A stretch of 48,111 nucleotides of DNA from Byssovorax sp. (lineage in GTDB: Bacteria; Myxococcota_A; Polyangia; Polyangiales; Polyangiaceae): positions 1-48,111 of the forward strand of contig JANYGI010000168.1 of the NCBI GenBank assembly GCA_025362495.1, read 5' to 3'. The notes under the pieces are model-generated. The model worked only from the letters and a program-made list of their open reading frames with translations. It searched no databases and had not been told where the DNA came from. How positions within the stretch are numbered: the stretch's first letter is position 1; every line of letters begins with the position of its first letter. This document shows positions 1 through 48,111 of this stretch, one piece after another. The position numbers and the translations under genes are program-made.

Positions 1-2
1 GC

Positions 3-1268
3 ATGGGTTCACCGTCGCGCGCGTCTCTGCCCGCCGTTGAGGGCGAAACGTTCGAAGGCCTCGTTCGTGGCAACACCGCCCGCGTTCGGCGCTTAGTACG
101 GCGCGCGGGGGTGCGCGAGGCGAACGAGAAGGACGTGATCCAGGAGGTGTTCCTGGCCCTCCACCTGGCGATCGGGCGCGGACTCAACGTCTCGACGTCG
201 CTTCGCGCGTGGCTGAAGAAGATCACTTATCGGATCGCCCGAGACCATTTGAGGCTGGCCCACAATGCGCGGGAATTGCTGATGGATAAGGACGGGATCG
301 ATCCGCAGCACGAGGGGGCGAGCCCGGAGGAGGACATGCAAAGGATCGACGTGCGGCATCTCGTGGACGAGGTGCTGGACGAGCTGCCAACGCACCTTCG
401 CCTGGTGCTCGTGATGAGCGACGCCGACGAGATGCCGATGAGCGAGATCGCCGAAATCATGGAGATCCCGGTGGGCACCGGCTATACGCGTCTCCGCGTG
501 GCTCGCCACGAGTTCGCGATCGCCTGGAAAAAGCACTGCGAGAAGCAGGCGCCGCACGTCGCAGCTCATGGGCTCGCCCCGTTCCTGCTCTTCGACGCCG
601 GGGCGCTACGCGATATGGAGCGCGCAGTCCCCGAGGTGCCCGGCGGGTTCGAGGATCAGGTGTGGAATCGGCTCGTGGAAGCGCTCGGCCCCGGGCTCAC
701 CTGGGGAGGCGCAGGCCCCGCGGCCGGGGCGATGCCTCACGCCGCCGCCGCGAAGGACGCGGCCGCAGCCGCGGGCAAAAGCGCTGGGATGCTCCTGACA
801 GCGACGCAGATCGCCTTCGGCGTGGTGGGCTCGGCGCTGGCCGGCGCGGGGCTCTACGCGCTGATCGCCGCGCAGCGCGCCGATCCGCCGCAGCCGACGG
901 TCCAGAATGACAACCTGCCCGTGCAAATGGCTCTCGCGCAACCCTCGAACGCGAGCCCGTCGCCCCTCCCCCTCTCCAGCGCGATCGCCACGGTGACGAC
1001 GAGCCCAGCGACGACTGCGAGCGCGCTCCTCGACGGGGACTCGGCCGAGAGGAACGTTCTCGAGCGGGCGCGCGCCTCACTCGGCCGCGCCGCGATTGCG
1101 CCCAGTGCCCGCGTTCGGGACCAGGAAATCGCGGCGGCGCTCGCCGCGCTCGCAGACCACGAACGACGGTTCTCTGGTGCCTTGTATGCGCAGCAACGGG
1201 ATCAGTTGCGCCGGCAGATCCTCGCGTACCAAGCTGCGCACCCGGCTGAGGACGTGGGTCACCGATGA
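3..1268 (+). CDS. ECF-type RNA polymerase sigma factor with C-terminal transmembrane extension
   Basis: 421 residues, about twice the usual ECF length. Residues about 18-86 look like sigma region 2 (DVIQEVFLALH, then SLRAWLKKITYRIARDHLR). Residues about 118-175 look like region 4, with LPTHLRLVLVMSD and the helix-turn-helix MSEIAEIMEIPVGTGYTRL. After it come an Ala-rich linker, one hydrophobic segment at about 263-289, and a 130-residue Ser/Thr/Pro then helical tail. The protein would direct RNA polymerase from the membrane; the tail may be an extracytoplasmic sensor, which is inference. No separate anti-sigma gene is next to it. Its stop codon overlaps the next start (ATGA), so it is probably cotranscribed with the exported proteins that follow. 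The ATG lies at the very edge of the window, so a start further upstream cannot be excluded. Confidence 0.85.
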   Translation: MGSPSRASLPAVEGETFEGLVRGNTARVRRLVRRAGVREANEKDVIQEVFLALHLAIGRGLNVSTSLRAWLKKITYRIARDHLRLAHNARELLMDKDGIDPQHEGASPEEDMQRIDVRHLVDEVLDELPTHLRLVLVMSDADEMPMSEIAEIMEIPVGTGYTRLRVARHEFAIAWKKHCEKQAPHVAAHGLAPFLLFDAGALRDMERAVPEVPGGFEDQVWNRLVEALGPGLTWGGAGPAAGAMPHAAAAKDAAAAAGKSAGMLLTATQIAFGVVGSALAGAGLYALIAAQRADPPQPTVQNDNLPVQMALAQPSNASPSPLPLSSAIATVTTSPATTASALLDGDSAERNVLERARASLGRAAIAPSARVRDQEIAAALAALADHERRFSGALYAQQRDQLRRQILAYQAAHPAEDVGHR

Positions 1269-1822
1269 CGGCGAGGTCAACGAGGCGACGGATCGCCTGG
1301 ACGGCGCTGCTCGTGCTGCTCAGCAGGTGCCCCTTGGCCCGCGCCGATTCGAGCGTCGAGGTGTCGGGGGCAACTGGCTTCGGCGTGCTCGTCGCCGGGA
1401 TCACGCCGGCCCGGTTCGCCATCAGCCCGAGCGCGAGCGTCAGCGTGCGCGGCGAGAGCTGGTTCTTCGTCGCCCGCGACACGGCCTCGTTCCTCGGCGC
1501 GACGGGCGGACGGTTCGGGATCCACAACGAGACCACCTTCGGCGTCGGTCTCTTCGGCGAGCTGGTGAACGTGAGCGGCGGCCTCTCGCTCGCCGAGCTG
1601 TCGCTCCCGATCTGCGGCCCCCGCCTCTGCGGCCAGGTGCGCGCCCTGGCCCCGGGCGCCAATGTACGACTCGATATCTTCGGCCCCTACCTCGCCGGCA
1701 GCCTTGGCATTTCGATCGACTGCGCGGGTAGCTGGATCGTCGGCGGAGCGTCTCCCGTCTGGAGCGGCGTGTCGGTGCGCTGCTCTGCGGGGCCCGTTTT
1801 TCGTTTCGCACCTCATTCCTGA
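1265..1822 (+). CDS. Exported hypothetical protein
   Basis: 185 residues with an Arg-rich N-terminus, a hydrophobic segment (WTALLVLLSRC) and a likely signal cleavage near LARADS. The mature part is Gly/Ser/Val-rich with alternating hydrophobic residues and four late cysteines (CGPRLCGQ, IDCAG, RCSAG), which suggests a beta-rich secreted or outer-membrane protein. The start overlaps the sigma-factor stop by four bases, so translation is probably coupled. I do not recognise the family. The context suggests an envelope protein in the operon or regulon of the membrane-anchored sigma factor. Confidence 0.7.
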   Translation: MTARSTRRRIAWTALLVLLSRCPLARADSSVEVSGATGFGVLVAGITPARFAISPSASVSVRGESWFFVARDTASFLGATGGRFGIHNETTFGVGLFGELVNVSGGLSLAELSLPICGPRLCGQVRALAPGANVRLDIFGPYLAGSLGISIDCAGSWIVGGASPVWSGVSVRCSAGPVFRFAPHS

Positions 1823-1841
1823 CCCACCCAAGGATGCGCCC

Positions 1842-2345
1842 ATGCGTTCATTTTCTTGTTCGATTGCGGCTCTCGTTCTGGTCGTACCCGCGATCGGGTG
1901 CAGCACGGTCTCCCCGGACGAGTGCTGGCCCAACACGTCGGGCGGCTTCGGCGGCTCGGGGACGATTCCGATCGGCGCGGGGGTCGGCGCAGTCGGTTCC
2001 GGCGATTTCGACTCGCCCAGCGGCGGAACTCCGAACCCCTGCGTTACGCCGAGCAGCCCGGATGAGGGCGGCTCGGAGCAGAGCACGTACATCCGGTGTC
2101 TGGGCCTCGGACCGATCGCGTGTGCCGCGCAGTGCCGTGCGATCGGCGCGTACTGTGTCGAGTATGCTATCCATCCCGAAGATCCGAGCCAAGGAGCAGG
2201 CGCGCTCAAGCAGTGTGTGAACTTTCTCGCCAGCTCCACGTGCACGTACTGCTACCCCAACGGTGATGCTTGCACGTTCATCTACGTGATGGGGGGGATG
2301 GGTCTGGGAAGATGCACGAACACCGGCGGGAAGGGGTGCGAGTGA
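1842..2345 (+). CDS. Cys-rich lipoprotein, hypothetical
   Basis: 167 residues starting at MRSFSCSIAAL, preceded by AAGGA at about 1830. An upstream in-frame start at 1662 would run through the preceding gene and place the signal peptide internally, so I reject it. The lipobox is VPAIGC followed by STVS. The mature protein has a Gly/Ser-rich linker and then a Cys-rich half (IRCLGLGPIACAAQCRA, CVNFLASSTCTYCYP, GRCTNTGGKGC), consistent with several disulfides outside the cytoplasm. The stop overlaps the next start (TGATG). The family is not recognised; small disulfide-rich lipoproteins of this style are common in myxobacteria. Confidence 0.75.
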   Translation: MRSFSCSIAALVLVVPAIGCSTVSPDECWPNTSGGFGGSGTIPIGAGVGAVGSGDFDSPSGGTPNPCVTPSSPDEGGSEQSTYIRCLGLGPIACAAQCRAIGAYCVEYAIHPEDPSQGAGALKQCVNFLASSTCTYCYPNGDACTFIYVMGGMGLGRCTNTGGKGCE

Positions 2346-2695
2346 TGCGCGAGGATAACCCGGCCACCGAGATCGCGAATTCGCTGGCTGCATGCACCAG
2401 CGCGTGCGCGATGATCTGCTTGAGGCCATCGGCCATGTCGCGAGACGAAATCCTCGACGCTGTCGCCTGGTTCATCGAGGCGGCACCCCTCGACGAACTT
2501 CCCACCGTGCGGTCGTTCGGCATGTCCAAGGATGCTACCCGCAACGGCGCCGCGGTCGCCGCGAAGCTGCAACCCGAGGTGCTTGCCTGGGATGCAACCA
2601 CCCCACCGCCGCCGTCCATGGTGAGCCTGGCGCGTGAGTTTCTGGTGACCATCGGCGTGGCGGAGCAGCTCGGCATCCCGTGGGCCGCACCGTAG
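2345..2695 (+). CDS. Hypothetical protein
   Basis: 116 residues, starting on the A of the previous stop codon (TGATG), so probably translated by re-initiation. It has no signal peptide and no membrane segment. The N-terminal third contains a Cys cluster (LAACTSACAMICLR) and the rest looks like a small helical domain (SRDEILDAVAWFIEAAPLDEL). No catalytic motif is evident and the family is not recognised. It is the last gene of the run that begins with the sigma factor and is convergent with the next gene. Confidence 0.55.
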   Translation: MREDNPATEIANSLAACTSACAMICLRPSAMSRDEILDAVAWFIEAAPLDELPTVRSFGMSKDATRNGAAVAAKLQPEVLAWDATTPPPPSMVSLAREFLVTIGVAEQLGIPWAAP

Positions 2696-2818
2696 AGTGC
2701 GTGCGGATGCTCGCACCGGGAGCTACGCCGTCGGGCGAGCCGCCCCAGCCCACGTAGGTAGCAAAGAGATGCGATGTCGGGCAGCAGTGGACTCGTGACG
2801 GCTCGGGCCGACTGGACC

Positions 2819-3187
2819 CTAGCCGCCGCTGCTGCTGCTGGTAGTGCCACCGGCTCCCGCCCCGCTGGTGTGGTAGCACCCCTCGTAGCAGCGAGTACCA
2901 GCGCACTCACTCAGTGCTCGGTACGTTTTTCCGCAGGTGGGATCGGTTTCCCCGAGTCCAGTAAAGCAATCAACGCAGTGGGCGTCGCACACAGAGAGCT
3001 CCGCACAGCACTCCTTGTGAACGCAAAGATGGCACGCGTCGTCCTGCTCATTGAGTGCATTGGTGCAGTTCGGAGCGCCACCCGTGCCGCTGGCGCTCGT
3101 CGCGGCGCTCCCGGGGTCCTGGCTGCACGCTGCGAAAAGAAAAGCAGACGCTGAGACGACAGCCAATCCGATCTGAAGGGGTCGCAT
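2819..3187 (-). CDS. Small Cys-rich lipoprotein
   Basis: 122 residues from MRPLQIGLAVV. The lipobox is LFAAC with the lipidated Cys near residue 21. The mature part is a compact Cys-rich module with pattern CHLCVHKECCAELSVCDAHC, CVDCF, CGKTY and CAGTRCYEGC, then a Gly/Ser/Thr tail. A longer in-frame start at 3262 would put extra residues before the signal peptide and overlap the upstream gene, so the shorter start is preferred. It lies 19 bases after the next lipoprotein gene on the same strand, so the two are probably cotranscribed. The C(x2)C(x4)CC spacing recalls disulfide-rich surface modules of myxobacteria; its function is unknown. Confidence 0.75.
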   Translation of the reverse strand: MRPLQIGLAVVSASAFLFAACSQDPGSAATSASGTGGAPNCTNALNEQDDACHLCVHKECCAELSVCDAHCVDCFTGLGETDPTCGKTYRALSECAGTRCYEGCYHTSGAGAGGTTSSSSGG

Positions 3188-3206
3188 GGGGTCCTTTGAC
3201 GCGGTC

Positions 3207-4256
3207 TCAGGGACGACAACAGAGCGTTGTCGGGTTGGATGGGGTGGCGATGCCGCTTCCATCGCCGCCCATCGCAGGACAGGTGCCTGGGAGGTAGGTG
3301 ATGGACCCGGCGGACTTGCTACCGAGCGCTTGTCCAGGGAGCTGGATGTCGAGGCACGTCTGGCTCTTCGAGCTTACAGGGATCGACACGAGCGCGGGAC
3401 CGTTGCACGTCAGATCGGTGCCTTTGAAGATCGAGATCGTGGCCGTGCAAGCGCCGCCCGTCGGCGCTCCGCAGGTACACACCGAGCACTGGCGGTCGTC
3501 CTGCACCCCTCGGTAGAAGACGTGCTGCTCGGTGAAGTCGTTGCCCGGATCCGTCGGGCAGACGTTCTCGCCTTTCTGGAACACGCACAGAGCAAAGCCC
3601 GGAGGAGGGGGATCCGCGGGTAGGCAGATCGAGCGCTCGGGTCCACCCGACGTCAAATGAACGTCGCACGCGCGCGCGTACGTGTCCCAACGCAGAGAGG
3701 CAACCTTTGCGGCGACGGGTGGACCGACCGCGCAGCCGTTCTCGGTCATCGCGATCGGATCGATCGTCAAGGAGTGCGCTGCACCATCGGGGGTCTGGGT
3801 CGTGCTGTCGCAGCTCCCATTCCAAGGAGCTGGCGCGTTGAACGAGGTGCTTGACCCGCCGGGCATGCTGCACACAGTCGTGCTGGCCGTGAGCGTCGAA
3901 GGCAGCGCACAGGATCCGGTCGGTGGCTCACAGGTACACGCCTCGCACAGGCTCGGCGCGACAAGATCCGCGTGTCCTTCGTAGGAGATCGTGTCGGGGC
4001 CCAACGGGCACTCCGGCGCCTGGTCCTCCGTACCGATCCACACCCAGGACGGCGACTCCCACTCGTGCTCCCAGTGCACGTACTCGCCGACGTCGCACCC
4101 CAGGTCGCCGTCTCGCCTGTGGCACGGGTCGGGCTCGCCATCCGCGCCGAGGTGATCCGGATCTGGATTGTCGCAGAAATACCAGTCGAGGCGTTGCACG
4201 CCGCAGCCGGTGAGAACGACGAGAAGCAGCCCCGCCCCGAGGCTTCGCGCGAGCAT
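3207..4256 (-). CDS. Cys-rich lipoprotein, hypothetical
   Basis: 349 residues beginning MLARSLGAGLLLVV with a clean lipobox (LTGC, Cys at about 18). The mature protein has many cysteines in two similar-looking modules, each with a CxC pair followed by GA/PPTG (CEACTCEPPTGSCA and CSVCTCGAPTGGACT), indicating an internal duplication. It lacks catalytic motifs. It is probably surface-exposed or periplasmic and disulfide-bonded. It precedes the smaller Cys-rich lipoprotein by 19 bases and is likely the first gene of that pair. Its start region faces the plus-strand gene at 4366, so 4257-4365 should hold two divergent promoters. Confidence 0.8.
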   Translation of the reverse strand: MLARSLGAGLLLVVLTGCGVQRLDWYFCDNPDPDHLGADGEPDPCHRRDGDLGCDVGEYVHWEHEWESPSWVWIGTEDQAPECPLGPDTISYEGHADLVAPSLCEACTCEPPTGSCALPSTLTASTTVCSMPGGSSTSFNAPAPWNGSCDSTTQTPDGAAHSLTIDPIAMTENGCAVGPPVAAKVASLRWDTYARACDVHLTSGGPERSICLPADPPPPGFALCVFQKGENVCPTDPGNDFTEQHVFYRGVQDDRQCSVCTCGAPTGGACTATISIFKGTDLTCNGPALVSIPVSSKSQTCLDIQLPGQALGSKSAGSITYLPGTCPAMGGDGSGIATPSNPTTLCCRP

Positions 4257-4365
4257 CGGGCGAGTCTAGCGCGGGGAAAGTTCACCGGACCCAAATAGAA
4301 GCGGACCCTGAGATCCAGATCCCTCGATAGGGCCGGCGTTTCACTCGCCCGCCCCGAGGTGGGTC

Positions 4366-4896
4366 ATGCCGAGGGAAGCTGGGTTTGTCGTGGTCGTTGT
4401 CGTGGTCGCGCTCGTGGTGCTCGCCATTCACGTCGCGCGGCTCCGTGAGCGAGTGCGTCGCCTCGAACGCAAGGCGACGCCGGCCGAGGTGCAAGCGCGC
4501 TTGGCGGCCGCGGAGCTGGGGCAGACGCGCCTGACCTTCGAGGTGCAAACGCAATCGCGCTTGGCCGCAGGTGCGCAGGCGCAGAGCGTGACCGAGCTGC
4601 GCGCGCTCCGCGACGAGCTCGCCACGGTGCGCGTGGCGGAGTCCGCCATGGCGATCGGTGCGCGTCGAGCTGCCAAACGCGCGGAGGCCGACGCGGCCGA
4701 CGAGCAGCGCGACACGGTCGCGATGCCGGCGCCGACGTCGCCCGCGTCGACGCCGGTGCGCCCCGCGCCGCTCGCGGATCCCGGCTTGATCGGCGCCGAA
4801 GACCTGGCCGACGAAGCCGCGCGCTCGCGCCTCGGGCCGGACGAGCTGACGCCCCCACGGCGCGGGCGCGCAACGATGCTCGTGCCAGTCCAATGA
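4366..4896 (+). CDS. Single-pass membrane protein with coiled coil
   Basis: 176 residues. A Val-rich membrane segment at about residues 7-22 is followed by a basic and acidic heptad-like stretch (LRERVRRLERKA), an Ala/Gln/Arg-rich probable coiled coil to about residue 110, and a Pro/Ala-rich tail. GAGGTGG precedes the ATG at a good distance for a ribosome binding site. The family is not recognised. The layout resembles a short N-terminally anchored cytoplasmic coiled-coil protein; no enzymatic motif is visible. Confidence 0.55.
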   Translation: MPREAGFVVVVVVVALVVLAIHVARLRERVRRLERKATPAEVQARLAAAELGQTRLTFEVQTQSRLAAGAQAQSVTELRALRDELATVRVAESAMAIGARRAAKRAEADAADEQRDTVAMPAPTSPASTPVRPAPLADPGLIGAEDLADEAARSRLGPDELTPPRRGRATMLVPVQ

Positions 4897-5039
4897 AAGC
4901 AAAGCGATGAGTCTGCGCTGAGGCCAGCGAGCGTGGAAGCTCGACACCATCGCCCGGCAATGGCCGGCCGACGAGCGCGACGGCGATGCTCCCCGACGTG
5001 GACGCGCTCCGGCGACACCGGACGCGTTAAGCTCCGCTC

Positions 5040-6314
5040 ATGGCCGATCCGGACAGAGACGCCCAGCTCGGATCGAGGACGAGCATCGCCTACGAAGCGG
5101 CCCGGCTGCGGCTCTCGCGCCTGAAGACCGAGGGCGGCAAGACGCGGGCGACGGCGTCGCGCTGCGCGGTGCACATCAGCGCCGTCGCGCTCGGCGTCGA
5201 GCGCGTGGGCGTGTGGCTCCTCGACGAGGGGGAGCGCGCCCTCGAGTGCGTCGATCAGTTCACCCTCTCCACGGGCCAGCACACCTCGGGCGCGCGCATC
5301 GAGGCCGCGCGCTACCCGACCTACTTCGCGGCGATGCAGCGGCGGCGCGCCATCGTCGCCCACGACGCGCGCACCGACGAGGCGACGCGCGAGCTGACGG
5401 AGAGCTACCTCGATCCCCTGGGGATCACCTCGATCCTCGACGCGCCGATCATCCGCGAGGGGCGCGTCGTCGGCGTCGTCTGCCACGAGCACGTCGGCCC
5501 GAGGCGCGAGTGGACCCAGAGCGACATGGCCTTCTCGAGCTCGGTCGCCGACATGGTCACCATCATCTTCGAGCAGATCGATCGCCTCGATCTCGAGGCC
5601 GAGGCGCGTCACGAGGCCGAGCAGCGATCGGATCACCTGAAGATGGAAGCGCTCGGTCGCCTCGCGGGCTCGGTGGCGCACGACTTCAACAACATGCTCG
5701 CGGTGATCGGGCTCCTCGCCCGCGATCTGCAGGCCAACGCCGATCCCGTCGTCGCCCAGCGCGCCACCGAGATCGTCGACAACGTGGCCGTGTCGGCGCG
5801 GCTCGCCCGCCAGCTCCTGATCTTCGGGCGCGAGGGCGCGTCGCAGATCACGCGCCTCCGCCTCGACGAGCTCCTCGCGCGCATCCAGCCGATCCTCCTG
5901 TCCGCGGCCGGATCCAGCGTGCGCTTCAGCCTGACCGTGACCTCGCGCAACCCGGAGATCACCGCCGATCCTTCGCTGATGGAGCAGATCGTCTTGAACC
6001 TCTGCCTCAACGCGCGCGACGCGGTGTCGGGTGAGGGCCGCATCGACGTGCGCGTCCGCGATCCGGGCCCCGACGACGCCATCGATCCGAGCTACGTGCT
6101 GCTCGAGGTCGCCGACGACGGCGCGGGCATGGACGAGGCCACGCAGAGCCGGATCTTCGAGCCGTACTTCACCACCAAGCCCCAGGGCACGGGCCTCGGG
6201 CTCGCCACGGTCTATGGCATCATCCGGCAGCTCGGCGGCCTCGTTCGCGTCGAGAGCGAGCCCGGACACGGCACCACGTTCACCGTGGCGCTCCCGCGCG
6301 CAGAGCCGGAGTAG
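5040..6314 (+). CDS. GAF-domain sensor histidine kinase (soluble)
   Basis: 424 residues without a membrane segment. Residues about 30-185 form a GAF-type sensor (VERVGVWLLDEG, ITSILDAPIIREGRVVGVVC). A short linker leads to the HisKA-type H-box GRLAGSVAHDFNNML with phospho-acceptor His214. The ATPase domain shows the N-box NLCLNARDAV (320-329), the G1 box DDGAGMD (359-365), an F-box EPYFTTK and the G2 box GTGLGL (383-388). It would autophosphorylate and pass phosphate to a receiver; the nearest receivers are in the hybrid kinase at 6400-8682 and the regulator at 13313. The domain order is typical of myxobacterial orphan kinases. It is convergent with the next gene. Confidence 0.92.
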   Translation: MADPDRDAQLGSRTSIAYEAARLRLSRLKTEGGKTRATASRCAVHISAVALGVERVGVWLLDEGERALECVDQFTLSTGQHTSGARIEAARYPTYFAAMQRRRAIVAHDARTDEATRELTESYLDPLGITSILDAPIIREGRVVGVVCHEHVGPRREWTQSDMAFSSSVADMVTIIFEQIDRLDLEAEARHEAEQRSDHLKMEALGRLAGSVAHDFNNMLAVIGLLARDLQANADPVVAQRATEIVDNVAVSARLARQLLIFGREGASQITRLRLDELLARIQPILLSAAGSSVRFSLTVTSRNPEITADPSLMEQIVLNLCLNARDAVSGEGRIDVRVRDPGPDDAIDPSYVLLEVADDGAGMDEATQSRIFEPYFTTKPQGTGLGLATVYGIIRQLGGLVRVESEPGHGTTFTVALPRAEPE

Positions 6315-6322
6315 CCCGGCGA

Positions 6323-6369
6323 TCCGGTGCGAGCGTGAGCCCCGCGCCCGACGATCACCGCGCACCGGA
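6323..6369. terminator. Possible bidirectional terminator (9-bp inverted repeat)
   Basis: TCCGGTGCG at 6323-6331 is perfectly complemented by CGCACCGGA at 6361-6369, across a 29-base loop, and lies between two convergent kinase genes. There is no T-run, so this would be a weak or Rho-assisted terminator. Confidence 0.35.
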
Positions 6370-6399
6370 GACCGCTGCCGCGGCCTCGCGCGCGCCGCC

Positions 6400-8682
6400 T
6401 CAGACCCGCTTGGTCTGGAGCACCGTGGTCAGCAAATCACTCATCACGAAGGGCTTTTGCAGGAAGCCGGCGAGGCCGCGGCCGACGAAGCGGCTGGTCG
6501 CGTCGTCCTCGTTGTAGCCGCTCGTGAGCACGATCGGTAAGCCGGGATCGAGCGCGCGGAGGGCGCCGAACGTCTCTTCGCCGCCCATGATTGGCATGCT
6601 GAGATCGAGCAGGACCAGCGCGATCTCGCTGCGGTGGGCGTCGAAGACGGCGAGCGCGGCCTTGCCGTGCTCGGCCTCGAGCACGGCATAGCCGGCCCTC
6701 ACGAGCATCCTCTTGGCGACGCGCCGGACGAGGTCGTCGTCGTCGACCACGAGGACCGTCCCGCGCGCGGGCGCGCTGCTCACGGCCCGCGGCGCGGCGG
6801 CGATCTCGCGCGATCGGGTCGCGGGGAGCAGCACCGTCACGCGGCTCCCGCTCCCGGGCTCGCTCTCGACCTTGATCGCGCCGCGGTGGCCGCGCACGAT
6901 CCCCAGCGTCGCGGCGAGGCCGAGGCCGTGGCCCGACCGCTTGGTGGTGAAGAACGGATCGAACATCCGCGCCATCGTGTCCGGCGTCATCCCCATCCCG
7001 GAGTCCGCGACCTCGACGAACACGTACTCGCCCTCGGGGAGAAGATCGTCGACGAACGTCGATCGCAAGAGCTCCGGCGTCGCGTGGAGCACGCCGCTGC
7101 GCACCGTCACCGTGCCCGCGGAGGCGCCGAGCGCGTCGGAGCCGTTGGTGACCAGATTGAGGATCACCTGGCTAATCTGCGCGCTGTCGGCCTCGATGAA
7201 CGGGAGCTGTGGCGGCGCCTCCACGCGGAGCGTCGCGCCCCTGGCGATCGCCGTCCCGAGCAGCACCTCGGACGCGCGCAGCAGCGCCGAGACATCGAGC
7301 GGCGCCACGGCGAAGCGGCCCTTCCCCGAGTACGCGAGGAGCTGGTGCGCGAGCCCCGCGGCGCGCTGCGCGGTGGTGACGATCTCCGAGAGCGGCTCGA
7401 CGAGCGACGGGGTCGGCCCGACCTCGGCGAGCGCCACGGTGGCGTTGCCGAGGATGCCGACGAGGAGGTTGTTGACGTCGTGCGCGACTCCGCCGGCCAG
7501 GACGGCGAGGCTCTCTAGCTTCTGCGCCTTGACCACCTTGCGCTCGAGCTCGCGCTGCGCCGCCGCGGCGCGCTCGCGGTCGGTGACGTCCTGCACCGCC
7601 GCGATCAAGCGCAGCGCTCGGCCGTCGTTCGCGTACTGGATCTCGGCGCTCACCTGCGTGTGTCGCAATTCGCCGTCGGCCCGGTGGAACCGCAGCCCGT
7701 ACGTGAGCTGCCGGCGGCCCTCGCGGATCGCGTCGCGGATCGTCGACGCGACCCTCTCCCGATCGTCGGGGTGAACGCGGGCGATGAAGTCGTCGATGCT
7801 CGTCGGATCGTCGCCCGCGGCGCTCCCCCAGATGCGCCGCAGCTCATCCGACCACGTGGCGGCGCCGTTCTCGAGATCCCACGACGCGCTCCCGACCTGC
7901 GATAGGCGCTGCGTCTCCGCGAGCAGCCAGGCGCGCTCGCGCTGCTCTCGCTCGGCGAGGATCTTCTCGGTGACGTCGGTGCTCGTCCCGACCCACTCTA
8001 TGACGGCGCCGGCGGCGTCGCAGATCGGCACCGCGCGGACGCTCATGTGGCGGTAGACGCCGTCGTGGCGGCGCAGCCGCTGGTTCACCTCGAAGATGCG
8101 CTGGCGCTCGCACGCGGCCTGCCAGGCCGTCGCCGTCTCGCCGCGATCGTCGGGATGGACGGCCGAGAGCCAGCCCATGCCCACCGTCTCTTCGAAGCTG
8201 AGCCCGGTGAACGCGCGCCACTCCGGGATGTCCTCCGTCACCGTTCCATCCGGCCTCGTCACCCACACGGCCTGTCGCGTCGCCTTCATCAGCGAGAGAA
8301 AGCGCGCCTCGCTCCGCCGCAGGCGCTCGTCCATGGCGCGTCGCTCGGTGACGTCGCGAAATGACGCGGTGAGGCGCCCGTCCCTGGACCACACGCGCAT
8401 CTCGATCCAGCGACCGATGCGAGGGAAGAACTCCTCGTATTCGCTGGTGCCCGGCTCCACGCGGAGGCGCTGGTACTCGAGGTGGGATCGACCGCCGACC
8501 GCCCGGGGGAACACGTCCCAGATGTTCTTCCCGAGCAGGCTCTCGCGAGGGCACGCCAGGATCCGCGCTGCCGCGGAGTTCACGAAGACGAAGCGGCCTT
8601 CGGCGTCGAGCACGAACACACCATCCTGAATGTGGTCGAGGACGTCGGCGACTGTGGCGCTGGCGGGGCTGGAGCTGTCCAT
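6400..8682 (-). CDS. Hybrid sensor histidine kinase (PAS x3, HisKA, ATPase, receiver)
   Basis: 760 residues from ATG at 8682; a longer GTG start at 8736 is possible. There are three PAS domains: about 10-115, 125-245 (ending IEWVGTSTDVTEK) and 250-370 (ending LIAAVQDVTDRER). The H-box LAGGVAHDVNNLLVG carries His401. The ATPase domain has the N-box LNLVTNGSDAL, the G1 box DSGMGM, the F-box DPFFTTK and the G2 box HGLGLAA. A C-terminal receiver (VLVVDDDDLV) has phospho-acceptor Asp693 in LLDLSMP and Lys743 in LQKPF. There are no membrane segments, so it senses a cytoplasmic cue. This arrangement is common among PAS hybrid kinases. No output domain is present, so a phosphotransfer partner elsewhere is implied. 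It is divergent from the oxidoreductase gene by 120 bases. Confidence 0.92.
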   Translation of the reverse strand: MDSSSPASATVADVLDHIQDGVFVLDAEGRFVFVNSAAARILACPRESLLGKNIWDVFPRAVGGRSHLEYQRLRVEPGTSEYEEFFPRIGRWIEMRVWSRDGRLTASFRDVTERRAMDERLRRSEARFLSLMKATRQAVWVTRPDGTVTEDIPEWRAFTGLSFEETVGMGWLSAVHPDDRGETATAWQAACERQRIFEVNQRLRRHDGVYRHMSVRAVPICDAAGAVIEWVGTSTDVTEKILAEREQRERAWLLAETQRLSQVGSASWDLENGAATWSDELRRIWGSAAGDDPTSIDDFIARVHPDDRERVASTIRDAIREGRRQLTYGLRFHRADGELRHTQVSAEIQYANDGRALRLIAAVQDVTDRERAAAAQRELERKVVKAQKLESLAVLAGGVAHDVNNLLVGILGNATVALAEVGPTPSLVEPLSEIVTTAQRAAGLAHQLLAYSGKGRFAVAPLDVSALLRASEVLLGTAIARGATLRVEAPPQLPFIEADSAQISQVILNLVTNGSDALGASAGTVTVRSGVLHATPELLRSTFVDDLLPEGEYVFVEVADSGMGMTPDTMARMFDPFFTTKRSGHGLGLAATLGIVRGHRGAIKVESEPGSGSRVTVLLPATRSREIAAAPRAVSSAPARGTVLVVDDDDLVRRVAKRMLVRAGYAVLEAEHGKAALAVFDAHRSEIALVLLDLSMPIMGGEETFGALRALDPGLPIVLTSGYNEDDATSRFVGRGLAGFLQKPFVMSDLLTTVLQTKRV

Positions 8683-8802
8683 GGAAATCTCGCGACGCGA
8701 CGTGAGAGCCGGGAGGCAGGACGATTCCGCGCGCACCGCGCGAAGAGCGACATGCTACGCCGGTTCGTGAGCGGCGGCGATGAACGTGCTACCAGGGTTC
8801 GC

Positions 8803-9978
8803 ATGTCTGCCAGCGAACGCACTCACGACATCGTCGTGTTCGGAGCCACGGGATTCACGGGTCGCCTCGCCGCGGAGTACCTCGCGCGAAAGAGCCTGGA
8901 AACCCCGTTCAAGTGGGCCCTCGCCGGCCGCAGCGCTGCGCGCCTCGCCGAGGTCCGCGCCGCGCTCGTGGCGGTGAACCCCGCCTGCGCGAGCCTCGCG
9001 CTGATCGAGGCGAGCTCGGATGACGCTGGCTCTCTCGCCCGGATGGCGGCAGCGTCGCGGGTCGTCCTCACCACCGTCGGCCCCTACGCGGAGCACGGCG
9101 AGCCGCTGGTCGCCGCCTGCATCGAGAGTGGCACTCATTACGTCGACATCACCGGAGAGCCGGACTTCGTCGATGGCCTCCTCGATCGGCACCACGACGC
9201 CGCCCGCGAGCGCGGCGTGCGCATCGTCAACTGCTGTGGGTTCGACAGCATCCCGCACGATCTCGGGGCGCTGTTCACCGTGCGACAGCTCCCCTCCGGC
9301 GAGCCGATCACCGTGGAGGGCTTCGTCCGCGCCAGAGGCACCTTCTCCGGCGGAACGTGGCAGTCGGCGATCGGGGCCATGGGCAACCTCCGCGGCCGGG
9401 CCAAGCGCCCTCGCGAAGAGGCCACCTCCGGCCGCAAGGTGCGCGGGATCAAGCCGCGCATCCGCCACGAGAGCAGCCTCGGCGCGTGGGTCTGCCCGAT
9501 GCCCACCATCGATCCGCAGATCGTCCTCCGCAGCGCCCGCGCGCTCGCGGCGTACGGGCCCGACTTTCGCTATGGCCACTACGTGCAGATCCGCTCCGCG
9601 GTGACCCTCGCCGGCCTCGTTCTCGGCGTCGGCGCGGTGGTGGCGCTCGCCCAGATCCCGCCGGCGCGCGACCTCATGCGCAAGGTCCGCGGCTCGGGCG
9701 AGGGGCCGAGCGCCGAGGAGCGGGCGAGCAGCTATTTCAAGGTCACCTTCGTTGGCACCTCGAACGGTCGACGCGTCGTCACCCAGGTGAGCGGCGGCGA
9801 TCCCGGGTACACGGAGACTTCGAAGATGGTGGCCGAATCAGCGCTCTGCCTGGCCTTCGACCAGGACAGGCTCTCTTCGCCCGGCGGCGTGCTGACTCCA
9901 GCCGTGGCCATGGGCGAGGTGCTGATCGAACGGCTGCAGAAGGTCGGCATTCGCTTCGAAATCCTCGAGCAGAGCTGA
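8803..9978 (+). CDS. Saccharopine dehydrogenase-like / trans-acting enoyl reductase family protein
   Basis: 391 residues. The N-terminus carries a Rossmann nucleotide-binding motif, IVVFGATGFTG, with glycines at residues 14, 17 and 20, followed by a LAGRS segment, as in NAD(P)-dependent saccharopine dehydrogenase-like proteins. Other family-like segments are VGPYAEHGEPLVAAC, GTHYVDITGEPDF and NCCGFDSIPHDLGA. A hydrophobic stretch at about 268-285 (LAGLVLGVGAVVALAQI) may touch the membrane. Mycobacterial relatives act as trans-acting enoyl reductases in lipid synthesis; whether this one acts on lipids is unknown. In-frame starts further upstream are antisense to the kinase gene and rejected. 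It is probably monocistronic. Confidence 0.85.
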   Translation: MSASERTHDIVVFGATGFTGRLAAEYLARKSLETPFKWALAGRSAARLAEVRAALVAVNPACASLALIEASSDDAGSLARMAAASRVVLTTVGPYAEHGEPLVAACIESGTHYVDITGEPDFVDGLLDRHHDAARERGVRIVNCCGFDSIPHDLGALFTVRQLPSGEPITVEGFVRARGTFSGGTWQSAIGAMGNLRGRAKRPREEATSGRKVRGIKPRIRHESSLGAWVCPMPTIDPQIVLRSARALAAYGPDFRYGHYVQIRSAVTLAGLVLGVGAVVALAQIPPARDLMRKVRGSGEGPSAEERASSYFKVTFVGTSNGRRVVTQVSGGDPGYTETSKMVAESALCLAFDQDRLSSPGGVLTPAVAMGEVLIERLQKVGIRFEILEQS

Positions 9979-10241
9979 CCGCGGGCCAGCGCGCGAGAAT
10001 CGTGGGATCCCCGACAACGGGTGACGACGGCCGCGGGCGACTCTGATGCGAAGGGGTGTGGCGATTCAGCGCAGGCGTGGCAGAACGGTCCGCGCTCGCC
10101 GAGGCGCCCCCACCTTGCCGGACGTGGGCGGCGATATTCCTCGCGAAATCGTCGCTGATGTTAGCGAGCGCGCACGCGCGGTCGGGCGACCGAGACGCTG
10201 TCACGGCCCGGCCCAGCTCTTGCTGTGACGACTGATCTCCT

Positions 10242-13200
10242 ATGTCGTCGACCGCCTCCCAGCCGTACTCCGAGGCGACCATGTCGGAGCTGTCCGAGCT
10301 ACGGAGGCGCGCGAGGCTGGCAGATGACGTCGCCCGCATCGGCAGGCTCGTCGTCGCGGAGACGAGCTTCGACAAGGTGGTCCAGCAGCTGGCGGACGAG
10401 GCGACCTCCGTCTGCGGCGCGGCCTATGGCGGCTTCTGTTACGCGGTCACAGGGCCAGACGGCGCCAGCGATCTGCGCTTCGCCGTCGCGGGCGCTTCGG
10501 CGGAGATCCTCGCCGACCTGCGCTCGCAGCGCCGGACTGCCTATCTCGCGCCAGGCTCCCTCGGCCGCAAGGTGCGGCTCGCCGACGTCACCACCGATCC
10601 TCTTCACGGGCCTGGCGAGCCACACTATCTCCTCCCGACGGGCACCATCACCGTCCGGAGCTACCTCGCCGTGCCCGTGAGCTCGGGCTCCGGCGAGGTG
10701 CTTGGAGGCCTGTTCTTCGGGCACCCCGACGCCGACGTCTTCACGGGAGCTCACGAGCTCGTGGTCACGGGCGTCGCCGAGCATGCGGCCATCGCCATCG
10801 CCAACGCGCGCCGGCTCGGCGAAGCCCAGGCCGCCGCGGACGAGCTCTCGCGGGCCCTCGCCGCCGAACGTGCGAGGGCGGCCGCGGCCGAGCGCCACCA
10901 TCGCGTCCTCCTCGAGTCGGCCGATCTGGGCATCTGGGATCTCGATCTGGTGACCGGGCGGCTCTCCTGGGACGCGCGCTGCAAGGCTCTCTTCGGGATC
11001 TCCGACACGGCCGAGGTCGATCAAGCGATCTTCTTTGCAGCGCTCCACCCCGACGATCGCGCGCGGATCGAGGCGGCGACCGCGAGCGCGCTCGATCCGG
11101 CGGGGAGCGGCCGCTACGACGTGGAGCACCGGAGCATCGGTGTCGAGGACGGCGTCGAGCGCTGGACCACGTCGCAGGGACGAGCGGTGTTCGAGGGCGG
11201 CCGCGCCGTGCGCTTCGTCGGTACGCTCCGCGACATCACGGCGCGGAAGGCGGCCGAGATCGCTCAGCTGCAGAGCGCGCGGCGGGCCCGGCTCGGCGCC
11301 GACGTCGGCGTGGCGATGGCGGGCAGCGGGACCCTCGACGAGCAGCTGCGCCGCTGCGCGCAGACGATCGTCGTCAATGTCGACGCCGCGTTCGCCCGGA
11401 TCTGGACGCTCGACGAGCCGAGCCAGACTCTGGTGCTCCGCGCGAGCATGGGAATCTACACGCACCTCGACGGCCCGCACAGCCGGGTGCCGGTCGGCGC
11501 GTTCAAGATTGGCCTCATCGCCCAGGAGCGCCGGCCGCACCTCAGCAACGACGTGAGCACCGATCCGCGCGTGGGCGACCAGGCGTGGGCGGCGCGAGAG
11601 GGCATGGTGGCCTTCGCCGGATACCCGCTGATCGTCGACGAGCACGTCGTCGGCGTCATGGCGATGTTCGCGAGGCGCCCGCTCGGCGGCGACGTGCTCC
11701 AGGCCCTCTCCTACGTCGCCGACGCCATCGCGGTGGGCATCGATCGCAAGCAATCCGACGAGGAGCGCACAGCCCTCCTCGCGCGCGAGCACGCCGCGCG
11801 CGCCGACGCCGAGGGGCAGCGCGCGCGCCTGCATTCGCTCTTCATGAACGCCCCGGCGGTGATCTGCATCCTCCGCGGGCCTGATCACGTGTTCGAGCTC
11901 GCCAACGCGCGCTATCGTCAGCTCGTCGACGACGGTCGCGAGCTCGTGGGCCTGCCCATGTGCCAGGCGATCCCCGAGCGCGCCGACGGCCCGATCCTCG
12001 CGATCCTCGATGAAGTCTACGCCAGCGGAGAGGCCTTCTTCGGTACCGAGGTGCGCTCGCTCGTCGGGCGCAGCGCCGACGACAAACCACGGGCCGAGGC
12101 CTTCTTCAACCTGGTCTTTCAGCCCACCTTCGACCGCGCGAACCGCGTTGACGGGATTCTCCAGATCGCGTTCGACGTCACCGATCAGGTGCTGGCGCGC
12201 CGGCGCTCCGAGGGGCTGACCGAGCAGCTGCGCCGGAGCGAGGAGCGCTATCGGTCGCTCGTCGAGGCCACCAAGCAAACCACCTGGACCAACAGCGGTG
12301 ATGGGCAGATGCTCGGCGAGCAGCCGGGGTGGGCCGCGCTCACGGGCCAGAGCCAGGCAGAGTATCAGGGCCACGGGTGGGCGAACGCCATTCACCCCGA
12401 CGACCGCCAGCACACCCTCGAGCTGTGGGAGGCGGCGGTGCTCGCCGTCGACGTCTTCGTCTGCGAGCACCGGGTGCGGCGGCGCGACGGAGAGTGGCGC
12501 TACTTCCGCGTCAGCGCCGCTCCCGTCCGCGAGGACGGCGGCACCATCCGCGAGTGGTTCGGCGTCCACACCGACGTCACCGACAAGAAGCTCGTCGAGG
12601 TCGAGCGCGAGCGCTTGATCGTCGAGCTCAAGCGCAGCAACGAAGATCTCGACCAGTTCGCCTACGTGACGTCGCACGATCTCAAGGCGCCTCTCCGCGG
12701 GATAGCCAACCTCTCGCAGTGGGTGGAAGAAGACCTGGCGGACAAGATCAGCGACGAGGGGCGCGATCAGATGCGGCTCCTGCGCGGGCGTGTCAACCGC
12801 CTCGAGGCCCTGATCAACGGCATCCTCAGCTACTCGCGCGCGGGGCGCGTCCGCGAGACCCTGGAGCTGGTCAATGTCGGGCAGCTCGTCCGCGAGGTCG
12901 TCGAGCTGGTCGCGCCGACGACGGGCGTGCAGCTCACGCTACCGAGCGAACTGCCCACGATCGTGGCGGAGCGCGTGCCCCTTCAACAGGTGCTGATGAA
13001 CCTGGTGAGCAACGCCATCAAGCACGCGAAAAAGGATCAGCCGCAGGTGACCATCACTTGCTCTCCGAATCGAGATGGCTATTCGTTCATGGTCAAGGAC
13101 AACGGGCCGGGGATAGCCCCCGCGTTTCATCAGCGCATCTGGATCATCTTCCAGACGCTCGAGCCCCGCGACAAAGTCGAGGCGACCGGGATCGGCCTCT

Positions 13201-13316
13201 CGATCGTCAAAAAAATTGTGGAGAGCCGCGGCGGACGCGTGTGGATCAACTCGGTCCCGGGCGACGGCGCAGAGTTTCACTTCACCTGGCCCGCCCGGGC
13301 GAAAGCTTCCCCATGA
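10242..13316 (+). CDS. Multi-sensor histidine kinase (GAF-PAS-GAF-PAS-PAS, phytochrome-like kinase core)
   Basis: 1024 residues with no membrane segment. Approximate domains: GAF 40-190; PAS 220-335 (ending FVGTLRDITARK); GAF 350-500; PAS 530-650; PAS 665-785 (ending WFGVHTDVTDKK); H-box FAYVTSHDLKAPLRGI with His812; ATPase 905-1018 with N-box Asn924, G1 DNGPGI and G2 ATGIGLSI. The kinase core is of the type found in phytochrome-like kinases that pair with Rcp1-type single-domain regulators, and such a regulator overlaps its stop codon (ATGA). No conserved chromophore Cys is obvious. The alternative ATG at 10281 (Met14) is preceded by GAGG and may be the true start. Confidence 0.92.
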   Translation: MSSTASQPYSEATMSELSELRRRARLADDVARIGRLVVAETSFDKVVQQLADEATSVCGAAYGGFCYAVTGPDGASDLRFAVAGASAEILADLRSQRRTAYLAPGSLGRKVRLADVTTDPLHGPGEPHYLLPTGTITVRSYLAVPVSSGSGEVLGGLFFGHPDADVFTGAHELVVTGVAEHAAIAIANARRLGEAQAAADELSRALAAERARAAAAERHHRVLLESADLGIWDLDLVTGRLSWDARCKALFGISDTAEVDQAIFFAALHPDDRARIEAATASALDPAGSGRYDVEHRSIGVEDGVERWTTSQGRAVFEGGRAVRFVGTLRDITARKAAEIAQLQSARRARLGADVGVAMAGSGTLDEQLRRCAQTIVVNVDAAFARIWTLDEPSQTLVLRASMGIYTHLDGPHSRVPVGAFKIGLIAQERRPHLSNDVSTDPRVGDQAWAAREGMVAFAGYPLIVDEHVVGVMAMFARRPLGGDVLQALSYVADAIAVGIDRKQSDEERTALLAREHAARADAEGQRARLHSLFMNAPAVICILRGPDHVFELANARYRQLVDDGRELVGLPMCQAIPERADGPILAILDEVYASGEAFFGTEVRSLVGRSADDKPRAEAFFNLVFQPTFDRANRVDGILQIAFDVTDQVLARRRSEGLTEQLRRSEERYRSLVEATKQTTWTNSGDGQMLGEQPGWAALTGQSQAEYQGHGWANAIHPDDRQHTLELWEAAVLAVDVFVCEHRVRRRDGEWRYFRVSAAPVREDGGTIREWFGVHTDVTDKKLVEVERERLIVELKRSNEDLDQFAYVTSHDLKAPLRGIANLSQWVEEDLADKISDEGRDQMRLLRGRVNRLEALINGILSYSRAGRVRETLELVNVGQLVREVVELVAPTTGVQLTLPSELPTIVAERVPLQQVLMNLVSNAIKHAKKDQPQVTITCSPNRDGYSFMVKDNGPGIAPAFHQRIWIIFQTLEPRDKVEATGIGLSIVKKIVESRGGRVWINSVPGDGAEFHFTWPARAKASP

Positions 13317-13729
13317 CCGACAAGCAGCTCAACATCCTCCTCGTGGAAGACGACGACATCGACGTGATGACGGTGAGGCGCGCCTTCCGCAAGAACAACA
13401 TCTCGAACCCGCTCAAGGTCGCGGGCGACGGCATCGAGGCGCTGGAGCTGCTCCGCAGCGGCGAGGTGCCCCCGGATAACCGGATCATCCTGCTCGACAT
13501 CAACATGCCGCGCATGGATGGTATCGAGTTTCTGCGCGAGCTGCGGGCCGATCCGGCGCTGTGCTCGGCCACCGTCGTCGTGCTGACGACCTCCAACGAG
13601 GACCGCGATCGCGTCAACGCCTATCAGCTCAACGTGGCCGGTTATCTCCTCAAGCCGGTGACGTTCGCGAGCTTCGTCGAGAGCATGGCGATGCTCAACA
13701 AGTACTGGACGCTGATGGAGTTCCCTTGA
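13313..13729 (+). CDS. Single-domain response regulator, Rcp1-like
   Basis: 138 residues made only of a receiver domain. The acidic pocket is VEDDDIDV, the phospho-acceptor is Asp62 (LLDINMPRMDG), the switch Thr92 is in VVVLTTS, and Lys114 is in YLLKPV. The insert between beta3 and alpha3 and the NNISNPLKVAGDGIEAL segment are typical of Rcp1/CheY-like partners of phytochrome-type kinases. Its ATG overlaps the upstream kinase stop codon by four bases, so the two are translationally coupled and almost certainly a cognate pair. There is no DNA-binding or enzymatic output, so signalling must be by protein contact or phosphorelay. Confidence 0.92.
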   Translation: MTDKQLNILLVEDDDIDVMTVRRAFRKNNISNPLKVAGDGIEALELLRSGEVPPDNRIILLDINMPRMDGIEFLRELRADPALCSATVVVLTTSNEDRDRVNAYQLNVAGYLLKPVTFASFVESMAMLNKYWTLMEFP

Positions 13730-13804
13730 CTCGTCCGGGTTCGACTGGGCCGCGCGCCGCAACCAGGGGTGAGGCGCGGCCCTCCGCCGCTCCCGCGGTG
13801 ACGC

Positions 13805-13853
13805 AAGATGCCCCGCGACCCTCGCTCGAAAGGCGAGGACCGCGGGGCATTTG
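13805..13853. terminator. Bidirectional intrinsic-type terminator
   Basis: A long hairpin. The 10-base outer arm ATGCCCCGCG (13808-13817) pairs with CGCGGGGCAT (13841-13850), and an inner arm CCTCGC (13820-13825) pairs with GCGAGG (13833-13838). It is flanked by short A and T tracts (CAAG upstream, TTTG downstream) and sits between two convergent genes ending at 13729 and 13890. Confidence 0.75.
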
Positions 13854-13889
13854 CGCGCGTGGGTGAGAGCGCCGCGGCGAGGGCGCCGA

Positions 13890-14105
13890 TCAGGGCTCCT
13901 TCTTCTTCTCCTCGATCTTGTCCTCGACCTTCTCGCCGGCCTCTTTCGTCTTCTCGCCAGCCTTCTCGATGCCTTCACCGACCTTGTGGCCCACCTCTTC
14001 GGCGTCGTGTTGAACAGCCTTGGGTGTCTCCGCGTGGCTGGAACAGCCCAGCAGGAAGCTGGTGGAGACGACGACGGGACCGAGCAGCAGGATGAGTTGT
14101 TTCAC
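13890..14105 (-). CDS. Small Lys/Glu-rich lipoprotein
   Basis: 71 residues from a GTG at 14105, chosen because AGGAGA lies eight bases upstream and because it places a proper signal peptide (KQLILLLGPVVVSTSFLLGC) at the N-terminus. An ATG at 14150 would add 15 residues ahead of it. After the lipidated Cys the protein is one highly charged amphipathic stretch with a repeating theme (KVGEGIEKAGEK, TKEAGEKVEDK), ending KKKEP. It is probably an elongated periplasmic helix tethered to a membrane. It recalls short stress-type lipoproteins, but the family is not assigned. It has its own terminator downstream. Confidence 0.7.
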   Translation of the reverse strand: MKQLILLLGPVVVSTSFLLGCSSHAETPKAVQHDAEEVGHKVGEGIEKAGEKTKEAGEKVEDKIEEKKKEP

Positions 14106-14330
14106 GGGAACGTTCTCCTGGAAGCGTGGATGAAGTCGAGGTGACGACATCTCGAAGGCTGGAATTCAGCTCGCGCGTCGCAATAGCAAGCCGTGGACCA
14201 CGGCGATGGACGCCGTCCTTCCTTCGTCGAACAGGCCAATCGTGCCCTCTTCCACGAGCGCGCCGGGGTGCTCACCGGGGCGAAAGTGCGCGGGCGTGGC
14301 GTGATTGTCCCACGTCGATGGGAGCCGGGC

Positions 14331-14978
14331 TCACTTCATCGTGTCGGGCCGCAGCACCTCGGCGCGCGCGATGCGGTCGAGCCGGAAGTGCTTCTTTTCG
14401 CCGGTCGCGACGTCGATGGCGACGAGCCTCGTCTCGTGGCGCTCCATCACGACGCCGGTCAAGCGCACCTCGCGCGTGGTCTCGAGGAACCGGGTGTCGA
14501 CATAGGTGATGCGGAGCGGCTGCTGCTCGAACCACGCGCGCTCGACGGCGGCGCGCACCGATTTCTTCGCGGGGAGCGTCGGTACGCCGAGGAACGTGAG
14601 CTCGTCGAGGCGGGTGAGCAGCTCGCGCTGAGCGGACGCCGAGAGCGCGGCGCGCACCTTGTCGAGGGCGCCCTCCAGGGTCTCGGTGAAGGGCAGGAGG
14701 CGCGTATCGATCGCGAAGCGACCGAGCGCCACGAGGAGCGCGGCCTCGCGCGCGGTGAAGTTCACCGGGGGCAGCGTGTAGCTGCGGTCGAGCGCGTACC
14801 CGCCGCCGCGACCACGCTCCGCCGAGAGCGGCAGCGCGGCCGCGCGCAGCGTGTCCAGATCCCTGTAAATCGTGCGGATCGTGACCTCGAAGCGCTGGGC
14901 GAGGACCTCGGCTGTGACCCCGGTGCGCCGCCCGCGGAGGTACTCGGCAAGGGCGAAGAGGCGCTCGGTCCGTTGCAT
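14331..14978 (-). CDS. WYL-domain transcriptional regulator (YafY family)
   Basis: 215 residues. Residues 1-60 form an HTH_11-type winged helix (MQRTERLFALAEYLRGRR, VTIRTIYRDLDTLRAAALP), followed by the family signature GRGGGYALDRSYTLPPVNFT. The second half is a WYL-type ligand-binding domain (LRITYVDTRFLETTREVRL, LDRIARAEVLRPDTM), shorter than in most WYL regulators. Members bind DNA and respond to small ligands or nucleic acids. A perfect palindrome CTGACA-N6-TGTCAG about 95 bases upstream is a plausible operator. It has no obvious target gene next to it other than itself and the FHA-protease operon whose 3' end precedes it. Confidence 0.88.
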   Translation of the reverse strand: MQRTERLFALAEYLRGRRTGVTAEVLAQRFEVTIRTIYRDLDTLRAAALPLSAERGRGGGYALDRSYTLPPVNFTAREAALLVALGRFAIDTRLLPFTETLEGALDKVRAALSASAQRELLTRLDELTFLGVPTLPAKKSVRAAVERAWFEQQPLRITYVDTRFLETTREVRLTGVVMERHETRLVAIDVATGEKKHFRLDRIARAEVLRPDTMK

Positions 14979-15070
14979 CCGATAGCTGACATAAACCTGA
15001 CGCCTCTCCGCTACAAGCCGTGGTCGCGCAGGCAGGCCTTCTTCGTCATGATCGGACCGTACCGGGGCCA

Positions 15071-15090
15071 GCTGACAGCCTTGTGTCAGG
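15071..15090. promoter_or_regulatory. Candidate WYL-regulator operator (CTGACA-N6-TGTCAG)
   Basis: A perfect six-base inverted repeat at 15072-15077 and 15084-15089. A related partial motif (GCTGACA then CCTGAC) occurs at 14984-15000 just before the WYL gene start. From general knowledge, YafY-type regulators are often preceded by CTGACA/TGTCAG palindromes. Autoregulation is inferred. Confidence 0.5.
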
Positions 15091-15187
15091 GTTGTCCGGT
15101 CCGGCGAGGTCTCGATGGGAATGGTGCGGCGCGAGAGCCACGCTGTCGGCGGCGCAGTCGCGAGATCGGGAGTCGCGAGGAGAGTGG

Positions 15188-16693
15188 CTATCTCAGGATG
15201 GCGTCGAGGAGATCGATGCGCATACCGAACTTGTAGGGAGAGGCCTTGACGACCTCGGTCTTCTTGCCGGCGATGGTCTCGTCGTCGCCTTCGAGGTAGC
15301 CACCGGCGTTGATGCCAATCACCTTGCCACGGCCGTTGAAGATCGGGCTCCCGCTCGTGCCGGCCGTCGTGGGCGCGTCGTGCTGGATGAGCCAGTTGTC
15401 GGCGAAGGCGCCGGGGCGGCCCGAAGCGTTGGTGATGCGGCCGATGTGCGCCGCGAGGAAGGTGGCCGCGGGGTTGCTCGCGTCCATCAGGCGGCCCGGG
15501 AAGCCGATCATGTAGACGTCGTCGCCCGCGCCCGAGCCGGCGATCTCGTCGCGCGTGGCGAGGTCGAGGACGATCGACGACTTGCCAGAGATGGTGACGA
15601 TGCCGACGTCGGGCGTGAGCGCGTTGGCGTCGGCGTCGCGGTAGCCGGGGTGCGTCGTCATGTTGGAGACGCCGTAGCTGACCTGGGCGCGGCCCTCGTT
15701 CTCGAGGGCGACGACGCTGCCGAGGTGCTTGCGCGCCGCGACGACGCAGTGGGCGTTGGTGGCGAGCACGTTCGGGCGCACGGCGAACGCGGTGCAGAAG
15801 CCCTCGCCGCCGGCCGCGAGCATGAAGACGCCCTTCTTGCTGCGATCGTAGAGGTTGCGACCGAAGCTCGCGTTCGACGGATGCAGCGTCCCGAGGCGGC
15901 CCTCGATGTCCTTGCGGCGGGGATCTTCGGGCGGCAATTTCGCGAGATCGGAGCGGAGCTTGTCGATGCTCTCGTTCGACTGGCTGCTCCAGAGGATGAG
16001 GCCGCCGAGGCCGAGCAGCGCGCACACCAGCAGGAACGCGAGGAAGATCGTGGTGCGCTTCTGCCCCGCCGTCGCGGCGTCGACCTGACGATCGATGTGG
16101 GCGTTGAGCTCCTGCGCGCTGTGCTGCGGGGCGCGGCCGCGCACGGCGTCGACGGCCGACGAGATCATCACGGCCATGGTCCGCTGACCGACGCGCTTGC
16201 CCGCGGGCTCGGCCGGCACGGGCACCGCGCGCGGCGGCGCGGCGTGAACGGGCGCGGAGTACGCCGGCGGCGCGCCGACGGGCGCGGAGTACGCGGCGGG
16301 GCGCTGCGGAGGCGGCGCAGCGGCGACGGGCGCGGCGGGCCTGGCGGCGACGATCTGCGGGGCCGAGGCCTCGCGCGGCGCGGGCGCGGTGAACTCGAGG
16401 CGCACGCGCGGGCCCTTGAGGCCAAACGTGACCTCGTCGCCCGGGGCGAGCGGGGCGCGATCGGCGAGCCGCTGCCCGCGCAGGTACGTGCCGTTGCGGC
16501 TCTGGAGATCGACGAGGATCCAGCGGCCACCTTCGAGGCGGGCCTCGGCGTGGTTGGCGCTCGCGTCGCGGTCGTAGTCGGCGTTGAAGACGACGTCGCC
16601 GTCGGGCGCGCGGCCGAAGCGGACCACGTCTTTCATGATCGTCTGCACGACGCCCGCGCTGTGGCCGAAGGTGTGCGTTATCTTCAGGCTCAC
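15188..16693 (-). CDS. FHA domain - transmembrane - trypsin-like serine protease
   Basis: 501 residues. The N-terminal FHA domain (about 20-100) keeps the canonical phosphothreonine-binding features: Gly27-Arg28, SANH (45-48) and NG (67-68). An Ala/Pro-rich linker with repeated YSAPV follows, then one membrane segment at about 214-235 (TIFLAFLLVCALLGLGGLIL). The C-terminal domain is an S1-type protease with catalytic His315 (ATNAHC), Asp362 (TPDVGIV) and Ser447 (GTSGSP). The predicted topology is FHA in the cytoplasm and protease outside it. The start overlaps the stop of a paralogous upstream gene by four bases (ATGA). It could be a quality-control or signalling protease gated by protein phosphorylation; this is inference. 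Confidence 0.9.
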   Translation of the reverse strand: MSLKITHTFGHSAGVVQTIMKDVVRFGRAPDGDVVFNADYDRDASANHAEARLEGGRWILVDLQSRNGTYLRGQRLADRAPLAPGDEVTFGLKGPRVRLEFTAPAPREASAPQIVAARPAAPVAAAPPPQRPAAYSAPVGAPPAYSAPVHAAPPRAVPVPAEPAGKRVGQRTMAVMISSAVDAVRGRAPQHSAQELNAHIDRQVDAATAGQKRTTIFLAFLLVCALLGLGGLILWSSQSNESIDKLRSDLAKLPPEDPRRKDIEGRLGTLHPSNASFGRNLYDRSKKGVFMLAAGGEGFCTAFAVRPNVLATNAHCVVAARKHLGSVVALENEGRAQVSYGVSNMTTHPGYRDADANALTPDVGIVTISGKSSIVLDLATRDEIAGSGAGDDVYMIGFPGRLMDASNPAATFLAAHIGRITNASGRPGAFADNWLIQHDAPTTAGTSGSPIFNGRGKVIGINAGGYLEGDDETIAGKKTEVVKASPYKFGMRIDLLDAILR

Positions 16694-17997
16694 GGCGCGG
16701 GGACCCCTTGCAGCAAGTCGATCCGCATCGCGATCCGGAAGTCCGAGCTGCCGACGATCTTCGTCTTCTGGCCGCCGACCTGGGCGTCGGCCTCGTCGTC
16801 GAGGTGGGCCGCGTGGACCGCGATCACGTGGCCGTACTGGTTGAACACCGGGCTGCCGCTGTTGCCGCCGCGGGTGACGGCGTCGTGCTGGAGCAGCACG
16901 GCCTTCTCGGGCGACGTGGGCTGCCCGTCGAAGGCCGTGGTGCGCCCGAGGTGGCCTTGCAGGAAGGTCGCCGAGGGGCTGATCGGATCCATGACGCGAC
17001 CCGGGAAGCCGAGGACGAACACGTCGTCGCCGGGGCCGATGGAGCGCAGCTCGGCGTCGCTGGCGATCGTCACGATCCTCGGCATTTTTCCCTCGATCCG
17101 GATGAGGCCGACGTCGGGGGAGTCGGCGCTGGCATCGTCGGGCTTGTACCCCGGGTGCGTCTGCGAGGCGACGATCTTGAAGCGCACTTTGCCGCCTGAA
17201 TCGTTCTGCGTGACGATCGGCGAGCCGCCGGCCTTGCGGTACGCGATCACGCAGTGAGAGTTGGTGGCGATGAGGTTGGGCTTGATCGCGAAGCCCGTGC
17301 AGCAGCCGCCGACCCGATCGCCGGGGAGCAGGTAGCCGATCACGTAGAGCGCGCCGCGGTTCTCTTCGTAGATCTCGCGGCCGGTGTAGACGCGCGTGGG
17401 GATCGAGCCCTGCGGGGCGGCGACGGTCGTCTTGCCGACGCCGGTCTCGGTCGCGAGGACCTGCGCGGCTTGCTGCGATCGGTACACCATGACCGCCGCG
17501 AGCAGCGTCCCCGCGAGCGCGAGCAGGAGGCCGACGGTGAGCAGCCCGTTGGCGCGGGCGCCGCGGCGGCGAGCGTCACCGACCTTGGCGGCGATGAGCT
17601 CCGAGGTCTTGTCGTCGCGCGAGGCCGCGGCGATCACCGCGGCCTGGACGAGGCGCTGCGCCGTCTCGAGATCGACGCGGCCCTCGGCGTCGGGCGCGCC
17701 GGGGAGATCGAGGCGGAGCTGGGGGCCGCCCGATCCCGCGAGCGTGACGACGTCGCCGCTCTGGATCGCGTGGCGGCGAACGCGCGTGCGGTTGACGTAC
17801 GTGCCGGCGGGCGTGCCGAGATCGACGAGCCAGTACCCGTGGCCTTCCTGGTGGAGCTCGGCGTGCCGAGGCGCGACGCCAGGCTCGCCGGCGAGCGTGA
17901 GCTCGTTGCCCGCTGCCGAGCCGATGCGGACGCGAGCGCCGCGCAGCTCGACGACGGAGGGCGCCGCGCGGCCGCGGAGGTGGGTGATGCGGATCAT
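16690..17997 (-). CDS. Paralogous FHA-like - transmembrane - trypsin-like serine protease
   Basis: 435 residues, with the same layout as the downstream gene. An FHA-like fold at about 15-95 is followed by a membrane segment at about 151-172 (LLTVGLLLALAGTLLAAVMV) and an S1-type protease with His248 (ATNSHC), Asp295 (SPDVGLI) and Ser380 (GGNSGSP). All three catalytic residues are present. The FHA module is degenerate: the usual Gly-Arg is IGS, SxxH is APRH (42-45) and the NG pair is AG (64-65). It probably does not bind phosphothreonine in the usual way. The stop overlaps the start of the canonical paralogue, so the two are made together and may hetero-oligomerise. Confidence 0.9.
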   Translation of the reverse strand: MIRITHLRGRAAPSVVELRGARVRIGSAAGNELTLAGEPGVAPRHAELHQEGHGYWLVDLGTPAGTYVNRTRVRRHAIQSGDVVTLAGSGGPQLRLDLPGAPDAEGRVDLETAQRLVQAAVIAAASRDDKTSELIAAKVGDARRRGARANGLLTVGLLLALAGTLLAAVMVYRSQQAAQVLATETGVGKTTVAAPQGSIPTRVYTGREIYEENRGALYVIGYLLPGDRVGGCCTGFAIKPNLIATNSHCVIAYRKAGGSPIVTQNDSGGKVRFKIVASQTHPGYKPDDASADSPDVGLIRIEGKMPRIVTIASDAELRSIGPGDDVFVLGFPGRVMDPISPSATFLQGHLGRTTAFDGQPTSPEKAVLLQHDAVTRGGNSGSPVFNQYGHVIAVHAAHLDDEADAQVGGQKTKIVGSSDFRIAMRIDLLQGVPAP

Positions 17998-18102
17998 GGA
18001 TCGCCGCGCATTGTGCCCGAGCCCGGCCGACGTGGGAGGCGCGGGCGACGACGAGGAGGTGAAATCGTCGAAATCCGCGGCATATCCAGCCGATCCGGGT
18101 GA

Positions 18103-20421
18103 TCACCCGGGCGGGAGCAGGCCGACCTCGCTCACGATGATGACGCCGGCCGGGCTGCGATCGAACACCAGGCGGATCGCGGCGAGGCGCGTCGGATCGA
18201 ACCCCGGCGCCTGCGCCTGGAAGGCCGCGAGCGGGATCTCGATCGACTGAAAGGCAGCCTCGGGCGCGCGCGGCGGGAGGAACCCCGGCTTCCAGACGCG
18301 CGTCTCGAGCTGCGCCTGGAGGAGCGACACCTGCGCGAGCGGGACGCGCGCCGTGACGCCGGCCGCGTCGACGATCTCGATCGTCACGTCGATGGGCGCG
18401 CGCGGCGCCGCGCTCCAGAGCGGGTGCGTCGGGCCCTGGCGATCGCGGCGCCGCAGGCCGCGCGGGCTGGGGTTGTCGTTGCCGTCGGCGAGGACGAGCA
18501 CGAGCCGCGTGCCGGGCGCCGCGGCGGTGTCGGGCGGCAGCGTCACGGTGTAGCTCGGCACGCCCTTGATCGCGTCGTCGTCCCAGCCGAGGTACGCGCC
18601 GCGCGTCGAGAGCCCCTCGACGTTGCCGGGCGGCCCCAGCGGCTGCTCGCGCCACCCGGTGAGGTTCTCGGCGTCGATGTGGCCGCCCGGCAGCGACGTC
18701 GTCGTGGGATCGATGTCCTCCTCGTAGTCGACGAGGATCTTCGTTCGCGACGACGAGTAGCGGCTGATCAAGATCGTGTCGGGGAGCCACGCCGCGCCGG
18801 CCCGGTGGTCCTGGAAGAGCGGGAGGTACTCTTTCTTTCCGAGCAGCGCCGCCTCGAGGAAGGCCGCGATGTACGCCTTTCCGATCTTCTCTTGATCGGC
18901 GACCGGCATCACCGGCTTGCTGTTGAAGTAAGCGCGCCGCGGGAACGGCGACTTGTCGGAGCGCCCCCACTTGCGGTTCCACTGCCCGTGGTTCGCGCGG
19001 TGGATGAAGACCGAGGCCTTGAACGCGTCGCCCGGGTGCGTGAGGTGGACGCGCTCGTACTGCTGCGCGCCCGCGAACGACTCGACGTCGCCGTCGTTGG
19101 AGCCCTGCAGCGCCAGGTAGCTCACGTCGTCGAGCTCGATCGGGCGGCCTCCGGGGAGGTACTGCCGATCGGTCGTGGCGATGGCGACGAGCGCGCGGAT
19201 CCCGAAGTGGAAGTCGAGCTTGACCAGCGCGTTGTCCGGCGCGCGATGGAGCTGGTTGAGCTTCGCCGCCGCGGTGATCGCCTCGCCCCCGCGCGAGTGC
19301 CCCATCAGCGCGACGCGCTCGAGATCGACCTTGCCGTGGAAAGGATTGCCCGGCGTGGCGTTCCAGCCGCGGAAGGCGCGCAGGTGCTCGAGCAAGAGGT
19401 AGCCCCGCGCCGCGTTGTCGCCGGAGAGGCCGCCGAGGCCGAGATCGAGCCACGGGCCGACGTTGAGAAAATTCTCGTCGACCGACGCGACGATGAAGCC
19501 GCGCGAGGCGAGGTGACGGCCGAGGTAGTCGTATCCCATCTCGGAGAAGTCGTGCATCGGGTGCCCGCCGTGCGCGATGAGCACGATCGGGAACGGCCCC
19601 TCGCCCGCGGGGTACCAGACGTGCGCGTTGATCGGCATCGAGGCCGCGTCGAACCCCCAGTACTTGCGCCGCGCCCACGCCTCGATGCCGTTCCAGCCGT
19701 GGACGAACGCCGAGCCGTCGACCGACGCCGTGATCAGCTGCGCGCCGCTGCCGTACTCGGGTCGGCGGCGATCTTTGCCGCTGCCGTAGACGAGCTCCGT
19801 CACCGCGAACGGGCCCGGCGCCGAGGGATCGGGCGCGTCGATCGCGGGGACGGTGATCCCCGTCGCCTTCGCCGCGTCGATCGCCGGCGTGTTGTCCTCG
19901 CCCTCGCCGAAGAGCCACCGCGCGCCGAGCCCGAGCATGCCGACGCCGCCGAGCAGCGCGAGGGCGGCCGCAGCGCGAGAGCCGCGCGAGAGCCGCGCGA
20001 GAGGTCGCCGCCGCAGCACGGCGATCGCCGCGCCGAGGACGATCGACACCGACGCGACGTAGAGCGTGGGCACGAGGCGCTCGGGGAGCGCGCCCGAGAA
20101 GATCCGCATCATCAACGCGAAGACGCAGCCGCCGATCACCACGCGCGCGACGCGCGGCAGGAGCCCGAAGACATGGGCCCCGAACGTCAGCGCGACGCCT
20201 GCCCCCGCCGCGACGATCACGATCACCGGGACGCCGAGCAGCAGGATCGCCGACCCGATCCCGCGGTAGCGCTCGGACGATCGCAGCACGAGCACGAACA
20301 TCGTGCCGAACAGGAGCCCCCACGCGCCGCCGCGGATCACGTCGTCTTCAGGCGCCGTCGCGCGCTGGATCCGACGCGCGCTGCTCCTGAAGAAGTCCGC
20401 CAACCGTTTCGCCAGCTCCAT
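18103..20421 (-). CDS. Five-helix membrane domain fused to alpha/beta hydrolase (chlorophyllase/PAF-acetylhydrolase-like)
   Basis: 772 residues from ATG at 20421, preceded by GGAAGAGG; a TTG at 20520 would add 33 residues. The first 170 residues contain about five hydrophobic segments (near 30-47, 55-82, 92-110, 117-135 and 153-170). Next comes an alpha/beta hydrolase domain with LIAHGGHPMHDF (likely oxyanion region) and the nucleophile elbow GHSRGGEA (Ser376). The C-terminal 200 residues are beta-rich, ending in PAGVIIVSEVGL, like an accessory beta-sandwich. The hydrolase part is most like the chlorophyllase/poly(ester)ase-type family; the substrate is unknown. The gene is divergent from a heme-protein operon, and a weak Fur-like sequence lies in its leader. 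Confidence 0.82.
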   Translation of the reverse strand: MELAKRLADFFRSSARRIQRATAPEDDVIRGGAWGLLFGTMFVLVLRSSERYRGIGSAILLLGVPVIVIVAAGAGVALTFGAHVFGLLPRVARVVIGGCVFALMMRIFSGALPERLVPTLYVASVSIVLGAAIAVLRRRPLARLSRGSRAAAALALLGGVGMLGLGARWLFGEGEDNTPAIDAAKATGITVPAIDAPDPSAPGPFAVTELVYGSGKDRRRPEYGSGAQLITASVDGSAFVHGWNGIEAWARRKYWGFDAASMPINAHVWYPAGEGPFPIVLIAHGGHPMHDFSEMGYDYLGRHLASRGFIVASVDENFLNVGPWLDLGLGGLSGDNAARGYLLLEHLRAFRGWNATPGNPFHGKVDLERVALMGHSRGGEAITAAAKLNQLHRAPDNALVKLDFHFGIRALVAIATTDRQYLPGGRPIELDDVSYLALQGSNDGDVESFAGAQQYERVHLTHPGDAFKASVFIHRANHGQWNRKWGRSDKSPFPRRAYFNSKPVMPVADQEKIGKAYIAAFLEAALLGKKEYLPLFQDHRAGAAWLPDTILISRYSSSRTKILVDYEEDIDPTTTSLPGGHIDAENLTGWREQPLGPPGNVEGLSTRGAYLGWDDDAIKGVPSYTVTLPPDTAAAPGTRLVLVLADGNDNPSPRGLRRRDRQGPTHPLWSAAPRAPIDVTIEIVDAAGVTARVPLAQVSLLQAQLETRVWKPGFLPPRAPEAAFQSIEIPLAAFQAQAPGFDPTRLAAIRLVFDRSPAGVIIVSEVGLLPPG

Positions 20422-20496
20422 CGATTCGACCTCTTCCCGAAGATGCCGGAACGTCACTCGTGCAGGTGGCGGTAAAACATTTCTACACGAACTATC

Positions 20497-20515
20497 GCAC
20501 TTGAAAATCAACTTC
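20497..20515. promoter_or_regulatory. Weak second Fur-box-like site
   Basis: This AT-rich stretch matches the 19-base Fur consensus GATAATGATAATCATTATC at about 11 of 19 positions, most strongly in the last 13 bases (GAAAATCAACTTC, 9 of 13). It lies upstream of both divergent genes. Alone it is not convincing; its interest comes from the stronger site 34 bases away. Confidence 0.3.
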
Positions 20516-20523
20516 TCCAAGCG

Positions 20524-20551
20524 TTGACAGACCCGACCGCGCGCTGCTAAT
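20524..20551 (+). promoter_or_regulatory. Sigma-70-type promoter of the di-heme/imelysin operon
   Basis: A perfect -35 hexamer TTGACA (20524-20529), a 16-base spacer and a -10-like GCTAAT preceded by T (20546-20551). The expected start of transcription is near 20558, 30 bases before the ATG at 20587. The Fur-like box overlaps the end of the -10 and the start site. Confidence 0.6.
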
Positions 20552-20570
20552 GAAAGTGAAAATCAAAGTC
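20549..20570. promoter_or_regulatory. Fur-box-like operator overlapping the -10 region
   Basis: An AT-rich island in GC-rich DNA. Bases 20552-20570 match GATAATGATAATCATTATC at 13 of 19 positions, and the wider 22-base alignment matches at 16 of 22. Mismatches are T-to-A or A-to-G. Its placement over the promoter is that expected of an iron-responsive repressor site, and the downstream genes (di-heme oxidoreductase, imelysin) belong to families that are Fur-regulated in other bacteria. Confidence 0.6.
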
Positions 20571-20586
20571 TAGTTCGTGAGGCCCG

Positions 20587-21819
20587 ATGCTTCCTGCCGT
20601 GTTTCGCCAGATCCCGCTCTTTTTCGCGCTCGCCGCCGTCGCCGGGTGTGCGTCGCCCGAAGATCCGGCCGCGTCGGCGGTGGAAGGCGAATCCAGGAGC
20701 GGCGCCCCGGTCCTCGGCCTTTCCAGCGGCGCGCGTGCGCAATTCGATAGAGGCGACGCCCTCTTCGAGCGGACTCAGCGCGATACCGACGGTCTGGGGC
20801 CACTTTACGTCCGTGCTGCATGCGCCGATTGCCATCGCGACGACGTCCGTGGGCCGGGCTTCGTCGAGAAACTTTCCATCATCGAGGACGACGGCGTCAC
20901 CGCGTCGGCCGATCAGTCGAAGCTCCCCTTCGGCCACAGCGTCCGGCCCTACACGACGGCGGGCGCGACGACGCCGGTGCTCGCGCCGCAGGGCGATCCG
21001 CGCGTGAAGACGAGCCGTCGCCTCGGCCCGCCGGTGATCGGACGCGGCTTCCTGGAGGCCGTGCTCGACAGCGAGATCGAGCGGCAAGAGCTCGAGCAAG
21101 CGACGCGCACCGACGGGATCCACGGGCGCGTGAACCGCGTGACGTACACCTCGGAAGCGAACCCGGGGAGCATGTCGAGGCTCGTGAAAGGCGACGCCGG
21201 CCTCGTGGGGCGCTTCGGTCTCAAGGCGCGGATCGCGACGCTCGACGACTTCACCGCCGATGCGTTCCAGGGCGACATGGGCATCACATCGCCGATGCGT
21301 CCGGTGGAGCTGCCCAACCCCGACGGCCTCACCGATGACGACAGACCCGGTGTGGACACGACGCTGGACGTCGTCAACGACATCGCCGCGTACATGCGCC
21401 TGCTGGCGATCCCGCGGCGCGATCTGCCGTCGGATCCCACCGGCGCGGCGCTCTTCGTCGCCGCGAGATGCGCTGTGTGCCACGCGCCTTCGCTGCGCAC
21501 GCGCGCCGACTATCCGATCGCGGCGCTCGCCGACGTCGACGCGCCGGTGTTCACCGATTTTCTCCTCCACGATCTCGGGACGGCGCTCGCCGACGGGCTC
21601 GACGAGGGGGGCGCGTCGTCGCGCGAGTGGCGGACGGCGCCGCTGATCGGCCTGTGCTTCGATCACGTGCTCCTGCACGACGGGCGCGCTCGCACGATCG
21701 AGGACGCCGTCCTCGCGCACGACGGCGAGGGCTCGGAGGCGCGCGCGTCGATCGCCTTGTTTCGCGGCCTCTCGAGCGTCGAGAAGGCCGCACTGCTCGC
21801 GTACGTCGGCGCGCTCTAG
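20587..21819 (+). CDS. Di-heme oxidoreductase family lipoprotein (DUF1111, 'thiol oxidoreductase')
   Basis: 410 residues with a lipobox (LAAVAGC, Cys21). There are two c-type heme motifs, CADCH at 79-83 and CAVCH at 295-299. Between them lies the family signature RFGLKARIATLDDFTADAF followed by QGDMGIT. The C-terminal part (FTDFLLHDLGTALADG, EWRTAPLIGL, LLHDGRARTIEDAVLAH) matches the MauG/di-heme peroxidase-like fold. It should be lipid-anchored and face the periplasm or outside. In Pseudomonas, relatives called thiol oxidoreductases sit beside imelysin genes and respond to iron; the reaction is not settled. TGAGG precedes the ATG. It is the first gene of a five-gene operon. Confidence 0.92.
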   Translation: MLPAVFRQIPLFFALAAVAGCASPEDPAASAVEGESRSGAPVLGLSSGARAQFDRGDALFERTQRDTDGLGPLYVRAACADCHRDDVRGPGFVEKLSIIEDDGVTASADQSKLPFGHSVRPYTTAGATTPVLAPQGDPRVKTSRRLGPPVIGRGFLEAVLDSEIERQELEQATRTDGIHGRVNRVTYTSEANPGSMSRLVKGDAGLVGRFGLKARIATLDDFTADAFQGDMGITSPMRPVELPNPDGLTDDDRPGVDTTLDVVNDIAAYMRLLAIPRRDLPSDPTGAALFVAARCAVCHAPSLRTRADYPIAALADVDAPVFTDFLLHDLGTALADGLDEGGASSREWRTAPLIGLCFDHVLLHDGRARTIEDAVLAHDGEGSEARASIALFRGLSSVEKAALLAYVGAL

Positions 21820-21842
21820 GCCGCCGGAAAGGGACGACTCTC

Positions 21843-22895
21843 ATGATTCGATCGCTGAAGATCGCGGGCTGCGCTCTGGCTCTTTCGCTCGCGCTCGCGG
21901 GCTGCGCGACGGTGAAGACCGACGCCGAGTTCGAGGCGGAGATCGCAGACAGCATGCAGTCGTCGATCGCGACCGACATCGACGGGTGGCTCGCGGCGTC
22001 GCGATCGCTCTGCGACGCCGCGCCGCTGCCGAAAGGCCGCGGCTGGGACGCCTCGCTCGACGCCGCGTCGATCACGGCGATGAAGTCCGCGTGGCGGACG
22101 GCGCGCTCGCGCTACGAGCACATCGAGGGCGCCGTCGCCCCGCTCTTCCCCGAGCTCGATGCGGCGACCGACGCTCGCTACGACGACTTCCTGAGCGAGC
22201 TCCCCGACGGCGATCACGATCTCTTCGATGCTCAGGGCGTGACCGGGATGCACGCGATCGAGCGCATCCTCTACGCGCCGTCGATCCCGGCCGAGGTGGT
22301 GAGCTTCGAGGCGCCGCTCCCCGGCTACGTGAAGGCCGCGTTCCCCGCGACCGAGGCCGAGGCGTCGTCGTTCAAGCTGAAGCTGTGCGCGCGCCTCGTC
22401 GTCGACGTGACCACGCTGCAGACGCAGTGGAAGCCGGCGAAGCTCGACATCGGCGCGGCGTTTCAGGGCCTCGTCGCGCTGATGAACGAGCAGCGCGAGA
22501 AGGTGAACAAGGCCGCGACGGGGCAGGAGGAGTCGCGCTACTCGCGGATGACGCTCGCCGACATCCACGCGAACCTCGCGGGGACCGAGGCGATCTACGC
22601 GCTGTTCCAGCCGTGGATCCTCTCGAAGCCGGACGGCAAGGCGGCCGACGACAGCATCACGGCCGGGTTCGAATCGCTGCGCGCGGCGTACGATGCCAAC
22701 CCCGGCGACACGATCCCCGAGCCGCCCGCGACCTGGAGCGCCGAGCCGTCGGCGAAGGATCTGGCGACGCCGTTCGGCGAGCTCTTCCAAGCCGTGACCG
22801 TCGCGGTCGATCCGGCGCGCGACGGCTCGATCGTCTTCGAGATGAACCGCGCCGCCGGCGTGATGGGCCTCCCCGGGTTCACGGAAGGTGCTTGA
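21843..22895 (+). CDS. Imelysin family lipoprotein (peptidase M75 / EfeO-like, iron-regulated)
   Basis: 350 residues with a lipobox (LALAGC, Cys21). The family hallmark GxHxxE is present as GMHAIE at 135-140, preceded by AWRTARSRYEHIEGAV, which matches the imelysin W..AR..YE..E helix. A second-half segment (YSRMTLADIHANLAGTEAIY) fits the duplicated helical bundle. Imelysins are periplasmic or surface metal-binding proteins linked to iron uptake; protease activity is doubtful. A longer in-frame reading begins inside the previous gene and would bury the signal peptide, so ATG 21843 is chosen. It follows the di-heme gene by 23 bases and precedes the next start by one base. Confidence 0.92.
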   Translation: MIRSLKIAGCALALSLALAGCATVKTDAEFEAEIADSMQSSIATDIDGWLAASRSLCDAAPLPKGRGWDASLDAASITAMKSAWRTARSRYEHIEGAVAPLFPELDAATDARYDDFLSELPDGDHDLFDAQGVTGMHAIERILYAPSIPAEVVSFEAPLPGYVKAAFPATEAEASSFKLKLCARLVVDVTTLQTQWKPAKLDIGAAFQGLVALMNEQREKVNKAATGQEESRYSRMTLADIHANLAGTEAIYALFQPWILSKPDGKAADDSITAGFESLRAAYDANPGDTIPEPPATWSAEPSAKDLATPFGELFQAVTVAVDPARDGSIVFEMNRAAGVMGLPGFTEGA

Positions 22896-22896
22896 A

Positions 22897-23424
22897 ATGA
22901 AGCTGCTTTGCGTCGCGATCGCCATGTCGCTCGCGGCGTGCGCGCCGGCCGAGTCGGGCTCCGGCCCGGAGCCCGCGGGCGACACGTTCCTCGCGGTGGA
23001 CTCGAGCTTCACCGGCTTCCGCACCTGGGAGTCGTTCCCGCTGCCGGCGGGATCGAGCCTGACGATCCACACGTCGGGCGCGCGCACCGAGTACCTGAAC
23101 CGCGCGCCGGCGCCGGGGCGCACCGCGTTCCCGGTGGGCACGATCATCGTGAAGGAGTCCGACGACGGGCCGATCGACGCGCGCCAGGTCTTCGCGCGGG
23201 TGAAGCGCGGCGGCGGCTACAACGCCGCGGGCGCCGCGGGGTGGGAGTGGTTCGAGCTGAAGAACGTGGACGAAGAGCGGGTGACGCGGGTGTGGCGCGG
23301 CGTCGGGCCGCCCGTCGGCGAGAAGTACGGCGGCGATCCGAACGGCGGGTGCAACGGCTGCCACGGGGCCGCGAAGGACAACGACTTCGTGCTCTCGCCG
23401 CAGCTCCAGCTCGAGATGTTTTGA
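22897..23424 (+). CDS. Cytochrome P460-like heme lipoprotein
   Basis: 175 residues from ATG 22897, with GGAAGG upstream. The lipobox is SLAAC (Cys15). The middle holds FPVGTIIVKES, the conserved strand of cytochrome P460-type domains, followed by a Trp-rich segment (AAGWEWFELKN). A single c-type heme site CNGCH (152-156) lies near the C-terminus, which is where P460 proteins carry it. In P460 a Lys cross-link to heme alters its chemistry; K86 in VKES is present, but whether a cross-link forms is unknown. One base separates the start from the imelysin stop, so translation is coupled. Confidence 0.8.
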   Translation: MKLLCVAIAMSLAACAPAESGSGPEPAGDTFLAVDSSFTGFRTWESFPLPAGSSLTIHTSGARTEYLNRAPAPGRTAFPVGTIIVKESDDGPIDARQVFARVKRGGGYNAAGAAGWEWFELKNVDEERVTRVWRGVGPPVGEKYGGDPNGGCNGCHGAAKDNDFVLSPQLQLEMF

Positions 23425-23440
23425 GGTCAAACGAATTGCC

Positions 23441-24259
23441 ATGACGCGATCCCCGCTCGCCCTCGCCACGCTCGGCGCGCTCTTGCTCGCCGCGGGCGCG
23501 GCCTCCGCCAACCCCAAGCCGCTCCCGTTCACGTACCCGTACCCGACGCTCCCCGCGGGCGAGACGGAGGTCGAGCAGTACGCCGACTTCACGCCGACGC
23601 GCGCGCTCTCGGCCTCGACCGGGAAGCCGGCGACGCTGGGCCTCTTCCTGTTCCAGACCGAGTTCGAGCACGGCATCACCGATCGGCTCGAGCTCGGGCT
23701 CTACCTGCAGCTCGCGCCGCCGGTCGGCGAGGACTACGCGCAGGTGGCGACGATCGGCGCTGGGACCGCGCTGAAGCAGCGGCTGCGGCTGCGCCTGGCC
23801 GAGGCCGGCGAGTGGCCCGTCGACGTGTCGCTCTACGGCGAGATCGTCGAGGCGCGATCCGAGATCGAGCTCGAGGCGAAGGTGAACCTGGAGCGCCGCA
23901 TCGGGAAGATGCGGCTGATGGCGAACCTCTCGGCCGAGCACGAGCTCTACTTCGACGGCCGCCGCGAGTGGGTGCTGAACCCCTCCGCCGGCGCGACGTT
24001 CGAGGTGCTCCCCTCGTTCCACACCGGCCTCGAGTACTGGATGAACGCCGAGCTTCCGATCGACGAGAAGGCGACGGCCCCGCGCCCGTTCGCGCTCGGG
24101 CCGCACCACTACGTCGGGCCGGCGATGCTCTTCAACTTCGGCCGCGTGTGGTGGAGCTTCGGCGTGTACTTTCGCCTGAACGACGTCGCCCGCGTGCAGG
24201 AGCCCGGCGACGCCTACGGCCACCTGTGGCTGCGATCGATCATCGGGCTCGATCTGTGA
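23441..24259 (+). CDS. Outer-membrane beta-barrel-like protein of the heme/imelysin operon
   Basis: 272 residues with a Sec signal peptide ending ASANP (about residues 1-23) and no Cys. The mature sequence is made of alternating aromatic and hydrophobic strands with short charged turns (FLFQTEFEHGITDRLELGLY, LEYWMNAELP, VWWSFGVYFRLND) and a terminal strand SIIGLDL. This fits an outer-membrane barrel of roughly 10-12 strands. It may form a pore or docking site for the heme lipoproteins or imelysin; that is inference. It lies 16 bases after the P460-like gene, and its stop overlaps the next start (GTGA). Confidence 0.8.
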   Translation: MTRSPLALATLGALLLAAGAASANPKPLPFTYPYPTLPAGETEVEQYADFTPTRALSASTGKPATLGLFLFQTEFEHGITDRLELGLYLQLAPPVGEDYAQVATIGAGTALKQRLRLRLAEAGEWPVDVSLYGEIVEARSEIELEAKVNLERRIGKMRLMANLSAEHELYFDGRREWVLNPSAGATFEVLPSFHTGLEYWMNAELPIDEKATAPRPFALGPHHYVGPAMLFNFGRVWWSFGVYFRLNDVARVQEPGDAYGHLWLRSIIGLDL

Positions 24260-24516
24260 GGGCGCGGCGCCGCGGGGGCGCGATCGCCGCGCTGGCGATC
24301 GCGCTCGGCGGCTGCGCGACGTCGGCCAGCGAGCCGCGCGCGGAGGAGCCCGCGATCGCCTCGGTATGGCGCGCGCGCTGCGGCGCCTGCCACGCGCCGG
24401 TGCAGCCCGGCGAGCGGAGCGTCACGGCGTTGCGCGCGGCCGCCAAGCGCCACGACAAGCGCGTCCACCTCGCCGCGGCGGAGTGGGACGCGCTCATCGC
24501 GTGGCTGGGGAAATGA
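24256..24516 (+). CDS. Mini c-type cytochrome lipoprotein
   Basis: 86 residues starting from GTG at 24256, which overlaps the previous stop codon (GTGA). The signal peptide is Arg-rich (RARRRGG) with lipobox ALGGC (Cys20). A single CGACH heme motif lies at 42-46, followed by only 40 residues, including HDKRVHLAAAEWDALIAWLGK. There is no Met ligand after the heme, so a His (for example H67 or H71) is the likely axial ligand. This is close to the lower size limit for a cytochrome c. It is the last gene of the operon, abutting the convergent phosphatase gene with no intergenic base. Confidence 0.8.
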   Translation: MRARRRGGAIAALAIALGGCATSASEPRAEEPAIASVWRARCGACHAPVQPGERSVTALRAAAKRHDKRVHLAAAEWDALIAWLGK

Positions 24517-25959
24517 TCAGCGGAGCAGGTAGTAGCCCGCGATCGTGACGCAGGCGACGGCGCTGGCGATCATCATGATCACCAGCCACTGCGGCGCGCC
24601 CTCGGTCGGGATCTGGATTGGATCGTCGGGGTGACGCGAGACCATCCCGTCGCCGTCGTCGTACTCGTCGGTCTCGCCGACCTCGATGTCAGGGCCGCCC
24701 GATCGCGTCTTCGGCGGGGGCCGCGACGAGACCTTCGACTGATCGAGCCCCTTGAGCTTGCGGCTCGGCTCCGGGATCGTCTGCATCGCCAGGTGCGCCG
24801 GCTCGGGCAGCGAGTACTTCGTGTACTTGAGGCCGTCGATGTCGGCGCGCGTCGGCTCCTGGAGATCGTCGCCCTCGAACTTGGCGACGATGACCGTGAT
24901 GTTGTCGTGGCCGCCGGCCTGGTTGGCGCGATCCGTCAGCATCTTGCAGGCCTCGAGCGGATCGTCGAGCGACTTCAAGATCTCGCGGATCTCGTCGTTG
25001 CGGACCATGCCCGAGAGACCGTCCGAGCAGAGCAGGAGCGTGTCGCCCCGGCGCAGCAGGACGTAGGTGAGATCGACCTGGACCGAGTCGGCCGTGCCGA
25101 GCGCCTGGAGGATGATGTTGTTGTGCTCGAAGGTCTCGGCCTCTTCCTCGGTGAGCTGGCCGGCCTCGATCAGCTGGTTCACCAGCGACTGATCGCGCGT
25201 GACCTGGACGAGGCGTTCGCCGCGGAGGATGTAGCCGCGGCTGTCGCCGACCTGGCCGAGGAAGAGGTGATCGTCGAGCAGCGCCGCGACGGTGGACGTG
25301 GTGCCCATGCCGCGACGCGTGCGGTCGAGCTTGGCCTCGCTGAAGATGCGGAGGCCCGCGGATTCGATCGCGTGCACGAGGCGCGCGGCGAGCCCGTCGT
25401 GATCGGCCGGCGCGCTGCCGACCGCCATGCGCTGGTAGACGATGTCGACGGCGAGCTGGCTGGCGACCTCACCGGCGGCGGCGCCGCCCATGCCGTCGCA
25501 CACGCCCATGAGCGTGCCGCGATCGCCGACGATCTGGACGCGATCGGACTCCATGAGCCCGCGGCTCTCCTTCGTCAGATCGGCGACGATGAAGTTGTCC
25601 TCGTTGTGCTCGCGCACCTGGCCGACGTCGGTGCGACCGAACAGGCGAAGCTTCACCTCTTTGCGGCCGCGCTTGACCTCGGGCGCGGCGGCCTTGGCTT
25701 CGGGCTCGACGGGCTTCGCCTCCGGCACCGACGACGCGGCTTCGGAGATCGAGATCTTCACCTCGGGCTCGGTCGCTCGTGCTTCGCGGGTGTCGAGCTC
25801 GGCCGCCGAGGCTCCGGGCTCGGCGGCGTCGTCCTTCACGACGGAGGCTTCGACCTTCGCCTCCTCGGCGACGGCCGTGGGCTCAGCGGCGTCCGCGGGA
25901 GGCTTGGCCTCGTGCGCGTCGGATCGGGACTCGGAATCGGAGGTCGTGGAAGTCGCCAT
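24517..25959 (-). CDS. PP2C-type protein phosphatase with acidic N-terminus and C-terminal membrane anchor
   Basis: 480 residues. Residues 1-98 are low-complexity Ala/Glu/Pro. The PP2C domain spans about 103-362 with metal and catalytic motifs REHNEDN (117-122), CDGMGG (154-159), GQVGDSRGY (Asp239), LCSDGL (Asp313) and GGHDNITVI (Asp352), all intact. After a charged linker, a single hydrophobic segment at about 458-477 (LVIMMIASAVACVTIAGYYL) makes it tail-anchored with the catalytic domain in the cytoplasm. It would remove phosphate from Ser/Thr-phosphorylated proteins. It lies three bases after a double-FHA gene on the same strand, so both probably act in one phosphoprotein pathway. Confidence 0.93.
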   Translation of the reverse strand: MATSTTSDSESRSDAHEAKPPADAAEPTAVAEEAKVEASVVKDDAAEPGASAAELDTREARATEPEVKISISEAASSVPEAKPVEPEAKAAAPEVKRGRKEVKLRLFGRTDVGQVREHNEDNFIVADLTKESRGLMESDRVQIVGDRGTLMGVCDGMGGAAAGEVASQLAVDIVYQRMAVGSAPADHDGLAARLVHAIESAGLRIFSEAKLDRTRRGMGTTSTVAALLDDHLFLGQVGDSRGYILRGERLVQVTRDQSLVNQLIEAGQLTEEEAETFEHNNIILQALGTADSVQVDLTYVLLRRGDTLLLCSDGLSGMVRNDEIREILKSLDDPLEACKMLTDRANQAGGHDNITVIVAKFEGDDLQEPTRADIDGLKYTKYSLPEPAHLAMQTIPEPSRKLKGLDQSKVSSRPPPKTRSGGPDIEVGETDEYDDGDGMVSRHPDDPIQIPTEGAPQWLVIMMIASAVACVTIAGYYLLR

Positions 25960-25962
25960 GGC

Positions 25963-27780
25963 CTACCCGAGGTCCACTCGAAAGAGGTGCTGTCCGATAC
26001 GCAAGAAGTCTCCGTTGGCCAGGCTGACTTCACCCGTGATGGCGATGAACGTCCCGTTCGAAGAGTCGAGGTCGAGGAGCGAAAATTCGCCGGTGGTCGC
26101 GCTGCGGCGGAGGGCCGCATGCCGGCGAGAGAGGAACGGGTCGGCCGTGAACACGATGTCGCCCGTCTCCCTTCCAATCACGGTCTCGTCGCGGAAGAGG
26201 TGGAACACGTCGCGCACGACGCCCTCCACTGTCCGCTGGCAAAGTCGGGCCCGCCGCGGCGTTGCCGGCGAGCCGAACAGGAGCGTCCCGTGCTGCATGG
26301 CATGCCCGAGGCCTCGCTCACCGTCGCTCACGGTCTGAAACTGTAACACCTCCAGCCCCAAAAGAAGCAAGTCGCCGTCTTTCAGAGGCTGTGGCTTTCG
26401 AATGCGGAGGTACACGTGGTTCGTCGAGTCGAGATCCCGCAGGATCCACTGGCCGTCGAGGAACCGCAGCCGCGCATGACGCGGCGAGACGTAGTGATCG
26501 TCTTCGAGGACGATGTCGCCGTCGGTGCGGCCGATGTCGAGCTGACCGTCGGCGAGCGAGAAACTGCGGCCCTCGGAGCCGTCTTCCACGATCACGACGA
26601 GTCGGCCCGCGTGCTTGCGCCCGGTCTCGCGGCGCACGCCGTCGCGCGCCGCGCGCTGGGGAGGCAAGTTCATCGGCTCGGAGGGGATCGGTGAGCCCGC
26701 GAGGACCGAGATCTCGGCGCGACGACCGGGCTCGCTCGGCGCCTTGGGCCGGGGGCTCGGGCCGGCGCCGTTGCTGGCGACAGGCTCGACCCGCGGCGCG
26801 GCCGGGCGCGGCTCGGGTGCGGCCGCGGGGGCGGGGGGCGAGCTCGGCGGGCCATCGTCGATCGGGGGGCGCGGGCGCGGCGGGATCGGGCTGCGCAGCG
26901 GCGCGGCCTCGACCGGCGCGGGCCCGCGGACGGCCGCGAAAGCCACCGCGGTCGCGGCAGGGCGGGCCGGCGGCGGAGGCGGCGGCGTGCGCGGAGCCGG
27001 CCGGGCCGTCTCGACGCGAGGAGCGCCGCTCGTCGTCTCTTCGAGCGGGCCGCCACAGAATTTACAGAAACGGCTTCCCGCGACGCAGTTTCCGTGACAG
27101 CGCCCGCACGTGATGAGCTTCGGGGGGGCCGCTCCCGACGAGGCGATGTCGAGCACGGGAGACCCGACGATCTTTCCCTCGGAAGCGTCGTCGGGCGGAG
27201 CCGTGCGCGAGGGCGGCGCGGGGCGCGGAGCAGCGGGCGGCAGCGGAGCATCCGCGCGCGGAGGCGGCGGCGCGGCGAGCGGAGCGGCCTTCACGGCGGC
27301 GACGCCCTCGTCGGTGCGACGACCCTCGGCCGGACCTGCCGCGACCTTGAGCGACGAGCCGCACGTCACGCAGAAGCGATAGTCCGGGGGGTTCGGAGTC
27401 TGGCAAGCCGAGCAGAGCATCGTGGACGGCGGCTCGTTCGGCTGGAACGAGAACACCGGCGCGACGGGGCGCGCGCCGCGTCGCTGCGAGGCGGGGCCCG
27501 AGGGCGGAGGCGACGACTCGCGTGCGGCCGGCGCGAACGATTGCGGGACGGCCGCAGGCGCGAAGGACTGCGGCACGGCGGCCGGCGCGAACGATTGCGC
27601 GACAGGGACAGGCGCAGCCGGCTCGGGCGTCGCGGAGGCGTGGAGCGGCGCCGCGGCGACCCGCGGCATCCCGTTCGGAGGCGTGGGCGCCACGACGCGC
27701 GGAGAACGAAGTCTCCGGCCACAGTCCTGACAAAACGTCAGGGTGTCGGCGTTGTCACGCCCGCACACGTCGCAGATCAC
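25963..27780 (-). CDS. Triple zinc-ribbon, double FHA-domain protein
   Basis: 605 residues from a GTG at 27780; a longer reading from ATG 27906 or beyond would run into an intergenic repeat. Three zinc ribbons occur: Cys 3/6/17/20, 123/126/137/140 and 225/228/239/242. Long Pro/Ala linkers separate them, one with three tandem copies of QSFAPAAVP encoded by 27-base DNA repeats. Two FHA domains follow, at about 400-480 (IGR, SPRH, but NH instead of NG) and 525-603 (IGR, SRRH, SNGTF, canonical). It is probably a scaffold that reads phosphothreonine. It is co-oriented with the PP2C gene, with a three-base gap. Confidence 0.85.
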   Translation of the reverse strand: MICDVCGRDNADTLTFCQDCGRRLRSPRVVAPTPPNGMPRVAAAPLHASATPEPAAPVPVAQSFAPAAVPQSFAPAAVPQSFAPAARESSPPPSGPASQRRGARPVAPVFSFQPNEPPSTMLCSACQTPNPPDYRFCVTCGSSLKVAAGPAEGRRTDEGVAAVKAAPLAAPPPPRADAPLPPAAPRPAPPSRTAPPDDASEGKIVGSPVLDIASSGAAPPKLITCGRCHGNCVAGSRFCKFCGGPLEETTSGAPRVETARPAPRTPPPPPPARPAATAVAFAAVRGPAPVEAAPLRSPIPPRPRPPIDDGPPSSPPAPAAAPEPRPAAPRVEPVASNGAGPSPRPKAPSEPGRRAEISVLAGSPIPSEPMNLPPQRAARDGVRRETGRKHAGRLVVIVEDGSEGRSFSLADGQLDIGRTDGDIVLEDDHYVSPRHARLRFLDGQWILRDLDSTNHVYLRIRKPQPLKDGDLLLLGLEVLQFQTVSDGERGLGHAMQHGTLLFGSPATPRRARLCQRTVEGVVRDVFHLFRDETVIGRETGDIVFTADPFLSRRHAALRRSATTGEFSLLDLDSSNGTFIAITGEVSLANGDFLRIGQHLFRVDLG

Positions 27781-28084
27781 GGACGGAGGGGACCAAGGAG
27801 AGAGTTTCGAGTCAAGCAGGACCGTCGGCGGGCGACGACGAGGCGTCGGTTTCGCGGCGAGTCGGCCCTTCTCGTGCCGAAAAAACTCTCGGAGTCTGGC
27901 CGGCATTCGCAGTCCAGACTCTTCACCTGGTCCCGGGAGAGGGCTCGCGCCCTCTCCCCCCGCCGAGCAAAGCTCGTCGGGGCCCCCCATACCCCGTACC
28001 GAAAACGACGAAGGGATCGGTTTGCCTCTCGGCAAATCCTTGCGCCGGCCGCATCTCGAGGGGCGACCTTTTACGGTCAGCCTC
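27781..28084. other. Intergenic region with dispersed repeat
   Basis: 304 bases between the barrel gene stop and the FHA gene start, both on the minus strand. It holds repeat copy 1 (27930-27996), which may end the upstream transcript. The promoter for the FHA/PP2C pair should lie between 27781 and 27930; I see no clear consensus boxes. Confidence 0.5.
27930..27996 (+). repeat. Dispersed intergenic hairpin repeat, copy 1
   Basis: About 67 bases closely similar to the copy at 29391-29458. It contains a perfect hairpin (GGGAGAGGGC, loop TCGC, GCCCTCTCCC, 27935-27958), a second small hairpin around CGAGCAAAGCTCG, and the shared end CGTCGGGGCCCCCCATACC. Compensatory changes keep the first stem paired in both copies. 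It lies downstream of the barrel gene. Confidence 0.75.
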
Positions 28085-28828
28085 TCAGCGACGACCGATC
28101 TCGGTCCGCACTTCGAGCTGGATCTCGATCCCGACGAACTGCGCGAGGCCGGTCGGTCGCACGATCTTCGCGGTGTCGGTCCATCCGGCGAGGAGCACCG
28201 GGCGGTAGATGATCCCGAGGCCGATGTGCGCGAGGCGCGACACCTCGAACTCGACGCCGCCGCCGAGCATCAGCTCCGCGCCGCCGGTCTCCACGCGCCA
28301 CTCGTTGCCGTACACGGCCGCGCCGAGGCCGCCGAGCAAGTAGGGCGCGGCGCGCGCGCCGGTGTCGGGCAGGTAGCGCGCCTCGGCGCGCAGCTCCTGG
28401 AAGATGCCGAGGCGGTAGAGGTTGCCCGAGTCCATCTTGGTGAACTCGTAAGCGCCGCCGAGATACCAGGCGCCCGGTGAGCGGTAGCCGCCGCGGAGCA
28501 CCAGGCCGCCACCACCGCCGAGGATGCACGGCGGCTTGACCTGCGCGCCGCAGATCGCGCCGGACGACATGTTGACCCGCGAGGTGAACGCGGCGCCGTA
28601 CTGGGCGTACTCGACATGCAGCGGCGGCGGCCGGAGCGGATCGATCGGCACCGCGCTCGCCGTCGCCTCGACCGGAGGCGTGGCGGTGGGGGGCGGCGCA
28701 GGCGCGACGGGGGGCGCCGCGGGCGTGGCGGGGGCGTCCGCTTGCGCGGGCTCCGCGAACAGGGCCAGCGCGAGCACGGCGGCGGCGCTCACCGACCCCA
28801 GCGACAAACGGGCGGGCACGGAGCCCAC
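28085..28828 (-). CDS. Outer-membrane beta-barrel protein with Ala/Pro-rich N-terminus
   Basis: About 247 residues from GTG at 28828; a TTG at 28855 or GTG at 28819 are alternatives. A signal peptide (SAAAVLALALFAEPAQADA) is followed by a 30-residue Ala/Pro spacer. The rest has short amphipathic strands: AAFTSRVNMS, GGLVLRGGYR, AWYLGGAYEFTK, GLGIIYRPVLLAGW, and a final strand FVGIEIQLEV. Two Cys (AICGAQVKPPC) may form a disulfide loop. It resembles the OmpA-like or OmpW-like small barrel class, but no specific family is assigned. It is probably monocistronic. Confidence 0.72.
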   Translation of the reverse strand: MGSVPARLSLGSVSAAAVLALALFAEPAQADAPATPAAPPVAPAPPPTATPPVEATASAVPIDPLRPPPLHVEYAQYGAAFTSRVNMSSGAICGAQVKPPCILGGGGGLVLRGGYRSPGAWYLGGAYEFTKMDSGNLYRLGIFQELRAEARYLPDTGARAAPYLLGGLGAAVYGNEWRVETGGAELMLGGGVEFEVSRLAHIGLGIIYRPVLLAGWTDTAKIVRPTGLAQFVGIEIQLEVRTEIGRR

Positions 28829-29007
28829 GCTACGCGTCCCCGCGCGCCGGAGCAACGGGTGGGGAAGGTGCCCACGTGCGCAACCGACCTGGACTGACGA
28901 CGATCCGGGCCCCCTCCTGGACCCGCAGAGAGCAAGCCTTCCGTGAAAGAAGATCGCGGTCCGCTTGACGTCAGCCGCGAGGGTCGCCTAAACGAGCGGC
29001 ACGCAGC

Positions 29008-29391
29008 ATGGAGATCCACCTCGACAAGCGCGCCCTCCGTCAAATCCGACTCTCGGCAGCGGACGCCGTTGAAGAAGGCGACACCGAAGCCCTTCGCGAG
29101 GACGTGCTCGAAGCGTTCAGCGAAGAGCAGGTCGAAGAGATCGAGCGTCGCCTCGACAGCGGCGACTTCTTCGAGTTCTTGACCGACGTCCTCGACGAGT
29201 GGAGCGGCGACGACGTCGACGAGCTCTTCGAGCTGCTCGAGACCCAGCTCGGGGATCTCGGCGTCGACCTCAAGTACGAGCCCCGCGAAGACGACGACTC
29301 GGAAGAAGAAGCCGAAGACGACGTCGAGCCGGACGACGACGACGACGATGACGACGCCGAAGAAGACGTCGTCGAAGAAGAAGAACCTTAG
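29008..29391 (+). CDS. Small acidic protein with Asp/Glu-run tail
   Basis: 127 residues. The first 90 are a compact helical domain (RALRQIRLSAADAVEEGD, LREDVLEAFSEEQVEEIER, LDSGDFFEFLTDVLDEW) and the last 40 are almost only Asp and Glu, including an eight-Asp run. There is no signal peptide or Cys. It is probably a soluble protein that binds basic partners or metal ions; the family is not recognised. Repeat copy 2 begins at its stop codon and could act as its terminator. Confidence 0.72.
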   Translation: MEIHLDKRALRQIRLSAADAVEEGDTEALREDVLEAFSEEQVEEIERRLDSGDFFEFLTDVLDEWSGDDVDELFELLETQLGDLGVDLKYEPREDDDSEEEAEDDVEPDDDDDDDDAEEDVVEEEEP

Positions 29392-29458
29392 TCCCAGGAA
29401 AGGGCTGCGCGCCCTTTCCCCCCGCCGGGTGAAGCCCGTCGGGGCCCCCCATACCCCG
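29391..29458 (+). repeat. Dispersed intergenic hairpin repeat, copy 2
   Basis: About 68 bases matching the copy at 27930-27996. The hairpin is GGAAAGGGC (29397-29405), loop TGCGC, GCCCTTTCC (29411-29419). The second small stem is CGGGTGAAGCCCG. It starts on the last base of the acidic-protein stop codon, so it may work as a terminator there. Confidence 0.75.
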
Positions 29459-29610
29459 GGCCGCAAGCGGTCTGCGGCGCGCTGGGGGATCGGGCAGGGC
29501 GTGCCGACGGGTGCGGCGACTCTTCTTTGCCGTTGACGCGTTTCGGCCTGGAATTTCAGGCGAATGCGTGATGTGGGGCCTCTCGTCGACGGCGCGCGAG
29601 CGCTGCGCGA

Positions 29611-30717
29611 TCAGTCGTCCTTGTCGGTGCTCGGGGGGCGCGTGATGTAGTCGTTGCACTCGCGCTTGGAGGGTGCTGCGGTGGGGCAGATCGTGCGCGT
29701 GCACGGCGTGTAGCGGGAGTCGGGGAACTCTTTCGCGAGGCGCGAGGCGAGGTCGCACGCGGTCTTCGGGTCGCCGTCCTCGAGGGCGAGGCGGGCCTCG
29801 GACCACACGGCGAGGTCGCGCTTTCGAGCCGTCGGGTGATCGCGGTACGAGGCCTCGAAGGCCTTGCGCGCGGCCGCGTGATCGTGGAGCTCGTCGCGGT
29901 AGATCTCGGCGAGGTGGAGCGCGGCCTCGGGGAAGCGCGGGCGCTCGTAGCTCGCCATGTCGTACTTACCGGCGAACCCGTGCGAGACCTCGTGCGTGGC
30001 GAGGAGATCTTCGAGGTGCTTCGCGGCCTCGGCGTAGCGATGGAGCTCTTCATCGATCTTCGAGGCGTGCACGAGCGCGTCGTCGGTGAGGCTGCCCTTC
30101 GGGTACGGGTGCAGGCGCGCGCTCTCGAGCAGCGCGTCGTGGGCCTCTTGCTTCTTGCCCTCGCGATCGAGCGAGAGCGCGATCTCGTAGCCGATCTCCT
30201 GCTCCTCGTACGTGCCGCGAAACGCCGCCTCGTGGGCCGCGAGCCAGGCGCGCGCCGCGGGCTCGCCCGAGACCTCGGCGACGTGGGCGACGACGCGGCG
30301 GATCGCGGGGCGCGCGACGCCGTCGAGCGGGTAGCGCACCGCCGCCTCGCCGAGCATCGCGTAGCCCTTCTCGACGTCGCCGTGCGCGATCTCGGCGTCG
30401 GCGATCTCGAAGGCAGCGCGCGCCGTACGCGGCCCCGTCGGCGAGTCCTTGACGATGCGCTCGTACGTCGCGCGCGCCGCGTCCGCGCGCCCGGCCTTGT
30501 CGAAGCAGCGCGCCTCGAGGAAGAGCGCCTCGTCGCGATCCTTGACGCGCAAGGCCTTCGACGCGGCGAGATCGTACGCGCCCGCGGCCTCGATGTAGCG
30601 GCCCGCGTGGAGCGCGCGCTCGGCCGCCGCGAACGACGAGAGGTACGCGTCGCCGTGGACCGGCGCGCACGCCGCGCCGGCGACGATCATCGCGAGGCCG
30701 AGGATCCCCGCGCGCAT
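29611..30717 (-). CDS. TPR-repeat lipoprotein
   Basis: 368 residues with lipobox AGAAC (Cys17). The body is a series of about 34-residue helical repeats with TPR-like positions (AERALHAGRYIEAAGAYDLA, DEALFLEARCFDKAGRADAA, AALHLAEIYRDELHDHAAA). The C-terminus has a small Cys-containing tail (YTPCTRTICPTAAPSKREC) that may be disulfide-bonded. It is probably an envelope assembly or scaffolding lipoprotein. It starts three bases after the threonine aldolase stop, so the genes are cotranscribed, although no functional link is obvious. Confidence 0.85.
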   Translation of the reverse strand: MRAGILGLAMIVAGAACAPVHGDAYLSSFAAAERALHAGRYIEAAGAYDLAASKALRVKDRDEALFLEARCFDKAGRADAARATYERIVKDSPTGPRTARAAFEIADAEIAHGDVEKGYAMLGEAAVRYPLDGVARPAIRRVVAHVAEVSGEPAARAWLAAHEAAFRGTYEEQEIGYEIALSLDREGKKQEAHDALLESARLHPYPKGSLTDDALVHASKIDEELHRYAEAAKHLEDLLATHEVSHGFAGKYDMASYERPRFPEAALHLAEIYRDELHDHAAARKAFEASYRDHPTARKRDLAVWSEARLALEDGDPKTACDLASRLAKEFPDSRYTPCTRTICPTAAPSKRECNDYITRPPSTDKDD

Positions 30718-30720
30718 CGC

Positions 30721-31761
30721 TCAGCTCGCCCGCGCGGCGAGGACCTCGGCGAGCGCCTCCGCGAGCGCCGACGCCGCGACCGCCACGTCGTCGCCGGCGA
30801 CGTCGAGGTGCGTGACGAAGCGCGTGCGCTCGGGCCCCATCGCGCCGACGATCACGCCGCGGCGTCGCGCGGCGTCGATCAGCCGCGACGCGGGGACGCC
30901 GGGCGTGTCGACGTTGACCTGGTTGGTGTCGCCGTCGTGCACGATCGCGCCGGGGACGGCGCCGAGCGCCGCCGCGATCCGCCGCGCCGCCGTGTGATCG
31001 TCAGCGATGCGCTCGCGGTGGTGCGCGAGCGCGTAGAGCGCCGCCGCCGCGAGCACGCCCGCCTGCCGCATCCCGCCGCCGAACATCTTGCGGAAGCGCC
31101 GCGCGGCGACGATGGTCGCGCGATCGCCGCAGAGCGCCGAGCCGACCGGCGCGCCGAGCCCCTTCGAGAAGCAGAGGTTGACCGTGTCGAACGGCGCCGC
31201 GAGCTCGGCCGGCGAGAGGCCCAGCGTCACCGCGGCGTTCCAGATCCGCGCGCCGTCGAGGTGGAGCTTGAGGCCCTTCGATCGCGTGAGCGCGGCGATC
31301 GCCAGCGCCTCGGCCTGCGGGAACGTGCGCCCGCCGCCGCGGTTGTGCGGGTTCTCGAGCGCGACGAGGCTCTGCCGCGCGCAGTGATCGTCGGGCTCCT
31401 GGATCGCGGAAGCGAGCTCGGCCGCGGTGAAGATCCCGCCGCGCCCCACCGAGCGGAACTGCACCCCGGCCCACGCGGCGCCCGCGCCCGACTCGTCGAA
31501 CGACAGGTGCGCGTTCTCGCCGAGGAGCACCTCCTCGCCGCGCTGCGTGAGGCACTGCAGCGCGATCTGGTTGCCCATCGTGCCGCTCGGAACGAAGATC
31601 GCGGCCTCCTTGCCGGTGATCGCGGCGATCTCTGCTTCGAGGCGATTCACCGTGGGATCCTCACCGTAGACGTCGTCGCCGACCTCGGCGCGAGCCATGG
31701 CCTCGCGCATTCCGGGGGTGGGCCTCGTGACGGTGTCGGAGCGGAGATCGAGGAGTCGCAT
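30721..31761 (-). CDS. ltaE: Low-specificity L-threonine aldolase
   Basis: 346 residues, normal family length. It shows the N-terminal LDLRSDTVTRPTPGMREAM, the GDDVYGEDPTVNRLE segment, FVPSGTMGNQIAL, the PLP-contacting LHLDGARIWNAA (Asp169, Arg172) and the Schiff-base lysine Lys200 in NLCFSKGLGAPVGS. It cleaves L-threonine and L-allo-threonine to glycine and acetaldehyde in the cytoplasm with pyridoxal phosphate. It is upstream of and nearly contiguous with the TPR lipoprotein. The start ATG is well supported because the family begins directly with the LRSDT segment. Confidence 0.95.
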   Translation of the reverse strand: MRLLDLRSDTVTRPTPGMREAMARAEVGDDVYGEDPTVNRLEAEIAAITGKEAAIFVPSGTMGNQIALQCLTQRGEEVLLGENAHLSFDESGAGAAWAGVQFRSVGRGGIFTAAELASAIQEPDDHCARQSLVALENPHNRGGGRTFPQAEALAIAALTRSKGLKLHLDGARIWNAAVTLGLSPAELAAPFDTVNLCFSKGLGAPVGSALCGDRATIVAARRFRKMFGGGMRQAGVLAAAALYALAHHRERIADDHTAARRIAAALGAVPGAIVHDGDTNQVNVDTPGVPASRLIDAARRRGVIVGAMGPERTRFVTHLDVAGDDVAVAASALAEALAEVLAARAS

Positions 31762-31818
31762 CGGCCGCGACTTTAGCAGAGCCGCGGCGACGCGGGCTCG
31801 TGGTTCGCGGCCGACAAA

Positions 31819-32268
31819 CTACGCCCCGAGCCGGGCGCGAAAGCGACGCAAGACCTCCGCGTCGGACATCATCCGCGACGTCCAGTGCTCGTTGGCGCGG
31901 AGGAAATCGTCGAGCGCGATGCCGAGCCGGGCGAGCGCGGCGGTCGGATCGCCGCTGCGCTGGATCTCCCGCGTCGCGTCGCCGAAGCGCTCGATCGTGA
32001 GCAGCGCAGCGGCGCCGGTCGTCCGCGCGCGCGCGGCGGCGAAGGCCTCGGCGTAGGCCGCGACGAGCGGCGGCACCCCGTCGGCGTCGTCGTCCATCGC
32101 CCGCGAGAGCTGCTCTTGATGGTGACGATCGAGCGCCTCCCACGCGGCCTCGTCGAGGCCCCGCGCCGCGAGGATCGCCCCGCGCGGACGATCGCCCGCC
32201 GCGAGCGTGGCCGCGAGCGCGGCGTAGGCGCGAATGTCGAGGGGCAGAGGCTCGCGGTCGGCGCTCAT
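31819..32268 (-). CDS. Hypothetical protein
   Basis: 149 residues, soluble, with no Cys. It is mainly helical and Ala-rich, with conserved-looking segments LDIRAYAALAATLAAGDRPR, GLDEAAWEALDRHHQEQLSR and HWTSRMMSDAEVLRRFRARL. No catalytic motif is recognised. Its position 57 bases upstream of the threonine aldolase gene on the same strand suggests cotranscription. Divergent from the HEAT-repeat gene, with about 90 bases between them. Confidence 0.65.
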   Translation of the reverse strand: MSADREPLPLDIRAYAALAATLAAGDRPRGAILAARGLDEAAWEALDRHHQEQLSRAMDDDADGVPPLVAAYAEAFAAARARTTGAAALLTIERFGDATREIQRSGDPTAALARLGIALDDFLRANEHWTSRMMSDAEVLRRFRARLGA

Positions 32269-32360
32269 CGGCGGCGGAGCTTAGCGGAGGCCCTCGCGCG
32301 ATCCGCTCCCCGACTCGACGAACACTTCCAGCGCCGCCCCGATCCCGCTAAATTCCCCGG

Positions 32361-34448
32361 ATGATCCCCTCGTCGACCGGCCGGCAAGACCTCGAGCCCG
32401 CGGCCGGCAACGACTCGCCGCGCTGGCGCATGGCCCTCGAGAGCGCCCACGAGCTCGCGCTCCGCGCCGGGCGCGCCCTCGAGAGCGCGCCGCCCTCCGG
32501 CGCGGATCTCCGCCCCGCCGCGCGGGCGCTGGAAGACGCGATCGCCTCGATTTACGCGGCGATCGACGCGCGCGACGACGGCCTCCTCGCGACGCGCGCG
32601 GCCTCCAGCGATCTCGATCTGACTGATCGCATGCTCGCGCCGTTCACGATCGTCGATCCCGCGCTGCCGCTCGTGCAGGGCTGGCTCGGCGAGGCGCGCG
32701 CCGCCCTCGCCGTCGCCGAAGAGCGCTTCTCGCGCGTCGCGCCCGAGGCGCCGCCCGAGCCCTCGCCGCTGCGCGCCTCGAAGGACGTGCCCACGCTCCA
32801 TCGCCTCGATCGCGAGGCGATCCCGCCCGTCTTGCGCGTCGCCGAGCCGCTGCGATCACCCGCCGACGAGCCGCCCGCGCTGCCCCCGCCCGCGTCGATC
32901 GCCGAGCTCCGCGTGACGATGGTCGAGGTGCATCGCCGCGCCGACGAGGCTCGCCGCGAGCGCCGCGCCCGCGCCGACGAGCGCGCCCGCGCCCAGGCCG
33001 AGAAGAAGGCCGCGGCGAGCGCCGCCGAGAACGAAGAGCCACCGCCGGGCTTCGCGCGCGGCCGCTTCGTCGCGCTGACGCCCGCGGCGCAGACCGCCGA
33101 GCGCACCCGCGAGTGCTTCGAAGAGGTGGCGATGATCGGCGTCCAGCGCGCGCCGCTCCTCGGCGATCCGTGGCGCGTCGCCCGCGTCCTCGAGGACCGC
33201 ATCCTCGCGGCCGTCGACGCCGTCGCCGCCATCGGCAGCCCCGCGCTCGACTACCTCGAGCCGCTGGTGCTCGACGCGCCCGCGAAGGATCCCGCGCGCG
33301 GCTTCGCGCTGACGATGATCCTCGGCTGCATCGACGGTCGCGACGCCCTCGGCGCGATCGAGCGCGTGCTCCATCACCTCGGCCCGAGCGATCCCGAGAC
33401 GGCGCGCCATGTCGGCGGCGCGCTCAAGCTCGTACCGCACCCGTCGCTCCCGCTGCTGCTGCGCGGCCTGCTCGCCTCGACCGATCCAGCCTGCCGCGCG
33501 CTCGCCGTCGACGTGCTCGCGTACCGCGGCCTCGCGACGGACGCCGAGCTCGCCGCGGCCGCGAACGATCCCTCCCCGCTCGTCGCCGCCGCCGCGCTGC
33601 CCGCGCTCGCGCTCGCGCTGCCCGAGGGCGCGGGCACCGCGATCGAGCCCGCGCGCGAGCACGACGATCCCGCGCTGCGCGAGGCCGCGTGGCTGGCGAT
33701 GCTCTACGGCAACCACCCGTACGCCACCGAGGTGCTCACGGCGGAGCTCGCCGGCCCGCGCGCCCACCGCGCCGCGCTCCCACTGGCGATCGCCGGCAAC
33801 GAGCGCGACGCCGCGCACCTCATCGACATGCTCCGCGCGAGCCCGACGCCCTCGCTCGTCACCGCCGTGGGCTGGGCCGGCTCACCCGACGCCGTCCCGC
33901 TCTTGATCGATCTGCTCGGCCACGACGATCCGGTGATCCAGCTCGGCGCCGCGTACGCGCTCGATCGTCTCACCGGCGCGCGCCTCTACGACACCGTCGA
34001 GCTGCCGCCCGAGGCCCTCGACATCCCGGACGTGGAGGAGCCCGACGTCGGCGAGCCGCGCGGGCCGGCGCTGTCACGACTGGTGAGCGATCCCCGCGAC
34101 AGGCCATCCGAGGGCTCCGCCGACACCGCCACTCAGCCGACGATCAAGGCCGATCGCTGGAGGGCGTACTGGCTCGACAGAGGGCCTTCCTACCGCTTGA
34201 CGGCAAAGTACCGTCGCGGCTCGCCCTACACCCCGACAGTGTCACTCTGGGAGCTCGACGCCTGGCCCGTGACGCCGGTGGAGCGGCGCTGGCTGCAACG
34301 AGAGCTGGTGGTGCGAACAGGCCACCACGTGCGCTTCGATCCGCACGACTTCGTGGCTGTCCAGGAGCTGGCTTTGCAGGCGTGGGCGCCGATCGTGCAA
34401 CGGATGAGCGGCAGCGCCGGGAGCTTCACGCGGCCGATGCGGCGGTGA
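32361..34448 (+). CDS. HEAT-repeat protein, TIGR02270-like
   Basis: 695 residues. The N-terminal 220 residues are helical and Ala/Arg/Glu-rich, with a charged run (RRERRARADERARAQAEKKA). From about 260 to 560 there are helical HEAT-like repeats (VAAIGSPALDYLEPLVLD, LPLLLRGLLASTDPACRALA, VPLLIDLLGHDDPVIQLGAA). The last 100 residues (YRLTAKYRRGSPYTP, ELDAWPVTPVERRWLQREL, DFVAVQELALQAW) look like the conserved C-terminus of TIGR02270-type proteins, which are often found near type VI secretion genes. No secretion genes are present in this window, so the role is open. The N-terminal extension is longer than I expect for the family. Confidence 0.78.
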   Translation: MIPSSTGRQDLEPAAGNDSPRWRMALESAHELALRAGRALESAPPSGADLRPAARALEDAIASIYAAIDARDDGLLATRAASSDLDLTDRMLAPFTIVDPALPLVQGWLGEARAALAVAEERFSRVAPEAPPEPSPLRASKDVPTLHRLDREAIPPVLRVAEPLRSPADEPPALPPPASIAELRVTMVEVHRRADEARRERRARADERARAQAEKKAAASAAENEEPPPGFARGRFVALTPAAQTAERTRECFEEVAMIGVQRAPLLGDPWRVARVLEDRILAAVDAVAAIGSPALDYLEPLVLDAPAKDPARGFALTMILGCIDGRDALGAIERVLHHLGPSDPETARHVGGALKLVPHPSLPLLLRGLLASTDPACRALAVDVLAYRGLATDAELAAAANDPSPLVAAAALPALALALPEGAGTAIEPAREHDDPALREAAWLAMLYGNHPYATEVLTAELAGPRAHRAALPLAIAGNERDAAHLIDMLRASPTPSLVTAVGWAGSPDAVPLLIDLLGHDDPVIQLGAAYALDRLTGARLYDTVELPPEALDIPDVEEPDVGEPRGPALSRLVSDPRDRPSEGSADTATQPTIKADRWRAYWLDRGPSYRLTAKYRRGSPYTPTVSLWELDAWPVTPVERRWLQRELVVRTGHHVRFDPHDFVAVQELALQAWAPIVQRMSGSAGSFTRPMRR

Positions 34449-34480
34449 AGCGCGGCGCTCGCCAACCGACGTTCACGGCG

Positions 34481-35356
34481 TCACGGAGCGGCGGTGGGCC
34501 TGGCGCTCGGGGCAGCGGCGATGGCGGCGGCGTGCGCCTTCGTCATCACGTCGATCACCACGATGGCTCCGGGACCAACGGCCTTCACGTGCACCGTGCC
34601 ATCAGCGCAGGTGACCAGGCTGTCGCCGACGCGGACATCGACCTTGCCGCAGCCGGGGAGTCCCTTGACGATGGCCTCGATCTTCGGCTCCTTCGGGGGC
34701 ACGAGCTCGGTGCCGACGCGCAGGCCCTCGGAGAACACCGAGAGAGTGGTCTCGATCGCCCCGACTCGATCACCGTCCATCGTCACCCGGTACGAGCCCA
34801 CCTCCAGGAGGGGACCGTCCTTGATCGGAAAGCCCAGCTTGTCGAGCTCGGCGCGCGTCATCCCGAGGTGCACCTGCCCGATGCCCACCCCGGGCTCCAC
34901 GGTGGGAATGGCCAGGCCCGGCGACGTGGAGCCAGCGCCCGAGCAGATCGGAGCGAGCCTGGCCTCGACCGCGGTCCGCATGGCCGCGAGCTTGGATTTG
35001 TCGCCGATGAAGATGTCCTCGACCTGGCCGCAGGACTTGTAATGGCCCGTGGTGCGGTCAGCCTTCCTGTCCTCGGGGACGGCCACGAGCTCGGTGCCTT
35101 TGCGCCAGAATATCTGATCGTTGCTCTTGCCATCCTGGAGGGGAGTCGACGTCTTCAGGACGCCGCCGGCCGGGATCTCGATGAGGTACATCGCGCCTTC
35201 GGTGGGGAGCGCGGGAGACGAGAGGTTCCCCCAGACGATCGTCGCGCCGCCCTCGAAGCCCTCGGGGAGCACTATCTTGTCGGGCTTGCGCTCGCCCGCG
35301 CAGCCGACGGCGAGAGGCAACACCAGCAGCAGCGCGGACCAGGCTCGGGGGCTCAT
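34481..35356 (-). CDS. Lipoprotein, hypothetical
   Basis: 291 residues from ATG 35356 (MSPRAWSALLLVLP) with lipobox AVGC (Cys18). An in-frame extension to 35500 overlaps the neighbouring lipoprotein gene and hides the signal peptide, so it is rejected. The mature protein has two Cys-paired regions and a recognisable GIGQVHLGMTRAELDKLG segment, a GMTxxEL motif shared by several small envelope protein families. No catalytic site is evident. It lies 59 bases after the small lipoprotein gene at 35416-35754 and is convergent with the HEAT-repeat gene. Confidence 0.78.
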   Translation of the reverse strand: MSPRAWSALLLVLPLAVGCAGERKPDKIVLPEGFEGGATIVWGNLSSPALPTEGAMYLIEIPAGGVLKTSTPLQDGKSNDQIFWRKGTELVAVPEDRKADRTTGHYKSCGQVEDIFIGDKSKLAAMRTAVEARLAPICSGAGSTSPGLAIPTVEPGVGIGQVHLGMTRAELDKLGFPIKDGPLLEVGSYRVTMDGDRVGAIETTLSVFSEGLRVGTELVPPKEPKIEAIVKGLPGCGKVDVRVGDSLVTCADGTVHVKAVGPGAIVVIDVMTKAHAAAIAAAPSARPTAAP

Positions 35357-35415
35357 CGGCCGGAGCCTACAGCAAGTCGTCGAGCCTTCAAAGCCTGGTG
35401 ATCGCGACGCGAGGC

Positions 35416-35754
35416 CTACTGGCACGTACCCTTGCTGCCGAGCGGCGACGCGCCGGGGTGGACGCACTGCCCGCTGGTACACTGGTCCTGGCCCAGGCAC
35501 GCGGCGCCGGTGGCGCCCTTCCGCCGACAGAGTCCGACCACATGCGTCTTGTCACCGGTGAGCCCGTAGCTGTGGTTACGCAGATAGCCATTCGTGGGGC
35601 TGGGGTCCCCGGGATCGCAGTACGAAGCGGGGCTGCAGGCCGCGCTGGCAATCGCGTAATTGCAGTCCTTGCCGTCAGCCTGATCAGGCGCGATCGCCGA
35701 GCCGCACCCGGTCAGAAGAGCAAGCGCGGAGAGCATCGTGACGGAGTATTTCAT
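35416..35754 (-). CDS. Small Cys-rich lipoprotein
   Basis: 112 residues from MKYSVTMLSAL with lipobox LLTGC (Cys about 17). The mature part has a Cys-rich module (CNYAIASAACSPASYC, then CRRKGATGAACLGQDQC and SGQCVHPG) that resembles the short EGF/Dickkopf-like Cys motifs found in myxobacterial surface proteins. No enzymatic feature is present. It probably heads a two-gene unit with the next lipoprotein. Confidence 0.78.
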   Translation of the reverse strand: MKYSVTMLSALALLTGCGSAIAPDQADGKDCNYAIASAACSPASYCDPGDPSPTNGYLRNHSYGLTGDKTHVVGLCRRKGATGAACLGQDQCTSGQCVHPGASPLGSKGTCQ

Positions 35755-36541
35755 GTGCCGGCCCATACCGGCGCCGCCCGCGCGTGGCAAGCATCCGGCC
35801 GCGCACGCCTCGCGGCGGGCTCGCTGCAGATGCAGAGTCGCGCCCCGAGCTCAGCCGGCGACCCGCTCGATCGGGCGATCGCCGTCGTTCGCGGCGCGTT
35901 CGCCGACGATCCGGGCCGACGCGACGTTCTCACGCTCGCTCGCACGCGCCGCGTTGCCGAGCGCGCCGACCTGGATCCGAGCGGGATAATCCACCGCGGC
36001 CAGGACCACACCGAACAGGGCTGTCAACGTCATGTCAATCACTCTCGTTGAAGGTGCTTCTTCGCGCGCTCGCGCGCCGTCGCATCCGACGAAGTCAGGT
36101 GTTAGCACCGGACATGCCACGCCGCGTCGCCGCGGAGAAGCCCGCGCCGCAAAGCAGAGATGACGCGCTATCTGCGCCCCGTGGCCGCAAGACGAGCGCT
36201 TTTTCTGGGTCCCGGACCTCGGCACGACCGACACGGGCGCGCACGAACGCCACAACCAATCCCACCCACCTGCCGCTCCCATCGACGAGGCCCCGAACTA
36301 GCCGCGCTCCGGGCGCGTCGGCGCTCAGGCCGCGGTGGCTCCCGAGAGGTCGTGGACGTCGAAGCGATGCAGCACCTCGCCCTCGCCGTCGAACATCACC
36401 ACCTCGTCTCGAGTCCCGGGTACGGCGTCGCCGGGCCGCGCTCGAACGCGACCGCGAGGCTTTTTCGGGGTGCGGCTCGCCTGGCCCCGACGCCGAAGCG
36501 AACGATCCGGCGGCCACCTTCGAATGGAGTAAGGTCCGGCC
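35755..36541. other. Intergenic region, 787 bases, no confident gene
   Basis: I find no convincing gene. Two weak candidates exist on the minus strand: a 60-residue reading at 35851-36033 beginning MTLTALFGVVLAAVDYPARI, and a segment near 36325-36440 encoding DEVVMFDGEGEVLHRFDVHD before a stop, which reads like the C-terminus of a decayed protein. The end of the region should hold the promoter for the kinase at 36542. Confidence 0.5.
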
Positions 36542-37675
36542 ATGGATCCCGAGGAGAAGAAGCCGCAGCCGGAGCGTGACCAGACCGACGAGAGCCTGCG
36601 GACCGAGCGAAGCAACGCCGACGATGTGATGGCGGAGCGGCGCACCGGGCTCGAAGAGAACGCCGACGAGCTCGTCGAGCGCGCGCGCGAGCACGCCGAC
36701 GCCGTGCTCGATACGGCCCGTTACAAGGCCGATGAGAAGCTGAGTGGGCTGCGGCTCGGCGCCCGCGAGCGCGAGGTCGTCATCCGGGAGCGAGCGCACG
36801 AAGACCGGATCCTCGTGGCCGAGCGCGCGGCCGCGGACGACGCCCTCCGCCGCGAGCGCGAGGAGCAGGCCCGGACCCTGGCGGCCCTGCTGCCGTTCGA
36901 GCGAGAGAAGACCGATCGCTTCCTGCTGACGGAGCGCGCTCGCTCCGACGACGCGCTGGCGCACCGCGACGACTTCCTCGGTATGGTCAGCCACGATCTC
37001 CGCAACCTCATGAGCGGCATCGCCCTCAACGCGACGCTGCTCTCGGAGGATGCCTCCGAGTCCGACGAAGGCCGACGAACCGTGACAGGGATGCGGCGCA
37101 TCCAGAGCTACGTCGCCCGCATGAACCGGCTCATCGGCGATCTGGTCGACGTGGCCAGCATCGACGCTGGCAAGCTGGCTGTCCTGCCCGACCGCGGCGG
37201 CGCCGCCGCGCTGCTCGCCGAGGCCGTGGACATCTTCGCGCTCGCCGCGAAAGAGAAGGGTATCGCCCTCGAATCAGCGCCCGCTGCGCCTCCGATGATG
37301 GCCGATTTCGATCACGACCGGATGCTGCAAGTGCTCGCCAACCTCATCGCCAACGCGCTCAAGTTCACCCCGCGGGGAGGCACGATCGTCGTCCGCGGGG
37401 AGGCCAACGACGAGGAGCTCCACTTCTCGGTGAGCGACACCGGCACAGGCATCCCCGGCGCCATGCTGGAGGCGGTGTTCGAGCGCTTCTGGCAGGTGGG
37501 CAAGAACGACAGGCGGGGCCTCGGCCTCGGACTCTATATCTCGAAATGCCTCGTCGACGCCCACGGCGGGCGGATCTGGGCCGAGAGCGAGGTTGGCAAA
37601 GGAAGCACCTTTCACGTCACGATCCCGGCGTCCGCGCCGCACACCATCCGGACCATGCCTGTATCGTCCCGGTGA
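36542..37675 (+). CDS. Coiled-coil sensor histidine kinase (soluble)
   Basis: 377 residues. The first 140 are a long charged helix with a repeated TDExL/ERxxAD theme (DESLRTERSNADDVMAERR, FLLTERARSDDALAHRD), predicted to be a coiled coil rather than a classical sensor. The HisKA H-box is FLGMVSHDLRNLMSGI with His151. The ATPase domain has N-box Asn267/Asn271 (LANLIANALKFTPRGG), G1 SDTGTGIP, F-box FERFWQ and G2 RGLGLGLYI. This N-terminus recurs in myxobacterial kinases, and the input may be a binding partner. AAGG precedes the ATG. The permease follows 37 bases later. Confidence 0.92.
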   Translation: MDPEEKKPQPERDQTDESLRTERSNADDVMAERRTGLEENADELVERAREHADAVLDTARYKADEKLSGLRLGAREREVVIRERAHEDRILVAERAAADDALRREREEQARTLAALLPFEREKTDRFLLTERARSDDALAHRDDFLGMVSHDLRNLMSGIALNATLLSEDASESDEGRRTVTGMRRIQSYVARMNRLIGDLVDVASIDAGKLAVLPDRGGAAALLAEAVDIFALAAKEKGIALESAPAAPPMMADFDHDRMLQVLANLIANALKFTPRGGTIVVRGEANDEELHFSVSDTGTGIPGAMLEAVFERFWQVGKNDRRGLGLGLYISKCLVDAHGGRIWAESEVGKGSTFHVTIPASAPHTIRTMPVSSR

Positions 37676-37712
37676 GGCCCCGCCTCGCGCGCGCGCAAAC
37701 GAGCCTGGCCCC

Positions 37713-38954
37713 ATGCTCCCTCGCTCCCTCGTCATCGCCCTCATCCTCTGCGCCGAGGCCGCCCGCGCGCTCCTCCGCAACAAGGTCCGCACGGCGCTGA
37801 CGGCCCTGAGCATCACCATCGGCATCGCGGCGGTGGTGTGGGTCGTGGCGCTCGGCAAGGCCGGCGCCCAGCGCGCGGAAGACCAGCTCCAGGCCCTCGG
37901 CGACAACCTGGTCTGGATCGAGGCCGGCTCGCGCAACGTGGCCGGCGTCCGCACCGGTAGCCACGGGATGACGACGTTGACGGCCGAGGACGGGCAGGCG
38001 ATCCTCGACGAGATCCCCCGGGTCAAGAGCCTCTCTCCCCAGGTCGACGGCACGGTGCTCGTCATCGCCGGGAGCCGCAACTGGACCACGCGCTATCGTG
38101 GCGTGTCGCCGGCCTACCTGGAGATCCGCCGCTTCCCCGTGGCCACGGGGAGCGCCTTCACCAGCAGCGATGTCGAGGCCGCAGCCACGGTGTGCCTCCT
38201 CGGCCAGACGGTGCGCGAGCAGCTCTTCGGCGCGGCCGATCCCGTGGGGCAAGACGTGCGGATTGGACTTCAGCTCTTCCAGGTGGTCGGCGTCCTCGCG
38301 CCAAAGGGCCAGTCGGCATCGGGCCAGGATCAGGACGATACCATCCTGCTCCCGTTCACCACGGTGCAGAAGCGGCTCACCCCCAGGGGCATCACCTGGC
38401 TCGACGACATCATGTGCTCGGCGACGTCGCCCGGGGCCGTCAACGCCGCCGCGGACGACATCAGCGATCTCCTGCGGCAACGCCACCACCTCGAGGGGAC
38501 AGGCAACGACGACTTCAACATCCGCCGCCCGGAAGAGCTGCTCAAGGCCCAGCTCGAGCAGAGCCGCACCTTCGCTCTCCTGCTCATCAGCATCGCCTCC
38601 GTGGCGCTCGTGGTCGGCGGGATTGGCATCATGAACGTGATGCTCGCGTCCGTCGCGGAGCGCACCCGCGAGATCGGTTTACGCCTCGCCATCGGCGCTT
38701 CGGAGTGGGCCGTCCAGCTCCAGTTCCTGGCCGAATCCGTCATCCTCAGCCTCTTTGGCGGCGCCCTCGGCGTGGCCGTCAGCGTGGCTGGCTCCTCGGC
38801 GCTGGGGCAGATGCTCGGCTGGCCGGTATCCATCCCTCTCCAGGCCATCGCCCTCGCCCTCGGCTTCTCGATCGGCGTCGGCGTGTTCTTCGGGTACTAC
38901 CCGGCACGCAAAGCCTCCAGGCTCGATCCGATAGCCGCCCTCCGGAGCGAGTGA
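37713..38954 (+). CDS. ABC transporter permease, MacB/FtsX-type
   Basis: 413 residues from ATG 37713; an in-frame extension to 37593 lies inside the kinase gene. It has the standard layout of the family: membrane segment 1 at about 28-48 (ALSITIGIAAVVWVVALGKA), a large periplasmic MacB-like domain (about 50-280), and three C-terminal segments at about 287-311, 338-362 and 375-396. The FtsX signature VAERTREIGLRLAIGAS and the end YYPARKASRLDPIAALR are clear. It would move or extract substrates at the inner membrane with an ATPase partner. No ATPase or membrane fusion protein is adjacent. It is probably cotranscribed with the upstream kinase. Confidence 0.92.
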   Translation: MLPRSLVIALILCAEAARALLRNKVRTALTALSITIGIAAVVWVVALGKAGAQRAEDQLQALGDNLVWIEAGSRNVAGVRTGSHGMTTLTAEDGQAILDEIPRVKSLSPQVDGTVLVIAGSRNWTTRYRGVSPAYLEIRRFPVATGSAFTSSDVEAAATVCLLGQTVREQLFGAADPVGQDVRIGLQLFQVVGVLAPKGQSASGQDQDDTILLPFTTVQKRLTPRGITWLDDIMCSATSPGAVNAAADDISDLLRQRHHLEGTGNDDFNIRRPEELLKAQLEQSRTFALLLISIASVALVVGGIGIMNVMLASVAERTREIGLRLAIGASEWAVQLQFLAESVILSLFGGALGVAVSVAGSSALGQMLGWPVSIPLQAIALALGFSIGVGVFFGYYPARKASRLDPIAALRSE

Positions 38955-39404
38955 TCGCTCGCGGCGCAGGCAGGCAGGCAGGCAGGCAGGGAGAGAGAGA
39001 GAGAAGGTCGGCGGCGCAGGCAGGGCGGCGCTGCTGGCTCGCGTTTCACGATTTCCATCTCGAACGCGCGAGCACCGGCGAGCTGCACGAGCGGCGCGAA
39101 GCCGCCGATGCGCGCAAGCCCGCGGCAGCGCCGGACGCGCCCGCGGCTCCTGCTGCGGTGGACGCACCCGAGCCCGCAGCCCGGGGCCGAGCGGAGCGCC
39201 GGTGAGCAGCACGAGTATCCCGAGTCCGTGTCGAACATGCATCACAGCGACCGCCTGTCCTCGACAGCGCGAGAGGCGGGCCGGACAGAACGATCGGGCG
39301 AATCGAACCGCCGTGAGTGCGTGACTCTGGAGAGCGCGAAGAGCGCGGAGCCTATCGGAGAGGCGGGCGAGACTGCCTGAGCCCGTTCGGTCATCGGAGT
39401 GGCC
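38955..39404. other. Intergenic region, 450 bases, with a microsatellite
   Basis: No supported gene. It contains the (CAGG)6(GA)7 tract, then Ala/Arg-biased GC-rich sequence. A minus-strand segment near 39040-39110 reads ARIGGFAPLVQLAGARAF and could be a gene remnant, but no intact reading frame supports it. The end should carry the promoter for the small lipoprotein at 39405. Confidence 0.4.
38967..39004 (+). repeat. Simple sequence repeat (CAGG)6 then (GA)7
   Basis: Six perfect tetranucleotide units (38967-38990) directly followed by seven GA dinucleotides (38991-39004). It lies 12 bases after the permease stop codon and outside any gene. Confidence 0.9.
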
Positions 39405-39590
39405 ATGATGATCAAGATTGGGCCCATCGTGGGCATCGCGCTCGTCTCCATCCTGCTCTCGGCGTGCTCGGCGGCGAGCTCGCGTTACGGCGGATCCCGC
39501 GCCGGAGGGTCGGGCGTCGGATCAGCGCAAGAAGCCGCTCACACCAGCCCTGGAGCGATGAAGCCGCGCGCCGACGGAGGAGAGCAGTAA
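39405..39590 (+). CDS. Very small lipoprotein
   Basis: 61 residues from ATG 39405, with CGGAG upstream at good spacing. The signal peptide is MMIKIGPIVGIALVSILLSAC with a clear lipobox (LSAC). The mature peptide is about 40 residues, rich in Gly, Ser and Ala (SSRYGGSRAGGSGVGSAQ), with no further Cys. It is of unknown function and too short for a fold to be inferred. A GTG at 39399 is an alternative start. Confidence 0.6.
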   Translation: MMIKIGPIVGIALVSILLSACSAASSRYGGSRAGGSGVGSAQEAAHTSPGAMKPRADGGEQ

Positions 39591-39804
39591 CCGGGCCATC
39601 GGCGCTCGGATCCTGACGTGCGACGCGGCGGACGCCGACCGGCCAGGGCAGCCGGCTCCAATCATGGTGCCATACCCCGACGCCGTCCGCCGTCACCGCT
39701 CTCGATCTTCCTTGGCCTCTTCCGTGCGCGTGCTGGATTGAGCACCAGCTCGAAGCATCGATTGCACGAATCGGTGGCTCTCTTGATGCCAGGCTCCGCT
39801 GCTG

Positions 39805-39900
39805 CCCTCACCCGCTCGGTCCCACTCTCCCGAAGGGCGAGAGGGAAAATCCTTGCACTTCCGAGCCCCTTGCCCTCCGGGAGAGGGGTTGGGGAGAGGG
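39805..39900. repeat. REP/MITE-like element with terminal inverted repeats
   Basis: The ends CCCTCACCC (39805-39813) and GGGAGAGGG (39892-39900) are inverted with one mismatch. Inside are small hairpins (CTCTCCCGAAGGGCGAGAG; CCCTCCGGGAGAGGGG). It has no coding capacity and resembles widespread GC-rich intergenic elements. Confidence 0.5.
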
Positions 39901-40032
39901 CTCCGATTCCCGCTCTCCTTCACGAAGCCTTGTACAGCTCCGCCGCCAGCGCGAAGAGCCTCGGAAGAAGAAAAGGCACCGCATTCCCCACCTACATGTC
40001 GTGTAAAAACGTCGGCGCCTCCGGCGTTCGAG

Positions 40033-40117
40033 CCTCCGACCAGCTCCGACCTGCCCCGAAGCCTCGCCGACCAGCCTCCGACCAGCTCCGACCTGCGCCC
40101 GAAGCCTCGCCGACCAG
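40033..40117 (+). repeat. Tandem direct repeat, two 42/43-base units
   Basis: Units 40033-40074 and 40075-40117 are identical except for one inserted G in the second unit. Each contains CCTCCGACCAGCTCCGACCT and GAAGCCTCGCCGACCAG. It lies downstream of the response regulator gene stop at 40142. Confidence 0.85.
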
Positions 40118-40141
40118 CCACCACGGCGTCCCCGCGCCGCC

Positions 40142-40528
40142 TCACGCCTTCGGATGGAAATGCCGCCGCTCCAGCAGCGCTCGATCCGCGATCTCCATGA
40201 TCGCCTCGATCGAGAACGGCTTGGCGAGCACGTACGGAGTCCCGATTTGCTGCCCGATCTCCTTGATCTCCGGTGAGCCGGAGATCAGCACGATCGGTAT
40301 CAGCTCCCGCCCGCAGTCCTCGTAGAGCATCCGATAGGCCAATCCCCGGGCATCCAGCACTGGCATCTCCGCGTCGGATATGACGAGATCGGGCAGGCCG
40401 AGGCGCATCAGCTCGAGCGCCTCCTGGCCATCATAGGCGAGGTTCGTGACATGCCCCTTGCTCGTCAGGAGCACTTCGAGCAGAGAGGCAATGTCGCCGT
40501 CGTCGTCGACGATGAGTACGTTGGCCAT
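40142..40528 (-). CDS. Single-domain response regulator
   Basis: 128 residues, a receiver domain alone. The acidic pocket is VLIVDDDGDI, the phospho-acceptor is Asp52 (LVISDAEMP), the switch Ser83 is in IVLISGSP, and Lys103 is in VLAKPF. There is no output domain. It is divergent from a membrane histidine kinase gene whose start is 61 bases away, so the two are a likely cognate pair sharing one promoter region. The output must be through protein interaction or a phosphorelay. Confidence 0.92.
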   Translation of the reverse strand: MANVLIVDDDGDIASLLEVLLTSKGHVTNLAYDGQEALELMRLGLPDLVISDAEMPVLDARGLAYRMLYEDCGRELIPIVLISGSPEIKEIGQQIGTPYVLAKPFSIEAIMEIADRALLERRHFHPKA

Positions 40529-40589
40529 CTACCTCCAGGAAAGCTGGGCGCAAACAACCCAGATCGCAAGACGAACAGAGGCACAGCGC

Positions 40590-42128
40590 ATGCCTGATGG
40601 CTCGATACGAGGCAATCCCGTGAGCCCAGCGGCGTCGACCGAGCGAGGAGAACGAGCAACGGCCGCGCAGCCGAGCCTGCCGAGCTTGCAAGCGCGGCTG
40701 CGGCTGGCCGTCGTCGGCGCGGCGCTGCTGTTTCTGCTCCACGCAGCTTCGCTCGGCGCCCTGACGCGGTTCCTGGGCAAGGACGCGCAGTATCTCAAAG
40801 AGGCCATCGAGAGCGCGCTCGTGACCAAGAACATCGAGCTCGACCTCATCCGCTATGACCGGGCCACCGAGGAGACGGACGGACAGGCTCGCTCCGCGCG
40901 CTCGGACGCCATCGCGGCCAAGCTGCGAGACGATCTCACCAGCGCGCGGCGGTACATCAACACGCCCGACGAGGAGCAGCTCGTCGACGAGGTCGGGCGC
41001 CTCCTCGACGATTATCTCGTCGCCCAGCAAGCAGCGCGCGCGCGAGGCCTCGAGAGCGGACAGATCCGCAGCCAGCTCGCGCCCGCGTTCGCGGCGACGC
41101 TCGCGGCGACCGAGCGCCTCGTCGACCTCAACGTCGACCAGGCCAACGCGCTTCTTCAGCAGGCCACAGACTCGTACCGGATCGCCATTTTCCTCGCCGT
41201 CGCCGTCGCGATCATCTTCGCGCTCGGCCTCGGCGTCGCGCTCCTCGGCTTCGATCGCTGGGTCCGCCGCCCGCTCGGCGCTGCGGCGTCGGCGATCGCC
41301 CGCTTCGGCGGCGGCGATCGCGCCTCCCGCGCCGACGAGACCGGCCCGATCGAGGTCCGCCGGATCGCCGAGACGTTCAACGACATGGCCGCGACGCTCG
41401 CGCGGCAGGACAACGATCGCATCGCCTTCATCGGCGGCGTGGCCCACGATCTCCGCGGCCCGGTGACGGCCATCCAGATGGCCAACGCGCTGCTCGATCC
41501 CGCTGGCCCGCTGCAAGGCGCGCGCGCTGACGAGAACCGGGCGATCCTCCTGCGCCAGACGGCGCGGCTCGAGCGGATGATCGGGGACTTCCTCGACGCC
41601 GTGCGGATCCACGCCGGCCACCTCGAGATCCGATCGACGCCCCTCGATCTCGTGGCGATCGTGCGCGACGCGGTCGAGCAGTACCGGCCGTTCGTCTCGG
41701 ACCGCGACATCGAGCCATCGCTCCCCGCCGGCCCCGTCATGATCGCGGGCGACGCCATGCGCCTCGGTCAGGTGCTGACGAACCTCCTCAGCAACGCGGT
41801 GAAGTACTCGCCCGCCGGCGGAGCGATCAAGATCTCGCTCGAGTCCGCGGGCGAAGAGGCGATCGTGGCGGTCACCGATCAGGGCATCGGCATCCAGCAC
41901 GCGGAGCGCGATCACATCTTCGAGCCCTTCCGCCGCACCGGCGCGTCCCGCGAGCTGGTGCCCGGCGTCGGCCTCGGCCTGTCGATCGCGAAGCGCATCA
42001 TCGAGGCCCACGGCGGCCGCATCGAGGTGATCAGCACCCCGGGCCGCGGCTCGACCTTCCGCGTCCACCTGCCAATCGCAGACCGCACCGCGACCGACGG
42101 GGAGCGGTCAACGCGTACTGGCTGCTGA
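40590..42128 (+). CDS. Transmembrane sensor histidine kinase (HAMP)
   Basis: 512 residues from ATG 40590; longer in-frame starts overlap the divergent regulator gene. Membrane segments at about 38-59 and 197-220 enclose a helical periplasmic sensor of about 135 residues. A HAMP domain (about 222-272) leads to the H-box FIGGVAHDLRGPVTAI with His286. The ATPase domain has LTNLLSNAVKYSPAGG (N-box), TDQGIGI (G1), FEPFRRTGAS (F-box) and GVGLGLSIAK (G2). The sensor looks like a four-helix-bundle type with many charged helices. It is divergent from the single-domain regulator. Confidence 0.92.
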   Translation: MPDGSIRGNPVSPAASTERGERATAAQPSLPSLQARLRLAVVGAALLFLLHAASLGALTRFLGKDAQYLKEAIESALVTKNIELDLIRYDRATEETDGQARSARSDAIAAKLRDDLTSARRYINTPDEEQLVDEVGRLLDDYLVAQQAARARGLESGQIRSQLAPAFAATLAATERLVDLNVDQANALLQQATDSYRIAIFLAVAVAIIFALGLGVALLGFDRWVRRPLGAAASAIARFGGGDRASRADETGPIEVRRIAETFNDMAATLARQDNDRIAFIGGVAHDLRGPVTAIQMANALLDPAGPLQGARADENRAILLRQTARLERMIGDFLDAVRIHAGHLEIRSTPLDLVAIVRDAVEQYRPFVSDRDIEPSLPAGPVMIAGDAMRLGQVLTNLLSNAVKYSPAGGAIKISLESAGEEAIVAVTDQGIGIQHAERDHIFEPFRRTGASRELVPGVGLGLSIAKRIIEAHGGRIEVISTPGRGSTFRVHLPIADRTATDGERSTRTGC

Positions 42129-42181
42129 CCGCTCTCTGTCGGTCGCGGTGCGGATGGTCGGAGGGGTACGGGCGGCTCGAG

Positions 42182-43108
42182 CTAAGCGCCGTGCTTGAGG
42201 AGCACGCGATTTCTACCGCTGCGCTTCGCCTGGTAGAGCGCCTCGTCGGCGCCGGCGATGAGCTGCGTCGCGTTCTCCACCGGGATCTCCGGGTGAGCCG
42301 CGACGCCGACGCTGATCGTGACCGGCATCCGCGTGCCCTCGTGGTCGAACGCGGCCTGCTCCACCATCACCCGCAGGCGCTCGCCGAGGATGCCCGCGTG
42401 CGAGAGCGAGACGCCGCGGCAGACGACGCAGAACTCTTCGCCGCCGTAGCGGGCGAACACGTCCTCGATCCGGAGCGTGGCGATGGAGAGCTTGGAGATC
42501 TTCACGAGCACCGTGTCGCCCGCGACGTGGCCCCACGTGTCGTTGACGCGCTTGAAGTGATCGACGTCGAACATCACCAGCGAGAGCGCGGCGCGGTGCC
42601 GGCGGGCGTAGGCGATCTCGGTCTCGAGGTAGTCGAGCAGGTGCTTGCGGTTGAAGGCGCCCGTCAGCGGATCGCGCAGGGCCGCGTCGTACATCTGCTG
42701 CTGGAAGTTCTCGTCGAGCTGATCGCTGTACGTGAACTTGAGGATCGTGGTCGACCCGAGGCGGATCTTGTCGCCGTCGGCGAGGGGCTGCTGGGTCACG
42801 GCCTCGCCGTTGACGAGCGTGCCGTTGGCGCTCTGCAGATCTTCGATGCGGACCTGGCCGCCCGTCTGGACCAGGCGAGCGTGCCGCCGCGAGATGCCGT
42901 CGTCGTTGAGGCGGATGGTCGCGTTCTGCCCGCGACCGAGGAACGTCTCACCCTCTTCGAGGTTGTACGTCTTGCCGACGTTCGACCCCGCGAGCACCAG
43001 CAGAACAGCGCGGTTGCGCTGGGTCCGACTCGCCAGCTCTTGTTGCAGCTCGGCGAGGCTGGAGACCTTGGTGCACTCCATGTCGTCGTCGGGCAGAGGG
43101 GATGTCAT
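42182..43108 (-). CDS. FHA-GGDEF diguanylate cyclase
   Basis: 308 residues from ATG 43108; a TTG at 43117 is an alternative. The FHA domain (about 35-125) is canonical: LGRG, SRRHARL and SANGTLVNG. The GGDEF domain (about 140-305) has DPLTGAFNRKHL, FDVDHFKRVND and the active-site GGEEF (222-226). An intact inhibitory site RIED (213-216) lies five residues before it, so the enzyme should be product-inhibited. It would make cyclic di-GMP in the cytoplasm, with activity or location controlled by binding a phosphothreonine protein. There is no membrane segment. Confidence 0.93.
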   Translation of the reverse strand: MTSPLPDDDMECTKVSSLAELQQELASRTQRNRAVLLVLAGSNVGKTYNLEEGETFLGRGQNATIRLNDDGISRRHARLVQTGGQVRIEDLQSANGTLVNGEAVTQQPLADGDKIRLGSTTILKFTYSDQLDENFQQQMYDAALRDPLTGAFNRKHLLDYLETEIAYARRHRAALSLVMFDVDHFKRVNDTWGHVAGDTVLVKISKLSIATLRIEDVFARYGGEEFCVVCRGVSLSHAGILGERLRVMVEQAAFDHEGTRMPVTISVGVAAHPEIPVENATQLIAGADEALYQAKRSGRNRVLLKHGA

Positions 43109-43222
43109 GGCGCTCAACCAGCAATCTAGCGTGAACGAAGGATTTGGGTCTCGTCAAAAGCGCGCCCGCCACGAAGAGATCGCGCCGATCTGGCGCGGAG
43201 AGCACGAAATGGGAAGACCGCG

Positions 43223-43891
43223 TCAGGCCGCCTTGCCGAGCGGGACGACGATCTGCTCGACGACGATCTCGAAGCCATCTTTTCCCTTGCGGACCTCGAG
43301 CAGGGTGGCATCCGCGTGCGCGGCGCTGCGGCCGGCCGACGGCGCCTCGCCCACCGATCCGACGTTGATGATCCGCACACCGGACACGGTGCGATCGAAG
43401 GGGACGTGCGAGCCGCCGCAGATCACCAGATCCGCGGGATCGTCACCGAGGAGCGCGGAGAGCTCCTCGTCGCTCATGTCGTGCGAGAACGGCTCGAGCG
43501 GGTCGGCGGGCGAGCCGTGGACGAGGACGAGCTCGCCGCCGTCATCGAGGGGCAGGCGGTAGGTGGCGGGCAGGCGAGCCAGGCGCGCGAGGATCAGCTC
43601 GCCCAGCTCGGTGCGCACCGCGACCACGCGATCGAGCCGCGCTTTCTCGTGATCGCTGCGCGGGTGGACGTTGCCGACGTCGAGGGTGGAGAGGGCGCGA
43701 TCGCCGACGCCTTGCACGCAGATCGCGCCGGCCTGGGTGAGGCGCCGCCAGGTCTCGAGGGGCGCTGGGCCTGGGAAGCAAAGGTCGCCCGCGACGAGGA
43801 GGTGGGTGTAGCCGCGGCGCTCCGCGGTGGCCAGAACGGCCGCCAGAGCGTCGGCGTTGCCGTGAATATCCGAGATACAGAGGATCCGCAC
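43223..43891 (-). CDS. Calcineurin-like metallophosphoesterase (YfcE/MJ0936-like)
   Basis: 222 residues from GTG 43891 (RILCISDIHGNADAL), with CGGAG just upstream. Metal motifs are DIHGN, VAGDLCFPG and LVHGSPAD. Two positions differ from the usual pattern: the GNHD-type motif reads GVGDRAL, and the GHTH motif reads GGSHVPF. The protein could still bind two metals through the remaining residues, but activity may be altered. Relatives are cytoplasmic phosphodiesterases of broad specificity. An in-frame TTG at 43927 would add 12 Arg-rich residues. Confidence 0.85.
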   Translation of the reverse strand: MRILCISDIHGNADALAAVLATAERRGYTHLLVAGDLCFPGPAPLETWRRLTQAGAICVQGVGDRALSTLDVGNVHPRSDHEKARLDRVVAVRTELGELILARLARLPATYRLPLDDGGELVLVHGSPADPLEPFSHDMSDEELSALLGDDPADLVICGGSHVPFDRTVSGVRIINVGSVGEAPSAGRSAAHADATLLEVRKGKDGFEIVVEQIVVPLGKAA

Positions 43892-44019
43892 GCTCCGAGC
43901 ATATTCGCGCCTCGGGCCGCGCGCCAAGGGTCCGCGCGACCCGACCGAAGTCTCAGGTGTGGCTCGAAGAACGCGCGTGCTCCTCGACGCGAGATTCGCT
44001 GCTAGCGTTCCGCGCCGTC

Positions 44020-47000
44020 ATGCAGCGACGAACTCGCATCGCGGCCCTCGCGCAGTCGATCGATCCCGAACGAGCGACCACGGCCGCGGCCCGGCTCGCC
44101 CCCAAGCTGCCGCGCGGATCGACGGCCCACGCGGTCGCCGTTCTGCTCTCGGCGGCGTACCCCGCGCTCGCGCCGGCGCTCGAGGCCTCACCGGAGATCG
44201 CCCGCGCGCTCGTCGACGACGGTACCCTCGCCGCGCGCGATCGCGCCGGCCTCGCCATGCGCATCGGCGCGCGCGTCGGCGATCTCGACGACGTCGATCA
44301 CGTGCGGCGCGAGCTGCGGCGCGCGGCCCGCGACGAGCGGATCCGCATCGCGCTCCGCGAGCTCTTGCCGCCGGCCCTCGGCGGCGCCGACGTCGACGTC
44401 ACGGCGCGCGAGCTCTCGGCCCTCGCCGACGTGACGATGGAGATCGCGCTCGCCGAGGCGACGCAGGCGACGACGGCCCGCTTCGGCCCGCCGCTGACGT
44501 CGAGCGGCGCGCCGGCCCGCTTCGTGATCCTCGGCATGGGCAAGCTCGGCGGCGAAGAGCTCAACGCCGGCTCGGACATCGATCTCATCTACTTCTACGA
44601 CACCGACGACGGCGCCGCGTCGGGCGGCACCGGCGGGCCGATCACGCTCCACGATTACTGGACCCGCGTGGCGCGGAGGCTCACCGCGACGCTCGAAGAG
44701 GTGACGGAGGACGGCTTCGTCTGGCGCGTCGATCTGCGCCTGCGCCCGGAGGGACGCAGCGGCCCGCTGGTGAACTCGCTCGCCGCGACGGAGCGCTACT
44801 ACGAGGACTTCGGTCGGCTGTGGGAGCGCGCGGCGCTCCTGCGCGCGCGCCCGTCGGCCGGCGATCTGGCCTTCGGCGACGAGCTGCTGGCGATGCTCTC
44901 GCCCTTCATCTGGCGGCGCCGCGTCGATCCGCGCGTCGCCGGCGAGATGATCCAGCTCGCGCAGCGCTCGCGCTCCGAGCTCTCCACGCACGCCGATCGC
45001 GACCTCAAGCTCGGCCCCGGCGGGATCCGCGAGGCCGAGTTCTTCGTGCAGGCGCTCCAGCTCGTGTGGGGCGGGAAAGAGCCGCGGGTCCGCGCGCGCA
45101 ACACGCTCGACGGCCTGCGTCGCCTGCGCGCCAAGGGCTTCGTCACCGATCGCGAGGCGCAGGAGATCGCGCTCGGCTACATCGCGCTCCGCCGCGCCGA
45201 GCACGCCGTGCAGGTGGCGAGCGGGATCCAGACCCACGAGCGCCCCGCGGAGTCCGCCGCGCGGACGCGGCTCGCGCGCGCCCTCGGCTTCGCCACGCCC
45301 GAGGCCTTCGAGGCCGACATCGCCGAGCACATGGCCCGCATCTCGGCGCGCTTCCTCTCGCTCTTGCCCGAGGGCGCGGCGAGCTCGTCGCGCTTCCCGT
45401 CGGTGCTCGCCGCGCTCGAGCGCAGCAACGCCGACGCCTTCATCGAGGCCCTCGCGCGCGCCGCCGGTGCCATCCCCGACGGCGCCCCGCCGGGCGCGCC
45501 CGTGCCCGATCGCTGGGCCGACACCGCGCGCGATCTGCTCGAGCTCGCGCGCCACCCCGATGCGCTCCTCGGAGCGCGCAGCCGCGAGTCGTTCCCGGGC
45601 CTCGGCGAGACGATCATCGAGGCGGTGCTCGACGCCGCCGATCCCGAGCAGGCCGCGCGCTACCTCCGGGTGTTCTTCGCGCGCGTGCGGCACCTCGGCG
45701 TGTACACCAAGCTCCTCGGCGACGATCCTCGCGCGGTGCGCCGCCTGGTCGAGGCCTTCGGCGCCAGCGCCTTCATCGGCGACGCGCTCGCCAACAACCC
45801 CGAGCTCGGCGACGCGCTCCTCTTCGCGCAGCGCGCGCCCACGCCGTCCGAGGCCCGCACCGAGGTGCGCGAGGCGATCAAGACCGAGGCCGCGCTCGCC
45901 GACGGCGGCGACGAGGAAGAGCCCGAGGACCCGTTCGTGACGGCGCTCCGCCGCGCCAAATCGCGGGTGACGATCGAGGTCGGCCTCGCCGATCTCGCCA
46001 GCGAGATCGACACCCGCGAGGCCACCGCGACGCTCTCGGCGCTGGCCGACGCCTCGCTCGACGCCGCGGTGCGCTTCGCGCTCGAAACGTCGGAAAACGA
46101 AGCCCCGCGTGGCCTCGCCGTCCTGGCGATGGGCAAGCTCGGCGGCGGCGAGATCGGCTACGGCTCGGACCTCGACGTGCTCTTCCTGTTCGATCCGGCC
46201 GCGGCCCCCGCGGGCAAGGATCCCGACACCTACTTCGCGCGCGCGGCCCGCCGGATCATCCGCTTGATCAGCGCGTCGCACGCCGCCGGCCCGGGCTACG
46301 AGCTCGACACGCGCCTCCGCCCCTCCGGCAGCCAGGGCCTCCTCGTGACCTCGCTCGAGGCCTTCGCGCGCTACCACGGCTACGGCGTCGGCAACGCCGC
46401 TACGCCTGGAAAACAAGGCGAATCCGCCGACCTCACGCCGCACGTGCGCGCCGCCGCGTGGGAGCGCCTCGCACTCTTGCGCGCGCGCGCCTGCGCCGGC
46501 GACGTGGCCCTCGGCGCCGAGGCCATCCGCATCGCCGAGATCGCCGCCTACGAGAGCCCCACCGATCCGCGCACCGTGGCCGAGGAGATCCACCGCCTCC
46601 GCGCGCGGATGGAGCGCGAGAACTCGCAGGAGCGCCGCGGCCGCTACGATCTCAAGCTCGGCCGCGGGGGGCTCGTCGACATCGAGTTCGCGGTGCAGAT
46701 CCTCCAGCTGAAGCACGGGCGCGATCCCCGCGTGCGCACGCCGGAGACGGGGGTCGCCATCCGCGCGCTCGAGACCACAGGCCACCTCGCCCCCGAGCAC
46801 GCCGAGTCCCTGCGCGACGGCTATGCCTTCCTCCGCAAGCTGGAGCAGCGCATTCGCATCCTCCACGGCGCGGCGGCGCAGCTCCTCGAGGAGAACGCGC
46901 CTGGCCTCTACCCCCTCGCCCGCCGGATGGGCCTGCGCGACCGCCGCGGGAGCGAGGCCGGCGCCGAGCTGGTGGCGCGGTATCTGGCCGTCACCGAGCG

Positions 47001-47088
47001 GGTCCGCGCCACCTACGAAGCCATCCTCACGTCCGAGATGAGCGGCTCGCCCGTGGTCCTCCTCGCCTCGCTTCGTGAAGAAGCGTGA
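44020..47088 (+). CDS. glnE: Bifunctional glutamine synthetase adenylyltransferase/adenylyl-removing enzyme
   Basis: 1022 residues, slightly longer than the usual 940-1000. It has two nucleotidyltransferase domains: the N-terminal (adenylyl-removing) with GMGKLGGEELNAGSDIDL (GSDID at 184-188), and the C-terminal (adenylyl-transfer) with AMGKLGGGEIGYGSDLDVLF (GSDLD at 715-719). Each is followed by a helical PII-uridylyl-transferase-like domain (KLGPGGIREAEFFVQALQL and KLGRGGLVDIEFAVQILQL). It switches glutamine synthetase off and on by adenylylating a Tyr, in response to nitrogen status. No glnA or glnB is in the window. ATG 44020 is chosen over 43957, which lies upstream of the conserved region. 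Confidence 0.95.
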   Translation: MQRRTRIAALAQSIDPERATTAAARLAPKLPRGSTAHAVAVLLSAAYPALAPALEASPEIARALVDDGTLAARDRAGLAMRIGARVGDLDDVDHVRRELRRAARDERIRIALRELLPPALGGADVDVTARELSALADVTMEIALAEATQATTARFGPPLTSSGAPARFVILGMGKLGGEELNAGSDIDLIYFYDTDDGAASGGTGGPITLHDYWTRVARRLTATLEEVTEDGFVWRVDLRLRPEGRSGPLVNSLAATERYYEDFGRLWERAALLRARPSAGDLAFGDELLAMLSPFIWRRRVDPRVAGEMIQLAQRSRSELSTHADRDLKLGPGGIREAEFFVQALQLVWGGKEPRVRARNTLDGLRRLRAKGFVTDREAQEIALGYIALRRAEHAVQVASGIQTHERPAESAARTRLARALGFATPEAFEADIAEHMARISARFLSLLPEGAASSSRFPSVLAALERSNADAFIEALARAAGAIPDGAPPGAPVPDRWADTARDLLELARHPDALLGARSRESFPGLGETIIEAVLDAADPEQAARYLRVFFARVRHLGVYTKLLGDDPRAVRRLVEAFGASAFIGDALANNPELGDALLFAQRAPTPSEARTEVREAIKTEAALADGGDEEEPEDPFVTALRRAKSRVTIEVGLADLASEIDTREATATLSALADASLDAAVRFALETSENEAPRGLAVLAMGKLGGGEIGYGSDLDVLFLFDPAAAPAGKDPDTYFARAARRIIRLISASHAAGPGYELDTRLRPSGSQGLLVTSLEAFARYHGYGVGNAATPGKQGESADLTPHVRAAAWERLALLRARACAGDVALGAEAIRIAEIAAYESPTDPRTVAEEIHRLRARMERENSQERRGRYDLKLGRGGLVDIEFAVQILQLKHGRDPRVRTPETGVAIRALETTGHLAPEHAESLRDGYAFLRKLEQRIRILHGAAAQLLEENAPGLYPLARRMGLRDRRGSEAGAELVARYLAVTERVRATYEAILTSEMSGSPVVLLASLREEA

Positions 47089-47188
47089 GGGCTGTTCCCA
47101 CCGGCGAAGAATCGGCCTATCACCGCGCTCGAATTCGGGGGGCCGTGATTCGCGGCGCCCTGCCCCGCACAGATCCAAGGAGGACGAC

Positions 47189-47806
47189 ATGAAGGTTTAC
47201 GGACACCCGATGAGCACCTGCACCCGCAAGGTGCTGACGACCCTCGCCGAGAAGGGCCATGAAGCCGAGTTCGTGATGGTCGACATCATGAAGGGAGAGC
47301 AGAAGCTCCCCGCGGCGATCGCTCGCCAGCCCTTCGGCGTCGTCCCCGCGCTCGACGATGATGGCTTCGTGCTCTACGAGTCGCGCGCCATCATGCGCTA
47401 CCTGGACGAGAAGCTCTCGGGCCCGAAGCTCAGCGCCCCCGAGCCGAAGGACCGCGCCGTGATGGAGCAGTGGATCAGCGTCGAGCAGTCGTACATGTCC
47501 CCCAAGGCGATGGTCGTCGTCATGAACAACATGTTCGGCCCGATGATGGGCAAGACGCCCGACACCGACGCCGTCGCCAAGGCCACCGAGAGCCTCAACA
47601 CGACGTTCGACATCACCGAGACGCACCTCGCCCACCACGACTTCCTCGGCGGCAAGGCCTTCTCGCTCGCCGACATCGACTGGATGCCCTACGTGCAGTA
47701 CCTCTTCGGCGCCAAGGCCGGTAACCTGATCACCGAGCGCAAGCACCTCGGCGCCTGGTGGCAGCGCGTCAGCACGCGGCCTTCCTGGGTCAAGGTCTCT
47801 GCCTGA
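47189..47806 (+). CDS. Glutathione S-transferase family protein
   Basis: 205 residues with an excellent ribosome binding site (AAGGAGG at 47177-47183). The N-terminal thioredoxin-like domain begins MKVYGHPMSTCTRKVLTTL, with a possible Ser/Cys active site, and has the cis-Pro segment FGVVPALDDDGFVLYESRAI. The C-terminal helical domain includes GGKAFSLADIDWMPYVQYLF. It is closest in layout to phi-type GSTs. It probably conjugates or reduces with glutathione in the cytoplasm. There are 100 bases between it and glnE, so it probably has its own promoter. Confidence 0.92.
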   Translation: MKVYGHPMSTCTRKVLTTLAEKGHEAEFVMVDIMKGEQKLPAAIARQPFGVVPALDDDGFVLYESRAIMRYLDEKLSGPKLSAPEPKDRAVMEQWISVEQSYMSPKAMVVVMNNMFGPMMGKTPDTDAVAKATESLNTTFDITETHLAHHDFLGGKAFSLADIDWMPYVQYLFGAKAGNLITERKHLGAWWQRVSTRPSWVKVSA

Positions 47807-47879
47807 CAGGCACTCTCGCGGGCCCGCGCCGGATCGATGCGTGGGTGCCGCGAGCCGGCGAGATCCGGAATTTCAACGC

Positions 47880-47970
47880 AAAGGCGCGGAGACGCAGAGA
47901 CGCAGTCGGAAGAGAGGAGAGGTTGGGGGTTGGAACCCGATCTCTCCCCTCCGCTCTTTTCTCCGCCTTT
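47880..47970. repeat. Imperfect inverted-repeat element beside the intron end
   Basis: AAAGGCGCGGAGA (47880-47892) and TCTCCGCCTTT (47960-47970) are complementary apart from a two-base difference. A short direct GAGACGCAG repeat follows the left arm. The element ends four bases before the inferred 3' splice point of the group II intron. Confidence 0.5.
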
Positions 47971-47973
47971 CTG

Positions 47974-48111
47974 GTCCCGGTAGGGACGGCCCTTTCGGGC
48001 CGCCCCCCGGACAGAACCCGGCGAGCGGATTTCCCGCACCGGGCTCCCACCTCGGGTCTACGGGCCAGCTCGCGGAAGAGAGGGCCACGGATGTTGGATC
48101 CGGGATAGCGG
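47974..48111 (-). mobile_element. 3' end of a group II intron (domains V and VI)
   Basis: Read on the minus strand, 48046 to 48014 forms a domain V-like hairpin: it opens GAGCCCGG, pairs with CCGGGTTC, has a GAAA tetraloop and a short bulge on the 3' side. This is followed by a domain VI-like hairpin (48010-47976) with a GAAA loop and a probable bulged branch-point A at 47981. Seven bases later the intron would end in AC at 47974. The intron continues beyond the right edge of the window. A minus-strand stop at 48060-48058 ends a reading PLSRIQHPWPSLPRAGP, which may be the end of its maturase, but this is weak. Part only; the exact 3' exon junction is inferred. Confidence 0.65.

Follow-up and report, generated by a model that had tools for sequence, protein, structure and literature searches.

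Proteases of the HtrA family work as trimers, and DegS, a membrane-anchored periplasmic protease, is held by an N-terminal membrane helix. FHA domains bind phosphothreonine through an Arg, an SxxH motif and an Asn-Gly, and to our knowledge they are known as readers and not as output domains. Ser/Thr phosphorylation is rich in myxobacteria; we know of few outputs of it that cross the inner membrane. A membrane protein which reads a cytoplasmic signal and sets the activity of a periplasmic protease is found in the LapD-LapG system, where LapD reads cyclic-di-GMP and both recruits and restrains the periplasmic protease LapG (PMC4359373).

The whole stretch of 48,111 nucleotides analysed here (the window) encodes two paralogous membrane proteins on its minus strand. 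The upstream one, up (16690..17997, stop included; 435 aa), consists of a degenerate FHA domain, one membrane helix and an HtrA-like serine protease, and the downstream one, dn (15188..16693, stop included; 501 aa), of an intact FHA domain, a Pro-rich linker, one membrane helix and an HtrA-like serine protease. Like DegS, both have a single helix, and the structure model of up shares the chymotrypsin fold of the DegS/HtrA-type proteases, whereas the predicted cytoplasmic FHA domain before the helix and the two paralogues with divided roles distinguish the pair from them. In contrast to LapD-LapG (PMC4359373), the reader and the protease would here be sister proteins and the putative signal phosphothreonine. 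Our literature search, which reached few subscription journals, gave no published description of such a pair among the papers listed.

The NCBIfam HtrA/DegS models, with cut-offs between 416 and 650, gave no more than 14.9-23 bits, and the model of the MarP family serine proteases (NF033740, cut-off 250) gave 22.8 bits with the protease part of up and no listed match with dn. The Pfam scan of up and dn contained no PDZ model, and the proteins extend only about 40 residues beyond the Trypsin_2 match. The T6SS protein TagH, the gliding-motility protein GltG, FhaB and GarA/OdhI have the FHA fold in common with the pair, and dn also has the binding residues; their weak matches end within or shortly after the FHA domain, leave the protease uncovered and stay far below the NCBIfam cut-offs (TagH, TIGR03354: dn 32.5 and up 21.2 vs 120.25; GltG, NF033760: dn 29 and up 23.1 vs 650). 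Among solved FHA structures, GarA chains were the best relatives of the dn profile. The FHA domain of up resembles those of EssC, which are degenerate domains without the phosphothreonine-binding residues, although EssC differs in being a secretion ATPase (PMC4925161).

Domain architecture and topology

Both FHA domains (PF00498) scored above the Pfam cut-off of 20.7, that of up with 50.8 bits (residues 23-86; 17740..17931, minus strand) and that of dn with 55.2 bits (residues 24-91; 16421..16624, minus strand). A YscD-type T3SS cytoplasmic domain (PF16697, cut-off 33.2) scored just above its cut-off in up (35.0 bits) and just below it in dn (32.6 bits), over residues also covered by the stronger FHA match. 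The four FHA positions read Arg, Ser, His and Asn in dn (R28, S45, H48, N67) and Ser, Ala, His and Ala in up; as the first-pass annotation had stated, up has lost the Arg, the Ser of SxxH and the Asn, while dn keeps all three. An accident private to the window genome was rejected as the source of this degeneration, since the up FHA of Minicystis rosea has lost the same three residues (reading Ser, Ala, Ser) and the domain is in frame. As the losses recur in M. rosea, while all three residues are present in the dn and single-copy homologues examined (22/22), they are not due to chance. The structure model of up has a pLDDT of 74-95 across residues 1-100. Between the window and Minicystis, 53% of residues are identical in the up FHA, 69% in the up protease and 71% in the dn FHA. 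Relaxed selection on the up FHA is unsupported by dN/dS because its value (0.42/0.89) equals that of the dn FHA (0.17/0.36), with dS being unreliable owing to GC-rich codons.

By hydropathy, the membrane helix lies at about residues 151-172 in up (17482..17547, minus strand; helix 132-185 in the model) and at about residues 213-236 in dn (15986..16057, minus strand). The protease part comprises residues 202-435 of up (16693..17394, minus strand; triad H248/D295/S380, Cys 233 and 249) and residues 288-501 of dn (15191..15832, minus strand; triad H315/D362/S447). Trypsin_2 (PF13365, cut-off 27.6) matched residues 233-394 of up with 66.2 bits and residues 300-461 of dn with 58.2 bits, and the His-Asp-Ser triad is complete in both window proteins. 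Pfam, hydropathy and the triad residues therefore confirm the architecture proposed earlier for the two proteins, FHA, one helix and trypsin with an intact triad. The motif GNSGSP is invariant across the up alignment. With regard to a possible anti-phage assignment, the protease parts matched RT-Protease_XI of PADLOC (E 1e-8 to 1e-9) and, weakly, proteases in PHROGs.

The location of the protease side external to the inner membrane is supported because all 36 homologues have a single helix by hydropathy, all 36 carry a Cys pair flanking the catalytic His (presumably C42-C58 in the usual numbering) and the model of up residues 202-435 has an HtrA/DegS-type chymotrypsin fold. The comparison with solved structures, made with the up model, gave Z 20-22 against HtrA-type chains (MucD, DegS, HhoA and others). 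The N side of the helix is more positive in 28 of the 36 homologues, a moderate sign that is weak by itself. Given the single helix, the Cys pair and the fold, a protease part in the cytoplasm is unsupported; the available sequence signs point to the outer face, where the protease had been placed originally.

Complementary losses after duplication

The stop codon of up and the start codon of dn overlap by four bases, GTGA (16690..16693, minus strand), in agreement with the first-pass annotation; up starts with ATG and dn with GTG. The dn start codon has the same position (-4) in all 14 complete pairs. In Sorangium (five pairs), dn could alternatively start from an ATG at -1.

The catalytic triad of up is complete in all 14 pairs, and since it is, cutting appears to be selected for in the pair. 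The FHA domain of up is absent from 12 of them (Sorangium, Polyangium and one MAG) and degenerate in the other two, the window and Minicystis. The dn protein keeps its FHA residues, as well as the His and Asp of the triad, in 14/14 pairs; its catalytic Ser is replaced by Asn (codon AGC to AAC) in nine, including all six of Polyangium and three of the five of Sorangium. A full dn triad was found in the window, Minicystis and the genomes G029, G124 and G126. In none of the 14 pairs is either function missing from up and dn alike. This comparison shows that the duplicates have divided their roles, with up predicted to catalyse cutting and dn to read phosphothreonine. The division is stronger than had been claimed from the window, although the window dn itself retains its Ser.

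In the tree, up and dn each form one clade (support 100/99), and the Ser was lost by at least three changes in dn and none in up. AU tests neither established nor rejected a single FHA deletion behind all 12 FHA-less up proteins (p 0.095), and they did not fix the date of the duplication (p 0.17); three single-copy proteins of family f8 group with dn at weak support (88/75). Separate deletions in Sorangium and Polyangium are hinted at because the five Sorangium up proteins have an N-terminus, MLR..KRGR..PA, that resembles the window FHA start, which is not the case for the six of Polyangium. There is no support for a decay of the protease in Ser-less dn proteins, as the domain is still constrained: its dN/dS is 0.147 (up 0.168) in Polyangium, where all six dn proteins have Asn, and 0.248 (up 0.285) in Sorangium, where three of five do. 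The locus is a clean example of duplicates that underwent complementary losses within one two-gene unit, with the intermediate stages extant: a degenerate FHA in the window and M. rosea, an FHA missing altogether in Sorangium, Polyangium and one MAG, and either Ser or Asn at the active site within Sorangium.

The low identity of the up and dn protease regions in the window (37-41%) would fit two independent homo-oligomers with different jobs, up being a constitutive membrane protease and dn an FHA-regulated protease or adaptor. So would the existence of single-copy homologues without a linked partner and the weak constraint on the stretch just before the helix (window vs Minicystis, dN/dS about 1.1 over 45 codons of up and 0.7 over 50 codons of dn). 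We consider such independence unlikely, however, in view of the overlapping start in every complete pair, of losses that are complementary and never affect both copies, and of the fact that, one broken pair aside, the search of the window genome's family gave no copy without the other.

Phosphatase-linked operon and the proposed control across the membrane

The pair forms the end of an operon with a PP2C phosphatase (24517..25959, minus strand), which has a C-terminal hydrophobic helix as judged by eye, and a zinc-ribbon protein with two FHA domains encoded directly before it (25963..28035, minus strand). Before the latter gene lies one for a 256-aa protein (28085..28855, minus strand) judged by eye from its sequence to be exported and barrel-like. 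The PP2C and double-FHA genes are directly upstream of the pair in all 13 complete relatives, with the PP2C stop 16-93 nt before the assigned up start. In the window, the operon is split by an unrelated block of about 6.5 kb, which separates the pair from PP2C; this block (18103..24259), absent at that place in the 13 relatives, contains genes for an 805-aa hydrolase, a DHOR cytochrome, an imelysin, a weakly P460-like protein and a 272-aa protein. The linked PP2C is consistent with control by phosphorylation.

Up and dn are tandem duplicates of one FHA-helix-HtrA-like protease gene of a PP2C/FHA phospho-signalling operon. By the comparison above, one copy became the catalytic subunit up, with a phosphate-reading FHA that is disabled in the window and Minicystis and missing from the 12 others, and the other became dn, the predicted reader of phosphothreonine, with the protease domain kept as a fold even without Ser. 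We propose that both join, by way of their membrane-spanning helices and their protease domains, to form a mixed oligomer of the inner membrane; mixed oligomers are plausible because the up model is HtrA-type and the HtrA family is trimeric. A phosphothreonine partner bound to the cytoplasmic dn FHA would send a signal outward and switch the periplasmic up protease and hence the cutting of its putative substrate, for which the barrel-like protein encoded at the operon's head may be considered first, and the membrane-tied PP2C would reset the signal. This reading, a mixed oligomer with inside-out phosphothreonine control of the up protease and PP2C reset after duplication and role division, is the one that we favour, tentatively, with a confidence slightly short of even. 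More doubtful is the version in which dn, as a sister reader and often a dead protease, switches the catalytic up across the inner membrane, with Ser/Thr phosphorylation as the input, PP2C as the reset and duplication with complementary loss as the origin. In general terms, the sequence comparisons suggest that cytoplasmic protein phosphorylation controls cutting beyond the inner membrane. With the reader and the cutter separated into sister proteins, this question becomes testable, since one can mutate the former and assay the latter.

Several observations count against the explanation. The dn Ser is still present in five pairs including that of the window, none of the operon genes was recognised as encoding a kinase and the window pair is separated from PP2C. 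The weak constraint on the cytoplasmic stretch before the helix, which would be expected to carry the signal, and the many relatives with a dead protease domain or none both speak against a hetero-oligomer with inside-out control.

Distribution of the pair and of single copies

The protease was found in 15 of the 108 genomes of the window's family, always as a pair; in one of them (G125) the pair is broken, with up frameshifted and dn cut by the contig end, which leaves 14 complete pairs. In the other families of the order, all 23 matching genomes (four families) have one copy. Co-occurrence of the paralogues in other genomes, on which the earlier interpretation depended, thus holds within the family (15/15 protease-bearing genomes); the pair as a general architecture is unsupported, given the single copies elsewhere in the order.

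Among single-copy relatives, 10 of 39 have lost the Ser and have no second trypsin gene within the fetched stretch. Such dead-protease FHA-helix proteins would be expected if signalling ran from outside in, that is, if dn used its HtrA-like domain in the periplasm, whether catalytically active or dead, to sense peptides there or the envelope state and signalled along the helix to its FHA and to PP2C, while up supplied or trimmed the ligand. The constraint on the Ser-less Polyangium dn domains and the presence of PP2C in 100 of the 108 family genomes, as opposed to 15 with the protease, fit this direction as well. We regard it as improbable, given the complete triad of up in every complete pair and the known role of FHA domains as readers.

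Of 80 named loci, 30 encode an FHA protein without a trypsin match. In 17 this protein has 192-201 residues (from the FHA start), with a helix near the C-terminus and no outer domain, and 16 of these short proteins are encoded directly behind PP2C. They would suit a structural scaffold, in which PP2C partners are kept at the membrane by FHA-helix proteins whose outer domain serves mainly for anchoring or binding; the retained triad of up and its invariant GNSGSP make such a role very unlikely for the pair. All 11 pairs among the 80 loci belong to Sorangium, Polyangium, Minicystis or the MAG behind G029.

Architecture and predicted location of the two proteins

The first-pass annotation had described a coupled pair of genes, each encoding an FHA domain, one membrane helix and an external trypsin-like protease. 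The two open reading frames (upstream, window 16690–17997; downstream, window 15188–16693; both on the reverse strand) were borne out in the sequence, as were their order, assigned domains and 4-base overlap. The contrast drawn between the FHA domains also holds, the four positions being Ser, Ala, His and Ala in the upstream protein versus Arg, Ser, His and Asn in the downstream one, and the protease triad is complete in both.

The protease had been placed outside the inner membrane. This location is backed by one helix, a Cys pair and an HtrA/DegS-type fold, which together place the predicted protease part in the periplasm. All 36 homologues show a single clear helix by hydropathy, with 19-residue means of 2.00 to 2.97 for the top-scoring segment and 0.88 to 1.56 for the second. 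Similarly, the Cys pair flanking the catalytic His is present in 36 of 36, and none of the 22 downstream and single-copy proteins has any other Cys C-terminal to the helix. The structure model of the upstream protein (mean pLDDT 82.9, pTM 0.56) matched MucD (Z 22.2) and DegS (Z 21.5) from residue 205 onward, and the modelled protease resembles both in its HtrA/DegS-type fold. The downstream model is weaker (mean pLDDT 77.4, pTM 0.49), with a low-confidence Pro-rich linker.

At Cys 232/233 of the upstream protein (window 17299–17304), the 12 upstream proteins lacking an FHA domain have two further Cys (CC...HCxxxC), of which both are gone in Minicystis and one in the window protein, where the remaining odd Cys could link subunits. 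The downstream frame of Sorangium cellulosum So0157-2 (locus L116, 4888–8028) contains a second, partial FHA-like stretch in the linker (profile match at residues 553–606 of the open frame).

Distribution of the pair and its operon

The protease occurs in 15 of 108 Polyangiaceae genomes, from five genera, and the expected co-occurrence of the paralogues was confirmed by two matches in each, giving 14 complete pairs. In So0008-312 (G125), which was left out of the pair counts, both matches are pieces of one frameshifted upstream gene, and the contig ends within the downstream gene, past its FHA domain. The genomes include Minicystis rosea DSM 24000 (G097), Polyangium fumosum DSM 14668 (G111), Polyangium spp. 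(G113, G114, G115), S. cellulosum So0157-2 (G122), So ce26 (G123) and So ceGT47 (G124), a Sorangium MAG (G126) and another MAG (G029); by genus label, G013 and G112 belong with Polyangium and G018 belongs with Sorangium. Among the 183 genomes of the order searched, 38 contain the protease: these 15, and 23 from four other families, each of the 23 with a single match. An analysis of 22 genomes from other families gave a strong match in 8, and all 8 loci were read.

In each of the 13 complete relatives the operon runs from the zinc-ribbon FHA gene through the PP2C phosphatase gene to the upstream and then the downstream gene, and the order is identical in the eight single-copy genomes, with one FHA-helix-trypsin gene in place of the pair. 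PP2C adjoins the upstream gene in the 13 complete relatives; in the window, PP2C (24517–25959) and the zinc-ribbon FHA gene (25963–28035), both on the reverse strand, are present but separated from the pair by a block of unrelated genes (18103–24259). This block encodes an 805-aa chlorophyllase/PETase-like hydrolase, a DHOR cytochrome, an imelysin, a weakly P460-like protein and a 272-aa protein. Of the 108 family genomes, 100 have a match to PP2C with E ≤ 1e-60. Among 30 PP2C loci fetched, a trypsin gene adjoins PP2C in 14 relatives; in the window and 15 other loci none lies within the ≤1.5 kb examined beside PP2C. An upstream FHA gene is present in 14 of these 15. By eye, the C-terminus of the window PP2C is a hydrophobic helix, and matches in the 13 relatives extend to the last residue of this protein. 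The operon is headed, in the seven loci aligned, by a gene for a barrel-like, probably exported protein of ~256 aa (window 28085–28855, reverse strand), with 25–64% identity between the window protein and six relatives, the lowest value being doubtful; none of the five scanned matched a Pfam family. Among the genes of the operon, none was recognised as a kinase.

Complementary loss in the two paralogues

All 14 pairs have a complete upstream triad; 12 lack the upstream FHA domain and two (window and Minicystis) have a degenerate one. The 12 genes have no space for an FHA domain since the PP2C stop lies only 16–72 nt before the assigned start, versus 93 nt in the FHA-bearing Minicystis. In the downstream protein, the FHA residues Arg, Ser, His, Asn and Gly are kept in 14 of 14, and the catalytic Ser column holds Asn in nine (6/6 Polyangium-group and 3/5 Sorangium-group genomes) and Ser in five (window, Minicystis, G029, G124 and G126). 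All eight single-copy homologues read have intact FHA residues, with the catalytic Ser in five, Ala in two and Met in one.

A tree was built from the membrane and protease regions with the columns around Ser195 left out. In it, upstream and downstream proteins each form one clade (support 100/99 each), with at least three changes of the Ser column in the downstream clade and none in the upstream clade. A reversal to Ser within the Sorangium downstream proteins is possible since internal support there is low. The duplication may have predated the family, since the downstream clade joins three single-copy f8-family proteins with weak support (88/75); a tree constrained to upstream and downstream proteins together was not rejected (p 0.17). 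The window and Minicystis upstream proteins are sisters (97/95) nested in the upstream clade, and a tree constrained to the FHA-less upstream proteins together was not rejected (p 0.095).

The upstream FHA branch is long (1.1 changes per column). Window and Minicystis share 53% identity in the upstream FHA domain and 69% in the protease, versus 71% and 74% in the downstream protein, and dN/dS is equal for the two FHA domains (about 0.47). In Polyangium, protease dN/dS is 0.147 for the Ser-less downstream versus 0.168 for the active upstream domains (15 genome pairs), so that the Ser-less domains, constrained like the active ones, are retained for a purpose other than cutting. The Sorangium values are 0.248 downstream (3/5 Ser-less) versus 0.285 upstream (10 genome pairs). 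The cheapest account of the complementary loss, the start/stop overlap conserved in all 14 pairs and the dead yet constrained sister would be a two-subunit enzyme in which the downstream protein reads and the upstream protein cuts, the reader side facing the membrane-tied PP2C. The stretch before the helix (window vs Minicystis: upstream, dN 0.43, dS 0.38 over 45 codons; downstream, dN 0.31, dS 0.45 over 50 codons) is weakly constrained, which counts against a conserved signalling rod.

Wider relatives and known systems

Among the best 80 of 253 wider relatives, PP2C is directly upstream in 68 (57 by distance and 11 pairs with PP2C before the upstream gene). A trypsin gene is present in 50, namely 39 single-copy FHA-trypsins and 11 pairs (the downstream gene of L133 being incomplete), and by record titles FHA-trypsins occur in Gemmatimonadetes, Acidobacteria and Planctomycetes MAGs. 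A motif search found the catalytic Ser kept in 29 of the 39 and missing in 10. The remaining 30 loci encode FHA proteins with no trypsin match (L163 ends at the locus edge), and some of these proteins, e.g. L185 (Streptomyces), are probably unrelated. Seventeen of the 30 (L156–L160, L164–L169, L171, L172, L174–L176, L182) are short proteins without an outer domain, with 192–201 residues from the FHA start and a helix near the C-terminus; in 16 the FHA match begins 10–34 nt 3' of PP2C. These ~195-aa FHA-helix proteins represent a minimal version of this module. Ser-less and trypsin-less relatives form the main evidence against proteolysis as the universal output.

In the available text of the Sorangium/Myxococcus phosphatome study, the single mention of FHA is a SpoIIE-FHA fusion and no protease is mentioned (PMC2887360); that of the Minicystis genome paper counts 21 PP2C genes without mentioning FHA (PMC8436480). 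Excerpts of papers on conflict systems contain trypsin and FHA domains within other systems (PMC7159879, PMC8195603). Among the systems compared, LapD-LapG is the nearest in working principle (PMC4359373), and EssC offers a precedent for an FHA domain without binding residues, as in the upstream protein (PMC4925161).

In two genomes of family f6 (L057, 6833–8569; L062, 7125–8978), a gene whose product has an N-terminal FHA domain and, as judged by eye, parts resembling GAF and cyclase domains lies directly 3' of the single FHA-helix-trypsin gene. FHA genes are also downstream in L130, L131, L134, L135, L136, L137, L138, L142, L143 and L148 (partial in L134 and L136). Elsewhere in the window, a 323-aa open frame carries a further strong FHA match (42755–42943, reverse strand; 70.2 bits), and the genome as a whole has 67 FHA matches.
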